Below, piece after piece: positions 1-64,000 of a stretch of DNA of 64,000 bases (positions are counted from its first letter, which is position 1; every line of letters begins with the position of its first letter). Made by a program: the position numbers and the translations under genes. Origin of the DNA: Caldithrix abyssi DSM 13497. Its GTDB lineage: Bacteria > Calditrichota > Calditrichia > Calditrichales > Calditrichaceae. Location: contig NZ_CP018099.1 of the NCBI RefSeq assembly GCF_001886815.1, forward strand, positions 1,920,501 through 1,984,500. Reading direction: 5' to 3'. The notes under the pieces are model-generated. The model was not told the origin of the DNA, did no database searches, and saw only the letters and a list, made by a program, of their open reading frames with translations.

Positions 1-1309
1 ATTCGCGTGCGTAGTAGATGATCGGATTGTCGGTACGCCAGCAATGTGGGTAGCTGTGCACATAGTCAAAGGTGTTGCGGTACAATTTGCCGCGCTTTTT
101 TAAACCGGCCACCACGTCTTTGTCCACGCCTTCTTCCACGTGATCGGTGTACTGGAAGGTTTTGACCGTTCGTCCGGAAAATTCGCCCACCTCATCGGTA
201 AAGCGTCCGCCCGGAGTAACCGGTTGTAAAAAGGGCAGGTTGTATTTTTTAGACATGTCGTAGTCGTCCTGTCCAAAGGCTGGCGCAATGTGCACAATGC
301 CCGAACCGTCATCGGTAGAGACGAAATCGGCGGTTAAAACCGTAAGCGCATTGGGGTATTTCTGGCGGTCGATGGGTAAAAATTCGAAAATTTGTTCGTA
401 AACCGTCCCAAAAAGCTCCTTGCCTTTAAAGCGCGCTAAAATTTCGTATTCGCCGTCCAGCACCTGCAATCTGGCTTCGGCCAGCACCAGCAGGTCGGTT
501 AACGTTTTTTCGCCCTCTTTGGTTTTGATTTTACGCGTGTTTTTGACCAGCACGTAATCGATGTCCGGCCCAACGGCCATGGCCACATTGGAAATAAGCG
601 TCCAGGGCGTGGTCGTCCATACCAACAGGTGCGCATTCTGCAGCTCTTTTTTGGGCGATTCCAGAATTTTTACTTTGATGTAACAATTGGGGTCTTTGAC
701 CTCTTTGTAGCCCAGCGAAAGCTCATGGGAGCTTAACGGCGTTTCGATAGTCGGCGACTGGGGCACGATTTTAAAATCGCGATAGATCAGTCCCTTATCG
801 AAAATTTGTTTAATCGCCCACCACACCGATTCAATGTATTCGTTTTTGTAGGTGATGTAGGCGTGCTCCAGATCGATCCAGTAGCCCATGCGATCGGTAA
901 GCGTGCGCCAGCCTTCCTTCATTTCGATATGGCGGTTTACCAGTTCTTTACAGGCATTGTTGAATTTTTCGATGCCGATTTTTTCAATTTCTTTTTTATT
1001 GGTAATGCCCATCTCTTTTTCCACCGCAATTTCCACCGGCAGGCCGTGCGTATCCCAACCCGCCTTACGCGGCACCTGATAACCTTCCATGGTCTTAAAG
1101 CGGCAAATCACGTCTTTAACCGTTCGCGACATCACATGGTGAATGCCCGGTTTGCCATTGGCCGTTGGCGGGCCTTCGTAAAAGATGTATTTTGCTTTGC
1201 CTTCGCGTTCTTCAACGGATTTTTCGAAAATTCTATGTTTTTTCCAGAACTCTAAAACGCGTTTTTCGATTTCTGGTAATTGCAGGTTTTTTTTCACTTC
1301 CTTAAACAT
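1..1309 (-). CDS. ileS: Isoleucyl-tRNA synthetase (5' part, cut by window edge)
   Basis: Charges tRNA-Ile with isoleucine in the cytoplasm. The reverse strand reads open from the start to position 1, so only about the first 436 codons are here. The class I signature appears early as GPPTANGKPGIHHV, the GIHH variant seen in Bacteroidetes/Chlorobi-type IleRS, and LLVWTTTPW of the editing/core region follows. The KMSKS region lies beyond the window. I chose the ATG at 1309 (MFKEVKKNLQLPEIEK) because GGAGTGGAAGAGAAG sits directly upstream as a ribosome site; an in-frame ATG at 1330 would add seven residues. It is the last visible gene of the leftward yggS-divIVA-lipoprotein-punA-ileS run, 39 bp after punA. 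Family assignment is very secure; the start is less so. Confidence 0.95.
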   Translation of the reverse strand, partial: MFKEVKKNLQLPEIEKRVLEFWKKHRIFEKSVEEREGKAKYIFYEGPPTANGKPGIHHVMSRTVKDVICRFKTMEGYQVPRKAGWDTHGLPVEIAVEKEMGITNKKEIEKIGIEKFNNACKELVNRHIEMKEGWRTLTDRMGYWIDLEHAYITYKNEYIESVWWAIKQIFDKGLIYRDFKIVPQSPTIETPLSSHELSLGYKEVKDPNCYIKVKILESPKKELQNAHLLVWTTTPWTLISNVAMAVGPDIDYVLVKNTRKIKTKEGEKTLTDLLVLAEARLQVLDGEYEILARFKGKELFGTVYEQIFEFLPIDRQKYPNALTVLTADFVSTDDGSGIVHIAPAFGQDDYDMSKKYNLPFLQPVTPGGRFTDEVGEFSGRTVKTFQYTDHVEEGVDKDVVAGLKKRGKLYRNTFDYVHSYPHCWRTDNPIIYYARE

Positions 1310-1348
1310 CTTCTCTTCCACTCCATTCATTAGATGGTTTCGTAATTT

Positions 1349-2179
1349 CTACAGTCGTTTAACCACTTCGCGCATGATCAGCGTCAATTTCGGTTCTGTT
1401 TGTCCGGCAACGCGAATGATCTCTTCCACATCAACCGGCTCCAGCGCTTCCGGAAAACATTCGTCGGTAATAACCGAAATACCAAGCACTTCCATCTTCT
1501 GGTGATTGGCCACAATTACCTCCGGAACCGTGGACATGCCAACCACGTCGGCGCCCGCCGCCCGTAAAAAGCGATATTCGGCGCGCGTTTCCAGGCTGGG
1601 CCCGGGAACGGCAATAAAAACGCCCTTCTGAACTTTAATCTTGTTTTCAAGAGCCACATCCTCGGCCAGAGCGATTAACCGTCTGGAATAGGGCTCGGAC
1701 ATGTCCGGAAAACGCGGACCGAACTCGTCCAGATTCTGGCCGATCAGGGGATTGGTGCCCAGCAAATTGATATGGTCTTCGATCAGCATTAAATCTCCTT
1801 TGCGGAACAGCGGATTCATGCCGCCGCTGGCATTGGAAATGAGCAGCGTTTTAATGCCCAGTTTTTTCATGATGCGCACCGGAAAGGTGATCTGCTGCAT
1901 GGAGTAGCCTTCATAATAATGAAAACGCCCCTGCATGGCCATGACCTGTTTTCCGCCCAGCGTGCCAAAGATCAGCTTGCCCTCGTGACTTTCCACCGTA
2001 GAAACGGGGAAGTGGGGAATTTGCTGATAGGGAATTTCCTGTGCGATTTCGATCTCCTTGACCAGACCGCCCAGCCCGGTTCCTAAAATAATCCCGATCT
2101 GCGGGTCGTTTTCAATTTTGCCCCTGATAAAATCATGGGCTTCGCTAATTTGCTGAAGATAGGCTTCCCGACTAATCAT
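1349..2179 (-). CDS. punA: Purine nucleoside phosphorylase (trimeric type)
   Basis: Phosphorolysis of inosine/guanosine to free base and ribose-1-phosphate in purine salvage. The 276-residue length is typical of the trimeric PNP family. Visible motifs are the phosphate loop GTGLGG (about residue 34), the phosphate/ribose segment GRFHYYEGY (about 84), SNASGGMN (about 115), and the conserved [13 protein letters not shown] (about 212) that contacts the nucleoside. The Glu in the [12 protein letters not shown] segment is also conserved. The ATG overlaps the stop of the upstream lipoprotein gene by 8 bp, so the two are probably translationally coupled. Its place between divIVA and ileS is a local arrangement. 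MTAP, which belongs to the same superfamily, is the main alternative. The GMSTVPE motif fits PNP better. Confidence 0.93.
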
Positions 2180-2828
2180 CTTGCTGACTGGCTCCTTGTT
2201 TAGATTTTTTCTGTTTCAATTTTTTTAACAACTCTTCTTTTTTTCTTTTCAACTCTTCCAATCTGCGTTTTTCGGCGCGGATGGCTTTGTATTCTTCGTA
2301 GCGCGCTTTACGGGCCGCAAAGGCCGCTTCTTCGATATCTTTGTAATAACCCTTGTTGCCAAAGTAATAAGCGCCCAGGCCGCCAAACACTAAAATACTA
2401 ACGTTGGCCAGCAAAGGTTGGTCGATGGAGTAGAGACCAATGCCCACGCCGGTGCCAACGGCTCCTCCTAAAAAGAGCCCCGCCATTCCGTAAAGAATGG
2501 TGTTTTTAGGGGATTTGTGTTGTTTGATCTCATGGATTGGAATAGGATTTCCTTCAAAATCAAAATATCTGCTAATTTTGACGATGTATTTAATATCGTC
2601 AAACTTGATTAAACTCTTTTTGTGTGTGCGCGCATCCACATAAATCAGATTGACCGAATCGCCCGTGACAATGATGCCTTCCCGGTATGTTCCGTCTTTC
2701 AAATTAATGCGCACAGAGGCCTGAGATTCCGGGTCGGTTAACGAAACATAGCGCTTCCCGCTGCAGGCCAGAATGCTGAACAAAAGCCCCAGCAGAACAA
2801 TCCACTTAAAAAACTTGATGCCATTCAT
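2172..2828 (-). CDS. Putative lipoprotein with glycine-rich hydrophobic hairpin and coiled-coil tail
   Basis: No named family recognised. The 218-residue product begins with a lipoprotein signal (lipobox LFSILAC, Cys22), so the mature protein is probably lipid-anchored in the envelope. A beta-rich region follows to about residue 100, ending near [19 protein letters not shown]. Next come two hydrophobic glycine-rich segments (about 111-135 and 140-158). The tail from about 165 is highly charged and rich in Lys, Glu and Arg, and should form a coiled coil. It lies 37 bp downstream of divIVA and overlaps punA by 8 bp, so it belongs to the same transcript. RBS AAGGGTGGAAAC precedes the ATG. The double hydrophobic stretch resembles glycine-zipper segments of envelope proteins, but that is only a visual resemblance. 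Confidence 0.8.
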
Positions 2829-2865
2829 GTTTCCACCCTTTATGTTAATGAATTCCCTCTCTCCC

Positions 2866-3576
2866 TCATTTTAAAAAATCGTCCAGATCATCGCCGAAGA
2901 TGTCTTTAAAAAAATCGGCGCTCTTTTTTGAATTTTTTTCTTCAGACGATTTCGCCTGCTTTTTTTCTGGTTTCGGGGCGGCAGGCGTTTTGTCGTTCTG
3001 AATATTAATTTCCGGTTCTTTTTCCGCAGGAGCCGTTTTTTTTGTGGATTTTTCCTGAACCGGCAGGGCGCGTTTAGAACCTTTAAACACCTGGTGTGTT
3101 TTGCTTTTTAATTTATCCAGTTGCGCATCGTCCGTTTCTAAAATTTCCAGCAGTTCCAGTTGCGAAGAGAGCAAATAACGCAGGCGCGTGATTAAGGAAT
3201 CTTTTTGCTGTTTTAAGTCGGCCAGTTCGCGTTTTAAAACGCTCACTTCCGCACGCGCATCTTCGATCATCTTTTTAGCCTGTACTTCGGCTTCGCGCCG
3301 GATCAATTCCGCTTCCTTTTCCGAAGTCTTTTTGGACAGTTGAGAGGTTTGTTGTACTTCGTACAGGGTTTGTTTTAACGTCTTTTCCACGTCCTTGTAA
3401 TGGCGTAGTTCCGCCTTTAAAGCGCCGACTTCTTTTTCCAGACGCTGGTTGTTTTGCAACAGACGTTCGTATTCTTCCGCCACATATTCGAGATAGGTTT
3501 CCACTTCCACGCGGTCGTAGCCGCGCAGGGCGGTTTTAAATTCCTGCTTTTTGATGTCGATGGGTGTTAACTTCAA
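2866..3576 (-). CDS. divIVA: DivIVA-domain protein
   Basis: A 236-residue coiled-coil protein. Its first 40 residues match the DivIVA N-terminal membrane/curvature-sensing domain (LTPIDIKKQEFKTALRGYD, then EVETYLEYVAEEYERLL). A long coiled coil runs to about residue 165. A Lys/Pro-rich, probably disordered linker follows, then a short C-terminal acidic amphipathic motif (ADFFKDIFGDDLDDFLK). DivIVA proteins mark cell poles or septa and scaffold growth or division proteins. The start is TTG at 3576 with GGGAGG five bases upstream, and its TTGA shares bases with the yggS stop. The yggS-divIVA-ileS order is also found in Gram-positive division clusters, which supports the call. The function in this organism is inferred. 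Confidence 0.88.
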   Translation of the reverse strand: MKLTPIDIKKQEFKTALRGYDRVEVETYLEYVAEEYERLLQNNQRLEKEVGALKAELRHYKDVEKTLKQTLYEVQQTSQLSKKTSEKEAELIRREAEVQAKKMIEDARAEVSVLKRELADLKQQKDSLITRLRYLLSSQLELLEILETDDAQLDKLKSKTHQVFKGSKRALPVQEKSTKKTAPAEKEPEINIQNDKTPAAPKPEKKQAKSSEEKNSKKSADFFKDIFGDDLDDFLK

Positions 3577-4271
3577 GGTTGCCTCCCTCTTGCGCCAAAA
3601 ATGGCCGTTCCGATCCTGATGTGCGTGCTGCCTTCTTCAATGGCGATTTCAAAATCGCCGCTCATGCCCATGGATAACACAGGCAACTCCACACCAGAAG
3701 CCGTTTTTTGCAAATCTTCTCGCAAATTGTAAAGTTGACGAAAGGCCTGGCGAATTTTTTGCCGATCGTCGCTTAACGGGCCAATGGTCATCAATCCCTT
3801 AATATGTAAATGTTTTAAGCCTGCAATTTTTTCAAAAGCCTCCGGCGTTTTTTCGGGCGCAAAGCCGAATTTGGAGCTTTCGCCGCTGACGTTGACTTCC
3901 AGCAGAACCGGAATGGTCAGCGACCGCTTTTCGGCGAATTGATCCAGCGCTTCGGCCAGCCGCAGGGAATCGACCGAATGAATCAAAACCGCACGCGGCG
4001 CCACGTATTTAATTTTATTGGTTTGCAGGTGCCCGATAAAATGCCATTGAATATCTTCCGGTAAAAGCCGGGCTTTATCTCTTAGCTCCTGCGGGCGGTT
4101 TTCGCCAAACACCCTTAAGCCGGCGTCGTAGGCCTGCTTAATAACTTCGGGCGGCATGGTTTTGCTTACCGCCACCAGCGTTATTTCTTCTCGGCTTCTT
4201 CCGGCGCGCTGGCAGGCGGCCTCTATTCGCTCGTATATCCGTGCAATTGCATCTTTAATAAGATTCTCCAT
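3573..4271 (-). CDS. yggS: YggS/PLPBP family pyridoxal-phosphate-binding protein
   Basis: PLP homeostasis protein of the COG0325 family: a TIM-barrel that binds PLP without known catalytic turnover. At 232 residues it is full length. The PLP lysine is Lys37 in TLVAVSKTMP. Other family motifs are FGENRPQEL, WHFIGHLQTNK, IHSVDSLRLAE and the C-terminal LSMGMSGDFEIAIEEGSTHIRIG. It is the first gene of the leftward operon. No Shine-Dalgarno sequence is visible before the ATG. A TTG-N20-TAATTTTG promoter-like motif ends only seven bases upstream, so the mRNA may be leaderless. Confidence 0.95.
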   Translation of the reverse strand: MENLIKDAIARIYERIEAACQRAGRSREEITLVAVSKTMPPEVIKQAYDAGLRVFGENRPQELRDKARLLPEDIQWHFIGHLQTNKIKYVAPRAVLIHSVDSLRLAEALDQFAEKRSLTIPVLLEVNVSGESSKFGFAPEKTPEAFEKIAGLKHLHIKGLMTIGPLSDDRQKIRQAFRQLYNLREDLQKTASGVELPVLSMGMSGDFEIAIEEGSTHIRIGTAIFGARGRQP

Positions 4272-4278
4272 AAATCAT

Positions 4279-4309
4279 CAAAATTAAAGAATTAATTGGT
4301 CGAATGCAA
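4279..4309 (-). promoter_or_regulatory. Candidate promoter of the yggS operon (TTG-N20-TAATTTTG)
   Basis: On the reverse strand a TTG (4309-4307) is followed after exactly 20 bases by TAATTTTG (4286-4279). This matches the Bacteroidetes vegetative promoter pattern of a -33 TTG and a -7 TAnnTTTG. The yggS ATG begins seven bases later. The match is seen directly; its activity is inferred. Confidence 0.4.
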
Positions 4310-4353
4310 TTCAGCTTCATTTGTATTGGACAGGGATTGCGTTGAGAACTTTG

Positions 4354-4662
4354 CTATTTGTCCGTCTGGAAGCCAATGTTTTTATCTTTATGATCCATGC
4401 CGTGTATGACGATTTCGCCAAACTGCGCTTCATATTTGCGAATGTTTTCTTCCAGAGCTTTAAGCAGCGATTTGGCGTGTTGCGGAGCCATTACAATCCT
4501 GGCGTAAACTTTTGCTTTTGGCTTTCCGGGCAAAATTCGAGTAAAATCAAAAACAAATTCGGCCGGAGAGTGTGAAATGAGCACCAGATTGCTGTAAATG
4601 CCTTCGGCTTCTTGCTCGCCCAGTTCGATGTTGATTTGCTTTTCAGGAAATTGTTGTCCCAT
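4354..4662 (-). CDS. DUF3467 domain protein
   Basis: A 102-residue cytosolic protein matching the DUF3467 pattern. GIYSNLVLISHSPAEFVFDF lies in the first half, followed by AKVYARIVMAPQHAKSLLKAL and an N-x2-KYE helix. The biochemical role of this family is unknown. The start is ATG at 4662 with AAGGAGG seven bases upstream. It is divergent from dnaG across a 100-bp intergenic region and lies 82 bp before yggS, so it probably has its own promoter but could read into the yggS operon. No signal peptide or metal motif is visible. Confidence 0.85.
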   Translation of the reverse strand: MGQQFPEKQINIELGEQEAEGIYSNLVLISHSPAEFVFDFTRILPGKPKAKVYARIVMAPQHAKSLLKALEENIRKYEAQFGEIVIHGMDHKDKNIGFQTDK

Positions 4663-4686
4663 TAGTCGCCTCCTTTTAACTTTAAA

Positions 4687-4719
4687 TTTGCTCTTGATGC
4701 TTAAAAGTGTTTAATTTAG
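4687..4719 (+). promoter_or_regulatory. Candidate dnaG promoter (weak match)
   Basis: TTTG at 4687-4690 is followed after 21 bases by TAATTTAG at 4712-4719, one mismatch from TAnnTTTG. It lies 43 bases before the dnaG ATG in the divergent DUF3467/dnaG region. This match is weaker than those at yggS and panD and rests on sequence pattern alone. Confidence 0.25.
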
Positions 4720-4762
4720 AAAGTAGAGCAATTGAAGTCAACTTAATATTTTTTAAATAATT

Positions 4763-6586
4763 ATGGGAAAAATCAATCCTTTAAAAATAGACGAGATTCG
4801 CGGCGCGGTTAATATTGTTCATTATATTTCGCGTTTTGTTTCTTTAAAGAAAGCCGGGCAAAACTACAAAGGTCTTTGCCCCTTTCATACGGAAAAGACG
4901 CCTTCCTTTGTGGTCAGTCCGGCCAAACAGATTTTTCACTGTTTCGGCTGCGGTAAGGGCGGCAATATCTACACTTTTATTATGGAGTACGAAAAGCTCT
5001 CTTTTTTTGAAGCCCTGCGCCGCGCGGCCGAATTTGCCGGCATTCCGCTTCCCGAAGAAGACCTGGAGGCCAAAACCAGAGAGCGCACATATTTCGAAAA
5101 ACTGTACGAGATCAATGAAACGGCTGCCCGCTATTTTGAAGACAATCTTTTTAAGCGTGAATTTAAAAACTGGCTGGATTATTTTAAACAACGTGGGCTT
5201 TCCGAGCGCACCATTAAAAAATTTCAACTGGGATATGCGCCCGATTCCAAATCCGGTTTGTTAGAAGTGTTTAAGAAAAAGAATGTGGACCTGGCCGAAG
5301 CTGAAAAATTGGGCCTGGTGGCCCGCAGTTTTTACAATGATGCTTTTATCGATAAGTTCAGACACCGCGTGATGTTCCCCTTTCATAATCTCAGCGGAAA
5401 AATTATTGGTTTTGGCGGACGGCAATTGCGCAGCGACCAGCAGCCTAAATATCTTAACAGCCCCGAAAGCCCCATTTACAAAAAGGGTTCCATTCTCTAC
5501 GGATTGTACCAGGCGATCAACCGCATTCGCGAGGAAGACCTGGTTATTCTGGTGGAAGGCTATTTTGATCTGCTGCAACTGGTAGAGCACGGGCAAACCA
5601 ATGTGGTGGCAACTTCCGGAACGGCGCTAACCGACTACCAGGCGCGATTAATCGGGCGCTACACGCAAAAGGTATTGCTGCTTTACGACGGCGACGACGC
5701 CGGGCGCAAGGCAGCCCTGCGCAACGGCTATATTCTGGAGAAGAACGGTCTTAACGCCTTTATTGCCGCGCTGCCGGCGGACGAAGACCCCGACTCGTTT
5801 TTACGCAAAAACGGTCTAAAAGCGCTGGAACCTTATTTGAAATCGCAATTGACCCCGGTGGAATTTGAAATCAATATGTTTTATGAGGAAAACCCCAAAC
5901 CCTCGTTGCAGGCTAAAAATCAATTTGTCTCGCAATTGCTGGAAAATTTGCTGGAATTGAACGACCCTTTAAAAACCGGACTCTATCTGCCGCTCGTCTC
6001 AGACCTTTTGCAGATTAACGAAGACCTGCTGGTTGAACAATTTAAAAAGCTGGAAAGGCAGAGGCGGCGCTGGAAGAAGGCTGAAACCGTTTCGCCAGAA
6101 ATTCCGACAGAAACCGAAGATCGCGTACACCGCGGCCAATACCTGGCCGAGGCCGGCGTGGTCTATTTGCTGCTCAACGGCGAAGAAAGAGTCAGAAATT
6201 TTCTCCTCTCCCAGCTCTCTTATGATCTTTTCGAGAATCCGTCGTTTATTGAAGTGTACGAGGCCATTTTAAACGAACTGGATGAGGTGGGCAAAGTCGA
6301 TAAAAGCGAGATTCTTTCACAATTTCAGGAGGCGGTCGACGTGCAGGCGGCGCTTTCGGCGCTGGATTTAATGGAGTTTAACGATCCGTTGAAGTTTGCC
6401 AGAGATTGTATTTTTCAGCTTAAAAAATGGACGCTGGAAAAACAGGCGCAGGAAATTCAGGAATTAATCCGCAGCGATCATGAATCGCAGGATGCCCTGG
6501 CGCATTACACGGTGGAGTTGATGCGTGTGCGCAAAGAATTGAATCGGTTAGTAAAAGATCACCGCGCAGGCAGCGGAGATTTTTAA
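4763..6586 (+). CDS. dnaG: DNA primase
   Basis: Synthesises RNA primers at the replication fork. The 607-residue product has the full DnaG order. An N-terminal CHC2 zinc finger has ligands Cys39, His42, Cys60 and Cys63 (CPFHTEKTPSF, CFGCGKGG). The catalytic core contains FPFHNLSGKIIGFGGR, and the TOPRIM domain has LVEGYFDLL, ATSGTAL and LLYDGDDAGRKAA, which carry the metal-binding acidic residues. A C-terminal helicase-interaction region follows from about residue 430. The ATG lacks a strong Shine-Dalgarno; the upstream DNA is AT-rich (TTTTTTAAATAATT). No rpsU or rpoD neighbour is present, unlike the enterobacterial macromolecular synthesis operon, so it appears to be transcribed alone. Confidence 0.97.
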   Translation: MGKINPLKIDEIRGAVNIVHYISRFVSLKKAGQNYKGLCPFHTEKTPSFVVSPAKQIFHCFGCGKGGNIYTFIMEYEKLSFFEALRRAAEFAGIPLPEEDLEAKTRERTYFEKLYEINETAARYFEDNLFKREFKNWLDYFKQRGLSERTIKKFQLGYAPDSKSGLLEVFKKKNVDLAEAEKLGLVARSFYNDAFIDKFRHRVMFPFHNLSGKIIGFGGRQLRSDQQPKYLNSPESPIYKKGSILYGLYQAINRIREEDLVILVEGYFDLLQLVEHGQTNVVATSGTALTDYQARLIGRYTQKVLLLYDGDDAGRKAALRNGYILEKNGLNAFIAALPADEDPDSFLRKNGLKALEPYLKSQLTPVEFEINMFYEENPKPSLQAKNQFVSQLLENLLELNDPLKTGLYLPLVSDLLQINEDLLVEQFKKLERQRRRWKKAETVSPEIPTETEDRVHRGQYLAEAGVVYLLLNGEERVRNFLLSQLSYDLFENPSFIEVYEAILNELDEVGKVDKSEILSQFQEAVDVQAALSALDLMEFNDPLKFARDCIFQLKKWTLEKQAQEIQELIRSDHESQDALAHYTVELMRVRKELNRLVKDHRAGSGDF

Positions 6587-6848
6587 CGAATGAAATTTCA
6601 TAGTGCGCTTTCCTTTTTTCTAATTGGCGCCGCCGAGTCAATAGAAAATCTGGCAGGTACCATCGTTTGAAAATAATCTGTCATTTTCCAACCATACCTG
6701 AACCCAGCGGGTTTGAGGTTGATCATATTGAGTGAGCAGTTCCGGTAAAAAATTTAGTGTTTTTTTTGACGTATGAGACAACGCGCTGTTTCCTGATGCA
6801 ATAGATTTGGGGAAACATTAATAAGATCAAGAGTATTGGAGGTTTTAA

Positions 6849-8552
6849 ATGAAAAACAAAAGCTTAATTCTTTTTTTCCTTGTTTTTTCCTTTCATCTTT
6901 TATTTGCGCAAAACGACTGGCAAATGATCACTGCTTCGGACACGGTGGTGAATTTCGGCTCTGTAGCCGCTTATGAAAAGCACACGCGTCAGGTTACGTT
7001 GCACAACAACTCCGATAAGGTAGTGCATATTTTAAAAGCCGAGTTCGAAGAAGCCGTTTTCAGCAGCGATTTAAATCCGCTGCCCATGCCGCCCAACAGC
7101 GACCTTATTTTTGATATCTATTTTGAAAGCGATCAAAATGTCAATTACACCGATTTTTTACACATTGAATTTGATCATGGCATCCATCCTTTAATCATAG
7201 AAACCTCTGCGCAGGCCTATTACAGCGACTCCTATTACGATGCCACGCAAAATTTGTGGGGCGCAGAATTAAAATCGGCCTTGCACAATATCATCAAAGG
7301 ACACACGCAGAAAAGTTATGCCGATTTGTGGACCGTTCTTTCGGATACAGATGAAGACCCCAACAATCCGAATAACGTGATTCTGATTTACACCGGCTGG
7401 TCCTATCCTAAAAGCGATCACGGAGGCGATCCTGATCAATGGAATCGCGAGCACGTGTGGGCTAAATCACACGGCGATTTTGACAACGACCCTCCGGCCG
7501 GCACAGACGCCCATCACATCCGGCCCTGCGACGTTTCGGTAAACAGCAAACGCGGCAATCTGGATTTTGATAACGGCGGCAGCCTTTACACCGATCCGGA
7601 CGGGGTGACCAATTGCTATTATGACAGCGATTCATGGGAGCCGCGCGACGAAGACAAGGGCGATGTGGCGCGCATGATGTACTACATGGTGGTGCGTTAT
7701 GAGGGCGAAGAGGGCTACGATCTGGAACTGGTCGATTACACGCCTTCCACCACGGCCAACGATCCTGTGTTCGGCAAAAAATCGACGCTGTACCAGTGGC
7801 ACTGGATGGATAGCGTGGATAACTGGGAACGGCGTCGAAACGATCGCATTTACAATAACTGGCAGCATAATCGCAATCCGTTTATTGACCATCCGGAATT
7901 TGCCGACCGCCTGCCCAGCATTTCCGGCGAACCCATTCCGAGCGATCCGGAAATCGTGGTCAGCCCGTTGTCTGTTGAAATGGATACGGTGGAATTTAAT
8001 ACCACGGCCCGTTATTATCTGGCCATTATCAATACCGGTGTAAAGGACTTAACGGTTAGCGACATTCAAAGCACGAACAGCCAGTTTACCATTGATCAAA
8101 CCAGTATGGTTTTGCCGCCGGAGACTTACGGCTATCTGGAAATCTCTTTTACTTCTGGAGAGACGGAGGGAGCGTATTCGACAACCATTCAGATCACCAG
8201 CAACGATCCGGACGAGGGCTATATTGAAGTGCCGGTCAGTATTCAGGTGGCAGAATCCATCAGTTTTGTGGAGCCAGCGTCCGTCCCTTATACCATGGCT
8301 TTACTGCAAAATTATCCCAATCCTTTTAATCCTGTTACAACCATTCGCTATGCGTTAAATAAAAGCGGCCATGTGCAGTTATCGGTTTACGACAGCGCCG
8401 GGCGTTTGAATGGCCGGTTGGTTAACCAGCAGCAAAAAGCGGGGCAGTTTTCCGTTTTGTTTGACGGCCGCAATTTGCCCAGCGGCGTCTATTTTTACCA
8501 GCTAAAAGCAGCAGGTTTTACGCAGGTGAAAAAAATGCTCTTGTTAAAGTAG
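6849..8552 (+). CDS. Secreted endonuclease I family nuclease with T9SS sorting domain
   Basis: Probable extracellular DNA/RNA nuclease. The 567-residue precursor has a Sec signal peptide (residues 1-20, ending LLFAQND). An Ig-like DUF1573/ASH-type domain follows (about 30-120). The endonuclease I catalytic domain (about 130-345) contains WNREHVWAKSHGDF with the catalytic His202, TDAHHIRPCDVSVNSKRGN, and the downstream WEPRDEDKGDVARMMYYM block typical of EndA/Dns enzymes. A second ASH-like beta domain spans about 365-470. The last 80 residues are a type A T9SS sorting domain (LLQNYPNPFNPVTTIRYAL, then SGVYFYQLKA and a basic end). RBS GGAGG is eight bases before the ATG. The likely role is nucleic-acid scavenging outside the cell, which is an inference. 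Confidence 0.93.
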   Translation: MKNKSLILFFLVFSFHLLFAQNDWQMITASDTVVNFGSVAAYEKHTRQVTLHNNSDKVVHILKAEFEEAVFSSDLNPLPMPPNSDLIFDIYFESDQNVNYTDFLHIEFDHGIHPLIIETSAQAYYSDSYYDATQNLWGAELKSALHNIIKGHTQKSYADLWTVLSDTDEDPNNPNNVILIYTGWSYPKSDHGGDPDQWNREHVWAKSHGDFDNDPPAGTDAHHIRPCDVSVNSKRGNLDFDNGGSLYTDPDGVTNCYYDSDSWEPRDEDKGDVARMMYYMVVRYEGEEGYDLELVDYTPSTTANDPVFGKKSTLYQWHWMDSVDNWERRRNDRIYNNWQHNRNPFIDHPEFADRLPSISGEPIPSDPEIVVSPLSVEMDTVEFNTTARYYLAIINTGVKDLTVSDIQSTNSQFTIDQTSMVLPPETYGYLEISFTSGETEGAYSTTIQITSNDPDEGYIEVPVSIQVAESISFVEPASVPYTMALLQNYPNPFNPVTTIRYALNKSGHVQLSVYDSAGRLNGRLVNQQQKAGQFSVLFDGRNLPSGVYFYQLKAAGFTQVKKMLLLK

Positions 8553-8588
8553 TCGGACAGGCGTTGTCGGTTTCGGAATGGAGTACGG

Positions 8589-9107
8589 ATGAAAAAAATT
8601 CTGGTACAGCAGAAGCGCTTCTTTATTCTTTTAGGGGCGTTTCTGCTTTTTCAAATCGCATTTGGTCTGGCGCTTGACCGTCTGCAACAAATTGCAGGAA
8701 CAGGCCAGATTCTGGATGTCCGCTTTCACTATGCGCCGCATGAGGCCTTTGAATTACTCCGGCGTTATGGAAGCGAAGGGCGAAAATGGTATCTATTCTG
8801 TCTGGGAATCGACATGCTTTATCCGTTAATTTATGTGCTGTTGTTGCGTGAAATCATGAAAATGGCGAGCCGGGCCAAAAGCGTTTTGCATTACCTTAAA
8901 TGGACGCCGTTTGCCATTGGCGCTCTGGATTATCTGGAAAACATTCTGGAATTTAAAATGGTCCTTGGTTATCCGCAAAGCGTGCTTACCACGGCGGCCG
9001 TAAGCGCCTGGATTACAAGCGCAAAATGGACGTTGGTGGCCGCTCTTTTATCTCTGATTATGCTGCAGATGGTGTTGAACCTTGTACAGCGCAGGGCGGG
9101 GGAGTAA
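8589..9107 (+). CDS. Four-helix integral membrane protein, unknown function
   Basis: No family recognised. The 172-residue product has about four hydrophobic helices: residues 12-32, 77-95 (YPLIYVLLLREIM), 104-125 and 143-165. It is rich in aromatic and basic residues at the membrane borders, so it should sit in the inner membrane with both ends probably cytoplasmic. The ATG is preceded by GGAG at a good distance and lies 36 bp after the endonuclease gene, so the two may be cotranscribed. Nothing links it functionally to its neighbours. Confidence 0.75.
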   Translation: MKKILVQQKRFFILLGAFLLFQIAFGLALDRLQQIAGTGQILDVRFHYAPHEAFELLRRYGSEGRKWYLFCLGIDMLYPLIYVLLLREIMKMASRAKSVLHYLKWTPFAIGALDYLENILEFKMVLGYPQSVLTTAAVSAWITSAKWTLVAALLSLIMLQMVLNLVQRRAGE

Positions 9108-9112
9108 ATATC

Positions 9113-9214
9113 AATTACGAATTATGAATTACGAATTACGAATTATCAATTACGAATTACGAATTACGAATTTAATAAAGTAATTATCAATCCTCAATCC
9201 TCAATCCTCAATCC
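9113..9214. repeat. Two adjacent heptanucleotide tandem tracts
   Basis: 9113-9168 holds eight consecutive 7-bp units of AATTACG, with AATTATG and AATTATC variants. After an 18-bp gap, 9187-9214 holds four perfect TCAATCC units. Both have period seven and lie 85-190 bp upstream of the GH13 lipoprotein gene. Such tracts can change copy number by slippage. Whether they affect expression is unknown. Confidence 0.9.
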
Positions 9215-9299
9215 CTCAAACGATGTTCGGTAAATTTGCTTATATTTTCATAAATCTTTACCTTAGTCGTTCAGATATGAGTTACGTATTGGAGGATTT

Positions 9300-11102
9300 A
9301 TGAGGATTTTTTTAATTGGTCTTTTCATTGCTTCAGTTGTTTTTTCATGCGCCAGTCAGGCGCCGCAAGCCGAACGGAATACGGACTGGGCCAGCGGGAT
9401 TGTCTGGTATCAGATATTCCCTGAACGATTTAATAACGGCGATCCGGCCAATGACCCGACGGCCGACGAAGTGCCCGGCGCCGATCTGCAGCCCGGCTGG
9501 CAAATACATCCCTGGACTTCTGACTGGTACAAGATGCAGCCCTGGGAAAAGAAGCAATCCGACCGCTTTTACGACGTTGTTTTTACAAGACGCTACGGGG
9601 GCGATTTAATCGGCGTTATTGAAAAGCTGGATTATTTAAAAGAACTGGGCGTGGAGGCCATCTATTTCAACCCCGTTTTCGAGGCGCCCAGTTTGCACAA
9701 GTACGACGGTTCCAGTTATCATCATATTGACAATAATTTTGGGCCGGACGCTAAAGGCGATATGCAGCGCCTGCGCCAGGCCAACGAAACCGAAGACCCT
9801 TCGACCTGGATCTGGACGAAGGCCGATTCGCTGTTTTTGCAATTAATAAAAGAAGCGCATGCGCGCGGCATCAAAATTGTGATTGACGGCGTTTTTAACC
9901 ACACAGGCACCGAATTCTTTGCCTTTCAAGACGTTATTAAAAATCAGCAGAATTCTCATTATGCCCACTGGTATTCGGTTGTTAGCTGGGACGATCCCAC
10001 CACGCCCCAAAATGAATTCGATTACAAGGGCTGGTGGGGCGTGAAAACTCTGCCGGAATTGAAAGAAGACGAGAACGGCATTGTGGACGGTCCGCGGCAG
10101 TACATCTTTAACGCCACCAGACGCTGGATGGACCCTAACGGCGACGGCGATCCTTCGGACGGTATTGACGGCTGGCGGCTGGATGTGGCGGAAGAGGTGG
10201 CCAAGCCGTTCTGGAAAGAATGGTACGCCCTGGTTAAAAAGGTCAATCCCGGCGCCATTGTAGTTACCGAAATCTGGCACGATGCTTCCGGCTGGATTGC
10301 AGAAAATTTAACCGACGCCACCATGAATTACATGTTTTCGCGAGCGGTTATGGAGTTTTTTATTAATCACAAGATGGCCATTTCCGCCGAAGAGTTCGCT
10401 AAAAAAATGAATGATTTAAAAGAACGGTACGGTCTGAAGAACCTGAATTTGTTGTGGAGCATGCTGGATTCTCACGATACGGATCGCCTGGCCTCCATGA
10501 TACTCAATCCGGATCGCGGTTACGATCGGCAGGCTGGCCCGCGCGACAATCCGCAGTATGTGGTGCGCAAGCCAAATCAGGATGAGCGCGACATTCAAAA
10601 ACTGATTGTCGCCTTTCAGATGACCTTTGCCGGCGCGCCCATCATCTATTACGGCGACGAGGCCGGCATGTGGGGCGCGGATGATCCGGACGATCGCAAG
10701 CCCATGACCTGGCCGGAGATGACATTCGAACCCGAAAGCCATCATCCTCTGCCGGGCAAAACGCGTCCGGTTGACGAAAACGGCTTTGATCCGGAGCTGT
10801 TTAATTTCTACAAAAAATTGATTCAAATCCGACAGCAACATCCAGTCCTGAAACAGGGCGATTTCCAGTTTATTTCGCAAAGCATGACGAACGATCTGCT
10901 GGTTATTAAACGCGTGCTGAATGAGCAACAGGCCTACCTGGTTTTTAACCGCTCGCCTGAGGCGCAAAACGTAACCATTCCCGATGTAACCGCCAGTTCG
11001 TTTAGGGATGTCTGGCGCAATTCGCAGGTAAAAACAGATGGTGGACAGCTTAAAGTGGCAGCCCCGGCCAGAGGATTTGTCATTTTGATTAACGACGAAT
11101 GA
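9300..11102 (+). CDS. GH13 alpha-amylase family lipoprotein (cyclomaltodextrinase/neopullulanase-like)
   Basis: Predicted to hydrolyse alpha-glucans at the cell envelope. The 600-residue precursor starts with a lipoprotein signal (lipobox VVFSC, Cys17). The GH13 barrel has all conserved regions. Region I is IDGVFNHTG. Region II is DGWRLDVAEE, with nucleophile Asp295. Region III is VVTEIWHD, with acid/base Glu324. Region IV is LDSHDTDR, with transition-state stabiliser Asp393. IVWYQIFPERFNNGDP near the N-terminus and the inserted B domain with EDPSTWIWTKADS resemble neopullulanase/cyclomaltodextrinase subfamilies. A short C-terminal beta domain follows from about residue 520. The gene stands alone, with the GGAGG RBS right before the ATG and heptamer repeats upstream. 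Confidence 0.94.
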   Translation: MRIFLIGLFIASVVFSCASQAPQAERNTDWASGIVWYQIFPERFNNGDPANDPTADEVPGADLQPGWQIHPWTSDWYKMQPWEKKQSDRFYDVVFTRRYGGDLIGVIEKLDYLKELGVEAIYFNPVFEAPSLHKYDGSSYHHIDNNFGPDAKGDMQRLRQANETEDPSTWIWTKADSLFLQLIKEAHARGIKIVIDGVFNHTGTEFFAFQDVIKNQQNSHYAHWYSVVSWDDPTTPQNEFDYKGWWGVKTLPELKEDENGIVDGPRQYIFNATRRWMDPNGDGDPSDGIDGWRLDVAEEVAKPFWKEWYALVKKVNPGAIVVTEIWHDASGWIAENLTDATMNYMFSRAVMEFFINHKMAISAEEFAKKMNDLKERYGLKNLNLLWSMLDSHDTDRLASMILNPDRGYDRQAGPRDNPQYVVRKPNQDERDIQKLIVAFQMTFAGAPIIYYGDEAGMWGADDPDDRKPMTWPEMTFEPESHHPLPGKTRPVDENGFDPELFNFYKKLIQIRQQHPVLKQGDFQFISQSMTNDLLVIKRVLNEQQAYLVFNRSPEAQNVTIPDVTASSFRDVWRNSQVKTDGGQLKVAAPARGFVILINDE

Positions 11103-11162
11103 ATCTTTTGCCAACACTCTGCGTAATTTACAGAAGAGTTGTTCTGTAAAAAAGGAGCGCTA

Positions 11163-11441
11163 ATGGATTTTATTATCGCATTTTTCGTTTTTATTGTTGT
11201 GGCCTGGATTGTGTTGAAGCTGTTGGGGCTGATCTTTCATGCGGGCATTTTTATGCTGACCCTGCCCTTTAAATTATTGGGCCTGGTCATCGCGCTCATT
11301 TTAACGCCCTTGATTTTGATCCCCATGGGGCTGCTGGCCGGTTTAACAGCCATTTTAATGCTGCCCCTGGCCATTATTGGCCCGGCGCTGCCTTTTGTGT
11401 TAATTGGGCTGGGAATCTGGGCTATTTTGAGAAAAAATTAA
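11163..11441 (+). CDS. Small hydrophobic membrane protein
   Basis: The 92-residue product is almost entirely hydrophobic. It has two to three membrane segments, including FIIAFFVFIVVAWIVLKLLG and two more after residue 30 rich in Leu, Ile and Gly. No family recognised. The ATG at 11163 is chosen because AAAAAAGGAGCG lies directly upstream; an in-frame upstream start at 11139 would add eight residues and has no RBS. It follows the GH13 gene by 60 bp in the same direction and could be cotranscribed. Nothing shows its role. Confidence 0.7.
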   Translation: MDFIIAFFVFIVVAWIVLKLLGLIFHAGIFMLTLPFKLLGLVIALILTPLILIPMGLLAGLTAILMLPLAIIGPALPFVLIGLGIWAILRKN

Positions 11442-11548
11442 TCGAATGACGGTCGGCCTTTTTTAAAAATAATGATGGAGAGGCCTGAGCGCGCAAGCTT
11501 TGAAAGGGGAATAGGCTGACCATGCGGGAGATTTTTATCCAGTTTCGA

Positions 11549-12634
11549 TTAATTTAAAAACGCTTCAAGATTTTTTACGACAACTTCAGCGCCGCTGGCA
11601 ACCTTAACCCGCGGCGCTTCTTTTTTTTGCAAAACTTCGTTCAGATAATGCGTCCATCTGCCTTCATTAAATGTTTGAGGAGTAATCACCACGCCGGCCA
11701 GATTTTTTTTAACAAACGATTCGATGATGGCGGATTCAGGAAAAAAGGGGCGGTTGACCAGAAGTATTTTCTTTTGATGTAAATAGACTTCGGCGACCGT
11801 GCTGTAACCTGCCTTGCAGACAACCACATCGCAGGCCGCCACCAGATCCGGATGGTAGAAGGGTGAGTGATGCGGTAAAACGACCAGATTGTCGCTGCGT
11901 TCCATTTTGGCCACATCGTGCGGTACAATAAAATAGAAATCTTTAATTTTTTTTAATTCGGAAACAAACCGATGGCGCGTTACGATGCCCCCGGTTGAAA
12001 TGAGAACGACGGGTTTGTCGGTATTCAGTTTCAACGCCTGGCGCGTTGCGCTGGCCGATTTTCTGGCCGGGCGGGCAATGGGCGCCGTTTCGATGGCCCG
12101 CTTATCATTTACCACAAAAGGCCGGGCTTTAAAATGAACATCCACCGATTGGTAAATCGAAGCTAAATAATCGATAAAAGGCAGTAATTCTGGAAATTGC
12201 TCGGTGTAATGTTGGTAAATCCAGTCCCAGGTAAAATTTTCAATTAAAACGGTAGGAATGCCAGCCTTTTTGCCAGCCAGAATTCCAAGCGCAGAAATGT
12301 CGTTTAAAATCAGTCTTACCTGAAATCGCTTTAGTAATCGGGCAAGATCATTAATCTTTTGGGGTTTGAACGGAAAGTGTTTTTTAAGTAATTCAAGCGT
12401 TTGCGGGATGTCTTCTTCAAAAGGAGAGCGTTGCGCCAGCCCCACATCCGTAAAAAAATTAATGTAGGTAAAAGAGCCCCGGGGCAACGAATCTTCAAAA
12501 AACCATTCTGGCGTTTCGCTAAAGATTAAAAAGTGGATGTCGGCAAATTTCTGCAAGAAGGTCTGCATAATGGCGCAGGCTCTGGCTGCGTGTCCGTAAC
12601 CGTGAGAGGTAACGAAAAAGGCCAAATTGATCAT
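11549..12634 (-). CDS. Glycosyltransferase, GT-B fold (MurG/UGT-like)
   Basis: A 361-residue cytosolic GT-B protein. The N-terminal Rossmann half begins with FFVTSHGYGHAARA, the glycine/histidine loop typical of MurG-like and MJ1255-type transferases. The C-terminal half has VLISTGGIVTRHRF and the donor-binding signature VVCKAGYSTVAEVYLHQKK with HH and E residues in the expected order. No signal peptide or transmembrane segment is visible. Donor and acceptor cannot be read from sequence. The ATG has AAGGATG upstream. It is a single-gene leftward unit bordered by the 262-bp repeat region. Confidence 0.85.
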   Translation of the reverse strand: MINLAFFVTSHGYGHAARACAIMQTFLQKFADIHFLIFSETPEWFFEDSLPRGSFTYINFFTDVGLAQRSPFEEDIPQTLELLKKHFPFKPQKINDLARLLKRFQVRLILNDISALGILAGKKAGIPTVLIENFTWDWIYQHYTEQFPELLPFIDYLASIYQSVDVHFKARPFVVNDKRAIETAPIARPARKSASATRQALKLNTDKPVVLISTGGIVTRHRFVSELKKIKDFYFIVPHDVAKMERSDNLVVLPHHSPFYHPDLVAACDVVVCKAGYSTVAEVYLHQKKILLVNRPFFPESAIIESFVKKNLAGVVITPQTFNEGRWTHYLNEVLQKKEAPRVKVASGAEVVVKNLEAFLN

Positions 12635-12847
12635 GGGGCTGCATCCTTTTTAATGGTTATTGGGCTTCGATTAACGGACTGGAATGTAAGAAACACCGGG
12701 ATTTTTTCAAAACTTTTGATTTTTCAATTACCATGGCAACCAGAGAACCTTTCATTTAATCAGCCAATTCACGCAGATTCCGCCGATGATCGCAGAAAGA
12801 AAAATAGAAATCTTTTTAAATATTTGCTGTCATTTAATTGTGTTTTT

Positions 12848-12938
12848 AACTCACCCCCTAACATAGTTAACTTTAGTATTTTCAGTGTACTAACTCCCCC
12901 TCTCTTTTTCAAAGAGAGGGGGAAACAGGGGGTGAGTT
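12848..12938. repeat. MITE-like element nested in repeat unit 1
   Basis: A 91-bp segment with perfect 12-bp terminal inverted repeats (AACTCACCCCCT at 12848-12859, AGGGGGTGAGTT at 12927-12938). Inside is a second hairpin, CCCCCTCTCTT-loop-AAGAGAGGGGG-type, at 12896-12922. No coding capacity. Its size and inverted ends suggest a non-autonomous mobile element or structured intergenic repeat. Confidence 0.75.
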
Positions 12939-13109
12939 TTCCATATCTCAAAACTTTCAATACATTGTACATAAATCGGCGCTATCCGCGAGAGACAAAA
13001 GAGCGCGCCTGGTGTACGGAGGTTTTCATTTCACGCGGATTTCGCAGGTGATCGCAGAAGGAAAAATAGAAATCTTTTTAAATATTTGCTGTCATTTAAT
13101 TGTGTTTTT

Positions 13110-13200
13110 AACTCACCCCCTAACATAGTTAACTTTAGTATTTTCAGTGTACTAACTCCCCCTCTCTTTTCCAAAAAGAGGGGGAAACAGGGGGTGAGTT
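13110..13200. repeat. MITE-like element nested in repeat unit 2
   Basis: Second copy of the 91-bp element, exactly 262 bp after the first, with the same 12-bp inverted termini. A few substitutions fall in the inner hairpin loop (CCAAAA replacing TCAAAG). Its identical position in both units shows it was present before the 262-bp unit was duplicated. Confidence 0.75.
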
Positions 13201-13545
13201 TTCCATGTCTCAAAACTTTCAATACATTGTACATAAATCGGCGCTATCCGCGAGAGACAAAAGAGCGCGCCTGGTGTACGGAGGTTTTCATTTCACGCGG
13301 ATTGCGCAGATGATCGCAGAAAGAAGTAAAAAAAATCTGCGTAAGTGGGCGCGATTCGCGCGAGACGAATTATTATGTTTTAACTCTGGCTTTAACAATC
13401 GTTTTATTGAAAGATTATTTTCGGAAGAGCGGTCGCGGGCTGAGAACAGATTGTATTTCAGTCATTCTTCTGTTGCATTTAATAGGTGAAAATTTTTACC
13501 TTATCGGTTGTGAATTAAAAATTTATTAACCATTAGGGAATTAAA

Positions 13546-13902
13546 ATGGAACGAAATTTATATTTTTATCGTGCCATTGTGCAAAGAGTGTACGACGGCG
13601 ACACCTGCACGGTGGATATTGATCTGGGGCTCAAAACCTGGATCAGGGGCGAACGCATTCGACTGGCGCGAATCGACGCCCCGGAACTGCGCGGCGACGA
13701 ACGGGAAGACGGTTTACGAGCCAGGGATTTTTTGCGCGCTTTAATTGACGGCCGCGAGGTGATTATTCAAACTCTGAAAGATCGCACCGGACGCTACGGT
13801 CGTTACATCGCCGAAATCTGGCTGGTGGAAGAAGACGGTCGCTGGTTAAACGTCAACGATGTGCTGGTAAAAAAGGGATTCGCCGAATATGTTGAATATT
13901 AA
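13546..13902 (+). CDS. Staphylococcal-nuclease-like (SNase) domain protein
   Basis: A 118-residue protein consisting of one SNase OB-fold domain. Visible active-site features are VYDGDTCTVDID (calcium-binding Asp region), IRLARIDAPEL (Arg, Asp and Glu in the order of Staphylococcus Arg35/Asp40/Glu43), and GRYGRYIAEIW (Arg87 equivalent). All catalytic positions are therefore kept. There is no signal peptide, so unlike secreted thermonuclease it appears cytosolic. The first methionine is used; upstream is only AATTAAA with GGGA nearby. It is followed 31 bp later by the lipoprotein peptidase gene and may be cotranscribed. Nuclease activity is probable from the residues; the biological role is unknown. 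Confidence 0.88.
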   Translation: MERNLYFYRAIVQRVYDGDTCTVDIDLGLKTWIRGERIRLARIDAPELRGDEREDGLRARDFLRALIDGREVIIQTLKDRTGRYGRYIAEIWLVEEDGRWLNVNDVLVKKGFAEYVEY

Positions 13903-13933
13903 GGCAGGGGTTAATCAAACGGTGGAGGGCGCC

Positions 13934-15604
13934 ATGCGTTTAATGGGCATTCTAATCTTGAGTATCTTGTTATTCGTTTCTTGCCAAAAACAGAACAGGG
14001 AGGAAGCATTGCAGCAATTTATTGAACAACATGTTGCGAAAATAAAACCGCTGGAAAAAGCGGCCAAAGAAGCATACTGGGAAGCGGCCACAACCGGCAG
14101 GCAAGAAGCCTATAAAAAATCGGCCGAACTGGAATTGAAAATCCGTAAAATCTATAGCAATCCGCAAGAGTTCGCATTTCTTAAAGATTTAAAAACATCC
14201 AAAAAAATTAAAGATCCATTGCTAAAGCGCCAATTGCAAATTCTTTACAATCGCTACCTGCAAAACCAGATCGATTCCACGCTTTTGCGCCAGATGGTGG
14301 AGCTGAGTTCCAAAATTGAAGAGAAGTTCAGCACCTTTCGGCCAACCTTAAATGGCAAAAAAGTGACCAATAACGAAATTTTAGAAATTCTTAAAAACGA
14401 AACGGACAACGCTCGGCGTAAGGCCGCCTGGGAGGCCAGCAAGCAGGTCGGTCGCGTGGTGGCGGATGACATCATTAAACTGGTAAAGTTGCGTAATCAG
14501 GCCGCGCAAAAATTAGGATTCGAAAATTACCACACCATGTCTCTGGAGCTTTCCGAACAACGCGTTAAGCAAATCGATCGCATCATGTGGGATGTGGCCG
14601 AGTACACGCTGGAGCCTTTTTACAACTCCAAAAGAGCGCTGGATCAGTTGCTGGCCCAAAAGTACCATATCTCTGTGCAGCAGTTGCGTCCCTGGCACTA
14701 CCACGATCCCTTTTTTCAGGAAACGCCACAGGTCTTCCAGGTTAATCTGGATAAATATTATGAGAACAATGATGTCAAAGAGATCGCAGTAAAGTTTTTT
14801 GCCGGGATTGAATTGCCTGTGGAATCCATCCTGGCGAAGAGCGATCTTTACGAGCGCGATGGCAAAAATCCCCACGCCTTTTGCGAGGACTTTGACAGAG
14901 AAGGCGATGTGCGTATTCTTTGCAATTTAAAAAATAACGAAAGCTGGATGGAAACCCTTTTGCATGAGCTGGGCCATGCCGTTTACGATAAATACAACGA
15001 TCCTTCTGTGCCCTATTTGCTGCGCGAGCCGGCCCATATCTTTACCACAGAAGGCGTGGCCATGCTCTTCGGGCGCCTCAGCCGCAACCCTTTTTGGATG
15101 CAGCAGGTTTTGAATTTGTCTGATGAAGTACGCCAGCAAATCGAACCCGATTTGAATCGTTACATGCGCTTAAAACAGCTGATCTTTGCCCGCTGGGCAC
15201 TGGTGATGTATAATTTTGAAAAGGCGCTTTACAAAAATCCCGATCGCAATCTCAATAAATTATGGTGGAAAATGGTTCAACAATATCAACTGGTTACCCC
15301 TCCGGAGAACAGAGATGAGCCGGACTGGGCCTCTAAAATTCATTTTGCCATTGCCCCCTGTTACTACCACAACTACATGTTAGGCGAACTATTTGCCTCG
15401 CAATTGCACATGTACATCACGCATCATATTTACAAAACTAAAAACTGGCAAAAGGTCACGTACGTTAATGACCCGCGCGTAGGACAATACTTAAAAGAAA
15501 AGGTCTTTAAACCGGGGAAAACCTATCCCTGGAATCAGATGATCGAAAAAGCCACCGGCAGCAAGTTGAAGGTGGATTACTTTGCCAGCCAGTTTCTTGA
15601 ATAA
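13934..15604 (+). CDS. Lipid-anchored gluzincin metallopeptidase (M2/M3-like peptidyl-dipeptidase)
   Basis: Probably a zinc carboxydipeptidase at the cell envelope. The start is ATG 13934 with GGAGGG nine bases upstream, giving 556 residues and a lipoprotein signal (lipobox LLFVSC, Cys17). An upstream in-frame start at 13889 would bury the signal. The zinc motif HELGH is at residues 344-348, and the third ligand is probably Glu373 in TTEGVAM, a spacing like that of angiotensin-converting enzyme and thimet oligopeptidase. The helical C-terminal part with IHFAIAPCYYHNYMLGELFA supports the M2 (ACE-like) family more than M3. It follows the SNase gene closely. The substrate is unknown. Confidence 0.85.
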   Translation: MRLMGILILSILLFVSCQKQNREEALQQFIEQHVAKIKPLEKAAKEAYWEAATTGRQEAYKKSAELELKIRKIYSNPQEFAFLKDLKTSKKIKDPLLKRQLQILYNRYLQNQIDSTLLRQMVELSSKIEEKFSTFRPTLNGKKVTNNEILEILKNETDNARRKAAWEASKQVGRVVADDIIKLVKLRNQAAQKLGFENYHTMSLELSEQRVKQIDRIMWDVAEYTLEPFYNSKRALDQLLAQKYHISVQQLRPWHYHDPFFQETPQVFQVNLDKYYENNDVKEIAVKFFAGIELPVESILAKSDLYERDGKNPHAFCEDFDREGDVRILCNLKNNESWMETLLHELGHAVYDKYNDPSVPYLLREPAHIFTTEGVAMLFGRLSRNPFWMQQVLNLSDEVRQQIEPDLNRYMRLKQLIFARWALVMYNFEKALYKNPDRNLNKLWWKMVQQYQLVTPPENRDEPDWASKIHFAIAPCYYHNYMLGELFASQLHMYITHHIYKTKNWQKVTYVNDPRVGQYLKEKVFKPGKTYPWNQMIEKATGSKLKVDYFASQFLE

Positions 15605-15655
15605 TGATGACTCAAAGCGAAAGCGCTGTGCAAAAAGAAGAAGGAGGGTGATAAG

Positions 15656-17362
15656 ATGAGAACGATGGCGCTCTGGTTAATGTTGACGTTAGGTTTGATT
15701 ACGGCCTGCCAGAAAGGGCCGGAAGCGGATCTGATCTTGCTCAATGGTCGAATTGTAACCCTGGATTCTCACAACACCATTGCTCAGGCGCTTGCTGTAA
15801 AAGGCGATCGGATTTTAGCCGTGGGCAAAACCGCGGAGATCGAAAAAATGAAAGGAGAAACCACGCGCGTCATCGATCTTAAAGGCGCGCTGGTCACGCC
15901 GGGCCTCATCGAAGGTCACGCCCACTTTTTGGGATTGGGTGAAGCGCTGCTGCGATTGGACCTCACGCGCACGCGCAGCTGGCAGGACATTGTGGATAGC
16001 GTTGCCCATCGAGCGGCGCAGGCTAAAGCGGGCGAGTGGATTATCGGCCGGGGCTGGCACCAGGAAAAGTGGGACAGCCGTCCCAAAAAATTGGTCGAAG
16101 GCTATCCGGTTCATGACGCTTTAAGTCAGGTTTCTCCGGAAAATCCCGTAATTTTAACCCATGCCAGCGGCCATGCCCTGTTTATTAACCGCAAGGCGAT
16201 GGAAATGGCCGGTATTACGCGTCAAACGCCCAATCCGAAGGGCGGCAAAATCATACGCGATGCGCGGGGGAATCCCACCGGCGTACTGCTGGAAAACGCC
16301 ATGGACCTGGTATGGAAGGTTTACCACCAGCAGGTTGGCGAAAATCCACAACAGCAAAAATTGCGCGCCGCAAAAAAAGCGATGCAAGCCTGCCTTAAAA
16401 ACGGCATTACCAGCTTTCATGACGCCGGCGCCTCTTTTGCCGATATTGAGTTTTTTAAGCGTCTGGCCGAAACAGAACAGTTGAAAGTGCGCCTGTATGT
16501 GATGATTTTAGAGCCCGATCAGCGCTTGCGGCAAATGTTAAGTCAATACCGTCTGATCGGCTACGCCAATAACTTTTTAACGGTGCGCGCCATCAAACGC
16601 TACATGGATGGAGCCCTGGGCTCGCACGGGGCATGGCTGTTTAAACCGTACGACGACGCTCCCGGCAGCGTGGGCTATAATGTCATCTCGCCAGATTCCC
16701 TGCTGGCCACGGCGCGTATCGCCATCAAACACGGATTTCAGTTGTGCACGCACGCTATTGGCGACCGCGCCAATCATGAAGTGCTGGACGTTTACGAGCG
16801 GGTCTTTAAAGAAAATCCGGATAAACAAGATTTACGCTGGCGCATTGAACACGCCCAGTTGATTCATCCCGTTGACGTACCCCGTTTTGCCAGCCTGGGC
16901 GTGATTGCGGCCATGCAGGGCATTCACTGCACATCGGACGGGCCCTGGGTGGAACAGCGCATCGGCGAAAAACGCGCCCGCGAAGAGGCCTACCTGTGGC
17001 AAACGCTCTGGCAAAGCGGCGCGGTGGTGGCCAACGGCACCGATGCTCCAGTGGAGCCCATTGATCCCCTGGCCAATTTTTACGCTCTAATTACACGACG
17101 CATGAAAAACGGAGCCTACTTTTATCCGGAACAGAGCCTGGATGCCATGCAGGCGCTAAAAGCCTACACTTACAATAATGCCTACGCCGCCTTTGAAGAG
17201 CAGTTAAAAGGCAGCCTGGAACCCGGCAAGCTGGCAGACGTAACCGTTTTTTCGCGCGATATTTTAAACGATCCGCCTTACAAAATTCCATCGACTAAGG
17301 TGCTTTACACCATCATCGGCGGAAAGATTGTTTACCAGGCGGCGGATCGAACGGTTGAATAG
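15656..17362 (+). CDS. YtcJ-like amidohydrolase lipoprotein
   Basis: Metal-dependent hydrolase of the amidohydrolase superfamily (amidohydrolase 3/YtcJ group). The 568-residue precursor has a lipobox at GLITAC (Cys18), so it acts at the envelope. Conserved parts in order are EGHAHFLGLG (metal HxH), THASGHALFINR, a probable metal-bridging region around RAIKRYMDGALGSHGAWL, LCTHAIGDRANHEVLD, WRIEHAQLI, and NGTDAPVEPIDPL with the catalytic Asp. The ATG has GAAGGAGGGTGATAAG upstream. It lies 51 bp after the peptidase gene, and the next gene is also a lipoprotein. YtcJ-type enzymes have poorly known substrates, so specificity is left open. Confidence 0.9.
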   Translation: MRTMALWLMLTLGLITACQKGPEADLILLNGRIVTLDSHNTIAQALAVKGDRILAVGKTAEIEKMKGETTRVIDLKGALVTPGLIEGHAHFLGLGEALLRLDLTRTRSWQDIVDSVAHRAAQAKAGEWIIGRGWHQEKWDSRPKKLVEGYPVHDALSQVSPENPVILTHASGHALFINRKAMEMAGITRQTPNPKGGKIIRDARGNPTGVLLENAMDLVWKVYHQQVGENPQQQKLRAAKKAMQACLKNGITSFHDAGASFADIEFFKRLAETEQLKVRLYVMILEPDQRLRQMLSQYRLIGYANNFLTVRAIKRYMDGALGSHGAWLFKPYDDAPGSVGYNVISPDSLLATARIAIKHGFQLCTHAIGDRANHEVLDVYERVFKENPDKQDLRWRIEHAQLIHPVDVPRFASLGVIAAMQGIHCTSDGPWVEQRIGEKRAREEAYLWQTLWQSGAVVANGTDAPVEPIDPLANFYALITRRMKNGAYFYPEQSLDAMQALKAYTYNNAYAAFEEQLKGSLEPGKLADVTVFSRDILNDPPYKIPSTKVLYTIIGGKIVYQAADRTVE

Positions 17363-17518
17363 GGAAAGGCCGGAGGAGAAAGAAGGGAAGGAAGTGAAGA
17401 GTGTATAGAGGGGAAAAGATGTTTTGCGGCTAATAGGAGAAGCTAAATTCCTAAACTCCTAACCCCCTAAACCCTTCCCATTCTTACCGGCCCATCAAAT
17501 CAATTTGGGAGGGCCAGA

Positions 17519-18634
17519 ATGAAAGTGAATAAGCGAATGTTCCTTTTTGCGCTGCTTTTTATCTTGCCGTTTGTCTGGCAGTGTACAAAGGAAGACGCGT
17601 CGATGGCACGGAAAAGCGTTGTACGGGCTCCGGTGGATACCGTGGGGTTTGCCCGGTACGCCTGGCAGATGGATTCGTTAATGAAGCGAATTCACCGTCT
17701 GCAAAACAAGCAGCTGCTAAACGCCATCATTCAGGGAAAAATCACGCCTCAAAGCGAATTTAAAGTCGCTGTTTGCCCGCACGACGACTACGGTTATGTA
17801 GGCTATCTCTATCCGGCGGTGATGGAAGGCATTAAAGCTAAAACGGTGATCATCTTTGGCGTGGCGCACAAAGCGCGATTGTTAAATCTGGAAGATCAAA
17901 TTATTTTTGATACCTATCCCGCCTGGCATGGCATTTACGGTCCCATTAAAGTTTCCGATATCCGCGAAGAGATTATCCGCGCGTTGCCGGAAGGCGTGTA
18001 CCAGATTAACGATTCCATGCAAACCATCGAACACTCGGTGGAAGCGCTGTTGCCCTTTTTGCAGTACTACCGAAGGGATCGTGAATTTGTTTCTATTCTG
18101 GTTCCCTACATGTCGTTTGAACGCATGCAAAAAATTGCCAAACCGCTGGCCAGAGCCATTGCAAAGGTGATGAAAAGCCGCAACTGGCAGTGGGGCAAAG
18201 ACCTGGCGCTTCTCATTAGCACCGACGCCGTGCACTACGGCGACAAAGACTGGGGTGGGAAAAATTTTGCTTATTACGGAACCGATTCCGCCGGCTACCA
18301 AAAAGCCGTGCAACACGAGATGGAGATCATCAATAGCTGTTTAAACGGCCCGCTGCAAGAAGAAAAGATCAGACGCTTTATGGAATTTACCGTGCAGCCG
18401 GACGATTTTCGTAAATACAAATGGACCTGGTGCGGGCGGTACTCCGTGCCTATGGGACTGGAAACGGCCTATTGGCTGGCTCATGAATTTAAACAGGATT
18501 TGCAGGGCCGATTGATCGGCTACGCCACCAGCATCGATCATACGCCGTTGCCTGTAGAGGATTTGCGCATGGGCTTTACCGCGCCGGCCCACGTGCGTCA
18601 CTGGGTTGGTTACGCGGCTCTGGGATGGGAGTAA
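17519..18634 (+). CDS. Lipid-anchored MEMO (AmmeMemoRadiSam protein B) homologue
   Basis: MEMO-family fold related to extradiol dioxygenases. The 371-residue product has a hydrophobic N-terminus ending in FVWQC (Cys22), a probable lipoprotein signal with an unusual Gln before Cys. The first metal-site histidine is in VCPHDDYGYVGYLYP (family PHAGY). A second is in IFGVAHKARL (GPSH region), and a third block is LLISTDAVHYGDKDW, corresponding to the SSDxxHYG motif. The usual partners AMMECR1 and the radical SAM protein are not nearby. Upstream is 156 bp of AT/purine-rich DNA; downstream the sirtuin gene starts six bases after the stop. An extracytoplasmic MEMO is not the commonly described form. 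Confidence 0.82.
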   Translation: MKVNKRMFLFALLFILPFVWQCTKEDASMARKSVVRAPVDTVGFARYAWQMDSLMKRIHRLQNKQLLNAIIQGKITPQSEFKVAVCPHDDYGYVGYLYPAVMEGIKAKTVIIFGVAHKARLLNLEDQIIFDTYPAWHGIYGPIKVSDIREEIIRALPEGVYQINDSMQTIEHSVEALLPFLQYYRRDREFVSILVPYMSFERMQKIAKPLARAIAKVMKSRNWQWGKDLALLISTDAVHYGDKDWGGKNFAYYGTDSAGYQKAVQHEMEIINSCLNGPLQEEKIRRFMEFTVQPDDFRKYKWTWCGRYSVPMGLETAYWLAHEFKQDLQGRLIGYATSIDHTPLPVEDLRMGFTAPAHVRHWVGYAALGWE

Positions 18635-18640
18635 TTTAAG

Positions 18641-19462
18641 ATGGAACAGGCATTGCAGCGCGCCAGACAGGCCATTAACGAAGCGCAGGCGGTGGTCATT
18701 GCCGCCGGAGCCGGGATGGGCGTTGATTCCGGCCTGCCGGATTTCCGCGGCAACGAAGGCTTCTGGAACAACTACCCCGTTGCCCGGCGGCTGGGGCTTT
18801 CGTTTGCCGATCTGGCCAATCCGCGCTGGTTTACGGAAAATCCAGAATTGGCCTGGGCTTTTTATGGTCATCGCCTAAATCTTTACCGCCAGACCCAACC
18901 TCACGAGGGATTTGCTTTGCTGCTTGAGTATGGGAAGCGATTGCCCGGCGGCTACTTTGTATTTACCTCTAATGTGGATGGCCAGTTTCAAAAAGCCGGC
19001 TTTGACGAAGAGCGCACGGTGGAAGTGCACGGTTCCATTCACCATTTGCAATGTGTCCGTCCTTGTGGAACCGATATTTGGTCGGCCGAGGGCACGGAGG
19101 TAAATATCGACATGGAGCGCTTTCGCGCTTTGCCGCCGTTGCCACGCTGCCCGCATTGTGGCGCTCTGGCTCGACCGAATATATTGATGTTTAACGACTG
19201 GCAGTGGCTTTCGCGGCGTACAGACGCTCAGGAAAGTCGTTTTAAAAACTGGTTGAAAGAAATCGATAAAAAAAATTTTAAACTGGTGATTATTGAGATT
19301 GGCGCCGGCACGGCGGTGCCCACGGTGCGCATTACCTGCGAACGGCTGGCCCAATGGCATCAGGGCACGCTGATTCGCATCAATCCGCGGGAAAGCTGGG
19401 TACCGGAGGGGCATGTCGGGATAGAAGGCGGAGCATTGAAAACACTCCGGCAATTACTTTAA
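18641..19462 (+). CDS. SIR2 family NAD-dependent deacylase (sirtuin)
   Basis: NAD-dependent protein lysine deacylase of 273 residues, apparently cytosolic. The NAD loop is AGAGMGVDSGLPDFRGNEGF (usual GAGxSxxSGIPDFR). The catalytic block FTSNVDGQFQKAGF replaces the typical TQNID, and the catalytic histidine is in VEVHGSIHHLQC. Zinc ligands are probably the cysteines in QCVRPCG and RCPHCGAL. IEIGAGTAVPTVR gives the second NAD contact. The variant motifs place it in a bacterial subgroup distinct from CobB. It starts six bases after the MEMO lipoprotein gene and is probably cotranscribed. The targets are unknown. Confidence 0.92.
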   Translation: MEQALQRARQAINEAQAVVIAAGAGMGVDSGLPDFRGNEGFWNNYPVARRLGLSFADLANPRWFTENPELAWAFYGHRLNLYRQTQPHEGFALLLEYGKRLPGGYFVFTSNVDGQFQKAGFDEERTVEVHGSIHHLQCVRPCGTDIWSAEGTEVNIDMERFRALPPLPRCPHCGALARPNILMFNDWQWLSRRTDAQESRFKNWLKEIDKKNFKLVIIEIGAGTAVPTVRITCERLAQWHQGTLIRINPRESWVPEGHVGIEGGALKTLRQLL

Positions 19463-19513
19463 ATAAAAAACATGACCATTTAAGGGACGAAGTGGCGTAA
19501 GCAATCAATATCA

Positions 19514-20488
19514 TCAATAGCCGAATAGATCAATATAATTTTTTAACTTGTGGTTCAATCTTTGCTGCTCATTTACATTGAGCTCAAGCTTCCAGCGACC
19601 TTTATTTGATCTGGAAAGGTCTATTTTTAATAGATCATCCGTATAGTCCAGACCGCAGAATTTACAAACCTGGCGCATGGTCCTTTGCGGTTTTTCTACA
19701 AGCTGTTCCAGGCTGATTTCCAGAATGTTTTCAGCAGGAATTTTTTTCTTATTCTCAATAATCTTTGAAATGATCGAAATATAATAATCAATGCACTGAT
19801 CCAGGTCATTGGGCGTCCATTTCTGATTTAAAAACGAAACCACCACATCGCGTGGATCCCTTAAAACATGAATGAATTTGATCTCAGGAAGCATCGTAAA
19901 AAGTTCGGGGGCAAATAAGATGGACCAGGTATTATCTTCAACAAAATGCGTTTTGTTATGAGCCTTCAAAAAACTTTGATAAAGATTTTGAATAAAACGA
20001 CCAAATATGTTTGCCAGATTTTTCTCATAACTTACAAAGCGCATTTGATTGTTTTTGTTGAAGGGCGCTGCTCCGGGCCAGGTTGCCCTGTATTTAAAAT
20101 CGATCAGCTGCTGAATCAGTTTCTCAACCATTTCGAAATAATCCGGAAACCACTTGCTTAATTCCCAGGCATAATAGGCGGGAGGCGTTATATTAAGACC
20201 ATGGCGGTTTAACCATTTGATCAATTGACCAAGCTGGAAGCGCCAAAATTTTCTTTTCCCGATTAATTTTAAAAAATTCTCAAGTTCATTAATCTTATAA
20301 TCAACCACGTAAGGCGACCATGTGAAACGTAAAGTGTTAAAGGTATCTACAAGACCTTTAGGATCAATAGTAAAGCGATGTTCAAATGGGAGAGTTCCTA
20401 CATCGGGATGTTTACTTAAAATATCTTTTGTGATATTGGTGCCGGAACGTCCGGTACCGCTAATTGAAATGAATCGATAATTTTTCAT
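19514..20488 (-). CDS. Sulfotransferase family protein
   Basis: PAPS-dependent sulfotransferase-like protein of 324 residues. The 5'-phosphosulfate loop SGTGRSGTNITKDIL lies at the N-terminus, and the 3'-phosphate motif FIHVLRDPRDVVVSFLNQ near residue 200 contains the conserved Arg and Ser. EDNTWSILFAPELF precedes it. The ATG at 20488 is preferred. A GTG at 20497, adjacent to the stop of the upstream gene, is the alternative and adds three residues. It follows the PIG-L gene directly and forms a two-gene leftward unit bordering the glycan operon, so the likely acceptor is a surface glycan. That link is inferred from position. Confidence 0.87.
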   Translation of the reverse strand: MKNYRFISISGTGRSGTNITKDILSKHPDVGTLPFEHRFTIDPKGLVDTFNTLRFTWSPYVVDYKINELENFLKLIGKRKFWRFQLGQLIKWLNRHGLNITPPAYYAWELSKWFPDYFEMVEKLIQQLIDFKYRATWPGAAPFNKNNQMRFVSYEKNLANIFGRFIQNLYQSFLKAHNKTHFVEDNTWSILFAPELFTMLPEIKFIHVLRDPRDVVVSFLNQKWTPNDLDQCIDYYISIISKIIENKKKIPAENILEISLEQLVEKPQRTMRQVCKFCGLDYTDDLLKIDLSRSNKGRWKLELNVNEQQRLNHKLKNYIDLFGY

Positions 20489-20497
20489 AGATGACAC

Positions 20498-21130
20498 TTA
20501 CCTGAGTATCCACCGGATGACTTCGAACGCTTCTGCGTACTCTTCAGAAATTTGTAAGCCACGGTAGGTTGCTAAACCTTTGATTAACTTTTCCCGGGCA
20601 TAAAAACGATGCGACTGTGATTCATACTTATCCATGGCCCGAATTTTAGCCAGAATATTCTCCTCATTCACAACAGAAAAAAGGGCAGAGCTAAAAGAAA
20701 AGTTATTCCACATAAATTCGTAACCCAAGATCGACGTCTTCTTAAAAGCCCTGATAGCTTCCTCATAAATGGTTTTATGATCCTGGTGAATATCAAATGA
20801 AGAAGGAACAAAAACCAGGTCAGGTTTCAGCTCACGGTTTAATTTAACCAGGTCTTCCAGGATGGGCTGGCGATATTGAGGAAAATGACGAACCGGATAG
20901 TTCTTAATGATTAAATTCTCTTCTTTGATGCCCAGTTCATTGGTTGCTTTTTTGACCTCAATTGAAAGAATGTTGCGAGGAAATCCTTCTGGCACGGATT
21001 CTTCACACGTAGAAAAGGCAACATAAATAACTTCTTTTCCTTCATTAATGAACTTATTCAATGTTGCGCCGCAACCTAATTCGCCGTCATCTGTATGGGG
21101 AGAAAGAACCAGAATCCTATTTTTATCCAT
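20498..21130 (-). CDS. PIG-L/LmbE family deacetylase
   Basis: Zinc-dependent N-acetyl-sugar deacetylase family protein of 210 residues. The zinc/catalytic signature is LVLSPHTDDGELGCGATL (His, Asp, Asp) at residues 7-24, with the third histidine in PSSFDIHQDHKTIYEEA. The second half contains NNFSFSSALF and a helical tail. It is divergent from the glycan operon across 226 bp and pairs with a sulfotransferase, which is typical of surface-polysaccharide loci. It could be confused with BshB (bshA is also in the window), but the PHTDDGE motif and position favour a glycan role. Confidence 0.9.
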   Translation of the reverse strand: MDKNRILVLSPHTDDGELGCGATLNKFINEGKEVIYVAFSTCEESVPEGFPRNILSIEVKKATNELGIKEENLIIKNYPVRHFPQYRQPILEDLVKLNRELKPDLVFVPSSFDIHQDHKTIYEEAIRAFKKTSILGYEFMWNNFSFSSALFSVVNEENILAKIRAMDKYESQSHRFYAREKLIKGLATYRGLQISEEYAEAFEVIRWILR

Positions 21131-21294
21131 AAAGTTTTCCTTTGTTTAAATACCAATCCCAAAATGTAAATAACTTGTGGCAAATCTACTAAATTTTTGT
21201 TTTACAATTCAAATATTAATAAATAGCTGCAAAATGATTCGCTTTAAGTAAGAGAGATAATTTCATTTTTAATCTTCAAGGCGCGATTTTTCAT

Positions 21295-21325
21295 TTGAAA
21301 TTATTGAACAAAATGTGTATATTTT
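21295..21325 (+). promoter_or_regulatory. Candidate promoter of the glycan operon (TTG-N20-TATATTTT)
   Basis: TTTG (21294-21297) is followed after 20 bases by TATATTTT (21318-21325), one mismatch from TAnnTTTG, 31 bases before the ATG of the winged-helix gene. The spacing equals that at yggS and panD. The motif is visible; promoter function is inferred. Confidence 0.35.
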
Positions 21326-21356
21326 TTGAGCAAAAAAAATACTCGAAAAAGGTTTT

Positions 21357-21896
21357 ATGTTAAAATCCTTAATCACATCGGATACGCGGATTAAGCTATT
21401 GATGCGTTTTTTCTTAAACCCTTCTATGAGCGGTTACCTGCGACAATTAGCCAGCGAGTTTGGAGAATCTACCAATGGCATTAGAAAAGAACTTAATAAA
21501 TTAACGGAAGCTAAAATTTTAAAGGCCGTTAAAAAAGGTAGAAATATTATTTATCAGGCCAACACAGAACATCCCCTGTTTGAAGATATTCACAATATTG
21601 TTATGAAATCGATCGGTATCGATAAAGTAGCCACCAATATCATTCAGAAGCTGGGTAAGGTGAAATATGCATTTATTCGCGGCGATTATGCGGTCGGTAA
21701 AGATACGGGGTTAATCGATCTGGTGGTGGTGGGAGATGAAATTAATTTTTCTGAGCTGGAACGCGTAAGAAAAAAAACAGAAACCTTGATTGAAAGAAAG
21801 ATTAATGTGCTTGTTTTAACGGATGAAGAATATCTTAAGCTAAAAGAAACATTTGCCAGCGAACCTATTTTGGTTTTATTAGAAGGAGAAGCTTAA
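21357..21896 (+). CDS. Winged-helix regulator with nucleotidyltransferase-like domain
   Basis: A 179-residue protein. Residues 1-75 form an ArsR/MarR-like winged helix (RIKLLMRFFLNPSMSGYLRQ, then ESTNGIRKELNKLTEAKIL and a basic wing). Residues 85-175 resemble a minimal nucleotidyltransferase fold (KVKYAFIRGDYAVGKDTGLIDLVVVGDE). The catalytic GS-x-DxD pattern is reduced here to RGDYAVGKDTGLID, so activity is doubtful. Genes of this architecture are often first in polysaccharide loci of FCB bacteria. It is first in the rightward operon, and its stop overlaps the next ATG (TAATG). A regulator of this cluster is the simplest reading. Confidence 0.75.
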   Translation: MLKSLITSDTRIKLLMRFFLNPSMSGYLRQLASEFGESTNGIRKELNKLTEAKILKAVKKGRNIIYQANTEHPLFEDIHNIVMKSIGIDKVATNIIQKLGKVKYAFIRGDYAVGKDTGLIDLVVVGDEINFSELERVRKKTETLIERKINVLVLTDEEYLKLKETFASEPILVLLEGEA

Positions 21897-23110
21897 TGCG
21901 AATCGGCATGATACTTGACAGGGAGTTCCCGCCGGATCATCGTGTGGAAAAGGAAGCAAAGAGCTTAATTAAGAATGGCCATGAAGTACATCTATTTTGT
22001 TTTAATCATGGTCATTTAAAAAGTGAAGAGACCATAAACGGGATTAAAGTTCATAGATTTTTTATGTCCCGCCAATTATTCAAAAAATTGTATGCCTTAA
22101 TTAATGTTTTTCCTTTGTACAATATGTTCTGGAAAAGAAGATTAATGGGCCAGATCAAAAAATACAACATTCAGGCCTTACATGTTCATGATCTTCCATT
22201 GAGCCATATTGCCTGGCAGTTAAGTAAAAAGTTCGGAATTCCCCTGGTTCTGGATATGCATGAAGACTACGCCGACTGGATCGAACAAACGCCTCATTAC
22301 AATACTTTAGTGGGTAGAATCGTCAAAAAATTAAGTCGGTGGAAATCGTACGAAAAAAAACACTTACAGCTTGCCGATTACGTGATAGGCGTCTCTCCTG
22401 TCCTCATCGATAAAATGGTTAAGCAGTATCGCGTTTCAAGAGACAAGATTATTTTTGTTCCCAATACACCAGAGCCCGACTTTATGACCCCCGATAAAAT
22501 AGATGAGGACATAAAAAAACAATTAACAGGGCGATTTAATGTGATTTATGTGGGAGGGATTTCTTATTTACGCGGTTTACAAAAGGTGATACCCCACATG
22601 CGTGAAGTTGAAAAGCGAATACCCGAAATTCAATTTATTATTGTAGGAGATGGTACGTATTTGCCCGAGCTGAAGAAGCTAACGAAAGAATTAAATCTTG
22701 ATCATATTGTGTATTTTGCAGGCTGGGAAACCGTGGAGCGAATCGCCGCCTATATCAAATTGTCTCATGTCGGTATTTATCCGTCGCTTAGATATAAAGG
22801 AGTTGATGACAAGGTGCCAACAAAGGTCTTTCAATACTGGGCGCTTGGTAAACCGGTTATCGCGCCCGATTTTATTTTGCCCCGTACGATGATTGCAAAG
22901 CATCAATCCGGCTTTACCATAGATTTTGAAAAGGAAGGCGAAAAGTTGGTGGACCTCGTTGAAAAGCTTTACCGTGATGAAAAACTACGAGAAACAATGG
23001 GAGAAAATGGGCGGCGAGCCATTGAAGAAGAGTGGAACTGGGAAAAAACGGTTCAGCCGCTTATTGATTTGTACGATCATCTGTCAAAGAAGCGGGAGGA
23101 AAAACATTGA
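21896..23110 (+). CDS. Glycosyltransferase family 4
   Basis: A 404-residue GT-B transferase of the GT4/GT1 superfamily. The N-terminal domain starts GMILDREFPPDHRVEKEA, with VHDLPLSHIAW and LDMHEDYADWIEQT in the acceptor half. The donor half has NVIYVGGISYLRGL, QFIIVGDGTYLPELKKL and VPTKVFQYWALGKPVIAPDF, which carries the Glu/Lys donor-binding region in a degenerate form (no EX7E is obvious). There are no transmembrane segments, so it is cytosolic or peripheral. The ATG overlaps the regulator stop; the TGA stop overlaps the TTG of the dehydratase. It probably adds a sugar to the glycan or lipid carrier made by this cluster. Confidence 0.9.
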   Translation: MRIGMILDREFPPDHRVEKEAKSLIKNGHEVHLFCFNHGHLKSEETINGIKVHRFFMSRQLFKKLYALINVFPLYNMFWKRRLMGQIKKYNIQALHVHDLPLSHIAWQLSKKFGIPLVLDMHEDYADWIEQTPHYNTLVGRIVKKLSRWKSYEKKHLQLADYVIGVSPVLIDKMVKQYRVSRDKIIFVPNTPEPDFMTPDKIDEDIKKQLTGRFNVIYVGGISYLRGLQKVIPHMREVEKRIPEIQFIIVGDGTYLPELKKLTKELNLDHIVYFAGWETVERIAAYIKLSHVGIYPSLRYKGVDDKVPTKVFQYWALGKPVIAPDFILPRTMIAKHQSGFTIDFEKEGEKLVDLVEKLYRDEKLRETMGENGRRAIEEEWNWEKTVQPLIDLYDHLSKKREEKH

Positions 23111-24099
23111 AAATAGAAGGAAAAACGGTGCTGGTAACCGGCGCCGACGGATTCATCGGTTCGCACCTGACGGAACTGTTGTTGAGCAAAGGCTGCCGGG
23201 TACGGGCGTTGTCCTATTACAATTCGTTTAACTACTGGGGCTGGCTGGAAGAGATTCCCCAATCGGAAAGTCTGGAAGTCGTTAGCGGCGATATTCGCGA
23301 TCCGCATTTTGTGGATGAACTGGTCCAAGGGGTGGATGTGGTCTTTCATCTGGCGGCGCTGATTGCCATTCCCTTTTCTTACCGTGCGCCGGATAGTTAC
23401 ATCGATACCAATATCAAAGGTACGTTGAATGTGTGTCAGGCGGCGTTGCGCCACCAGGTGCAGAAGGTCATTCACACTTCCACCAGCGAGGTTTACGGCA
23501 CGGCGCAATACGTTCCAATCGATGAAAAACATCCATTACAGCCCCAATCGCCTTACAGCGCCAGTAAAATTGGCGCCGATTCCATTGCCATGAGCTTTTA
23601 TTACAGCTTTCAACTGCCGTTAACCATCGCCCGGCCGTTTAATACCTACGGTCCGCGGCAGTCGGCGCGAGCGGTCATTCCCACGATTATTACGCAATTG
23701 GCAGCCGGCGCTAAAGAGATCAAGCTGGGCGATTTGCGGCCCACGCGCGATTTTAATTTTGTGAAAGATACCTGCAAAGGGATGATTCTGCTGGCCGAAG
23801 GCGAAAATACCGATGGCGAAGTGTTTAATATCGGGTCGGATGCGGAAATTTCCATTGGCGAACTGGCGCAAAAGATTATGGACTTAATGGGCGTAAAAGC
23901 GAATATTGTGTCTGAAACGCAGCGTTTGCGACCAAAAGATTCGGAGGTGCTGCGTTTGCGTTGTAACAATCAAAAAATCAGGCAGGCGGTACAATTTAAG
24001 CCGGATTTTACCCTGGACGAAGGATTGAAGATTACCATCGACTGGTTTACGAAAAAGGAAAATTTAGCAAAATACAAGAGCGATATTTACAATGTTTGA
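23107..24099 (+). CDS. legB: LegB-like NAD-dependent sugar-nucleotide 4,6-dehydratase
   Basis: Extended SDR enzyme of 330 residues. The NAD motif is TVLVTGADGFIGSHLTELL. The active site has STSEVYG (Ser) and SPYSASKIGADSIAMS (Tyr-x3-Lys), and the substrate loop is RPFNTYGPRQSARAVIPTII. The YYNSFNYWGWL segment after the first Rossmann repeat is typical of LegB, which makes a 4-keto-6-deoxy sugar from a nucleotide-linked GlcNAc. The start is TTG with GGGAGG six bases upstream, and its TTGA overlaps the previous stop. The aminotransferase that would act next is the following gene. It is much GC-richer than the genes after it. A GDP-mannose 4,6-dehydratase-like activity is the alternative. Confidence 0.88.
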   Translation: MKIEGKTVLVTGADGFIGSHLTELLLSKGCRVRALSYYNSFNYWGWLEEIPQSESLEVVSGDIRDPHFVDELVQGVDVVFHLAALIAIPFSYRAPDSYIDTNIKGTLNVCQAALRHQVQKVIHTSTSEVYGTAQYVPIDEKHPLQPQSPYSASKIGADSIAMSFYYSFQLPLTIARPFNTYGPRQSARAVIPTIITQLAAGAKEIKLGDLRPTRDFNFVKDTCKGMILLAEGENTDGEVFNIGSDAEISIGELAQKIMDLMGVKANIVSETQRLRPKDSEVLRLRCNNQKIRQAVQFKPDFTLDEGLKITIDWFTKKENLAKYKSDIYNV

Positions 24100-24121
24100 A
24101 GAGATTATTTAAGGGAAAAAT

Positions 24122-25288
24122 ATGATACCATTATCTATTCCTGAAATTAGTGGAAATGAGTGGAAATATGTTAAGGAATGTCTTGACACCGGATGGGTTT
24201 CGTCGGTGGGAGAGTTTGTAGAAAGATTTGAAAAAGAAATAAGTACGTACACTGGTGCTAGGTACGCTATTGCTTGTGTCAATGGAACAGCAGCATTACA
24301 TATCTCTTTAATTGTTGCCGGTGTACAGGCTGATGATGAGGTGCTGGTCCCAACTTTGACTTTTATTGCTCCAATTAATGCTGTTCGATATGTGGGGGCC
24401 TATCCCGTTTTTTTTGATTGTGATGATTACTATAATATTGATATTGAAAAAATAGAAGATTTTTTGAAAAGCAATACGTATCGCAAAAACGGCTTTACCT
24501 ATAATAAAACAAGTAAAAGGCGAATACGAGCCATATTACCGGTTCACGTTTTTGGTAATGCTGTGCAAATGGAAGAATTGTTGAACGTTGCCTCGGAATA
24601 TAACCTGAAAATAATTGAAGATGCCACGGAAAGTTTAGGAACTGTTTATTCGTCTGGAAATCTGGCTGGAAAGCACTGCGGAACTATAGGAGACCTCGGA
24701 TGCCTGTCATTTAATGGTAATAAAATTATTACAACTGGTGGCGGAGGAATGATTTTAACCAATAATGAGGCCTATGCGCAAAAAGCAAAATATCTAACGA
24801 CTCAGGCTAAGGATGATGCTTTACAATATATTCATCATGAAATTGGCTATAATTATCGATTGACAAACATACAGGCAGCGGTGGGTGTTGCCCAATTAGA
24901 ACAACTTCCAAAGTTTCTTGAGATAAAAAAACAGAACTATGAAATGTACCAAAAGGGATTGGCAGAAGTGCGTGGTTTGCGTTTGGCATCGCCTCCGCAG
25001 TATGCTTTGAACAATCTCTGGTTGTACGCCTTGCAGATCGATGATAAACGTTACGGTTTAACTAAGATGGAGCTCATCGAACGGTTGAACGCTAACGGCA
25101 TTCAGGCCCGTCCGGTTTGGTATTTAAATCACTGGCAAAAGCCTTTTAAAGCTTTTCAAGCTTATCGAATCGAAAAAGCCATCCAACTATTTGATTCTAC
25201 AATCAATATTCCGAGTTCGGTGAATTTAAAGAAAACGGAAATCGAGAAAATTGTCGAGGTATTAAGAAGAGAATCATCCAATGCTTGA
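24122..25288 (+). CDS. legC: LegC-like PLP-dependent sugar aminotransferase
   Basis: DegT/DnrJ/EryC1 family aminotransferase of 388 residues. The opening IPLSIPEISGNEWKYVKECL and DTGWVSSVGEFVERFE match the LegC subfamily. PLP-site parts are ACVNGTAALH, ILPVHVFGN, IIEDATESLGTVY and CLSFNGNKIITTGGGGMIL, with the internal aldimine Lys in GNK. It would convert the 4-keto sugar of LegB to a 4-amino sugar. The gene is AT-rich at its 5' end (18 of 60 G+C at 24121-24180) and richer near the 3' end (26 of 60 at 25021-25080). It overlaps the next gene by 8 bp. Confidence 0.9.
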   Translation: MIPLSIPEISGNEWKYVKECLDTGWVSSVGEFVERFEKEISTYTGARYAIACVNGTAALHISLIVAGVQADDEVLVPTLTFIAPINAVRYVGAYPVFFDCDDYYNIDIEKIEDFLKSNTYRKNGFTYNKTSKRRIRAILPVHVFGNAVQMEELLNVASEYNLKIIEDATESLGTVYSSGNLAGKHCGTIGDLGCLSFNGNKIITTGGGGMILTNNEAYAQKAKYLTTQAKDDALQYIHHEIGYNYRLTNIQAAVGVAQLEQLPKFLEIKKQNYEMYQKGLAEVRGLRLASPPQYALNNLWLYALQIDDKRYGLTKMELIERLNANGIQARPVWYLNHWQKPFKAFQAYRIEKAIQLFDSTINIPSSVNLKKTEIEKIVEVLRRESSNA

Positions 25289-26297
25289 AAATGATATTTA
25301 TTATTTGATTGATTATGCAAATCTCTATTTAAAATCAGATGAAGAAATATTTGATTTTGAATACATCCAAGGCGGAAAAATATTAAAAAATATTGCTATT
25401 AAACGCCCGATCCCGCAGTTTGGAACAATTAAATGTAATGAAGAATTTTATGATCTGGAAAGTCCGTACGGATATGGAGGATTTTGGAGCAATACCCAGG
25501 ATGCTGATTTTATCGGTCAGGCATTAAAGGAATACGAAAAAAAATGTGAGCAGAACAGAATTGTTGCTGAATTTTATCGCTTTAATCCTTTCAATGATTT
25601 TCCACTTAATTTTGGCCAGTATTTCGATTTTTTAATTCGTGATAGAGAGACCGTTTATGTTCAATTAGACAAACCCTATGAAACGATCTATAAAGAATAT
25701 CATCCCTCTTTGCGTAGGAATTTAAGGAAAGCAGAAAAGAATAATTTACACTTTTCAATGCTAAACCCTACTCTTGATAATATTCGATATTTCCAGGAAC
25801 TTTACTATAAAACTATGAAAAAGAACAGAGCGGAATCTTTCTATTTTTTCCCAAAGACGTACTTCGAAAATCTATTTAAATTGAAAAATGCAAAACTGTT
25901 TGGAATTCTTTATGAAGACAAAATAATAAATATGGTTGTTGTACTGGAATCGGCGCCGATTTGTTATTACCATTTAGGCGCATCGATTCCTGAGTATTAC
26001 GCTTTAAATGGCAATCCATTTTTATTCGATCAACTGATTCAATATTACAGAAGTAGATTCTCGATATTTTACCTGGGTGGAGGAGCAACTTCTGCAGAAA
26101 ATGACTCTTTATTACGCTTCAAGCGCAAGTTTTCACCTACAACGAAGCCTTTTTATATTGCCGGGAAAATATTTAATAAAGAAAAATATCAAGAATTTGT
26201 GAAAATGGCAGAAAAGAAATGTCCCGATCTGAAATCCATTAAATATTTTTTAAAATATCGACTTTGCCAGAACAATGAACCGGAGGAGAAAATTTGA
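25281..26297 (+). CDS. FemAB/GNAT-fold acyltransferase-like protein
   Basis: A 338-residue protein with the tandem-GNAT layout of FemAB-like (acetyltransferase 6) enzymes. YHPSLRRNLRKAEKNNLHF near residue 150 is the helix typical of the family. Downstream are FGILYEDKIINMVVVLES, YYHLGASIPEY and the C-terminal LLRFKRKFSPTTKPFYI. It probably transfers an acyl or aminoacyl group. Next to LegB/LegC it may N-acylate the new 4-amino group, in place of a typical LegH; this is inferred from position. It overlaps legC by 8 bp and its TGA overlaps the TTG of the next gene. Very AT-rich. Confidence 0.8.
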   Translation: MLENDIYYLIDYANLYLKSDEEIFDFEYIQGGKILKNIAIKRPIPQFGTIKCNEEFYDLESPYGYGGFWSNTQDADFIGQALKEYEKKCEQNRIVAEFYRFNPFNDFPLNFGQYFDFLIRDRETVYVQLDKPYETIYKEYHPSLRRNLRKAEKNNLHFSMLNPTLDNIRYFQELYYKTMKKNRAESFYFFPKTYFENLFKLKNAKLFGILYEDKIINMVVVLESAPICYYHLGASIPEYYALNGNPFLFDQLIQYYRSRFSIFYLGGGATSAENDSLLRFKRKFSPTTKPFYIAGKIFNKEKYQEFVKMAEKKCPDLKSIKYFLKYRLCQNNEPEEKI

Positions 26298-27124
26298 CCA
26301 TCGAATTACCATTTAAAGATGTTGTCGCTATTCATGGTGTGCCGCGCTCAGGTACTTCCTGGTTGGCACAAATTCTGGATAGTTCGCCTAACGTACGGTA
26401 CAAGTTTCAGCCGTTGTTCTCTAATTCATTTAAAGATCGCATACATATCCGTAGCTCTCAGCAGGAAATGTATGAATTTTTAGTTGAGTTGTATCATTAT
26501 GAAGATGAGTTTTTAGATCGAACAATTCAGAAAAAAGAGGGAATTTATCCGCACTTTAAAGTAAAAAAGACTACGCCTGAGTTTCTGGTGATGAAACATG
26601 TGCGCTATCATTACCTTATAAACCCTTTTTTGGAAAATATTCCGCAATTAAAAGCTGTTGGAATTGTGCGGCATCCTTGCGCCGTGCTAAATTCCTGGCG
26701 CAAAGCCCCCAAAGAATTTTTCCCTGAATTAAATTTTCATGAACAATGGCGCTTTGCTCAGGATAGGAACTTTTTTAAACCTGAAGAGTATTTTGGTTTT
26801 CATCGTTGGATGGAAGCTGCAAAAATGTTTTTATGGCTTCAGCAGAGATTCCCTGATAGGTTTTTCTTAATCAGATATGAAACTTTGGTACGTAACACCG
26901 AGCAAATGGTTCAGCAATTATTTCAATTCTTAAATTTAGAAGTTGAGGAACAAACACTGGAGTTTATAAAAAAGTCCAAAACGATCCATCAAAACGATAC
27001 CTACAGCGTATTTAAAGGGCAAATAAATTTGCATCAATGGCGCCAGGAGTTGGATGTCGAAATTGTTGATGAAGTATATGCCACATTAAAAGAAAGTGAA
27101 TTTGAACAATTCCTTGACGAATAA
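26294..27124 (+). CDS. Sulfotransferase family protein
   Basis: A 276-residue sulfotransferase-domain protein. The PAPS 5' loop is AIHGVPRSGTSWLAQIL near the N-terminus; the 3' phosphate motif is VGIVRHPCAVLNSWRK at about residue 125. RYETLVRNTEQMVQQLFQFL and a C-terminal helix follow, as in carbohydrate sulfotransferases. The start is TTG at 26294 with GGAGGAGAAAAT upstream, sharing TTGA with the previous stop. It lies inside the amino-sugar operon, so the acceptor is most likely the glycan or its lipid-linked precursor. A second sulfotransferase lies at the other border of the locus. Confidence 0.88.
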   Translation: MTIELPFKDVVAIHGVPRSGTSWLAQILDSSPNVRYKFQPLFSNSFKDRIHIRSSQQEMYEFLVELYHYEDEFLDRTIQKKEGIYPHFKVKKTTPEFLVMKHVRYHYLINPFLENIPQLKAVGIVRHPCAVLNSWRKAPKEFFPELNFHEQWRFAQDRNFFKPEEYFGFHRWMEAAKMFLWLQQRFPDRFFLIRYETLVRNTEQMVQQLFQFLNLEVEEQTLEFIKKSKTIHQNDTYSVFKGQINLHQWRQELDVEIVDEVYATLKESEFEQFLDE

Positions 27125-27173
27125 TAATGGGGCATAGGTAAGAGCTTAAAATATATTAAAATTTGGGGTTGAT

Positions 27174-28244
27174 ATGGAAAACAAAAATTATGAAAATTTG
27201 TTTATTCCTTTTAATCATACCATTCTCGACGCTATTAAAAAAATGGATCAAATAAAGCGCAAACTGCTGATTGTGGTTAAAGATAATAAATTTTACAGTC
27301 TATTAAGTATTGGCGACATTCAGCGTGCTATTATCAAGGGTATTGGTTTTGATAATCCCATAGAAAAGATATTGCGTACAAAGAATAAAATAAAGGTGGC
27401 CACAGATAATGACGATTTAGCTACCGTCAAAGAAACCATGTTGCGGTTTCGTACAGAATTCATGCCTGTTATCGATAGTCAGAATAATATTGTAAATGTT
27501 CTTTTTTGGGATGATATTATTGGTTTAAAAAAAACAGGCCTTGACGAAAAAATAGATTTACCAGTTGTAATAATGGCCGGTGGTGAGGGGACAAGATTAA
27601 AGCCGTTAACCAATATCATTCCAAAAGCTCTGGTGCCTCTTGGTGAAAAACCAATCATTCAAATGATAATTGAAAGTTTTGTTGAAATTGGGTGTAACCA
27701 ATTTTATATATCAGTTAATTATAAAAAGGAAATGATCAAACAATATTTCAGAAATATTAAAAACCGTCCTTATCAAGTAAGCTACATTGAAGAACAGAAG
27801 CCATTAGGCACAGCAGGTAGTTTGTACCTGCTGAAAAAACAGATAAATTCCACATTTTTTGTTTCTAATTGTGATGTTTTAATTGACCAGGACTATCGAG
27901 AGGTTTACAAATATCATAAAGAAAATAAGAACGAATTAACCATTGTTTCTGCATTACATCATTACGAAATTCCTTACGGCATCTTGGAAACAGGTAATGA
28001 CGGCTTATTAACCAGGATTAGCGAAAAACCCCAAATTACGTTTCAGGTGAATACAGGACTTTATGTATTAGAACCGCATCTACTTGAAGAGGTTCCTCCC
28101 AATGAGTTTTTTCATATAACAAATCTGATCGAGAATATTAAACAACGAAACGGTCGTGTGGGAGTCTTTCCGGTTAGTGAAAAATCATGGATTGATATTG
28201 GAAAATGGAAAGCCTACCAGGAATTGTTCAATAAACTTGGATAA
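27174..28244 (+). CDS. CBS-pair sugar-1-phosphate nucleotidyltransferase (PtmE-like)
   Basis: A 356-residue fusion. Residues 1-115 form a CBS pair (LLIVVKDNKFYSLLSIGDIQ, then FMPVIDSQNNIVNVLFWDDI). Residues 122-355 form a nucleotidyltransferase domain with VVIMAGGEGTRLKPLTNIIP, the signature pyrophosphorylase loop, KALVPLGEKPI, QKPLGTAGSLYLL, VSNCDVLID and VNTGLYVLEP. This architecture is that of PtmE in the Campylobacter legionaminic-acid route, which forms GDP-glucosamine from GlcN-1-P and GTP. Together with LegB and LegC it suggests a GDP-sugar pathway. The nucleotide used cannot be proven from sequence; ribitol- or mannose-1-P transferases share this domain. Confidence 0.87.
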   Translation: MENKNYENLFIPFNHTILDAIKKMDQIKRKLLIVVKDNKFYSLLSIGDIQRAIIKGIGFDNPIEKILRTKNKIKVATDNDDLATVKETMLRFRTEFMPVIDSQNNIVNVLFWDDIIGLKKTGLDEKIDLPVVIMAGGEGTRLKPLTNIIPKALVPLGEKPIIQMIIESFVEIGCNQFYISVNYKKEMIKQYFRNIKNRPYQVSYIEEQKPLGTAGSLYLLKKQINSTFFVSNCDVLIDQDYREVYKYHKENKNELTIVSALHHYEIPYGILETGNDGLLTRISEKPQITFQVNTGLYVLEPHLLEEVPPNEFFHITNLIENIKQRNGRVGVFPVSEKSWIDIGKWKAYQELFNKLG

Positions 28245-29429
28245 ATGAATAGAATGGTAAAAAAATTAAAAATTCTTTACATATTCACCAGCGGTGATTT
28301 TGATTCTGTTAATAACAAGAAGTGGTTCGATTTGTTCGTAGGCGACCCAAAACTCAAAATTTTAATTTTAATAAAAGATTGTGACACAGAAAAAAAGAGA
28401 AAGTTTAAGGAGCTTTATCAGAATTACTTTGACGTAATCTATTTTAAAAACCTTAAGGAATTAAAAAAAATAAATTACTTACAGCGCTACAAATATCTTC
28501 AAAAAATTTCTCAACAAATTGATGCCTTTGATCCAGAGATAATACATCTCCATGGTTTATTTTATACCTATATGGCAATTCCACTCTTCTTATTAAAAAA
28601 CAATCCTTCAATTGTGTTAAATATCTGGGGAAGTGATTTTAATTTAGCCTACAGGCAAAAATTAAAAAATAAAATTATATTAAAAAAGCTAATGGCAAAG
28701 GCTTCTTTAATTTGGGTGAATTGGTATTCAATGGAGGAAAAGATTAAAAAAGAATTTTCTAAGCAGGCGGATAAAATCAAAACAATCTTATGGGGCGTTG
28801 AAGATAAATTGTTTCAGCCCCCACCAGCAAACTTGAGAGAAAAGATTAGGAAAAAATTTCGAATTAAGCCGCAAGAATACATTTTTTTGTACACCAGAGG
28901 ATTTGTCGAGAATTCTAATCACTTAAATATCCTAAAGGCAATTGAACTTTTAAAAACAGATAAACCAGTTAAGTTTATTTTTCATAATCGGAATGCTAAT
29001 GCAAACTTAGAAAGTAAAATAAAGGAATTTATTAAAGCTAATAATTTGGCAAGCAAGGTTCTTGTATCCCGACAGAACTTAGAATATGAAGAAATGCGTG
29101 CATTATACGCCGAATCAAACGTTGTTTTATCATTGACATCGCAGGAACAGCTTTCACGTACCACTTTCGAAGCAATTTTGTCAGATTCTAATTTAATTGT
29201 CCATAAAAATCCGAGTTATCGATTTTTAAAAGATGTATTTGATTTTAATATTCACCTGGTTGATGTCCATAACATAACGAGTATAAAGGAAACATTCGAA
29301 TATTTTATTAATCAGCGCCCCGTACCAAATTGGGACTTCGAAAAAATTGTAATTAATAGACTGTTCCGCTTTGAAAATAAAAAAGAAAAATATTTACAAA
29401 TTTATAATGATTTAATAAAAAGTAGGTAG
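28245..29429 (+). CDS. Glycosyltransferase, GT4-like
   Basis: A 394-residue GT-B protein. The N-terminal half has LKILYIFTSGDFDSV and IIHLHGLFYTYMAIPLFLL. The linker is LNIWGSDFNLAYR, typical of GT4 transferases that bind lipid-linked acceptors. The C-terminal half has EYIFLYTRGFVE, ALYAESNVVLSLTSQEQLSR and TTFEAILSDSNLIVH, where the Glu in FEAI is the usual donor-binding residue. It is low in GC and rich in Lys and Asn, unlike most of the window. The ATG follows the previous stop directly, without a clear Shine-Dalgarno, so coupling is likely. Donor and acceptor are unknown. Confidence 0.85.
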   Translation: MNRMVKKLKILYIFTSGDFDSVNNKKWFDLFVGDPKLKILILIKDCDTEKKRKFKELYQNYFDVIYFKNLKELKKINYLQRYKYLQKISQQIDAFDPEIIHLHGLFYTYMAIPLFLLKNNPSIVLNIWGSDFNLAYRQKLKNKIILKKLMAKASLIWVNWYSMEEKIKKEFSKQADKIKTILWGVEDKLFQPPPANLREKIRKKFRIKPQEYIFLYTRGFVENSNHLNILKAIELLKTDKPVKFIFHNRNANANLESKIKEFIKANNLASKVLVSRQNLEYEEMRALYAESNVVLSLTSQEQLSRTTFEAILSDSNLIVHKNPSYRFLKDVFDFNIHLVDVHNITSIKETFEYFINQRPVPNWDFEKIVINRLFRFENKKEKYLQIYNDLIKSR

Positions 29430-29436
29430 TTTTGAA

Positions 29437-30885
29437 TTGAAATCACAATTCTTGCGTATTGGTAAAAATTCAATCATATATAGTTTTGGAAATGTGTCAG
29501 CAAAATTAGTCGGTTTTATTTTATTACCAATTTACACGCAATATCTAACTATTGCTGATTATGGCGTACTTGCAATACTTGAAATTACTGGACAGTTTTT
29601 AAGTTCAATTTTCGATCTGGGATTATCTTTTGCTTTAAATCGCTGGTACTGGGAAGAGGAATTTAAAAACAGACAGAAAACATTATTCTTTACAATATTT
29701 TCTACTCTTGTTCTGGTAGGAAGCGGATTGCTTATTTTATTACTCTATTTTTCAGACTTTTTAGCCGTTGTTTTATTTTCTGCTGGTAAATATGGCTTAT
29801 TAATTAAGTTAATGTCAATTACGGTCGCCTTAAATATTTTAAGTCGTTCCATATTAAATCTAATGCGTATTCAAGAGCGTTCAACGCTTTATGCGGTATC
29901 AAACCTTGCTCGTTTTACGGTGAATTTGGTGCTTACAATTTATTTTGTGGTTAATTTAGAAAAGGGTATTGCAGGCATTTATTTAGCTCAAATTGTGGGT
30001 TTTCTGGTATTCTTTTTATTTTTGACGAAATATTTTCTTCAAAATGTTCGGTTTAAATTTGAGAGAAAAGTATTAAAAAGCATGTTAGCCTTTGGCTTAC
30101 CAATGGTACTAACTTCAATTGCAGGCATTATATTGTCGATCACCGATCGTTACAGTCTAAAATTTTTAGCGGACTTGAATGATGTTGGGATATACTCATT
30201 TGCATTTAAAATAAGTAATAGTATCAAAGTATTTATTGGGCAATCCATTAGTTGGGCTTTAACGCCGGTCATGTATAAAATGATGTCGAGTAAAGACAAT
30301 GTTCGATTTTATTCAAAGACACTTACGTATTTTACATTTATTTTAATTTTATTTGTATTTATTTTGTCCTTATATGCAAAAGAATTGATTGTTCTGATTT
30401 CTCGCTCAGAACAATATTATCCTGCATATCAAATTGTACCAATAATCTCTTTTGCTATACTTTTCGGTTTGCTCCGAAATATTACAGCGATTGGAATTAA
30501 TATTAAGAAAAAAACAAAAATTACAGCCCTGGTTATCACTTTTGTGGCAATTCTAAACATTGGTTTAAATATTCTGTTGGTCCCGTCATATAAGGCAATG
30601 GGCGCAAGTGTTGCAACGTTGATTTCTCAAATTTTGGCATTTGTTCTGATTACGCGCTATTCGCAAAAATTGTATCCTGTTACTTATGAATTTTACAAAG
30701 TGGCCGCAATTATTCTAATAAGCGCAGGATTGATAACAATTTCGTTTTTCTGGAATGAATATTCATTGCTAATTCGTCTTACGTTTAAATCCGTGTTACT
30801 TGTACTATTCCCTATTTTGCTGATAGGATTGAAAATTGTCGACGTAAAAAATTTATCAATGTTTAAAGAGAACACAAAACAATAA
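29437..30885 (+). CDS. Wzx-type oligosaccharide flippase (MATE/MOP superfamily)
   Basis: A 482-residue inner-membrane protein with about 12-14 transmembrane helices. The start of the fold is NSIIYSFGNVSAKLVGFILL, followed by PIYTQYLTIADYGVLAI, the pattern typical of polysaccharide synthesis flippases. It should move a lipid-linked oligosaccharide across the inner membrane and is the last gene of the glycan operon. The start is TTG at 29437, seven bases after the previous stop, with only a weak upstream site (TAGGTAG). Strongly AT-rich. No Wzy polymerase or ligase is seen in the window, so polymerisation and ligation genes, if needed, must be elsewhere. Confidence 0.9.
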   Translation: MKSQFLRIGKNSIIYSFGNVSAKLVGFILLPIYTQYLTIADYGVLAILEITGQFLSSIFDLGLSFALNRWYWEEEFKNRQKTLFFTIFSTLVLVGSGLLILLLYFSDFLAVVLFSAGKYGLLIKLMSITVALNILSRSILNLMRIQERSTLYAVSNLARFTVNLVLTIYFVVNLEKGIAGIYLAQIVGFLVFFLFLTKYFLQNVRFKFERKVLKSMLAFGLPMVLTSIAGIILSITDRYSLKFLADLNDVGIYSFAFKISNSIKVFIGQSISWALTPVMYKMMSSKDNVRFYSKTLTYFTFILILFVFILSLYAKELIVLISRSEQYYPAYQIVPIISFAILFGLLRNITAIGINIKKKTKITALVITFVAILNIGLNILLVPSYKAMGASVATLISQILAFVLITRYSQKLYPVTYEFYKVAAIILISAGLITISFFWNEYSLLIRLTFKSVLLVLFPILLIGLKIVDVKNLSMFKENTKQ

Positions 30886-30892
30886 ACTCACC

Positions 30893-31972
30893 TTAATTTT
30901 GAAATCCATTCTGATAAATATCAATAACTTCTTGAGAGGAGAGGGCATAACCCAATATTACAAAGTCATCTATTTTACCGTTGAAAAAGCGTGAGGGATA
31001 ACTGCCAGGTGGTGGTACCACTCCCAAAATTATTGGCGCTTCATTATGATAAAGTTTTCCGGAAAAGTTAGCATCTTTCACTAATTTTCCGTTAAGATAA
31101 AGCCTAACAGTATATTTGGAGATAACACCGACAATATGATACCAGGTTTTTGGTAAAATGCTTTCATAAACCGTTAGAAACGTTAACGAATCGCTGTTAT
31201 CGTAAACGTTAAATTTAAAATTAAACGGTGGCGTTTGGCTTTGAATTAGAAAGCTGAAATCTCTTTTTAAACTGGTATCAAATGATTTGAAAATTAATCC
31301 CTCATTATCCATCCAACCCGGCGTCTCGCGAATGTAATCATTATTCTTGTAAAACCAGAAAGCAATGGTTTTTTCGTCCAGATTGTATATGTCAAGGTGC
31401 GGAATTTCAAGATAGTCGTCAATGCCATCAAAGTTGACAGCCTGGCCAAATTTGCCCGGTACAAAGGTCACGCCCCCATGATCCAGCGCATTGTTTTGAA
31501 AAGCGCTCTGGTCGTTTAAATGCCCATCAAAAGGAAAGTAGGCAATCAAATCTGGATGGGTGTCGCCCCAGGTTACTATGATCCGCAACGAACCGCTCAC
31601 TGGATTCAGTTGTAAGTAAACCGGGGTAATGATTCCAGGCGCAATGTAAACGGTGGTGCTACCGCTGTAGATGACAGTTCCATCAGCATCCAGAGCATTT
31701 ACGGTTAATGTCCAGGAACCGGTTGGAATGCCATTAACTTCGGCAACGGCGTAGCTGTCGGCAATGGTAAATTGAAAACGAAGCGTGTCCTGCTCGTTGG
31801 CTAATATGCCTTCAATGGCGGAAACTTCACGGGGGGCTTGTCGCATGTCCATTTTTAAATTTAAAGAGCCTGGAGGTGTTGGCTCCTGTTCAACAAGACC
31901 CGGAGAATTGGTTTGACATGCGCTAAAAAGTCCCAGAATGAAGAACACTAAAATTAAGGCAAGCCCTCTCAT
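30893..31972 (-). CDS. LamG/concanavalin-like domain lipoprotein
   Basis: A 359-residue lipoprotein with lipobox LGLFSAC (Cys19). Residues about 35-135 form a beta domain that also occurs in the next gene (LNLKMDMRQAPREVSAIEG, IAPGIITPVYLQLNPV). Residues 140-355 form a LamG-like jellyroll (IAYFPFDGHLNDQSAFQN, VNFDGIDDYLEIP, AFWFYKNND, WYHIVGVISKYTVRLYLNGK, GKIDDFVILGYALSSQEV). LamG domains bind carbohydrate or protein ligands. It follows the sister lipoprotein gene by 20 bp on the same strand and runs convergent to the glycan flippase. A role in surface binding is likely but not proven. Confidence 0.85.
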   Translation of the reverse strand: MRGLALILVFFILGLFSACQTNSPGLVEQEPTPPGSLNLKMDMRQAPREVSAIEGILANEQDTLRFQFTIADSYAVAEVNGIPTGSWTLTVNALDADGTVIYSGSTTVYIAPGIITPVYLQLNPVSGSLRIIVTWGDTHPDLIAYFPFDGHLNDQSAFQNNALDHGGVTFVPGKFGQAVNFDGIDDYLEIPHLDIYNLDEKTIAFWFYKNNDYIRETPGWMDNEGLIFKSFDTSLKRDFSFLIQSQTPPFNFKFNVYDNSDSLTFLTVYESILPKTWYHIVGVISKYTVRLYLNGKLVKDANFSGKLYHNEAPIILGVVPPPGSYPSRFFNGKIDDFVILGYALSSQEVIDIYQNGFQN

Positions 31973-31992
31973 AATTCACCTCACTTTAATTT

Positions 31993-33219
31993 TTACCAGA
32001 AAACGGGCCGGGCATACCAGAAATATTCACGACCGGCTGTAATTTGTGTTAAATTATTTGTATTCGTATTAAAACGAAAAAGTTGTCTGTCTTTATGTTC
32101 CGGTCCTACGATCACAGAAAAAATAACGTCGGCTCCGTCATACGAGAACGCAGGATAGGTCGGTTGCCCCAGTTGACTGACATCGATTTCTTGTTCCTGA
32201 TGGGTGGTCAGATTGTGAATGACCACGGCCTTGTAGGAAGAATCTAAAGAAATTTTCGTGTAAACCATCTGTTGTCCGCTACGGTTAAATGAAGGAAATT
32301 CGCAGTGAAAATCACCAGCAATAACCGGTTGATTCTGGCTCCCATCATGTTTGATGCGGTAAATTTGAAATCTGCCATTGTGGTTTACATGATAGTAAAT
32401 CCAGTCGGAGTTGGGAGGAGTAGCCGGATATTTCTTTTTACTCGTGTCACTCAGGATGGTGTGGAAATCCTGACCATCAACATTAACCGAAGCCAACTGC
32501 CAGAGATAGGAATAATCGCCAAAATATTTGTAGTCGAATAAAATGCGGTTTAACGGACGAGAATAGAAAAGAAAATTGGCATTGACTCCCAGAGAAGCAA
32601 TAAACTTTACGTTATGCGTGGATAAATCAAATTCGCAAAGTTCATCCCCGTTTCTTAAAAACATAAATTTATCACGTTGGTCGTTAATCCACATGGGATA
32701 TCGTCCGTCAATCAAATCGAAAATTTTAGAACCATCTTCCTTCATGAGTAAAATGCGCCAGTTGTCGGAAGCATTGAGGGCCATTAAAAGCATCATGTTT
32801 TGCGGAACGCCGCCCCAGCTTACGGTTATGTCAATTCCTCCGAATATTTTTACCAGGTTTAGAAATACAGGCGTAATTTTACCCGCTTCTACAAAAACAT
32901 AAACCGAGCCAGAATATTTTCGATTGCCGCTCCCATCATAAGCATCCACTTGCAAATACCATTCCCCGTTTTCGACCTCATTAATGGTTGCATAAGCCAG
33001 CCCGTCCACAATCTCAAAATCAAAAAAGATCGTATCGTGGTCGGCTCTGGCTAAAAAACCTTTTAAATAGGCCACCTCTGCAGGCGCCTTTTTCATGTCG
33101 ATCGTTAGCGATAGCTGGCCGGCTTCAAAATTAACCGGATGGTCGGTGTTGGTGGTCATTTTAGAACAAAAGGTCAAAAATAAAAAAACGAGAATCACCA
33201 ACGAGGAAAAACGTTTCAT
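31993..33219 (-). CDS. Lipoprotein with shared N-terminal beta domain and TolB-like propeller
   Basis: A 408-residue probable lipoprotein; the signal ends LFLTFC (Cys19), with Phe before Cys instead of a small residue. Residues about 35-135 resemble the first domain of the downstream gene (LTIDMKKAPAEVAYLKGFLA, VEAGKITPVFLNLVKI). The rest has repeated blocks of the TolB/WD40-like PD40 type (WINDQRDKFMFLRNGDELCE, FPSFNRSGQQMVYTKI, YPAFSYDGADVIFSVI), consistent with a six-bladed beta-propeller. It is the first gene of the leftward pair. Such propellers are usually binding scaffolds. The specific function is unknown. Confidence 0.82.
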   Translation of the reverse strand: MKRFSSLVILVFLFLTFCSKMTTNTDHPVNFEAGQLSLTIDMKKAPAEVAYLKGFLARADHDTIFFDFEIVDGLAYATINEVENGEWYLQVDAYDGSGNRKYSGSVYVFVEAGKITPVFLNLVKIFGGIDITVSWGGVPQNMMLLMALNASDNWRILLMKEDGSKIFDLIDGRYPMWINDQRDKFMFLRNGDELCEFDLSTHNVKFIASLGVNANFLFYSRPLNRILFDYKYFGDYSYLWQLASVNVDGQDFHTILSDTSKKKYPATPPNSDWIYYHVNHNGRFQIYRIKHDGSQNQPVIAGDFHCEFPSFNRSGQQMVYTKISLDSSYKAVVIHNLTTHQEQEIDVSQLGQPTYPAFSYDGADVIFSVIVGPEHKDRQLFRFNTNTNNLTQITAGREYFWYARPVFW

Positions 33220-33524
33220 CTTTTTATTCTCCCGTGCGCGTAAATCAAAATGAGGATTCAGTACAAGTTAAATATAGTATTTTCTGAAATCAAGCTAAAT
33301 TTCAATTTTTATCATTAAAATCGTACTATTTTAATGTTGTTTATTAAACCTGAATTAAAAAAGCGCAATGTTTCCTGTTTCAACGTTTTCACCTTTTTCG
33401 GTGAAAGTCTTCTGGGGATTTAAATGAACAATGAATAAAATTTTAATTGCATGTTGTTGCAAAAATAAACTAAATTCACCATTTCTCAAAGACCAAAATT
33501 CAAACAAAATTAAAAGGACATATT
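33220..33524. other. AT-rich divergent intergenic region
   Basis: 305 bp between the divergent lipoprotein pair and the DegT aminotransferase gene, with no gene. A 7-bp inverted repeat TTTCACC-N6-GGTGAAA is at 33387-33406; without a U-tract it may be an operator or a weak hairpin. A TTG-N21-TAAATTCA stretch at about 33448-33479 loosely resembles the promoter motif described elsewhere. Nothing else stands out. Confidence 0.6.
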
Positions 33525-34640
33525 ATGCAGGTACCATTATTAGATTTAAAGGCACAGTATCGAACGATTAAGCACGAAATTGATCCGGTGGTGCAGGAGG
33601 TTATCGAATCGCAATATTTTATTCTGGGGCCAAAGGTTGCCGAATTCGAAGAAGCCGTTGCCAATTATTGCCAGGCTAACTATGCGCTCGGCGTTTCTTC
33701 CGGTACGGACGCCCTGTTAATCGCTTTAATGGCCATTGACATTCAGCCTGGCGACGAGGTTATTACCACCACCTATTCCTTTTTTGCCACGGCCGGTTCC
33801 ATTGCCCGTCTGCACGCTAAACCAGTTTTTGTTGATATTGATCCCCAAACCTTCAACATCGATCCGGCAAAAATTGAAGATAAAATCACCGAAAAGACCA
33901 GGGCCATCATTCCCGTTCATCTGTACGGGCAAATGGCGGACATGGATCCGATCATGGAAATCGCCCGCAAGCACAATCTTTACGTTATCGAAGACGCGGC
34001 GCAGGCCATCGGCAGCGAATACGTTGACGGCCGGCGCGCCGGCTCGATCGGGCACATCGGCTGCTTTTCCTTTTTCCCCAGTAAAAACCTGGGCGGCTTT
34101 GGCGACGGCGGATTGGTGACCACCAATGATGAAAAATTGTACGAAAAGTTGAAGTATTTGCGTAATCACGGCGCGCACCCCAAATACTACCACAAAATGA
34201 TCGGCGGAAATTTTCGCCTGGATGCCCTGCAGGCTGCCGTGCTTAACGTTAAGCTAAAACATCTGGATGAATGGACCGCAGGACGGCAGAAAAATGCGGA
34301 TTTTTACGACCAGGGAATCGAACAACGAGCCTTGCAAAAATATGTAACCCCGCCTGTGCGCAAAGAGGGCTACCGGCACATCTTTAATCAGTATATTCTG
34401 CGCGCGCAAAAAAGGGATGAATTAGTACAGTACTTAAAAGAGCATCAGATCGGTTGTGAAATTTATTATCCGGTAACCTTTAATAATCAGGAATGTTTTA
34501 AATATTTAGGCTACGGAAAAGGCGATTTCCCTCTTGCAGAAAAAGCGGCGGACGAGACCCTGGCCATTCCCATTTATCCTGAATTAACTGACGACCAGAA
34601 AAACTATGTACTGGATACGATTTTAAATTTTTACAAGTAA
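33525..34640 (+). CDS. DegT/DnrJ/EryC1/StrS family aminotransferase
   Basis: PLP-dependent sugar aminotransferase of 371 residues. QVPLLDLKAQYRTIKHEID at the start, YALGVSSGTDALLIALMAI, AIIPVHLYGQMADMD, VIEDAAQAIGSEYVDGR and CFSFFPSKNLGGFGDGGLV (Lys of SKN binds PLP) are all typical. The C-terminal half ends NNQECFKYLGYGKGDFPLAE. The close match to the WecE/DesV-like group suggests a 3-amino or 4-amino sugar nucleotide as product. It is separate from the glycan operon and GC-balanced, so it may serve another glycan. AAAAGGACATATT precedes the ATG as a fair RBS. Its exact substrate cannot be told. Confidence 0.92.
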   Translation: MQVPLLDLKAQYRTIKHEIDPVVQEVIESQYFILGPKVAEFEEAVANYCQANYALGVSSGTDALLIALMAIDIQPGDEVITTTYSFFATAGSIARLHAKPVFVDIDPQTFNIDPAKIEDKITEKTRAIIPVHLYGQMADMDPIMEIARKHNLYVIEDAAQAIGSEYVDGRRAGSIGHIGCFSFFPSKNLGGFGDGGLVTTNDEKLYEKLKYLRNHGAHPKYYHKMIGGNFRLDALQAAVLNVKLKHLDEWTAGRQKNADFYDQGIEQRALQKYVTPPVRKEGYRHIFNQYILRAQKRDELVQYLKEHQIGCEIYYPVTFNNQECFKYLGYGKGDFPLAEKAADETLAIPIYPELTDDQKNYVLDTILNFYK

Positions 34641-34669
34641 CTCTACAGGCGTAAGCTGGTGAAGAAGGC

Positions 34670-35059
34670 TTACTTCATCAGCTTACTTACTCTGTTTATC
34701 AATTCTTCCAGCTGCGGCACGGTGTAAGGTTTTTCCAGAACGTCAAAAATATCCAATTCTTTAAGGGCTTTCTTCTCTTTAGTCTCGGAAATCCCCGAAG
34801 AAATAATAATGGGCACATCAGAGTCAACGGCGCGGATTTTTTCATAAAATTCTTTGCCATTCATGTCTGGCATGAGTAAATCGACAATGATTAAATCGAT
34901 CTCATCTTTTTTGTCCAGGAAGATTTTCAAGCCGTCCGATCCAGAGTTAGCGACAAGTACTTTATGCCCCAAATAAGTTAAAATTTCTGAGGCCAATTCA
35001 AGCACCATAAATTCGTCGTCAATCAGCAGAATATTCAATGGTATCTTAGAAGCAGCCAA
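34670..35059 (-). CDS. Single-domain response regulator
   Basis: A 129-residue CheY-like receiver. Acidic pocket residues are in ILLIDDEF; the phospho-acceptor Asp is in DLIIVDLLMPDMNG; the conserved Ser and Lys are in IIISSGIS and DVLEKPYT. There is no output domain, so it probably works by protein contact or phosphorelay. The start is TTG at 35059 with AAGGAG six bases upstream. It lies downstream of glyS on the same strand, separated by a terminator, so it is likely transcribed alone. No kinase gene is nearby. Confidence 0.9.
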   Translation of the reverse strand: MAASKIPLNILLIDDEFMVLELASEILTYLGHKVLVANSGSDGLKIFLDKKDEIDLIIVDLLMPDMNGKEFYEKIRAVDSDVPIIISSGISETKEKKALKELDIFDVLEKPYTVPQLEELINRVSKLMK

Positions 35060-35181
35060 ATTCTACTCCTTACCTTGGCATTTGATTAAACCATAGAACT
35101 ATCCATCCAACAAATGGAAAATTGTCGATAAACTTTACTTTAATAAAGTTTAAATCGACGATTTGATATTAAAACTTTAGA

Positions 35182-35210
35182 AATAAAAAGCCGGAGATCG
35201 CTCCGGCTTT
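35182..35210 (-). terminator. Rho-independent terminator after glyS
   Basis: On the reverse strand AAAGCCGGAG-CGAT-CTCCGGCTTT forms a 10-bp stem with a 4-base loop (35210-35187), followed by a T-rich run. It begins within the glyS stop codon, so the gene ends in the terminator. This is the clearest intrinsic terminator in the window. Confidence 0.85.
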
Positions 35211-36519
35211 AAGCTTTTAATCTCTCGTCGAGGTAGGTTTTAACTTCTTTGATATGTACGCGTTCCTGCTGCATGGAATCGCGTTCGCGAACCGTAACGG
35301 TCTGGTCTTCCAGAGTTTGAGAATCGACCGTCACACAGAAGGGCGTTCCGGCTTCATCCATTCTTCGGTAGCGTCGCCCGATGGAGCCGGCGTCGTCATA
35401 AAAAATACGATAATCGCCGCGTAGGTCATCTACAATTTGCTTGGCGATTTCGGGCATGCCGTCGCGTTTAACCAGGGGCAGCACCGCCGCTTTAATGGGG
35501 GCGATGGCCGGCGCCAGCTTCAATACCACGCGCTCTTCTTCTTCGGTGTAAGCGTCCACCAGGCAGGTCAGCAGAGTGCGGTCACAGCCCACGGAGGTTT
35601 CAATGATGTAAGGAATAAACCGCTCTTTGGTCTGGTCGTCAAAATAGCGCAGGTCTTTGCCCGAAAATTCCTGATGGCGGCTTAAATCGAAATCGGTACG
35701 GTTATGAATGCCTTCGATTTCGTTCCAGCCGAAGGGGAATTCGTACTCAATGTCAAAGGCGGCCTTGGCGTAGTGCGCCAGTTCATCGGGCGCGTGCTGA
35801 TGGAAGCGTAATTTTTCCTGCTTTAATCCCAGCCGCTGGTACCATTTCATACGTTGCTCTTTCCAGTATTCGAACCATTTTTCGTCTTCGCCAGGTTTTA
35901 CGAAATACTGCATTTCCATTTGTTCAAATTCACGGGTGCGGAAGATGAAGTTTCCGGGCGTGATTTCATTACGGAACGCCTTGCCGATCTGCGCAATGCC
36001 AAAGGGCAGTTTTTTGCGGGCGGCTTCGCGCACATTATGAAAATTGACGTAAATACCCTGGGCCGTTTCCGGGCGCAAAAAAACCACATTAGCCGAATCT
36101 TCCACCGGCCCCATAAACGTTTTGAACATCAAATTGAACTGGCGGATTTCGGTAAAAGAGTCGCGGTTGCCGCACACCGGGCAGGGCTTTTCCAGATCGA
36201 CCTGATCGGCCCGAAAACGCGTTTTACAAACCTTGCAGTCAACCAGCGGATCGGAAAAACCGGCCACATGGCCCGATGCTTCCCACACTTTGGGATGCAT
36301 TAAGATGCTGGCGTCCAGTCCTTCGATGTCATCTCGTTCGTAAACCATCGATTTCCACCACAACTCTTTGATGTTTTTTTTCATTTCCACGCCCAGAGGA
36401 CCGTAGTCATAGCAGGAATTAATACCGCCGTAAATTTCGCTGCTCTGGAAAATAAATCCGCGGCGTTTTGCCAGTGAAACCAGTTTATCCATTACTTTAT
36501 TTGCATTTTTAGCAGCCAC
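35209..36519 (-). CDS. glyS: Glycyl-tRNA synthetase (dimeric, class II)
   Basis: Charges tRNA-Gly. It is the single-chain alpha2-type enzyme. Class II features are [55 protein letters not shown] (motif 2 region), [20 protein letters not shown] and [13 protein letters not shown] (motif 3). A zinc-like CKVC/CPVC pair lies near residues 92-118. The anticodon domain forms the C-terminus. I chose GTG at 36519 (436 residues) because AAGGAGG lies just upstream and a TATATTTG promoter-like box at 36565-36572 would put transcription after an upstream start at 36567. It ends in a terminator. Confidence 0.95.
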
Positions 36520-36564
36520 AGAGCCTCCTTGTAAAATTTTTTTTATTTGTGTCAAATTAAGTGC

Positions 36565-36572
36565 CAAATATA
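36565..36572 (-). promoter_or_regulatory. Possible -7 box of glyS (TATATTTG)
   Basis: Reverse-strand TATATTTG matches TAnnTTTG perfectly, 45 bases upstream of the chosen GTG. No TTG is found at the 20-base spacing, so this half-match is weak. It helps disfavour the ATG at 36567, which overlaps the box. Confidence 0.25.
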
Positions 36573-36642
36573 AGGGATTTGCGTTAAAAACTCTAAAAAA
36601 AATTTGAGCGCCCGGCTAAAACACAGGAGTTGTTCTGTCAAT

Positions 36643-37392
36643 TCAGGCGATTAAATTTAAAGATTCCAGTTTTAGCCGGTGTCCCACATGGATATTCAAA
36701 TATTGCAAGAGCATGGCCGTGAAATCCACGCTAAAACCGAAGTCGGTGGTCAATTCGTGGATTCTTCTGTAAGGATATTGCTGAAGCCTTTGTAAAAAGC
36801 TGATGTCGTTTTCATTTAATCTCAGATTCTGAAACGATGAGTCGGCGCAGGCCATGCATACCAGACCGCCTTTTTTAAGCAAAAAAAACGCCCCCTGTTT
36901 AAAGTTCTTTTTATGGCAGAAAAAGCAGGCGCTAAAATCAGGTTTAAACCCAAGATATGAAGAGAACTTAAGCAAAAAATACCAGAACACAATGAGCGGT
37001 TGTCTGGCAAGCGAGACGGAGCGGATCATTTGTTCAAGAAAATCGAAAAAGATTTCGTCCTTTTGCCCGGCTTGCAGAACTTTTTGAATCATTTCCAGAA
37101 TGGCCAGAGCGTAGGGCAGACGCTTAAGATCAGCCTTCAGCTCCGAAAAAGGATCCAGCAAATCGGCCGAGGTAATAATTTGCAGATCGCGCGTTTCCTT
37201 TTGAGCAATTACAACCTGAACCAGGTTCAAGGTCTCCAGTCGGCCGGCCAGAACGCTGTTTTTGCGGTAAACACCACGCGCGATGGCTTTGATCAGCCCT
37301 AATTCTTTTGTGTACAGCGTGACGATTTTACTCGTTTCATGCCAGCGAATGGACTGTAGCACCAATGCTCTGCTTTTGATCAGTTCCGACAT
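36643..37392 (-). CDS. recO: DNA repair protein RecO
   Basis: Recombination mediator that helps load RecA on SSB-coated DNA. The 249-residue product starts with the OB domain (SRALVLQSIRWHETSKIVTLYT, then ELGLIKAIARGVYRKNS). A helical domain follows, with a four-cysteine zinc site (CFFCHKK and CMACADS, about residues 156-183). HRLKLESL at the C-terminus fits the family. It follows bshA by eight bases on the same strand, so recO is probably the last gene of a GGDEF-bshA-recO transcript. Confidence 0.93.
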   Translation of the reverse strand: MSELIKSRALVLQSIRWHETSKIVTLYTKELGLIKAIARGVYRKNSVLAGRLETLNLVQVVIAQKETRDLQIITSADLLDPFSELKADLKRLPYALAILEMIQKVLQAGQKDEIFFDFLEQMIRSVSLARQPLIVFWYFLLKFSSYLGFKPDFSACFFCHKKNFKQGAFFLLKKGGLVCMACADSSFQNLRLNENDISFLQRLQQYPYRRIHELTTDFGFSVDFTAMLLQYLNIHVGHRLKLESLNLIA

Positions 37393-37400
37393 TAAACGAC

Positions 37401-38521
37401 CTATTCCCGATTAAGAACCTGTTCGTAGAAATTTAAGTAAAGGGGCGTAATATTATCAGGATGAAAATTTTCGAAAGCAATTTTTTTGGCATTAATGGCA
37501 AATTGTTCACGCAATTCCGGATCGAAGCGCAGCATCTGAATCTGTCGAACATATTGCTCGATTTGACCGACCGGCACAATAAAACCCGTTTTACCGTCGA
37601 TGTTTACTTCCGGAAGTCCGCCAGCATCGGAGGTTACACAGGGCACGCCGCAGGCCATGGCTTCCAGAGCGGCCAGCCCAAAACTTTCGCTTTCGCTGGG
37701 TAAAAGAAATAGATCGGAGTTTAATAAAATATCGCTAACCCGGTCCTGCTTGCCCAGAAAGGTAAAATATTGTTTTAGATTCTTTTCATGAACCATGTAT
37801 TCTACCAGAGAACGTTCGGGACCGTCTCCCACCATGTAAACCAGAACGGGAAAACGGCGAACCAGCTGCTCAACAATCAAAACGATATCTTTTACTCTTT
37901 TAAGCGGACGAAAATTAGAAATGTGACAGATGATGAACGGTTCGTCTGGTGTGTGTTTTTTGATGGATATCGGTTTGTCTTGCAATTCTAAAAAATTAGT
38001 AGGGATAAAATTGGGAATAACGTGAATATCCTTTGTAATAGTAAAGGCCTGTCTGGTTTCCATGGCCAGATATTCGCTAACCGAGGTAACGCCGTCGCTT
38101 TTATTGATGGAGTGTTGAACAGTCCGTTTAAAAGAAGGGTGCTGCCCGACGAGCGTAATATCCGTTCCATGCAGCGTTGTAATCACCTTTAGAGAGCCGT
38201 CTTCAAGAATATCGCGCGCAAGGCAGGCGCTGGTGGCATGGGGAATGACGTAGTGGGCATGAATAATATCGAGCTGAACATTTTCGGCCACTTCCACAAT
38301 TTTAGAGGCCAGCGCCAGCGAGTAGGGCGGATATTGAAAAACAGGATAATCCACCACTTCTACTTCGTGAAAGTACAAATTTTTATGAAAACGGTTCAGG
38401 CGGTAAGGAATGGCGTAAGAAATAAAATGGACTTCATGACCGTCCCGCGCCAGATAAATACCCAGTTCCGTGGCCACCACACCGCTGCCGCCATAGGTTG
38501 GGTAGCAAGTGATTCCTATTT

Positions 38522-38525
<4 letters not shown>
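37401..38525 (-). CDS. bshA: N-acetyl-alpha-D-glucosaminyl L-malate synthase
   Basis: First step of bacillithiol synthesis: transfer of GlcNAc from UDP-GlcNAc to L-malate. The 374-residue GT4 enzyme has the BshA opening [62 protein letters not shown] and [15 protein letters not shown]. The donor motif is [20 protein letters not shown]. This suggests bacillithiol as the low-molecular-weight thiol, but bshB and bshC are not recognised in the window. Its ATG overlaps the stop of the GGDEF gene (ATGA), and recO follows after eight bases. Confidence 0.95.
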
Positions 38526-40051
<1,526 letters not shown>

Positions 40052-40217
40052 GTTTTCCTGCAGATAGATCAGTTAAACGATTCATTTAAAATAATAAAAA
40101 TTAATTCCAAAACTATCAAATTTATTCCAACGGATAAAAAAATTTCCTTTCTTATCCCAACATGTGTAAATTTTGGCCACGGTAAATTTAAGTACCATCA
40201 ATTGCCCGGGTTAAATT

Positions 40218-40709
40218 ATGATTAATTTACTATCGTCAAAGTTTCGCAATATTTTTAATTTTTTTCGAACGCTGATTGTTTTAACGCTTTTTTCGCTGGT
40301 CATTGTGTTTTGCGATAAAAATAGTACGAACGGCGAGAAAGAGATTGTATTTCCGGAAACCGGTGTCAGTTTCTACGAACATGTTCAGCCCTTATTCGAC
40401 CGTACATGCGGTTTTGAATCCGGCTGTCATTCCCCTTCGGACGAACCGACCAGCCGCAAACAGTTAACCTATTCTATCCTGGTCACCAAATCGCTTCTGC
40501 TTAATTTTACCCTGAGCAGTACCGGTGAAAAGTTGATTGATCTAAACATTCATCAAAAAAATCCCGACATCGCTCCTTTGTATTTAATCCTTGCCGTGGG
40601 CTATCCACGGGAGCAGGAAGATTTAATGCCTCCCATTCCCAGAGAACCCCTGAATCAGAATCAGCTAAACGGCATTTTGCAGTGGATTAAAGAAGGCTGC
40701 CCCGATTAA
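40218..40709 (+). CDS. Small exported protein with CX5CH motif (cytochrome-like)
   Basis: A 163-residue protein with a hydrophobic N-terminal segment ending LVIVFC (Cys32). This could be a lipoprotein signal, but Phe precedes Cys and the signal is long. The body resembles the short cytochrome-c-like domain family found with planctomycete-type proteins: VSFYEHVQPLFDRTCGFESGCHSP, quoted here by parts as DRTC, GFESG and CHSP, then PLYLILAVGYP, MPPIPREPLNQNQLNGILQW and IKEGCPD. Normally such domains have CxxCH or CX4CH; here the cysteines are five residues apart. Heme attachment is possible but unproven. It runs convergent to and overlaps the next gene by four bases. Confidence 0.7.
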   Translation: MINLLSSKFRNIFNFFRTLIVLTLFSLVIVFCDKNSTNGEKEIVFPETGVSFYEHVQPLFDRTCGFESGCHSPSDEPTSRKQLTYSILVTKSLLLNFTLSSTGEKLIDLNIHQKNPDIAPLYLILAVGYPREQEDLMPPIPREPLNQNQLNGILQWIKEGCPD

Positions 40710-43360
40710 ACATTGGTTTTTATGACAAATTTTTTGTAAAGACGGATGCGTAAAGGCCCTTTTAACGTATAACCTGTGGTGGGCGTTAAAACATGAGCGC
40801 CGGCAATGCGTGGACGACTTAAGATGAGCTCGATCTCATTTTCACCGTTCTTTAAAAATTTGGAGAGCTTAAAATGAAAGGGCGGATACCAGCGCATGCC
40901 GACCGCTTTTGAATTAATACGCACATGACACATGTGCAGCACAGCGCCCAGGTCCAGAAGATATTCAAAATCCGGTCGGAACTGTTTAAGCATAAACGTA
41001 TTCCGCAAGCTGATCGTCGACGTCTGCGGATCGACCGCCAATTCAAGGTCCTGTAGATGAATCACCTTTTTTTGCGCATCTATTTCTAAAACCCAGTGAT
41101 CTTCTGGTAAAATCAGGGGCAGGTGCTGCTCTGTGATCATCAGGCTGGTGGCAATCTGGTCGTGATCATTTTCAAAAAGCACATCCACGGGGCCCAATTG
41201 TTCCTGAGCCAAAGCGAGAATAAAGGTCTCCTCATCCGGCGCGTCGATTAAAAAGTCCTGGCTGCTGCAAAATGAAAGATGCCATAGGTTGTCTGTGGGC
41301 GCTTCTTTGGGAATCAAAAGCAGTCTGCTTTCCCATGGAGCAAACTTCAATGGAATTTCCATGACGTTCTCAAAGGTGTTCCAATAGTAAACCGGCGTTT
41401 GCTCTCTGGATTTAAAATTCCACTCATAAGGTTGCCTTACCAGTTGAGATTTAAGTACAAAGCGATTGGTTTGGTCTTTCAAGATATTGGTTAAAAAGAT
41501 AAAGTAAAAATTTTGCGTTTCTTTCACTTTGATAAGAATATTCTGTCCCTCAACAGAAATAATATCCTGTTGAAGGTAAAAGGTTAAAAAGGTATTTAAT
41601 TCTTTAAGATGAGGAATAAAATAGCTTTTGCCGCCGGAATCATCCTGAATAAACGAAACACTGTTCGAGCCCTCATCGGCCAGCCAGAGCCGCGCTTTTA
41701 ATTTTTTGAATTTTTTTTGCTTTTCTTTTAATTCCACCCGGCCGGGCAGCGCGCTAAAGGCGGCGATGTGACCTCCCTGTTTAAAATAGTGGAACAATTT
41801 TTTTAGAACGCGATAGGGAATGGTGCGAATGGCCGGCAGGATGATCAAATCAAAGGCCTTTTGATTGAAAAGAAGGTGTTTGCCTTCAATCTTACAAAGC
41901 GTCGCCGAGCTGAACTGATCGAAACTGATTAATTCAAATTGGATGGCGCTACTGGAAAGAAGTTCAATGCTTTTGAAATATAGGGCATTATCCTGATCCA
42001 GCGAGGGCATCAGCATTAAAATTTTAGCGGTTGGCATCCCCTTATTTAAAAAATTGATCAGTTGGTTCAGGTATTCGATTTGCAGCTGGAGAAAATCCGG
42101 ATCGAGCTGAAAGTGCGCGCCGATTTTTTCAACATTTAACCAGAACCGGGTCGCGCCGGCCTGAGCTAAAAGATCGAAATAGATTTTGTGTTCCACTGCA
42201 GATAATGCCGGCTCCGATAGGGAAGAAAACAATGCCGAGATTTCGGTCTGATTATTGGCAAAGCCTTCTGCAGCCATTTGTTTGATGGCGCCAAAGCTTT
42301 GCCAGAAATAGGGCGTGTTTATTTGAAAACGGTTGAAATCAATTGACAGGAGAAATTGGTTATCAAGCGGTAAAATGTCAACCAGCGAAGAACTGACACG
42401 GACTAAGTAATTTACTCTGGGCGCAATAACTTCCAGCCGTGAACGCAAAACAGAATTGAAAAATCTTTTAAAAACGATTTTAAGAAAAAAATTGTCCACA
42501 GAGTGGCCGGCATTCAAATAGTAGTAATAGGCAATGGTCTTTTTCATCCCGTTCAAAACATTTTCCAGAGAGGGCGAATACGAAGCCTTGTTAATCTGTT
42601 GCGTTACCTCGAACATTTGATCCAGAGCATAAAATATACTTTCGATGCGCAGGGGAAGCCGGTCGAGGCTTTGTTTGTATTGCTTTTGCAAAGCAGCCAG
42701 CGCCGACGAGTCAAAATAATTCAGATAAAAACGGTTTTCAGAATTAGACGAAAAAAAGTAAGCCCTCAGAACAATGATGGCGGCGCTGTCGGGCGGGGCG
42801 TCATAATCTTTTATGGTTCCCGTTTGCCGGTCAAAATAAGCGGTTATTTCCTCTATTTGCGTGTCAATATTGCCGTTCTCTGCGTGTTTAATCAGAAAGA
42901 TAGAATCCACATCTTCTGCCATGGGAATGCAAATTCTGGAAAGGTCCGAAGGCGTTTTGAGCGAATAAATTTCCGGCTTTTCGCCCCAGAAATGAAAAAC
43001 AGGAAAACCCAAAATCTGGTGGCGTTTAAAATAGTGTACATTACAAAACAACGATTTAAGGAGATATTTGCGGTTTTTCACGGGATCAGACGCAAAAAAA
43101 CGAACAAAATCCGGTAAAAATAAGACAGAAATCTTAAAATCTTTAAACAGGCTTATTAAGGTCAGTTCGGCTTTTAAGAGTTTTTCCAGAGTGAGCAGGG
43201 GAGCGGCCAAAATAATCGATTTAATACCCAGCGATTTGAGTTGCAGTAAAAAAGAACGGAACGTTTCGGCCTTTATGTGGGAATCAAGAACGATTTTTAC
43301 AGCAAAAATCTCCGAGACATCCTTACCATTATTTAAAAGCGCGGGTATTTTCCAATGCAT
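40706..43360 (-). CDS. Large protein with GH106-like layout (putative alpha-L-rhamnosidase-like)
   Basis: An 884-residue protein with no signal peptide. The first half is helical and barrel-like with no sharp motif. A central segment (FDLIILPAIRTIPYRVLKKL, then FKQGGHIAAFSALPGR) looks like the amidotransferase-like domain inside GH106-type enzymes. The last 150 residues form a galactose-binding-like jellyroll (LGAVLHMCHVRINSKAVGMR, WYPPFHFKLSKFLKNGENE, IELILSRPR). This order resembles GH106 alpha-L-rhamnosidases, but I cannot see catalytic residues. It is alone on the reverse strand. Treat the function as provisional; a carbohydrate-active enzyme is the best guess. Confidence 0.6.
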   Translation of the reverse strand: MHWKIPALLNNGKDVSEIFAVKIVLDSHIKAETFRSFLLQLKSLGIKSIILAAPLLTLEKLLKAELTLISLFKDFKISVLFLPDFVRFFASDPVKNRKYLLKSLFCNVHYFKRHQILGFPVFHFWGEKPEIYSLKTPSDLSRICIPMAEDVDSIFLIKHAENGNIDTQIEEITAYFDRQTGTIKDYDAPPDSAAIIVLRAYFFSSNSENRFYLNYFDSSALAALQKQYKQSLDRLPLRIESIFYALDQMFEVTQQINKASYSPSLENVLNGMKKTIAYYYYLNAGHSVDNFFLKIVFKRFFNSVLRSRLEVIAPRVNYLVRVSSSLVDILPLDNQFLLSIDFNRFQINTPYFWQSFGAIKQMAAEGFANNQTEISALFSSLSEPALSAVEHKIYFDLLAQAGATRFWLNVEKIGAHFQLDPDFLQLQIEYLNQLINFLNKGMPTAKILMLMPSLDQDNALYFKSIELLSSSAIQFELISFDQFSSATLCKIEGKHLLFNQKAFDLIILPAIRTIPYRVLKKLFHYFKQGGHIAAFSALPGRVELKEKQKKFKKLKARLWLADEGSNSVSFIQDDSGGKSYFIPHLKELNTFLTFYLQQDIISVEGQNILIKVKETQNFYFIFLTNILKDQTNRFVLKSQLVRQPYEWNFKSREQTPVYYWNTFENVMEIPLKFAPWESRLLLIPKEAPTDNLWHLSFCSSQDFLIDAPDEETFILALAQEQLGPVDVLFENDHDQIATSLMITEQHLPLILPEDHWVLEIDAQKKVIHLQDLELAVDPQTSTISLRNTFMLKQFRPDFEYLLDLGAVLHMCHVRINSKAVGMRWYPPFHFKLSKFLKNGENEIELILSRPRIAGAHVLTPTTGYTLKGPLRIRLYKKFVIKTNV

Positions 43361-43572
43361 TCGGCCAGGCCCTTAATGTTGTGTAATATTTTTAAAATAT
43401 TTATATTCTCATCTGAGTTCACTCTAAAAAAAGTTTTTATCATGTGGATTAACGCAGCCTCAAAGGGCGGCGTTGTTTTTTTGTTCTTCGACTGTCCCGG
43501 AAGGAGAGAGCGTTCTCAGAGCGAACTCACCAATATCTTAATAATTTAGAAAATAAAAGTAAAGAATAAAAT

Positions 43573-44520
43573 ATGAAATATCCCAAACATCTTCATTTTA
43601 CGCAATTGAATACTCCTCTGGTAAAATTAAAAGATCATCCTTTTGGTTATCAGCTTTATGTTAAACGCGATGATTTTACCGGTATTGAATTATCGGGTAA
43701 TAAGGTAAGAAAATTAGACTTTTTATTGCAAGAAGCCCTGACAAAAGGGGCAAAACGTGTGATAACCTGCGGCGGCGTACAATCCAACCATTGCCGGGCA
43801 ACCGCCTACATGGCAACTAAACTTGGTTTAAAAACCACCCTCGTGTTAAAAGGCGAAGAACCTGAAAATTTTATTACCGGCAACTTTTTGTTGAACCGGA
43901 TCATCGGAGCCGATATTCACTTTATTTCTGAAACAGCTTATCAGCATGTGGATGAGTACATGAGCGAGTTAGCCGGTCGTTATTCAGAAAAAACCTATGT
44001 TATTCCGGAAGGCGGTTCCAACGCCCTGGGCGCCTGGGGCTATGTGAAAGCCTTCGACGAAATCACGCAGCAACTGCCAGAGGCGGATGCCATTGTGGCG
44101 CCCACCGGCAGTATTGGAACACACGCTGGTTTGTTGTTCGCCAGATGGCTGAAAAAACATCCCTGCCAGATCGTTTCGATTAATGTGTGTGACACGGCCG
44201 ATTTTTTCCGGCAAAAGCTTTTGCATCTGGCGCTGGATTTTAAGTTACAGTTTGCGCCGCAGATGACCATTTATGAAGATGACATTCATATTGTGGATGG
44301 CTTTGTGGGTACGGGATACGGCCAGGTGACGGAACGTGAAATTTCCAAAATTAAAGAGGTAGCCCAAAAATACGGTTTTTTGCTCGATCCGGTGTACACG
44401 GTTAAGGCCTGGATGGGGCTGGAAATGTTATTAAAGGAAGGAAAATTGCCCGGCGAAAAGATTGTTTTTCTGCACACCGGCGGCATTTTTGGTTTGTTTG
44501 CCCATGGCAATCGGTTTTGA
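43573..44520 (+). CDS. D-cysteine desulfhydrase / ACC deaminase family PLP enzyme
   Basis: Fold-type II PLP enzyme of 315 residues. The PLP lysine is in LSGNKVRKLDFLL. GGVQSNHCRATAYMATKLG follows as the ammonia/sulfide-eliminating loop, and the phosphate-binding region is VAPTGSIGTHAG. PEGGSNALGAWGYV and LHTGGIFGLFAHGNRF at the end are typical of D-cysteine desulfhydrase (DcyD) and related deaminases. It would release pyruvate, ammonia and sulfide from D-cysteine, or act on a related substrate. The family alone does not separate it from ACC deaminase. It is a lone rightward gene with no clear Shine-Dalgarno. Confidence 0.9.
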   Translation: MKYPKHLHFTQLNTPLVKLKDHPFGYQLYVKRDDFTGIELSGNKVRKLDFLLQEALTKGAKRVITCGGVQSNHCRATAYMATKLGLKTTLVLKGEEPENFITGNFLLNRIIGADIHFISETAYQHVDEYMSELAGRYSEKTYVIPEGGSNALGAWGYVKAFDEITQQLPEADAIVAPTGSIGTHAGLLFARWLKKHPCQIVSINVCDTADFFRQKLLHLALDFKLQFAPQMTIYEDDIHIVDGFVGTGYGQVTEREISKIKEVAQKYGFLLDPVYTVKAWMGLEMLLKEGKLPGEKIVFLHTGGIFGLFAHGNRF

Positions 44521-44715
44521 TTTATCTAGCCCGGACGGAGAGCGAGAATCTGACAATATTATTTCCGTGCCGCTTAAAGTGGAATTTTTCTCTTTATGAT
44601 CGATTGGCCATTGGTTGTTTGCCGGAAAAAAGTTGGCGCTTAAGCAGCAGAACGCGCATTTCGTTTTAATGGACGAACCGTTCAACAACAATTGTAAGCT
44701 TATCAAAAACAAATA

Positions 44716-44746
44716 TTGCACAATCAATCTTAATTCGTTAAATTTG
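44716..44746 (+). promoter_or_regulatory. Candidate panD promoter (TTG-N20-TAAATTTG)
   Basis: TTG at 44716-44718 is followed after exactly 20 bases by TAAATTTG at 44739-44746, an exact TAnnTTTG match, 39 bases before the panD ATG. This is the best of the promoter-like motifs and would head the panD-to-selA run. Function is inferred. Confidence 0.45.
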
Positions 44747-44785
44747 CTTTTCTAAGTAAAATCAAATAAATAAAGTTAATAGAAA

Positions 44786-45157
44786 ATGGAACGCATATTT
44801 TTTAAATCAAAAATACATCGGGCTACCGTAACAGATGCCGACCTCAATTACGAGGGCAGTTTGAGCATTGACCCTGATTTAATGGCCGCGGCGGATATTT
44901 TACCCTACGAAAAGGTGGATGTGGTTAATATAACAACGGGCGATCGCTTTACAACTTATGCTATCAAAGGCAAACCTGGCAGCGGCGAAATTGGCCTTAA
45001 TGGCGGCGCCGCGCGTAAAGGTCATGTGGGCGATCTGGTGATCATCATTACGTATGCCAATGTGCCCGAAGAAGAAATTGAAAAGCACAGGGTAAAAGTC
45101 GTTTTAGTGGATGAGCAAAACCGTATTAAGTCTGTTCACGAAGATACCATCAAATAA
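44786..45157 (+). CDS. panD: Aspartate 1-decarboxylase proenzyme
   Basis: Makes beta-alanine from L-aspartate for pantothenate/CoA. The 123-residue proenzyme has the self-cleavage site between Gly24 and Ser25 (YEGSLSIDP), leaving a pyruvoyl group. Lys9 ([12 protein letters not shown]), [19 protein letters not shown] and the loop [14 protein letters not shown] are family features; NGGAARKG replaces the common NGAAARL. First gene of a rightward run, 9 bp before the ClC gene, with the best promoter candidate upstream. Confidence 0.96.
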
Positions 45158-45166
45158 AACAGTCTA

Positions 45167-47251
45167 ATGGGCACGGAAATAAAAACCATCAAGTATCCCA
45201 AATTTCTGCGCAGAATATACAAACAATTTCTGGTCTATTTTAATCGACTTAAATTAACCGAGCACAGTTTTGTTCTGATTGTCGCGGTAATTATCGGCCT
45301 GCTAGGTGGTTATGGCGCGGTTCTAATTCAGTTGACCATTCGCTGGTTTCAGCATCTTTTCTGGGGAGGAACATTTAATCTGCAAACCATAGCGGCCATT
45401 GACTGGTACTGGCGGGTCATCATTCCGGCCCTGGGCGGTGTGATCGTTGGTTTTATTATCCAGTATTATTCGCGCGAGGCAAAGGGCCATGGCGTGCCGG
45501 AGGTGATGGAAGCCATCGCCTTGCGCAATGGCATCATTCGACCACGGGTGGTTATTGCCAAGTTATTTTCGTCGGCGCTTTACATTGCTTCTGGCGGCTC
45601 TGTAGGTCGTGAAGGACCGGTCATTCAAATCGGGTCCGCCGTCGGTTCCACAGTGGGGCAATTTTTTAAGGTTAATCCGAAAAGAATGCGCGTGTTTGTG
45701 GCCTGCGGCGCCGCATCCGGTATTGCTGCTGCCTTTAATGCGCCGGTTGCCGGTGCGCTATTTGCTGTAGAAATTATTCTAGGGGATTTTGCCGTTCCGC
45801 AATTCAGCCCCATTGTAATCGCTTCTGTAGCGGCTACCATCGTTTCACGGCATTACCTGGGAAATTACCCGGCCTTCGATGTACCGGAGTATCATCTGGT
45901 TTCTCCTCTGGAATTGATTAATTACGTGGTGCTTGGCTTTCTGGCCGGATTAACGGCGGTGCTTTTTATCAAGACGCTCTATTATTCGGAAGACCTTTTT
46001 GACAATCTGAAAATGCCGGAATACGTTAAAGGCGCCATCGGCGGTGTTATTATCGGTACGATCGGCCTTTTGTTCCCTTACATTTACGGCGTTGGCTACG
46101 ACACCATGGACCTGGCGCTGGAAGGGAAGATGTTATGGCAGATTGCCGGCGCGCTGGTCTTCATTAAAATACTGGCCACGTCAATCAGTCTGGGTTCTGG
46201 CGGCTCGGGCGGTATCTTTGCCCCCTCGTTATTCATGGGCGCCATGTTGGGCGTTTTTTTTGGGCATATGGTTAATATGTTCTTTCCGGTATGGACTTCG
46301 GAACCGGGAGCTTATGCCCTGGTGGCCATGGGCGGAGTCGTTGGCGCGGCCACACACGGCCCCATTGCCGCCATTTTAATCATTTTTGAAATGACCAACG
46401 ATTACAAGATCATTTTGCCCTTAATGATTACCACGATCATTGCCACCTTATTGGCCATGCGCTTGCAAAATGAATCGATTTACACTTTGAAGCTGGTGCG
46501 CCGGGGAATCAATATCTTTGGCGGACGTGAAATTAATGTGTTGAAATCCTTAAAGGTGGAAGACGTTGTCAATCCGACCATCGATCTGGTGTCGGTCAGA
46601 ACGCCGTTCGAAAAACTGATTCCGGTTATCGCCAATTCCAGTCACAATCAAATTTACGTGGTGGATGACGCAGAAAAATTGATCGGCTATATTTCCATGC
46701 AAGAAATCCGGCAAACCATGGTGGAACTGGATACCTTAAAACACCTATTAATCGCCGGAGATATTGCCAATCCCGACATTCCCGTTGTGCGCTGCGATGA
46801 AACGCTGGACAAAGTGATGAAACTTTTTGGCCGCGTCGGCTTAGAAGAGCTTCCGGTGGTGTCGGTCAACGGTAACGAACAAATTATGGGCACCATCAGC
46901 CAGCGCGAGGTGATCGACGCTTACAACCAGCAGATCTTTTTACGAGATATGGCCGGAGAGAGCGAACGCAGCATTCGGGCGATTTCGCGCCAAAAACGGG
47001 TGCATGTGGTGGGCCAGCACTATTTTGAAGAGGTTGAAGTGCCCATGGAGCTGGTGGGCAAAACCTTTCGCGAAGCGGCCATTCGCAATCGGTTTGATGT
47101 GGAAGTATTAATGGTTAAACGCAAAGAAATAAAAAACGGGCATCCGCACACTTATTATTTCCAGCCCAATGCCGATACTCGTTTACAGCTTAAAGACGAA
47201 CTGCTCATTTTTGGCAGCCAGAAGGCCATTGAGCGTTTTGGAAAAGCATGA
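45167..47251 (+). CDS. ClC chloride channel/transporter with CBS and TrkA-C domains
   Basis: A 694-residue inner-membrane protein. The ClC domain (about 30-445) has about 10-12 helices. The gating loop is GGSVGREGPVIQIGSAVG with the conserved Glu of GREGP, and the other signature is SLGSGGSGGIFAPSLFMG. A CBS pair follows (about 470-590), with DDAEKLIGYISMQEI and VNGNEQIMGTISQREV. The C-terminal 75 residues resemble a TrkA-C ligand domain (LVGKTFREAAIRNRFDVEVL, DELLIFGSQKAIERF). Chloride transport or H+/Cl- exchange is expected; CBS domains may sense nucleotides. It is 9 bp after panD and 24 bp before the acyl-CoA dehydrogenase gene. Confidence 0.95.
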   Translation: MGTEIKTIKYPKFLRRIYKQFLVYFNRLKLTEHSFVLIVAVIIGLLGGYGAVLIQLTIRWFQHLFWGGTFNLQTIAAIDWYWRVIIPALGGVIVGFIIQYYSREAKGHGVPEVMEAIALRNGIIRPRVVIAKLFSSALYIASGGSVGREGPVIQIGSAVGSTVGQFFKVNPKRMRVFVACGAASGIAAAFNAPVAGALFAVEIILGDFAVPQFSPIVIASVAATIVSRHYLGNYPAFDVPEYHLVSPLELINYVVLGFLAGLTAVLFIKTLYYSEDLFDNLKMPEYVKGAIGGVIIGTIGLLFPYIYGVGYDTMDLALEGKMLWQIAGALVFIKILATSISLGSGGSGGIFAPSLFMGAMLGVFFGHMVNMFFPVWTSEPGAYALVAMGGVVGAATHGPIAAILIIFEMTNDYKIILPLMITTIIATLLAMRLQNESIYTLKLVRRGINIFGGREINVLKSLKVEDVVNPTIDLVSVRTPFEKLIPVIANSSHNQIYVVDDAEKLIGYISMQEIRQTMVELDTLKHLLIAGDIANPDIPVVRCDETLDKVMKLFGRVGLEELPVVSVNGNEQIMGTISQREVIDAYNQQIFLRDMAGESERSIRAISRQKRVHVVGQHYFEEVEVPMELVGKTFREAAIRNRFDVEVLMVKRKEIKNGHPHTYYFQPNADTRLQLKDELLIFGSQKAIERFGKA

Positions 47252-47275
47252 TTAATTATTAAGGAGTAGCACAAA

Positions 47276-48427
47276 ATGATTCAATTTAGCGAAGAACACC
47301 AGATGGTGCGCAAAATGATCCAGGATTTTGCCCGCAAAGAAGTAGCCCCAAAAGCCATAGAAATTGATGAAAACGAGACTTTTCCGCATGAAACGTTTAA
47401 GAAGATGGCTGAACTAAATTTAATGGGATTAATCTTTGAAGAAAAATATGGCGGCGCCGGCATGGACTACATCTCTTACATTATTATTCTGGAAGAGCTG
47501 GCGCGCGTTTGCGCTTCCACAGCGCTTTCGTATTCGGCTCATGTTTCTCTGGCCGCCAATCCTATCGCTACCTACGGCACAGAGGCGCAAAAGGAAAAAT
47601 ATTTAAAACCGCTGGCCGCAGGAGAAAAGATCGGCTCTTTTTGTTTAAGCGAACCCAATGCGGGCAGCGATGCGGCGCACATTCAAACCACTGCCGCTAA
47701 AGACGGCGATTATTTTATTTTGAATGGCTCAAAAGCCTGGATTACCAATGCGGAGGTGGCGGATATTTTCATTGTGGCCGCAGTTACCGATAAAGAAAAA
47801 GGCGCGCATGGTATTTCCAATTTTATCGTTGAACGCGGAACGCCGGGATTTGAGATCGGCAAAAAAGAGAAAAAATGTGGAATGCGTGGTTCGCCCACCA
47901 GCGTTTTACATTTTAACGAGTGTAAAATACCGGCAGAAAATTTACTGGGCAAATTAAACAAAGGCTATCCACAGTTTCTTGAAACCCTGGATGGCGGTCG
48001 TGTGGGTATTGCCGCCCAATCGTTGGGCATCGCCAAAGAAGCGTTTAAGCGATCTATGATCTACGCTCAGGAACGTAAAGCCTTCGGACGAGCCATCGGC
48101 GATTTTCAGGCCATTCAATTTAAGCTGGCGGATATGGCTACAAAAATTTACGCCGCTGAAAATATGATCTACCATGCCGCCTGGCTCAAGCAGAACGGAA
48201 AACCCTACAAAAAAGAAGCGGGAATGGCCAAATTGTTCGCATCCGAAGCCGCTACCGAAATTGCCAATCAGGCCATTCAAATCCATGGTGGATATGGCTA
48301 CATTCGCGAATTTGAGGTCGAGCGTTTCTGGCGCGATGCAAAATTGCTTGAAATTGGCGAAGGAACTTCCGAAATTCAACGTCTGGTGATTTATCGGCAG
48401 TGGAAAGACGATATTTCTAAAATTTGA
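47276..48427 (+). CDS. Acyl-CoA dehydrogenase
   Basis: Flavoenzyme of beta-oxidation or branched-chain acyl-CoA oxidation, 383 residues. FAD/substrate regions include FCLSEPNAGSDAAHIQTTA, SKAWITNAEVADIFIV and RKAFGRAIGDFQAIQFKLAD. IQIHGGYGYIREFEVERFWR and LEIGEGTSEIQRLVI near the C-terminus include the catalytic-base Glu of GEGTSEIQ. Its electron acceptor ETF is not nearby. AAGGAG is before the ATG. Next gene pgpH-like is 7 bp downstream. The placement among pantothenate and membrane genes is not functionally explained; short-chain substrates are typical of this subgroup. Confidence 0.94.
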   Translation: MIQFSEEHQMVRKMIQDFARKEVAPKAIEIDENETFPHETFKKMAELNLMGLIFEEKYGGAGMDYISYIIILEELARVCASTALSYSAHVSLAANPIATYGTEAQKEKYLKPLAAGEKIGSFCLSEPNAGSDAAHIQTTAAKDGDYFILNGSKAWITNAEVADIFIVAAVTDKEKGAHGISNFIVERGTPGFEIGKKEKKCGMRGSPTSVLHFNECKIPAENLLGKLNKGYPQFLETLDGGRVGIAAQSLGIAKEAFKRSMIYAQERKAFGRAIGDFQAIQFKLADMATKIYAAENMIYHAAWLKQNGKPYKKEAGMAKLFASEAATEIANQAIQIHGGYGYIREFEVERFWRDAKLLEIGEGTSEIQRLVIYRQWKDDISKI

Positions 48428-48434
48428 GTAAACA

Positions 48435-50723
48435 ATGGAAAACGAAACAAAATTTTTCGAAAAAATAAAAGAGATTAAAATCGGGCAACGCTCACTTTAC
48501 GATATTCTGATTAAGTTGTTGCTGGCGCTGGTAATTTTAATATTGGTGCCGTTGATGTTTAATCCCCAGCGTCCCCTTAAATTCAGCGATATGAAGGTGG
48601 GGAGCATTTCCAATCGTAAAATTGTGGCGCCCTTCGACTTTTTTGTCCTTAAGACCGAAAAGGAGTTAAAGGCTGAGCAGGATTCGGTATTAAAGGGCGT
48701 CCCCTATTATTTTGTGTACGACGATTCGCTTACCCTTCAGAATAAAAGGCTGCTGCGCAATCTTCTGCCATTTCTGGTTAATGCCATCCCTCAATATGAA
48801 AAGATGGACAATAAAGAAGAATATCTGAAAAATTTGAGCGAAGAACTGAACCTGGTGTTTGACGTCAAAATTTCTCCCTCCAATCTGGCCGTGGCGTTTG
48901 ATATTTTAAAGGTAGAAGAAAATGTCAGGGCCATTAAAAAGGTATTGAATATCGCCGAAAAACTTATGGTTCAGGGGATTTTGAACAAAGAAACGACCAC
49001 CTTCACCCGGCCGCGGGTGGTGGTTATTAAAAACGGAGTGGAAGAGCCGCTGGATTTTGAAAGACGAATCGATTTTGCAAACTTTCAAAAAACCCTGGAA
49101 AATGAGTTTCTGAAACACTTTTCGGTCAACCATACGCTGGTTTTGGAATATCTTTTTGTGCGCAGCCTTAAGCCAAACCTGATATTTGAGCGGGAATTTA
49201 CCGAAAAGGCAAAAGAAGAAGCCCTGGCCAATATTTCGCGCACCAAAGATATGGTTTACGAGAACGAATTGATTGTGGATAAAAATATTCGAATCGATCC
49301 GGCAACCTATCAAAAGTTGTACTCGCTGGAAATGGCCATTGCCGAACGCAGTCAGCGAGAGGGACGCTGGGAAAGATTATGGTTTTCTGTTGGCCGTTAT
49401 ATGCTAATGGCAGCCATTCTGGCCATTTTTGCGCTTTATCTCTACTCCTTCCGACGGCGGATTTTCGAAAATAACAAAATGCTGTTGATGATTACCATTA
49501 TTTTGATGCTCAATTTTGTGCTTGCCGCTTTAATTACCCAGTCTTTAAACTGGAACAATTATTTAATTCCCACCACGATGGGTTCCATGCTGCTGGCCAT
49601 TTTAATCGATACCGGTCTGGGATTTGTGGGAACGGTGATCATTGCTCTTGTGCTGGGCGGTTTGCAGGGAGGCGGTTTTGATATTGTGTTGTTCAGCGTT
49701 GTCAGCGGAATGGTGGCCATTTACAGCGTCTATCGTATTCGCAATCGAAATCAAATTTTTAAAGCCATTGTCTTTATCTCCGGCGCATATTTCTGGATGA
49801 TCCTGGCCATCTCGCTTTATCGCTATTTGCCGTTTACAGAAACTCTGCAAAGTTTTGGCTATTATCTTTTGCCCAATGCGGTTTTTTCTGCGTTTTTTAC
49901 TTTTATGATTTTGGGCGTTTTCGAGAAGGCGTTTGATATTACCACGGACATTACGCTGCTTGAGCTCAGCGATCTGAATCATCCTCTGCTCAAAAAACTT
50001 TCGTTAGAGGCGCCGGGCACTTTTCACCATAGTATGGTTGTTGGCAATCTGGCCGAGGCGGCGGCCAAAGCCATCGGAGCCAATCCCCTGTTGGCCAGGG
50101 TGGGCAGTTACTATCACGATATCGGTAAAATGGAAAAACCGCAATATTTTGTGGAAAATCAGATGAACGCCGAAAATCGACACGATCAGTTGAATCCCAA
50201 TATGAGCGCTTTAATCCTGGCTTCCCATGTAAAAAACGGCATTGAGCTGGCTAAAAAGTACGGCATCCCAAAACGGATTCGCGATTTTATTCCGGAACAC
50301 CACGGAACCAATCTGATGAGCTTTTTTTACAATAAGGCGAAGGAGATGTACGGCGAAGATGAAGTAAATGAGAGCGATTACCGCTATCCCGGCCCCAGGC
50401 CCCGTTCCAAAGAAACGGCCATTGTAATGCTGGCCGATGCGGTGGAAGCGGCCACCAGAACACTGAGCAATCCGACGCCCAGTAAATTGCGAGCCTTTGT
50501 CGAAGAACTGGTGGACAGGCGATTTAAAGAAGGGGAGTTAGACGATTCCGATTTAACCTTTAAAGATTTAAAAAAGATCATTAACGCCTTTTTGCCGGTG
50601 CTCTATGGCGTTTTTCAACATCGCGTGGAATATCCGGAACAAAAAGAAAAAAAAGCGGCCGCTAAAAACAACAAACAAAAACAGGAAAAAGCGACGGTTA
50701 AAAATGGAAATTCAGATTCATAA
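48435..50723 (+). CDS. 7TM-HD phosphohydrolase (PgpH-like)
   Basis: A 762-residue membrane protein of the PgpH type. An N-terminal helix (about 20-40) is followed by the extracytoplasmic 7TMR-HDED domain (to about 310). Seven membrane helices span about 320-500, and a cytoplasmic HD phosphodiesterase domain follows. Its metal residues are in PGTFHHSMVVGNLAEAAA, VGSYYHDIGKMEKPQYF, LASHVKNGIELAKKYGI and IPEHHGTNLM. PgpH enzymes degrade c-di-AMP, so the same is expected here. A Lys-rich tail ends the protein and overlaps ybeY by 20 bp. The pgpH-ybeY-CNNM order is common in bacteria, which supports the call. Confidence 0.93.
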   Translation: MENETKFFEKIKEIKIGQRSLYDILIKLLLALVILILVPLMFNPQRPLKFSDMKVGSISNRKIVAPFDFFVLKTEKELKAEQDSVLKGVPYYFVYDDSLTLQNKRLLRNLLPFLVNAIPQYEKMDNKEEYLKNLSEELNLVFDVKISPSNLAVAFDILKVEENVRAIKKVLNIAEKLMVQGILNKETTTFTRPRVVVIKNGVEEPLDFERRIDFANFQKTLENEFLKHFSVNHTLVLEYLFVRSLKPNLIFEREFTEKAKEEALANISRTKDMVYENELIVDKNIRIDPATYQKLYSLEMAIAERSQREGRWERLWFSVGRYMLMAAILAIFALYLYSFRRRIFENNKMLLMITIILMLNFVLAALITQSLNWNNYLIPTTMGSMLLAILIDTGLGFVGTVIIALVLGGLQGGGFDIVLFSVVSGMVAIYSVYRIRNRNQIFKAIVFISGAYFWMILAISLYRYLPFTETLQSFGYYLLPNAVFSAFFTFMILGVFEKAFDITTDITLLELSDLNHPLLKKLSLEAPGTFHHSMVVGNLAEAAAKAIGANPLLARVGSYYHDIGKMEKPQYFVENQMNAENRHDQLNPNMSALILASHVKNGIELAKKYGIPKRIRDFIPEHHGTNLMSFFYNKAKEMYGEDEVNESDYRYPGPRPRSKETAIVMLADAVEAATRTLSNPTPSKLRAFVEELVDRRFKEGELDDSDLTFKDLKKIINAFLPVLYGVFQHRVEYPEQKEKKAAAKNNKQKQEKATVKNGNSDS

Positions 50724-51132
50724 TTTCCCGACAGAACTGCCCGGAAAGGCGCAAAACTGGGAAAAACTGACCGAACATATTTTGAAGGAAGTTGACTTAA
50801 ATACGAAATCATTAAACGTCGTGTTCGTTGACGATAACACCTTGCAGGCCATGCACCTGGAATATTTAAACGATCCGCAAAAAACGGATGTTATGACCTT
50901 CGATTTGAGCGATGGGGATGACCTGGAAGGCGAAATTTACATCAGCGCCGACAGAGCCCAGGAACAGGCCCGGGAGTATCAGGTATCGTTTGCAGAAGAA
51001 GTTTTGCGTTTGATTATTCACGGTATTTTGCATTTAAAAGGATACGACGACCTGAGAGCAGAAGATCAAAAATTAATGAAAGAGCAGGAAGATCGGCTGG
51101 TGCAAATATTTAAAGAAAGTTTGCCAGAATGA
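50704..51132 (+). CDS. ybeY: Endoribonuclease YbeY
   Basis: Single-strand-specific metallo-RNase for 16S rRNA 3'-end maturation and ribosome quality control. With the ATG at 50704 it has 142 residues. The zinc motif is HGILHLKGYDD: ligands His106 and His110, and Asp116 in place of the third His usual in Escherichia coli; Asp at this place is also seen in Bacteroidetes-type YbeY. Upstream motifs are NDPQKTDVMTFDLSD and GEIYISADRAQEQA. The ATG lies inside the end of the pgpH-like gene; an upstream in-frame start would add a basic, low-complexity extension coded by that gene, so it is rejected. Confidence 0.94.
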   Translation: MEIQIHNFPTELPGKAQNWEKLTEHILKEVDLNTKSLNVVFVDDNTLQAMHLEYLNDPQKTDVMTFDLSDGDDLEGEIYISADRAQEQAREYQVSFAEEVLRLIIHGILHLKGYDDLRAEDQKLMKEQEDRLVQIFKESLPE

Positions 51133-51253
51133 TTGGTGGGGCCATTAATTTTTTGAGAAAAACGCTATTTTAAATTTAAATGTTTTTTATTATATTAAAT
51201 GCATTAATTGGTATAGTTTATAAGTTCAAGTAACGGGGAGGTTAATTCCAGAT

Positions 51254-52549
51254 TTGGATCCTGCATCATTTCTCTATTTAATGATCTTTGTCATATTATT
51301 GGCGTTCGCTGCTTTTTTTTCGGCGGCCGAAACCGCGCTCTTTTCCCTGCCAAAATCTACGGTGGAAAAATATGCCCGCAGTAAACATGCGCTTACCAAA
51401 CAAGTGGCGGTTTTATTAAGAGAACCCAGACGCCTTTTAATCTCAATCCTTATTGGCAGTACGCTGGTTAATGTAGCCATCGCTTCTATTGCTACCTTAA
51501 TTACCAGTAAATTGATCATCCGCTATGACTTAAACGAAATAGGCGCATTATTGATAAACGTCGTGGTGGTAACCTTTATTATTCTCTTCTTTTGTGAATT
51601 GTTGCCAAAAATATTGGCCATTAAAAACGCCAAAACCCTCAGTAAAAATTTTGTATTACCGTTGACATTTTTCTACTATCTCTTTTATCCGGTTTCTTAT
51701 GTGCTGGATCTTCTGACGCAGCAAATCTCTTCTTCCTTTGGGGCAGAAAAAGATAAGTTTAATTTGAGTGAAAAAGAGTTGCGCACCCTGGTCGATGTGG
51801 GCGAGGAACGCGGCGCCTTGCTGAAAGAAGAAAAAGAAATGATCCACGGCATCTTTGAAATGAGCGGCACCGTGGCGCGCGAAATCATGGTTCCCCGCAC
51901 CGACATGGTTTGCCTGGAAAAACACGCCTCGCTAAACGAAGTTCTCAAAACATTTAAGGAACACATGCACAGCCGTATTCCCGTATATGACGATATCATC
52001 GATAATATTGTCGGCATTCTTTATGTTAAAGACTTACTGCCTTTTATCCGCAAAAGAAACGCTTCGGAATTTAAACTGGAGAAAATCGTGCGGCCGGCTT
52101 ATTACGTTCCTGAGACCAAGCGTATTAACGAACTGTTAAGGGAATTTCAGACGGAAAAAATCCACATGGCCATTGTGGTCGATGAATATGGGGGAACGGC
52201 CGGACTGGTAACCCTGGAAGATGTGATCGAAGAGATTGTGGGCGAAATTCAGGATGAGTATGACAAAGAGACGCCGCAAATCAAAAAAATAAATGAAACC
52301 ACCTTTCTGGTTAACGCCGGTAGCCTGATCGATGAAATTAACGAAGAACTGGACCTGGATTTGCCAACCGAAGAAGGCGTGGACACCCTGGCCGGCTTTT
52401 TGCTCGGACAGTTCGGTTCTGTGCCTAAAGTCAAAGATAAAATCGAGTACAACGGCTACGAATTTGTTATTGAAAAAGCAACCAAAAAACGCATCCAGCT
52501 GGTACGCATTATTCTAAAGAAAAACGACAAGATTACTAATCAAAAGTGA
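51254..52549 (+). CDS. CNNM/HlyC-CorC family membrane protein
   Basis: A 431-residue inner-membrane protein of the CorC/CNNM family, associated with magnesium or cobalt transport. An N-terminal DUF21 domain has three to four helices ([20 protein letters not shown]-like start, [16 protein letters not shown]). A CBS pair follows ([53 protein letters not shown]), then the C-terminal CorC_HlyC domain ([20 protein letters not shown]). The annotated start is TTG with GGGGAGG 12 bases upstream; an ATG 27 bases later is possible but would cut into the first helix. It follows ybeY by 121 bp. Confidence 0.92.
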
Positions 52550-52562
52550 TGGATTGCCGTTC

Positions 52563-53969
52563 ATGCAACCTTCTAAAAATTTCCTGAAAAAACTTCCTTC
52601 AACTCATAAGTTGTTGAGCTCGCTGGAAGATGAATTTCCCGAGATTAAAGCCGATATTCTAAAAAAGTTGATAAATCAGCATCTGGAGCAGGCGCGGGAG
52701 AATCCCGCCCTGCTGAACCTGGCCGAAAAATCAAAAGATGAAATCGAAATTGCGCTGCGCAGTCGATTGTCCGACGCGCTACGGGCGCTGCAACGCGGCA
52801 CATTGCGAAAGGTGATCAATGCCACGGGCGTTGTGTTGCATACCGGCCTGGGAAGAGCGCCGATCGAACCGTCATGGATGGAGTCATTAAAAGAGATCAG
52901 CGCCTATTGCAACTTAGAACTGGATTTGGCCAGCGGCAAACGCGGTCAACGCAATGACCATCTGAGTTATTTGCTGCGCCTGTTAACCGGTGCCGAAGAC
53001 GGATTTGCCGTCAACAACAACGCCGCCGCCGTCATGTTAATGCTCAACACCCTGGGCTATCAAAAAGAGGTGATTATCTCCCGCGGGGAGATGATCGAAA
53101 TCGGCGGATCCTTCCGCTTGCCGGAGGTGATGAAGGCCAGCGGCTGCATTTTGCGCGAAATCGGCTCAACCAATAAAACCCATTTGCGCGACTACGAAGA
53201 AACCATCCATGAACAAAGCGGTGCGATTTTAATCTGTCATCCCAGTAATTACGAAGTACAGGGATTTACGCACAAACCAGCGCTGGAGGAGGTAGTCGCT
53301 CTGGCGCACGACCGCGGTTTGCCTGTTATTTATGATTTAGGCAGCGGTTCCATGCCAGAAACCTCGCACCTGGCTGGCGGCTACGAGCCGGAGGTTAATG
53401 CCATTGTTCGGGCGGGCGTGGATCTGATCTCCTTTTCCGGCGATAAGCTGTTAGGCGGCCCGCAGGCTGGCATTATTGTCGGGAAACGCGAATATGTTCA
53501 ACGCTGCGCTCAAAATCACCTGCTGCGGGCCCTCAGGCTGGATAAGTTCATGATCAAATTATTGCAGCAAACATTGCTGCAATATTTTTACAAAGACAGT
53601 TCACAAAGAATATTAGCGCACCAGGCATTGCAGGCCAGCGAACAGGAATTGAAAAAGCGCTGTGAAAATTTTTTAAACGCTCTGCAGCCGGAGTTCAGAA
53701 AATTCTTTCAAATCGAAACAACGCCCGGCCGTGTGGGCAGCGGCGCCTACCCTTTGTTGCACCTGCCGGGTGCGGCTTTAAGACTTCAATCAGAAAAAGT
53801 CAAAGCCAGCCGTTTTAGCAAGCTAATGCGCCTGCAAGAGCCGCCGGTCATTACTTACATTGAAGACGAACAGGTGGTTCTGGATTTGAGAACGGTCTTG
53901 CCGCAGGATGAGCCGATTTTAAAAGAAAAGGTGGAAAAAACGCTAAAAGAGCTTCTTGCGCGGGAATGA
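52563..53969 (+). CDS. selA: L-seryl-tRNA(Sec) selenium transferase
   Basis: Converts seryl-tRNA(Sec) to selenocysteinyl-tRNA(Sec), so selenoproteins are expected in this organism. The 468-residue fold-type I PLP enzyme has RKVINATGVVLHTGLGRAPI, NNNAAAVMLMLNTL, ICHPSNYEVQGFT, VIYDLGSGSM and LISFSGDKLLGGPQAGIIVG, in which Lys295 binds PLP with this start. The ATG at 52563 is preferred over an in-frame TTG nine bases earlier; neither has a strong RBS. Its last codons (LLARE-stop) lie inside a palindromic repeat that begins at about 53955. selB, selC and selD are not in the window, and no in-frame UGA gene was recognised here. Confidence 0.95.
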   Translation: MQPSKNFLKKLPSTHKLLSSLEDEFPEIKADILKKLINQHLEQARENPALLNLAEKSKDEIEIALRSRLSDALRALQRGTLRKVINATGVVLHTGLGRAPIEPSWMESLKEISAYCNLELDLASGKRGQRNDHLSYLLRLLTGAEDGFAVNNNAAAVMLMLNTLGYQKEVIISRGEMIEIGGSFRLPEVMKASGCILREIGSTNKTHLRDYEETIHEQSGAILICHPSNYEVQGFTHKPALEEVVALAHDRGLPVIYDLGSGSMPETSHLAGGYEPEVNAIVRAGVDLISFSGDKLLGGPQAGIIVGKREYVQRCAQNHLLRALRLDKFMIKLLQQTLLQYFYKDSSQRILAHQALQASEQELKKRCENFLNALQPEFRKFFQIETTPGRVGSGAYPLLHLPGAALRLQSEKVKASRFSKLMRLQEPPVITYIEDEQVVLDLRTVLPQDEPILKEKVEKTLKELLARE

Positions 53970-54095
53970 CTGTCCGGTGTCATTCCGGCCGAGCGCAGCG
54001 AGAGCCGGAATCCCCTGCATTTTGAAAGGGATTCCTGCTTGCGCGGGAATGACATGGAAGGGTGGAAGGGATTCCCGCTTGCGCGGGAATCCCTT
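53955..54095. repeat. Palindromic repeat block between selA and the symporter
   Basis: About 140 bp made of the same two modules as the array at 56091-56533. Module A is a hairpin ATTCCCGC-TTGC-GCGGGAAT. Module B is TCATTCCGGC...GCCGGAATC. The block fills the whole space between two convergent genes and covers the selA stop codon. It contains no gene. Confidence 0.9.
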
Positions 54096-54099
54096 TTGC
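54066..54099 (+). terminator. Repeat-derived hairpin with T-run, possible terminator for selA
   Basis: AAGGGATTCCCGC and GCGGGAATCCCTT form a perfect 13-bp stem with a TTGC loop, followed on the + strand by TT and GCC. It could end selA transcription and perhaps also that of the convergent symporter gene, though the T-tract is short. Structure is visible; function inferred. Confidence 0.5.
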
Positions 54100-54101
54100 C
54101 A

Positions 54102-55748
54102 TTAGTCGAAAACCACCTTTAAATAGCCGCCAATAAAATAGATGACCATGCCGCTTACAGCAAGGTGCGAGGCGTACGGCCAGCCCGAACTGCCGCTGAT
54201 TACCCCGCCCAAAAAAATGAGAACGCCAGCTATATAGAGCGAAAAGCTTAACTTGCCCGCAGGAGTTTCTGGAATAATGTTGTAAACTTTGCCGCTGGCC
54301 TCTTCTTCTGCGCTGGTTCGGCGTGCCTTCCAGATGATTTCAATTTTCTCTTTATTTTCCGGACGCGTTAAATAGCTGACCAGAGGCATAACCAGCAAGG
54401 CCGTAACGGCGCTTAAAAACGTGGTCAGATTAAAATCAAATTGAAAATAGAACTTGCCGATTATGCCGGCCACGGCTCCGGCCAGATATCCCCAGATGGC
54501 CCCGGCAGATGTGGCGCGCTTCCAGAGCAGGCCGTACAAAATGCCTACGATGAACAGCGGCATGTCCATGATGCCGATAATTGTCAGATAGGCCTCGACT
54601 GCGCCGCCCATTTTGGGCACTAAAAAGGCAAAGCCGATCATAAACAAGCCCACTAAAAAGGTGATGAAGCGAGCCATGAATAAAATTTCTTTGTTTGTGG
54701 CCTGGCGCTTTTTAAGGGTTTCGTAAATATCGTTGGTAAATAGCGTTGCTACGCCGTTTAAATTTCCGCTAATGGTCGAAAGTTGAGAAGAGAGCAGACC
54801 GACGACTACCAGGCCCAGAATGACCGGCGGCAGCATTTGCGAAAGCAAGGTAGGAATGGCCTGATCCGGATTTTGTAAATTGGGATAGAGCACGGCGGCA
54901 GCCAGCCCAGGCAAATTCCACAGCAGGGCGAACGGCGTTGTGATAATGCCGGCCAGCACCATTCCTTTGGCCACGGTTTTAGTGCTCTCCGCGCCAAAGG
55001 CCCGCTGCAGCAGTCCCTGATCCACGCTGGCCCACTGGATGCCCAGTAAGAAAATGGCCAGAATAAATTTCCAGTTGTACGTACCGCTTTGTCGTACCAG
55101 TTGCAGACTGTTTTCCGGCAGCTTTTCGATTAAACCGGGCATCCAGCCAACCGCCTTCATAGCCATAGGAAGAACGATTAACGCACCGCCCAGCATAAAA
55201 ACAAACTGGATGACATCGGTAAAGGCCACCGACCACATGCCGCCTAACATGGTGTAAATGATGGCAATAATGGCAAAGGCCACAATCCAGAACAGATATG
55301 AGGTGATGCCGGTAATAGCCTGCGCCGCCACCACGGCCGTGTACAGCACCACGCCCAGCCAAAAAGCCAGACGAAAAACCCACAAAATGCCCACCAGCAG
55401 GCGCACAGACTTATTGTAGCGCATGCTTAAAAATTCCGGAATGGTGCGTACGCGTAAACGGCGCATGATGGGAATGATGAACAAACCGGAAAACACAAGC
55501 GCCATATTGCCCGTCCAGGTTTGCCACAAAATGGAAATGCCATGCTTGTAGGCAATGCCCGCCTGTCCCACAAAACTGTAAAGGTTCACATTGGTCGCGG
55601 TAATGACGGCCGCCAGAATAAAGGGCGTTAGCTTACGACCTGCCACATAAAAATCATCGGGCTCGCCCACCCATTTATAAAAAAAGCTGCCCACAAAAAA
55701 GGTCAGTAGCAAAAATGCGATTACAATAATGATGTCTATTAACGCCAC
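54102..55748 (-). CDS. Sodium:solute symporter family (SSS) transporter
   Basis: A 548-residue inner-membrane protein with about 13-14 helices. The N-terminal helix ends FLLLTFFVGSFFYKWVGEPD, followed by DFYVAGRKLTPFILAAVIT; GQAGIAYKHGISILWQTW and the sodium-site region SQLSTISGNLNGVATLF are typical of SSS carriers related to sugar transporters of the SGLT type. The start is GTG at 55748 with GGAGG upstream. A 47-codon membrane gene lies 174 bp upstream in the same direction. The downstream glycosidase genes suggest a sugar substrate, which is inference. Confidence 0.93.
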   Translation of the reverse strand: MALIDIIIVIAFLLLTFFVGSFFYKWVGEPDDFYVAGRKLTPFILAAVITATNVNLYSFVGQAGIAYKHGISILWQTWTGNMALVFSGLFIIPIMRRLRVRTIPEFLSMRYNKSVRLLVGILWVFRLAFWLGVVLYTAVVAAQAITGITSYLFWIVAFAIIAIIYTMLGGMWSVAFTDVIQFVFMLGGALIVLPMAMKAVGWMPGLIEKLPENSLQLVRQSGTYNWKFILAIFLLGIQWASVDQGLLQRAFGAESTKTVAKGMVLAGIITTPFALLWNLPGLAAAVLYPNLQNPDQAIPTLLSQMLPPVILGLVVVGLLSSQLSTISGNLNGVATLFTNDIYETLKKRQATNKEILFMARFITFLVGLFMIGFAFLVPKMGGAVEAYLTIIGIMDMPLFIVGILYGLLWKRATSAGAIWGYLAGAVAGIIGKFYFQFDFNLTTFLSAVTALLVMPLVSYLTRPENKEKIEIIWKARRTSAEEEASGKVYNIIPETPAGKLSFSLYIAGVLIFLGGVISGSSGWPYASHLAVSGMVIYFIGGYLKVVFD

Positions 55749-55922
55749 GGTAAGCCTCCAATCAATCTGTAAGTTCCGTAAAAAAGCATTTTTTTAAAGC
55801 AAAGCCTTTGAACGTTTTTATGCAAGCAAAAAGCTACCGCTTTAAGGTAATCTTACAAGATTATTTTCACCGGGGGAAGGAAATTGCCCACGGCCTAACC
55901 CTTAAAACGTTCTGGTCGGAAT

Positions 55923-56066
55923 TCATGCCGAATCGGTTGCTTTTTTGTCTTTCTCTTTATGGCTTTTGTACAACCGTTTAAATTCTTTGATGGGCACGTA
56001 AATCCAGGTTACCAGAATGACAAAGCCGATCAGCCAGATGCTCCAGGTTATCCAGTCGATGTACAT
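55923..56066 (-). CDS. 47-residue single-pass membrane protein, possible symporter partner
   Basis: A short gene not reached by usual length cut-offs. It reads ATG at 56066 to TGA at 55923. It has one transmembrane helix (TWSIWLIGFVILVTWIYV) and a basic, Lys-rich tail (EFKRLYKSHKEKDKKAT). AAAGGAGTAAAC lies directly before the ATG as a strong RBS. It is 174 bp upstream of the SSS symporter gene, on the same strand. Some SSS carriers are coded with tiny membrane proteins, so a partner role is plausible, but I recognise no family. The longer reverse-strand ORF over this segment is in another frame and is repeat-derived. Confidence 0.7.
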   Translation of the reverse strand: MYIDWITWSIWLIGFVILVTWIYVPIKEFKRLYKSHKEKDKKATDSA

Positions 56067-56090
56067 TGTTTACTCCTTTCTGGGTGAATG

Positions 56091-56533
56091 GGATTCCCGC
56101 TTGCGCGGGAATGACGCCTTTGTTTTGTGAAAGGGATTCCCGCTTGCGCGGGAATGACAGTCCGGTGTCATTCCGGCCGAGCGTAGCGAGAGCCGGAATC
56201 CGCTGTATTTTGAAAGGGATTCCTGCTTTCGCAGGAATGACGTGTAAGGGTGGAATGGATTCCCGCTTGCGCGGGAATGACTGTCCGGTGTCATTCCGGC
56301 CGAGCGCAGCGAGAGCCGGAATCCCCTGCATTTTGAAAAGGATTCCTGCTTGCGCAGGAATGACGTGTAAGGGTGGAATGGATTCCCGCTTGCGCGGGAA
56401 TGACAGTCCGGTGTCATTCCGGCCGAGCGCAGCGAGAGCCGGAATCCCCTGCATTTTGAAAAGGATTCCTGCTTGCGCGGGAATGACTCCTTTGTTTTGT
56501 GTCAGGGATTCCCGCTTGCGCGGGAATGACGCC
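56091..56533. repeat. Array of palindromic repeats with a 123-bp period
   Basis: Hairpin module A (ATTCCCGC-TTGC-GCGGGAAT, fitting the ATTCCC-N8-GGGAAT form of the Neisseria dRS3 repeat) and module B (TCATTCCGGC...GCCGGAATC) alternate. Copies begin at 56134, 56257 and 56380, a period of 123 bp. Two of the copies carry a variant ATTCCTGC...GCAGGAAT hairpin. Flanks at 56091 and near 56505 repeat module A with CCTTTGTTTTGTG. It fills the 470 bp between the small membrane gene and the GH36-like gene. A 213-codon reverse ORF here is repeat-derived. Confidence 0.92.
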
Positions 56534-56536
56534 GCA

Positions 56537-59179
56537 TTAAAACTTCCCCTTAAAAAGAGGCCTTGTCTGCCATTTGCCCTTACTAACCGTTGGGATGTCG
56601 TTTTCTTTTTCAAACACATTCTCTTTGCTCTTTATGGTTAATTTACCCATTTTGACTAATTTTTTCATGCCCATTTCCCAGATGGAAAAATTAGCCGGAG
56701 GCAGTGGCTCGTCAACCTCATTTTGAATGTGAAAGGCAACCGGCTGCTGCAAATCATCCATAGGCAGTAAAATCCAGTACCATCTTCCTGCGGCGCCTTT
56801 TTTAACGATGGGCTTAACCGTGCGTTCGCCCATCTTAAATTCGATGCGCAGGGATTTTACCGCTTCGCTGAAATCCAGTAAAAATCCCAATCGAGCGTCA
56901 TACCACAGCGTATCTTTGCCCAACTCGACGGAACCGGAAATCTGTTGCCGATCAAGAGCATTGAAGCAAAGGCGCGGGCTGGTTCGTTTTTGCTGCGTGG
57001 CGGACCAGTTTTGCAGCAGACTTTCAAACGCGCTTACGGAGAGGTCTTGTCCGTTGAAAATAAGGCGTTTAATTTTGCTTTTGTTAACCAGGCGTGGAGC
57101 GTGGGGCATTGTTGCATCCCAATAAAGCTCGTAGGTCGCGCTGTTTTCGGTTTGTTTCAAGGGTTGTAAAACTGCCCCGCTTAAGTAGAGGGGCTGAGTG
57201 TCGCTTATGGGTTTAAATTGCAAAACCAGCACTTCATAGCCCTGCAAATTAAAAGAAAGCGGCTGGCCGGGCCTCAGCGGCTCGCCTTTAATGGATCGCT
57301 GTGGATAGAGCGTTTCTACCATAAACGCCCGCTTCTCCTTTTTGCCGAACAGGCGGGCGAATTCAAAGGAAATGGTCTGCGGCTGCACAAAAGGATTGCG
57401 CAAAATCAAAATAGACCGGTCTTCTCCTTTGTGCAAATAGCCATAAATTTTTCTCTGGTAAGGATCGCCTCCTAAAAATACGGTATTGCTCAGAGTTTTA
57501 TGGTTGCGGTGCGCCCATTTCATGGTCGCGGCCAGAAAACCCCACTCCTCTTTGCTCAGGATTTCCGGCGAAAGATACAGTTCCCACATCATGACGCCGC
57601 GCGAAAAATACATAACCACGTTGTTCATCCAGTCGCGCAGCGTTTCGTTCTTACCGCCCAGTAAATTTAATTTTCCTTTAATAATGCCGTGCGTCATCAC
57701 ATTGCTCAGGGGAAACTGAAACTGATTAACCACAAAATCTTTGTACAGGGTGTAGTCGCGAAAGGTAATGGCTTTATCGCGTTCGCTAAAGGCCGGCACC
57801 TCTTCGGCATGGCCGTAATCGGCGCCGGTCATCCACACGGCGTCGGCGTATTGCAACCACCAGGGGCTCAGCCAGGTGCCAACCGTGATGTCGATAAAGA
57901 TGTCGGGCTTTTCGGCGCGCAGGGCTTTGAGTATTTCTATTAAACGTTCGATGAGCGTGGTGCGGGAGTAAATGCCCGGTAAATGGTCGTGATCGCTTTC
58001 GTTACAAATGGAAAGAAAACCGTCGATTTTGTAAAAGGAGAGATCGCCCTCTTTCAAATACTGCAAAGTCTTATTTTTAAACGTGTTGAAATATCTGTCC
58101 TCTCCCAGACAAAGATGTCTGCCCGAGGTTTTGTAACCATGTTCTCCGGCCCAGCGGACGCGTTTGTCGCGCGCGCTTCCGTACCCATTCCAGGGCGAAA
58201 TCCACAGTCCCAGACGGCTGTTCATTTTTTCAAGTTCCCGGCGTAAGGGCGCAAAGCCCTGAGGAAACTTCTGCCTGTTTAACTCCCACACCGAGTGAAC
58301 ATCATCCCACCCATCGTCAATGACAAAGGCGTCCAGCGTTAAACCGTAGCGATCAATTAAGGTCGATTTAAAAGCCTGAATGGTGCTCAAAAGTTTGTCG
58401 TAAGAAAAATCTCTTACATCGTACCATGTATTGTAAAGGACGAAGGGCTCGTCATTTCGTGGACGTAATGTGCGAATATAACCAAAAAATGTCTCCTGTG
58501 TCCGGCCGGAAGGAGCGAAGCCAATGACGGCCGGGTATGTGTAAAGCGGCTTTTTGACAGATAATTTTTGAGCCAGGCGATACCAGCACGAAACATGATC
58601 GCCGCCACCGCTTTCAGAGTAGGCGCCGGGAAATTCGATGCCAAAAAATAGATCGTCGCCATAGAGCGGCTGGCCAAATCCGCCATGAGACGTTTGCAAG
58701 CCCATCAACTTTCCGTCAAATACGTGTACTCTTTCAATGAAGACGGGCACATCATTAAAGGGGCTTAATTCCAGGTTGATTTTGAACCAGGGCTCCTGTG
58801 AGGGAACGTTCAGACGCAGCGTTATTTTAAGGGAATGGCCTTCAAATATTAACAACGCCTGCTGGTTGTTTCCTTTGCCTGTTTGCCGGATGTCTTGTAA
58901 AACAAAATCCTGCATACTCCATTTTGCCGGGGTATTGCGCGGCGGGGTAATGCCCTCCCCGAGATAGGTGGTTGTGATACGGAAAAAATCTCCTTTAAAT
59001 CCGTACCGTTGCCCGCTATCTTTATTGTAAAGATAATCCAGTTTCGCTTTCCGGGCTTTAATGCTAAAACGCGCTTCAAAATGGTTGTTACCCAGAGTCA
59101 AGGACTCTGTGTCGCGCTGAATATAGGCCTGTCCCATAAGTAGGACAGGCGCCAGAAGAAAAATGAAAAACTTTTTCAT
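56537..59179 (-). CDS. Secreted clan GH-D glycosidase (alpha-galactosidase-like)
   Basis: An 880-residue exported enzyme. ATG 59179 is chosen because it gives a clear Sec signal peptide (KKFFIFLLAPVLLMGQA); the open frame extends 52 codons further upstream without signal. The beta-barrel contains LDAFVIDDGWDD, SRLGLWISPW and FYKIDGF (nucleophile Asp386). VWMTGADYGHAEE contains the likely acid Asp454. A beta-rich N-terminal domain and two C-terminal beta domains flank it. The order matches GH36/GH27-type enzymes. The next gene upstream codes for a second such enzyme. Substrate is probably an alpha-galactoside; alpha-N-acetylgalactosaminide cannot be excluded. It ends at the repeat array. Confidence 0.82.
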   Translation of the reverse strand: MKKFFIFLLAPVLLMGQAYIQRDTESLTLGNNHFEARFSIKARKAKLDYLYNKDSGQRYGFKGDFFRITTTYLGEGITPPRNTPAKWSMQDFVLQDIRQTGKGNNQQALLIFEGHSLKITLRLNVPSQEPWFKINLELSPFNDVPVFIERVHVFDGKLMGLQTSHGGFGQPLYGDDLFFGIEFPGAYSESGGGDHVSCWYRLAQKLSVKKPLYTYPAVIGFAPSGRTQETFFGYIRTLRPRNDEPFVLYNTWYDVRDFSYDKLLSTIQAFKSTLIDRYGLTLDAFVIDDGWDDVHSVWELNRQKFPQGFAPLRRELEKMNSRLGLWISPWNGYGSARDKRVRWAGEHGYKTSGRHLCLGEDRYFNTFKNKTLQYLKEGDLSFYKIDGFLSICNESDHDHLPGIYSRTTLIERLIEILKALRAEKPDIFIDITVGTWLSPWWLQYADAVWMTGADYGHAEEVPAFSERDKAITFRDYTLYKDFVVNQFQFPLSNVMTHGIIKGKLNLLGGKNETLRDWMNNVVMYFSRGVMMWELYLSPEILSKEEWGFLAATMKWAHRNHKTLSNTVFLGGDPYQRKIYGYLHKGEDRSILILRNPFVQPQTISFEFARLFGKKEKRAFMVETLYPQRSIKGEPLRPGQPLSFNLQGYEVLVLQFKPISDTQPLYLSGAVLQPLKQTENSATYELYWDATMPHAPRLVNKSKIKRLIFNGQDLSVSAFESLLQNWSATQQKRTSPRLCFNALDRQQISGSVELGKDTLWYDARLGFLLDFSEAVKSLRIEFKMGERTVKPIVKKGAAGRWYWILLPMDDLQQPVAFHIQNEVDEPLPPANFSIWEMGMKKLVKMGKLTIKSKENVFEKENDIPTVSKGKWQTRPLFKGKF

Positions 59180-59324
59180 ACTAATTCCCATCAAAATTGA
59201 TTTCTGTCGGCGCCGCATTCCGGAATGAAAGCCCGCATGGTTTAAAAGCAAATGACCGCCTGCCGGGCGCATGCGCTTTGCCTTTTCCGCTTTAGTGAAC
59301 ATCAACGGAAGTTTATGCAAAAGA

Positions 59325-61367
59325 TCACTTAACATAGATCAGCAAATGTTTTTTAAATTGCGCCTTAAGAAAGGGGCGCTCGCTGCTCACCGTGCCCAGA
59401 TTTTTGGCATTCTCATAGTCATAAACGGTTAAAGTTTTTTTAGCCGGCAAACCGCGCAGTTCAATGGTTCCGTTAAAATCGTCGGCGTAAAAGGCGTAAA
59501 ACAGGGTATCGCCTTTTTGAATCACGTGCGCTTCCGGACGGTCATAGCCCAGGTCATACAGCGTTCCGACATATTGGCCTTTAGCCAGCTGGTATTTTTT
59601 GTACAGGCCGATCCATTTTTTCCAGATTTTTTCTTTTTCTGGCGTCAGGCCAATATGCCCGGTTTCTTTGTTAAAATAGCTTTCGGGCGGCCAGACGAAC
59701 TTGGTTCCTGGTACGCCGCCAATGCCAATTGTCGAAGCAAAATCGTCTTTCCCGTCGCTTAATTCCACATGGTCGCCGTAGTAGGGCGCCTGTGGCCCCA
59801 TCAGGGCTTTATGGGCTTTACCTTTTAAACGGATTTGCCATGAGCTGGTGGGATCGGAAGCCACCGGTTGATTTTCAACGGCCATGTTGAAAAAGGAAGC
59901 GGCGTCGCCGCAGGGGCAAATTTCAACCACGGCATCGGGCTTGATGGAAATGGCCGTCTGGTAAATCATGTCAAAAAAGGCGGGCAGCGCTTCCACGGCC
60001 TCCTCCGGCCGGGCGTGGTTGTGCGCGGGATTGTAGCAGGGCGGTACGGCGTTCTGATGCTGGCCATCCAGCTTTAAACCGTCAAAATCCCAGTCTTTAA
60101 TGATTTTGGTAATCAACCCTTTAAAGTATTGGCGGGTCGGTTCGTAAGCGGGGCACAGGTAGTAGCTGTCCCACCAGGTGATCAGTTGCGTGCTGCCATC
60201 TTCATTTAACAGCAGCATGTCGGAGTGTTCTTTCAAAAGTCTGGTGCCCGGATCGGCGGCCAGCGGAACGAACCACAGTTTGGCCTTTAAACCCATGGCA
60301 TGAATACGATCGACCAGGGCGCGCATGTCGCGATCGCCGCGCGGAAATTTTTTGGGATGGAGGAACCAGTCCCCTTCGGCCGTCTGCCAGCCGTCGTCAA
60401 TAACCGCCCAATCAAGGCCCACTTCTTTTACCTTGGGCAGGGCGCCTTCGATCTGTTCAACGGTAAAACCCCGCTCATAGCCCCAGGCGCACCAGATGGG
60501 CTGGTAGGCGGTTTCCGGATATGGCTTAAATTTAAGACCTCGTTTTTGCATCATTTGCGAATAACTTTGCAGCGGCCTGAAAAAATCGCCACGGTGCACG
60601 GTTAAAAAGGTTGGCAGAGTAGTGAAGGATTCGCCCGTTTGCAATGATAGGCGACGCTTACTGGTAATGGCCAGAGTTGCGCCCTCGGCGGTGGAATCGA
60701 ATCGAACCGGTAAAGAGACCAGTTTGGGCGTTAATGCCAGGTGGCCCACCGCAAGTCCCGCATCCGTACGCCATAAATCCACCACCGGAATGCCGCCGCC
60801 GTAATCCGAAGCGTTCATGCCCTGATAGTTTTCTTTATAAAAGCCGCGCTCCACGGGCAAAACCCAGTCCGGCCTCTCCGGATAAGAAGCCGCCTGAAAC
60901 GACCAGTAAGAAGGCGTCGTCTTTTGCTCAGGTAGCAACGTGTAGCGGTGGTTAATCCAGCCTTCTACCAAAAGTGGTTGGCCGCCAAGATTTTTGTAGC
61001 GAACCTGAAATACAGCCATTTGAGGGAATTGATCATACATTTTAATGTAAACCTGCTTTTCGATTTTCAGCGCGCTATCTTCAAAAATACCGGTAAGCTT
61101 TAACTCTTTTCCCGCTCCGATAGAATCTTGAAAGGTCCCGCTTTTAAATTGCTGCAAGCTAAAAGCGTCGATTCTCCTGTCCTGCAAAATGAGTTGTTCC
61201 GCCGGCTGAAAGGTGTCCATCAAAGGCCGACTCTGATCAGCAAGAGCGGATACTCTGGAGTGAAGCAAAGGATTAAATTCAATTTTTAGAAATTTATTGG
61301 TAATCGTCGGCTGTTTCTGGCAGGACACGAAAGTTAAAAATACGATCAACAGAAAAAAAATTCTCAT
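59325..61367 (-). CDS. Lipid-anchored clan GH-D glycosidase (GH36-like)
   Basis: A 680-residue lipoprotein (lipobox LTFVSC, Cys16). An N-terminal beta-sandwich (about 20-270) leads into a barrel with IWCAWGYERGF, LDWAVIDDGWQ (about 319-328), LKAKLWFVPLAADPG and FDGLKLDGQHQ, with nucleophile Asp434. The second carboxylate is probably Asp505 in PVASDPTSSWQ. A C-terminal beta domain ends at 680. These fit GH36 alpha-galactosidase-type enzymes. AGAGGAGCATTTGCG precedes the ATG. It is 145 bp upstream of the second GH-D gene on the same strand, so they are likely expressed together, one membrane-bound and one exported. Confidence 0.88.
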   Translation of the reverse strand: MRIFFLLIVFLTFVSCQKQPTITNKFLKIEFNPLLHSRVSALADQSRPLMDTFQPAEQLILQDRRIDAFSLQQFKSGTFQDSIGAGKELKLTGIFEDSALKIEKQVYIKMYDQFPQMAVFQVRYKNLGGQPLLVEGWINHRYTLLPEQKTTPSYWSFQAASYPERPDWVLPVERGFYKENYQGMNASDYGGGIPVVDLWRTDAGLAVGHLALTPKLVSLPVRFDSTAEGATLAITSKRRLSLQTGESFTTLPTFLTVHRGDFFRPLQSYSQMMQKRGLKFKPYPETAYQPIWCAWGYERGFTVEQIEGALPKVKEVGLDWAVIDDGWQTAEGDWFLHPKKFPRGDRDMRALVDRIHAMGLKAKLWFVPLAADPGTRLLKEHSDMLLLNEDGSTQLITWWDSYYLCPAYEPTRQYFKGLITKIIKDWDFDGLKLDGQHQNAVPPCYNPAHNHARPEEAVEALPAFFDMIYQTAISIKPDAVVEICPCGDAASFFNMAVENQPVASDPTSSWQIRLKGKAHKALMGPQAPYYGDHVELSDGKDDFASTIGIGGVPGTKFVWPPESYFNKETGHIGLTPEKEKIWKKWIGLYKKYQLAKGQYVGTLYDLGYDRPEAHVIQKGDTLFYAFYADDFNGTIELRGLPAKKTLTVYDYENAKNLGTVSSERPFLKAQFKKHLLIYVK

Positions 61368-61660
61368 CGCAAATGCTCCTCTAAAAAAATTGAAATGTTC
61401 ATCAAAATCAAGCCATATCCATAATTACGTTCTTAATATTTCAAAAGCGCTGACATCACACATCATTATGCGTATCTCCCGGATAGAAAACTCCTTCCAT
61501 TTAATCCCATTATGAACAAAAACATAGAATCTTTTGCCTATTCGACAGATTAATGCGTTCTGATGTTTTGTTTTAATACAACTTTATTCTGGTATTTCAT
61601 TCCAGCTCTCTTTCTCTCATTGCAGGCGTTTTATGCAAAATTAATATTTCAAAAACTTTT

Positions 61661-63475
61661 TTACTTATTAAAGATCATCATACGTGTGGCCTGCTGTTTT
61701 TTTATTTTTAAACGATAAAAATAGACGCCGCTGGCCAGATGGTTCATGTCGATCAGCACGCGGTGCTGACCCGCAGGTTGATAGGCATCGACCAGCGTTT
61801 TGAGCAAGCGGCCGTTCACATCGTAAAGCGCCAGATGAACGGCTGCTCCGCTCTTCAGACGGTATTCGATCACGGTTGTGCCGTTGAATGGATTGGGGTA
61901 GTTTTGCTTCAGCACAAAATCCTGCGGCGCAAAGTCAGTGTTTTCAACGGCGCTGGTCGTTCCCAGCACGGCCGGCGTTCTGCTTCCGCCAAGGTCGTCC
62001 TGCATGTAGTCCTGATCGCTCCAGGCAGCGGACGACGCCCATTGAATGTAAATTTCGTCGCCGGTTGTTACTCCCAGATCGCTGAAAGCAACTGCCATTT
62101 CGCTGGAAGCGCCGCTGTGCGCCTCATTAACGCTGCCCACAAAACTCCAGCTCCAGTCGGAGCCTGTGCCCGTGTACTGGTACAGATTAGGCGCGCTGCC
62201 GGAAACTTGCTCGATCATGTAGTCGGCGCCCATGCTCCACCAGCCGTAGTTTAAACCGGTGGCTGCGTTTTTGTCGGTGTCGATGTAGATGTGGTAGCCG
62301 TCGCCGGTGTTGGCCGTTGCGTAATACGCGCCGGCCACATCGGTGCGCAAAAACAAGGTGCTGGCGTCGTATGTGTAGTAACCGGTAAGCAGATCCAGGT
62401 TGGCGTCCGAATAATCGCCCTGAGGATCGGTTACGTAGCTGCCCACGCCCGCCCAGTCGCTAAAATTACCGTCGATAGTAATGGAAGAGCTGGAAAAACC
62501 ATAGCTGTGGTCGTCTGTTCTTATCCAGATTAGGCCCGTATTGGTTTCACGGGAGTGTTGAGGATTGTTGTGCTGCACAGCCGTTAAAAAAGCGCTGCCG
62601 GAATCAACTACCGGCCGGGGACGAAACGGGGCGCTGTTATTGTTGCTGGAGAACAAATATTCGCCCCAGCCCGTCGCCTTATGCCCGTAGAGCAGGGCGG
62701 AGTGCCAGGCGTAGTGGAATTGGTGCTGATCGTAAATGTTGGCGCTATTATTAGTGGTAATCGACCAGATTCCAAAACCAATGCTTTGCTGGTAGGCGTC
62801 CAGCTTATCGGCTTTGCTTTGCCAGGTCGCTTCGCTTTGATAATTTCCTGCCTCAATCTGATAACTCTCCGACAGGTAAAAATCGTCGGCGCTCAAATGG
62901 GTCGGTTCACCGGTGGGATTAAAATTGGCGTCAACCTCAGAGCTGAACACATCATCGGGGTTCCAGGCATTAACGCAAACCGGCATGCCCTGGGCATGAG
63001 CGGAATCGATCACCGCGTTTTGTCGTTCACGGCTTGTTTGAAAATCATAGCCAAAATCGTCAAAAAAGATGCCGTCGGCTCCCGTGGCCTTCCATTCTTT
63101 GATGCGAATTCCAATCTCGCTTAAACTTAAGTTTTGCGTGGTTACGCCGGCGTCAATGTAGCCGAAGATTCTGGTGCTGTAGCTGGCGTGTATCAGATTG
63201 ATTATTTCTACCGTGTTAGCATGATCGCCGTGAGAGGTCTTTTCCAGGCCGTCGCCCAGCACCACAAAATCATATTGGCCGAGCGTATCGGCCGCCTGTT
63301 GATTGTTGGTCGCTCCGTTAATCATGGAAGGCCAGCCATAATAAATCAACAATTTTTGAGGATTTAAGCTGGCATTCACCGATTGTGTTATGGTGGTCGC
63401 GCTGGTTCGCGCTACGCTAAACGTTTGAGCCAGCAAAAATGTCGTCATGCTTAAAATAATAAGAACAAAACGCAT
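61661..63475 (-). CDS. Secreted GH114-like glycosidase with T9SS sorting domain
   Basis: A 604-residue exported protein. After a signal peptide (about 1-20) a TIM-barrel of the GH114/TM1410-like group covers about 40-270: LLIYYGWPSMING, RIFGYIDAGVT, TGADGIFFDDFGYDF and MPVCVNAWNPDDV. The barrel type is linked to endo-alpha-1,4-polygalactosaminidase activity. A DOMON/carbohydrate-binding-like beta domain follows (about 330-500). The C-terminus is a type A T9SS sorting domain (LKQNYPNPFNGTTVIEYRL, SGVYFYRLKIKKQ). AAAAGGGAGAAT is before the ATG. It is upstream of the GH-D genes by 293 bp. Action on galactosamine polymers is an inference from family resemblance. Confidence 0.82.
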   Translation of the reverse strand: MRFVLIILSMTTFLLAQTFSVARTSATTITQSVNASLNPQKLLIYYGWPSMINGATNNQQAADTLGQYDFVVLGDGLEKTSHGDHANTVEIINLIHASYSTRIFGYIDAGVTTQNLSLSEIGIRIKEWKATGADGIFFDDFGYDFQTSRERQNAVIDSAHAQGMPVCVNAWNPDDVFSSEVDANFNPTGEPTHLSADDFYLSESYQIEAGNYQSEATWQSKADKLDAYQQSIGFGIWSITTNNSANIYDQHQFHYAWHSALLYGHKATGWGEYLFSSNNNSAPFRPRPVVDSGSAFLTAVQHNNPQHSRETNTGLIWIRTDDHSYGFSSSSITIDGNFSDWAGVGSYVTDPQGDYSDANLDLLTGYYTYDASTLFLRTDVAGAYYATANTGDGYHIYIDTDKNAATGLNYGWWSMGADYMIEQVSGSAPNLYQYTGTGSDWSWSFVGSVNEAHSGASSEMAVAFSDLGVTTGDEIYIQWASSAAWSDQDYMQDDLGGSRTPAVLGTTSAVENTDFAPQDFVLKQNYPNPFNGTTVIEYRLKSGAAVHLALYDVNGRLLKTLVDAYQPAGQHRVLIDMNHLASGVYFYRLKIKKQQATRMMIFNK

Positions 63476-63676
63476 ATTCTCCCTTTTAACTTTTATTTCA
63501 TTGGCGGTTTGTTCCGCAATGTGCTCCTATTGTTTTGCTGAGCCAGCCGGTTAAAAGCAAATGCGCCTTAAAAACGACTGTTGAAATAAAGTAGAGCGCA
63601 AAGGGAACCATCTCGTCAAAGCAATGGCAAGCGGCTTTTAGCATCCGTTGGCTACTCCCTAAGCGCTCCGGAACAA

Positions 63677-64000
63677 TCAAAGAACAATCAATATTTTTCC
63701 TGTTTTTTCACCGATCGCCGAAGAAACGTGGTAAAAGTAAACCCCCGGAGCGATCAACTGATTGTAACGGTTTTTTAAATCCCAGATGCAAATGCTGGGC
63801 GTCAGACTGGTTGTGGGATCGTGCCGTAGTGTGCGGATTAATTCGCCGGCCGCGTTGAAAATACGAATGGTGGCTTTTTCCGGCAGGCCGGTAAATTGGA
63901 TTTGATGATCTTTTAAGCCGCGTTCCCACAGTTCGGCCACCATGTACGGATTGGGCACCACGCGCACATTTTGCAGAGAAGAGCGGGCCTGCGGCGCCTG
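63677..64000 (-). CDS. C-terminal end of a secreted protein with FlgD/T9SS-like sorting domain (cut by window edge)
   Basis: Only the last 107 codons are present; the frame is open through position 64000. NVRVVPNPYMVAELWERG begins a pattern typical of C-terminal domains of T9SS-type cargo, followed by IQFTGLPEKATIRIFNAAGE, ICIWDLKNRYNQLIAPGVY and EKTGKILIVL. The FlgD Ig-like form differs from the NYPNPFN type seen in the other two cargo proteins. The body of the protein is outside the window, so its activity is unknown. Confidence 0.75.
   Translation of the reverse strand, partial: QAPQARSSLQNVRVVPNPYMVAELWERGLKDHQIQFTGLPEKATIRIFNAAGELIRTLRHDPTTSLTPSICIWDLKNRYNQLIAPGVYFYHVSSAIGEKTGKILIVL

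Follow-up and report, generated by a model that had tools for sequence, protein, structure and literature searches.

The window, a stretch of 64,000 nucleotides that corresponds to positions 1920501–1984500 of the single 4.98 Mb contig of the Caldithrix abyssi DSM 13497 genome, contains on its forward strand a gene of the MEMO family (17519..18634) that encodes a protein of 371 amino acids. A Shine-Dalgarno-like sequence, GGGAGGG (17507..17513), was read immediately 5' of its ATG start codon. Two genes on the same strand precede it, one for an M2/M3-type peptidase (13889..15604) and one for an amidohydrolase (15656..17362). The original prediction held that both encode lipoproteins, and lipoprotein-like starts are indeed seen in the window, ILLFVSC (from an internal Met) in the peptidase and LGLITAC in the amidohydrolase. 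Neither gene was seen adjoining this MEMO gene elsewhere, and both are absent beside the MEMO gene of two congeners (L036 and L037) within the sequence examined there; co-transcription with these upstream genes was considered and is not conserved in the two congeners. The peptidase frame (13889-15604) matches Peptidase_M2, the angiotensin-converting-enzyme family, with 108 bits. Downstream, a SIR2-family gene (18641..19462, forward strand; PF02146, 66 bits) starts six bases after the MEMO stop codon, as predicted, and is probably co-transcribed with the MEMO gene. The same gene lies directly 3' of MEMO in L036 and L037, which together with the window represent the three members of the genus having the MEMO gene, and no SIR2 match at E 1e-8 was found beside the MEMO gene in the other loci. 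A sirtuin partnership was therefore rejected as a family-wide feature, the linkage being one of genus level only. A scan for promoters and terminators gave results near shuffled expectation.

Assignment of the gene to the MEMO family, as originally proposed, was borne out by both profile scores and predicted structure. The open reading frame scores 73 bits against PF01875 (cut-off 27) and 72.4 bits against TIGR04336 (cut-off 26), compared with 237 and 237 bits for the other two MEMO proteins that the genome encodes. Because it exceeds both curated cut-offs, automatic annotation would name it AmmeMemoRadiSam system protein B. The AF2 model, built with a 59-row alignment as input, has a pLDDT of 94.7, and its fold is that of MEMO: the top structural match is human MEMO1 (7kq8; Z 30.0, rmsd 2.7, 278 residues aligned), followed by TK2203 (Z 17.8) and DesB (Z 17.3). 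Searches of the PDB with the window protein (phmmer) and with an alignment profile (A1) returned no MEMO, which only the fold search recovered. Human MEMO1 (PDB 7kq8 and 3bcz) thus shares the fold, although identity is 18% and the window protein is predicted to be exported.

The protein was described at the outset as carrying a hydrophobic N-terminal signal with a cysteine at position 22, a description that stands. Its N-terminus reads MKVNKRMFLFALLFILPFVWQC, in which a hydrophobic stretch is followed by Cys22 (17582..17584), the predicted lipidation site, so that residues M1-Q21 (17519..17581) constitute the predicted signal peptide. In an alignment of the window protein with seven relatives of 45-66% identity, Cys22 is invariant (8/8) and is the sole invariant column before R36; in the 59-row alignment (A2) it is present in 45 rows. 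A scan for relatives yielded 211 candidate stretches, of which 175 were confirmed and 80 kept; four Calditrichota loci brought the set to 84, the window excluded. N-termini could be read in 82 of these, which include the seven relatives just mentioned, the exceptions being L030, cut at a contig end, and L103, split in two frames. With start codons assigned by a rule biased towards hydrophobic N-termini, the mean hydropathy over 10 residues reaches 1.95 or more in every one of the 82; among 18 radical SAM N-termini lacking a Tat motif and treated similarly, most values were below 1 and one was 2.15. A lipobox-like cysteine was found by a strict rule in 58 of the 82, L046 being doubtful among these. 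Five of the other 24 (L051, L071, L072, L080 and L097) have a cysteine that the rule excluded, and 12 of the remaining 19 end, as judged by eye, like Sec signal peptides (e.g., ...LNAQ). That some species have lost the cysteine but kept the signal is a good indication that export is what matters. The genome encodes both signal peptidase II and TatC. Conservation over many species makes the exported, lipid-anchored reading well supported; the protein is very probably exported and, with good confidence, likely to be lipidated.

Residue equivalences to human MEMO1 were obtained by profile alignment to canonical MEMO proteins and alignment of that profile to MEMO1, with MEMO1 numbers counted on the alignments. 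Four histidines are conserved in 59 of 59 rows: H88, equivalent to MEMO1 H49 and part of the PHDDY motif (H88-D89-D90, 17780..17788, likewise 59/59); H117, equivalent to H81 (17867..17869); H172, equivalent to H131 (18032..18034); and H239, equivalent to H192. The last of these lies in a segment, D236 to H239 (18224..18235), that corresponds to MEMO1 D189 to H192 and in which D236 is also invariant (59/59). According to PMC11081632, the iron ligands of MEMO1 are H49, H81 and C244, with D189 and H192 nearby and not acting as ligands. The region of MEMO1 Q243/C244 falls at D340-H341 (18536..18541), which is not conserved (42/59 and 43/59); its placement relies on an extension of the canonical-MEMO alignment, which ends at I339, and on the MEMO1 profile alignment. 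The statement that metal-type histidines are kept thus held for the equivalents of H49, H81, H131 and H192, but the MEMO1-type ligand set is incomplete, the C244 position being variable. Class III extradiol dioxygenases (LigAB, DesB and aminophenol dioxygenase) have a related fold, at Z about 16-17, and the two histidine positions are shared with them, whereas their Glu ligand, as given in PMC11081632, lacks a conserved counterpart at the third-ligand position of the window protein.

Other residues set the protein and its relatives apart from canonical MEMO. The branch signatures are PHDDY, WxWCGR and HWVGY; the second appears in the window protein as WTWCGR (W302-R307, 18422..18439), with W302, W304, C305, G306 and R307 present in all 59 rows. 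H361 (18599..18601) is invariant in the branch (59/59), and none of the 11 canonical MEMO rows of the alignment has a histidine at its position; relative to human MEMO1, both PHDDY and H361 are additional signatures. Metal binding by the domain appears fairly probable from this pattern of conservation, and a metal-related role is plausible. As a guess, H361 might supply the replacement third ligand.

A tree of 53 MEMO sequences separated 21 branch members from 32 others with 100/100 support. The stem of the branch measures 3.28 changes per column in a tree rooted at its midpoint only, and L180, a long branch of the kind that the tree tool flags, joins beside this stem. Of 40 Calditrichota genomes, 10 carry a member of the branch, as do 40 of the 295 from the order of G078 (Bacteroidales). 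Taxon labels of the 80 kept relatives are mostly those of Bacteroidales and other Bacteroidota, with Calditrichota and five Chlorobiota; single relatives are labelled Neomarinimicrobiota, Aminicenantes, Ignavibacteriae and Alphaproteobacteria, and some of the labels may be binning errors. Members of the clade are thus found mostly in Bacteroidota and Calditrichota. Judged from these sequences, the lipoprotein MEMO is a widespread, separate and deep branch of the MEMO family. Burroughs et al. are said to have described, in 2019, five Memo clade families and their gene contexts. The open-access literature covered here, most subscription papers lying outside its scope, yielded no description of a signal-bearing MEMO or of a Tat-signal AmmeMemoRadiSam enzyme. 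PMC7159879 cites Burroughs et al. (2019) on the Memo clade families.

The gene was also said to stand without its usual partners, which proved right locally and wrong for the genome as a whole. Members of TIGR04336/Pfam Memo are expected beside AMMECR1 and radical SAM genes, whereas the window gene, placed in a separate clade and bearing a lipoprotein signal, is flanked by the amidohydrolase and SIR2 genes. At E 1e-5 the 84 loci, of which 47 extend for 3 kb or more to either side, gave no match to AMMECR1, radical SAM, the fusion or canonical MEMO. With open reading frames picked by our own procedure, no cluster of neighbours within four genes recurs in more than 8 of the 84 loci, and 20 cluster representatives examined in Pfam (HD domain, FTHFS, BrkB, OsmC, MscL and others) are each lineage-local. 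In L077 (2895-3776) and six loci of the same cluster, the frame of an HD-domain gene, identified by Pfam on L077, overlaps the 3' end of the lipoprotein-MEMO gene; the frames were taken from stop to stop and belong to one Bacteroidales lineage.

Elsewhere in the genome, an ordinary cytosolic-type set comprises a MEMO of 277 aa, an AMMECR1 of 194 aa and a radical SAM protein of 362 aa. AMMECR1 and radical SAM genes therefore share a genome with the lipoprotein MEMO here, a situation that is not universal among carriers (G029 has no radical SAM match at E 1e-30). A second, exported-looking set is scattered through the genome. One component is a second TIGR04337 radical SAM protein with a twin-arginine signal (C1:104750-105751 of the genome, G000; 4257-5435, reverse strand, of L187), whose N-terminus is LNRRQFLTAASSACVLLGLP and whose gene directly follows one for a DUF362 protein that bears a similar signal. 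The other is a fusion of MEMO and AMMECR1 that bears a signal peptide (C1:4931558-4932949; 2547-4055, reverse strand, of L032), so the window gene is not the only one to encode a signal-bearing MEMO. An open reading frame near the fusion (L253 2632-3591) has an RRSFLK signal and resembles the DUF362 type by eye only.

Exported-looking components recur in other genomes. Of 66 distinct readable radical SAM proteins in the fetched loci, 35 have [RK]RxF/L with a hydrophobic stretch after it, against 31 without, which is not a population rate because loci were picked partly for long frames; L204 was placed with the 31 since its start is missing from the sequence, although the motif is visible, and one more protein is partial. 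Many Bacteroidales proteins have KR in place of RR, making Tat use there less certain, and the Pfam TAT_signal model matched the L149 copy and not that of the window genome. In Bacteroidales the Tat-type radical SAM and the signal-bearing fusion usually share a locus: a fusion match is present in 22, and an AMMECR1 match in two more, of the 28 loci that were fetched on account of long frames (L149-L176). In 8 of 12 loci listed, an open reading frame of 709-737 aa lies between or beside the two genes, and the three tested contain a Spermine_synth domain. These three Bacteroidales proteins (L151 1231-3357, L164 5333-7474 and L175 1644-3782) are of about 710 aa and have a hydrophobic N-terminal part. 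One Calditrichota family has stand-alone AMMECR1 proteins with a hydrophobic N-terminus (L219 1363-2025, L221 1477-2172 and L224 1327-2016), and three tandem TIGR04337 radical SAM matches lie at C75:47951-51474 of G142.

The distribution of the lipoprotein MEMO was compared with that of radical SAM genes. TIGR04337 matches of either type exceed the cut-off in 41 of 49 genomes with lipoprotein MEMO (8 lack one), versus 4 of 14 named controls. For the 40 Calditrichota genomes, in which N-termini were read, the Tat-type radical SAM is present in 9/10 carriers versus 8/30 non-carriers (Fisher 7e-4), with G022, cut at a contig start and showing the motif, scored as present and the truncated G010 as absent. 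For the order of G078, frame length served as a proxy for the Tat type in place of read signals: frames of 366 aa or more occur, among the matches listed, in 26/40 carriers versus 50/255 other genomes (Fisher 1.6e-8), and radical SAM matches at E 1e-65 in 33/40 versus 109/255, again among the matches listed. The p-values are uncorrected for ancestry and, since related genomes do not count as independent, overstate the case. In four genomes (loci L086, L094, L104 and L106), the lipoprotein-MEMO gene lies about 8, 15, 12 and 22 kb, respectively, from an exported-locus-type radical SAM gene, apparently on the same contig as judged by its length; the contig number agrees in three, and the genomes may be of related species. 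The radical SAM copy at L163, one of these four, lacks a Tat signal despite its exported-type locus. We conclude that the relationship between lipoprotein MEMO and Tat-type radical SAM is one of association, not dependence.

These data bear directly on whether the protein acts by itself. It could be a stand-alone envelope metalloprotein engaged in metal scavenging, redox protection or dioxygenase-like chemistry, unrelated to AmmeMemoRadiSam, its co-occurrence with radical SAM genes reflecting shared lineage or habitat. The missing partner genes in the 84 loci, neighbours that change by lineage and the deep separation of the clade are all consistent with this explanation, as are carriers without a radical SAM match: the single-contig genome G029 yields none to TIGR04337 at E 1e-30, and 7/40 carriers in the order of G078 have none at E 1e-65 among the matches listed. 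The association seen in two groups, and the radical SAM genes about 8-22 kb away in four genomes, argue against it, leaving a stand-alone role a serious possibility to which we give somewhat less than an even chance. We regard it as very improbable that the domain remains cytoplasmic, its hydrophobic N-terminal stretch being either an anchor that is never cleaved or the product of a misassigned start codon. In favour of this, Cys22 follows a Gln, an unusual residue at that place in a lipobox, and AAGGAAG lies upstream of Met29, an internal start that would delete the signal; against it, Met29 is not conserved, Cys22 is invariant in the eight-sequence alignment and most relatives retain a lipobox-like cysteine. 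An alternative start of this kind, which the original prediction recognized as fatal to it, is accordingly not favoured. The Gln at -1 falls outside what we take to be the PROSITE lipoprotein pattern and recurs among the 58 strict-rule relatives only in L027; apart from it, the protein has both the signal peptide and the lipobox cysteine of a lipoprotein.

The reading to which we lean, by a modest degree, is that of an envelope metalloprotein that possibly works with the exported AmmeMemoRadiSam pathway. The protein would be exported by Sec and processed by signal peptidase II, and conserved signals suggest that Cys22 would anchor the domain either at the outer membrane or at the external side of the cytoplasmic membrane. 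There, an extradiol-dioxygenase-like pocket would probably bind a redox metal such as iron through H88 and H117, with D236 and H239 assisting the site and a third ligand peculiar to the branch, which may be the invariant H361. Its most likely task would be to handle a metal or substrate in the envelope, possibly in the pathway of the Tat-type radical SAM and the signal-bearing MEMO-AMMECR1 fusion, a functional link that we put forward tentatively. A radical SAM enzyme outside the cytoplasm would be surprising, as a supply of SAM is not expected there. More speculatively, and doubtful on present evidence, Bacteroidota and Calditrichota may run a second, extracytoplasmic edition of AmmeMemoRadiSam, in which a Tat-exported radical SAM, a signal-bearing MEMO-AMMECR1 fusion, a membrane spermine-synthase-like or DUF362 partner and the lipoprotein MEMO would jointly modify an envelope molecule. 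Of the overall interpretation with which the analysis began, export very probably stands, while isolation from partners applies only locally.

What MEMO and the AmmeMemoRadiSam system do has long been an open question. An exported branch with invariant residues of its own, together with an exported-looking radical SAM protein, points to possible envelope substrates and offers tractable bacterial test cases. The interest of the finding lies chiefly in its value as a pointer to a possible extracytoplasmic edition of the AmmeMemoRadiSam system.
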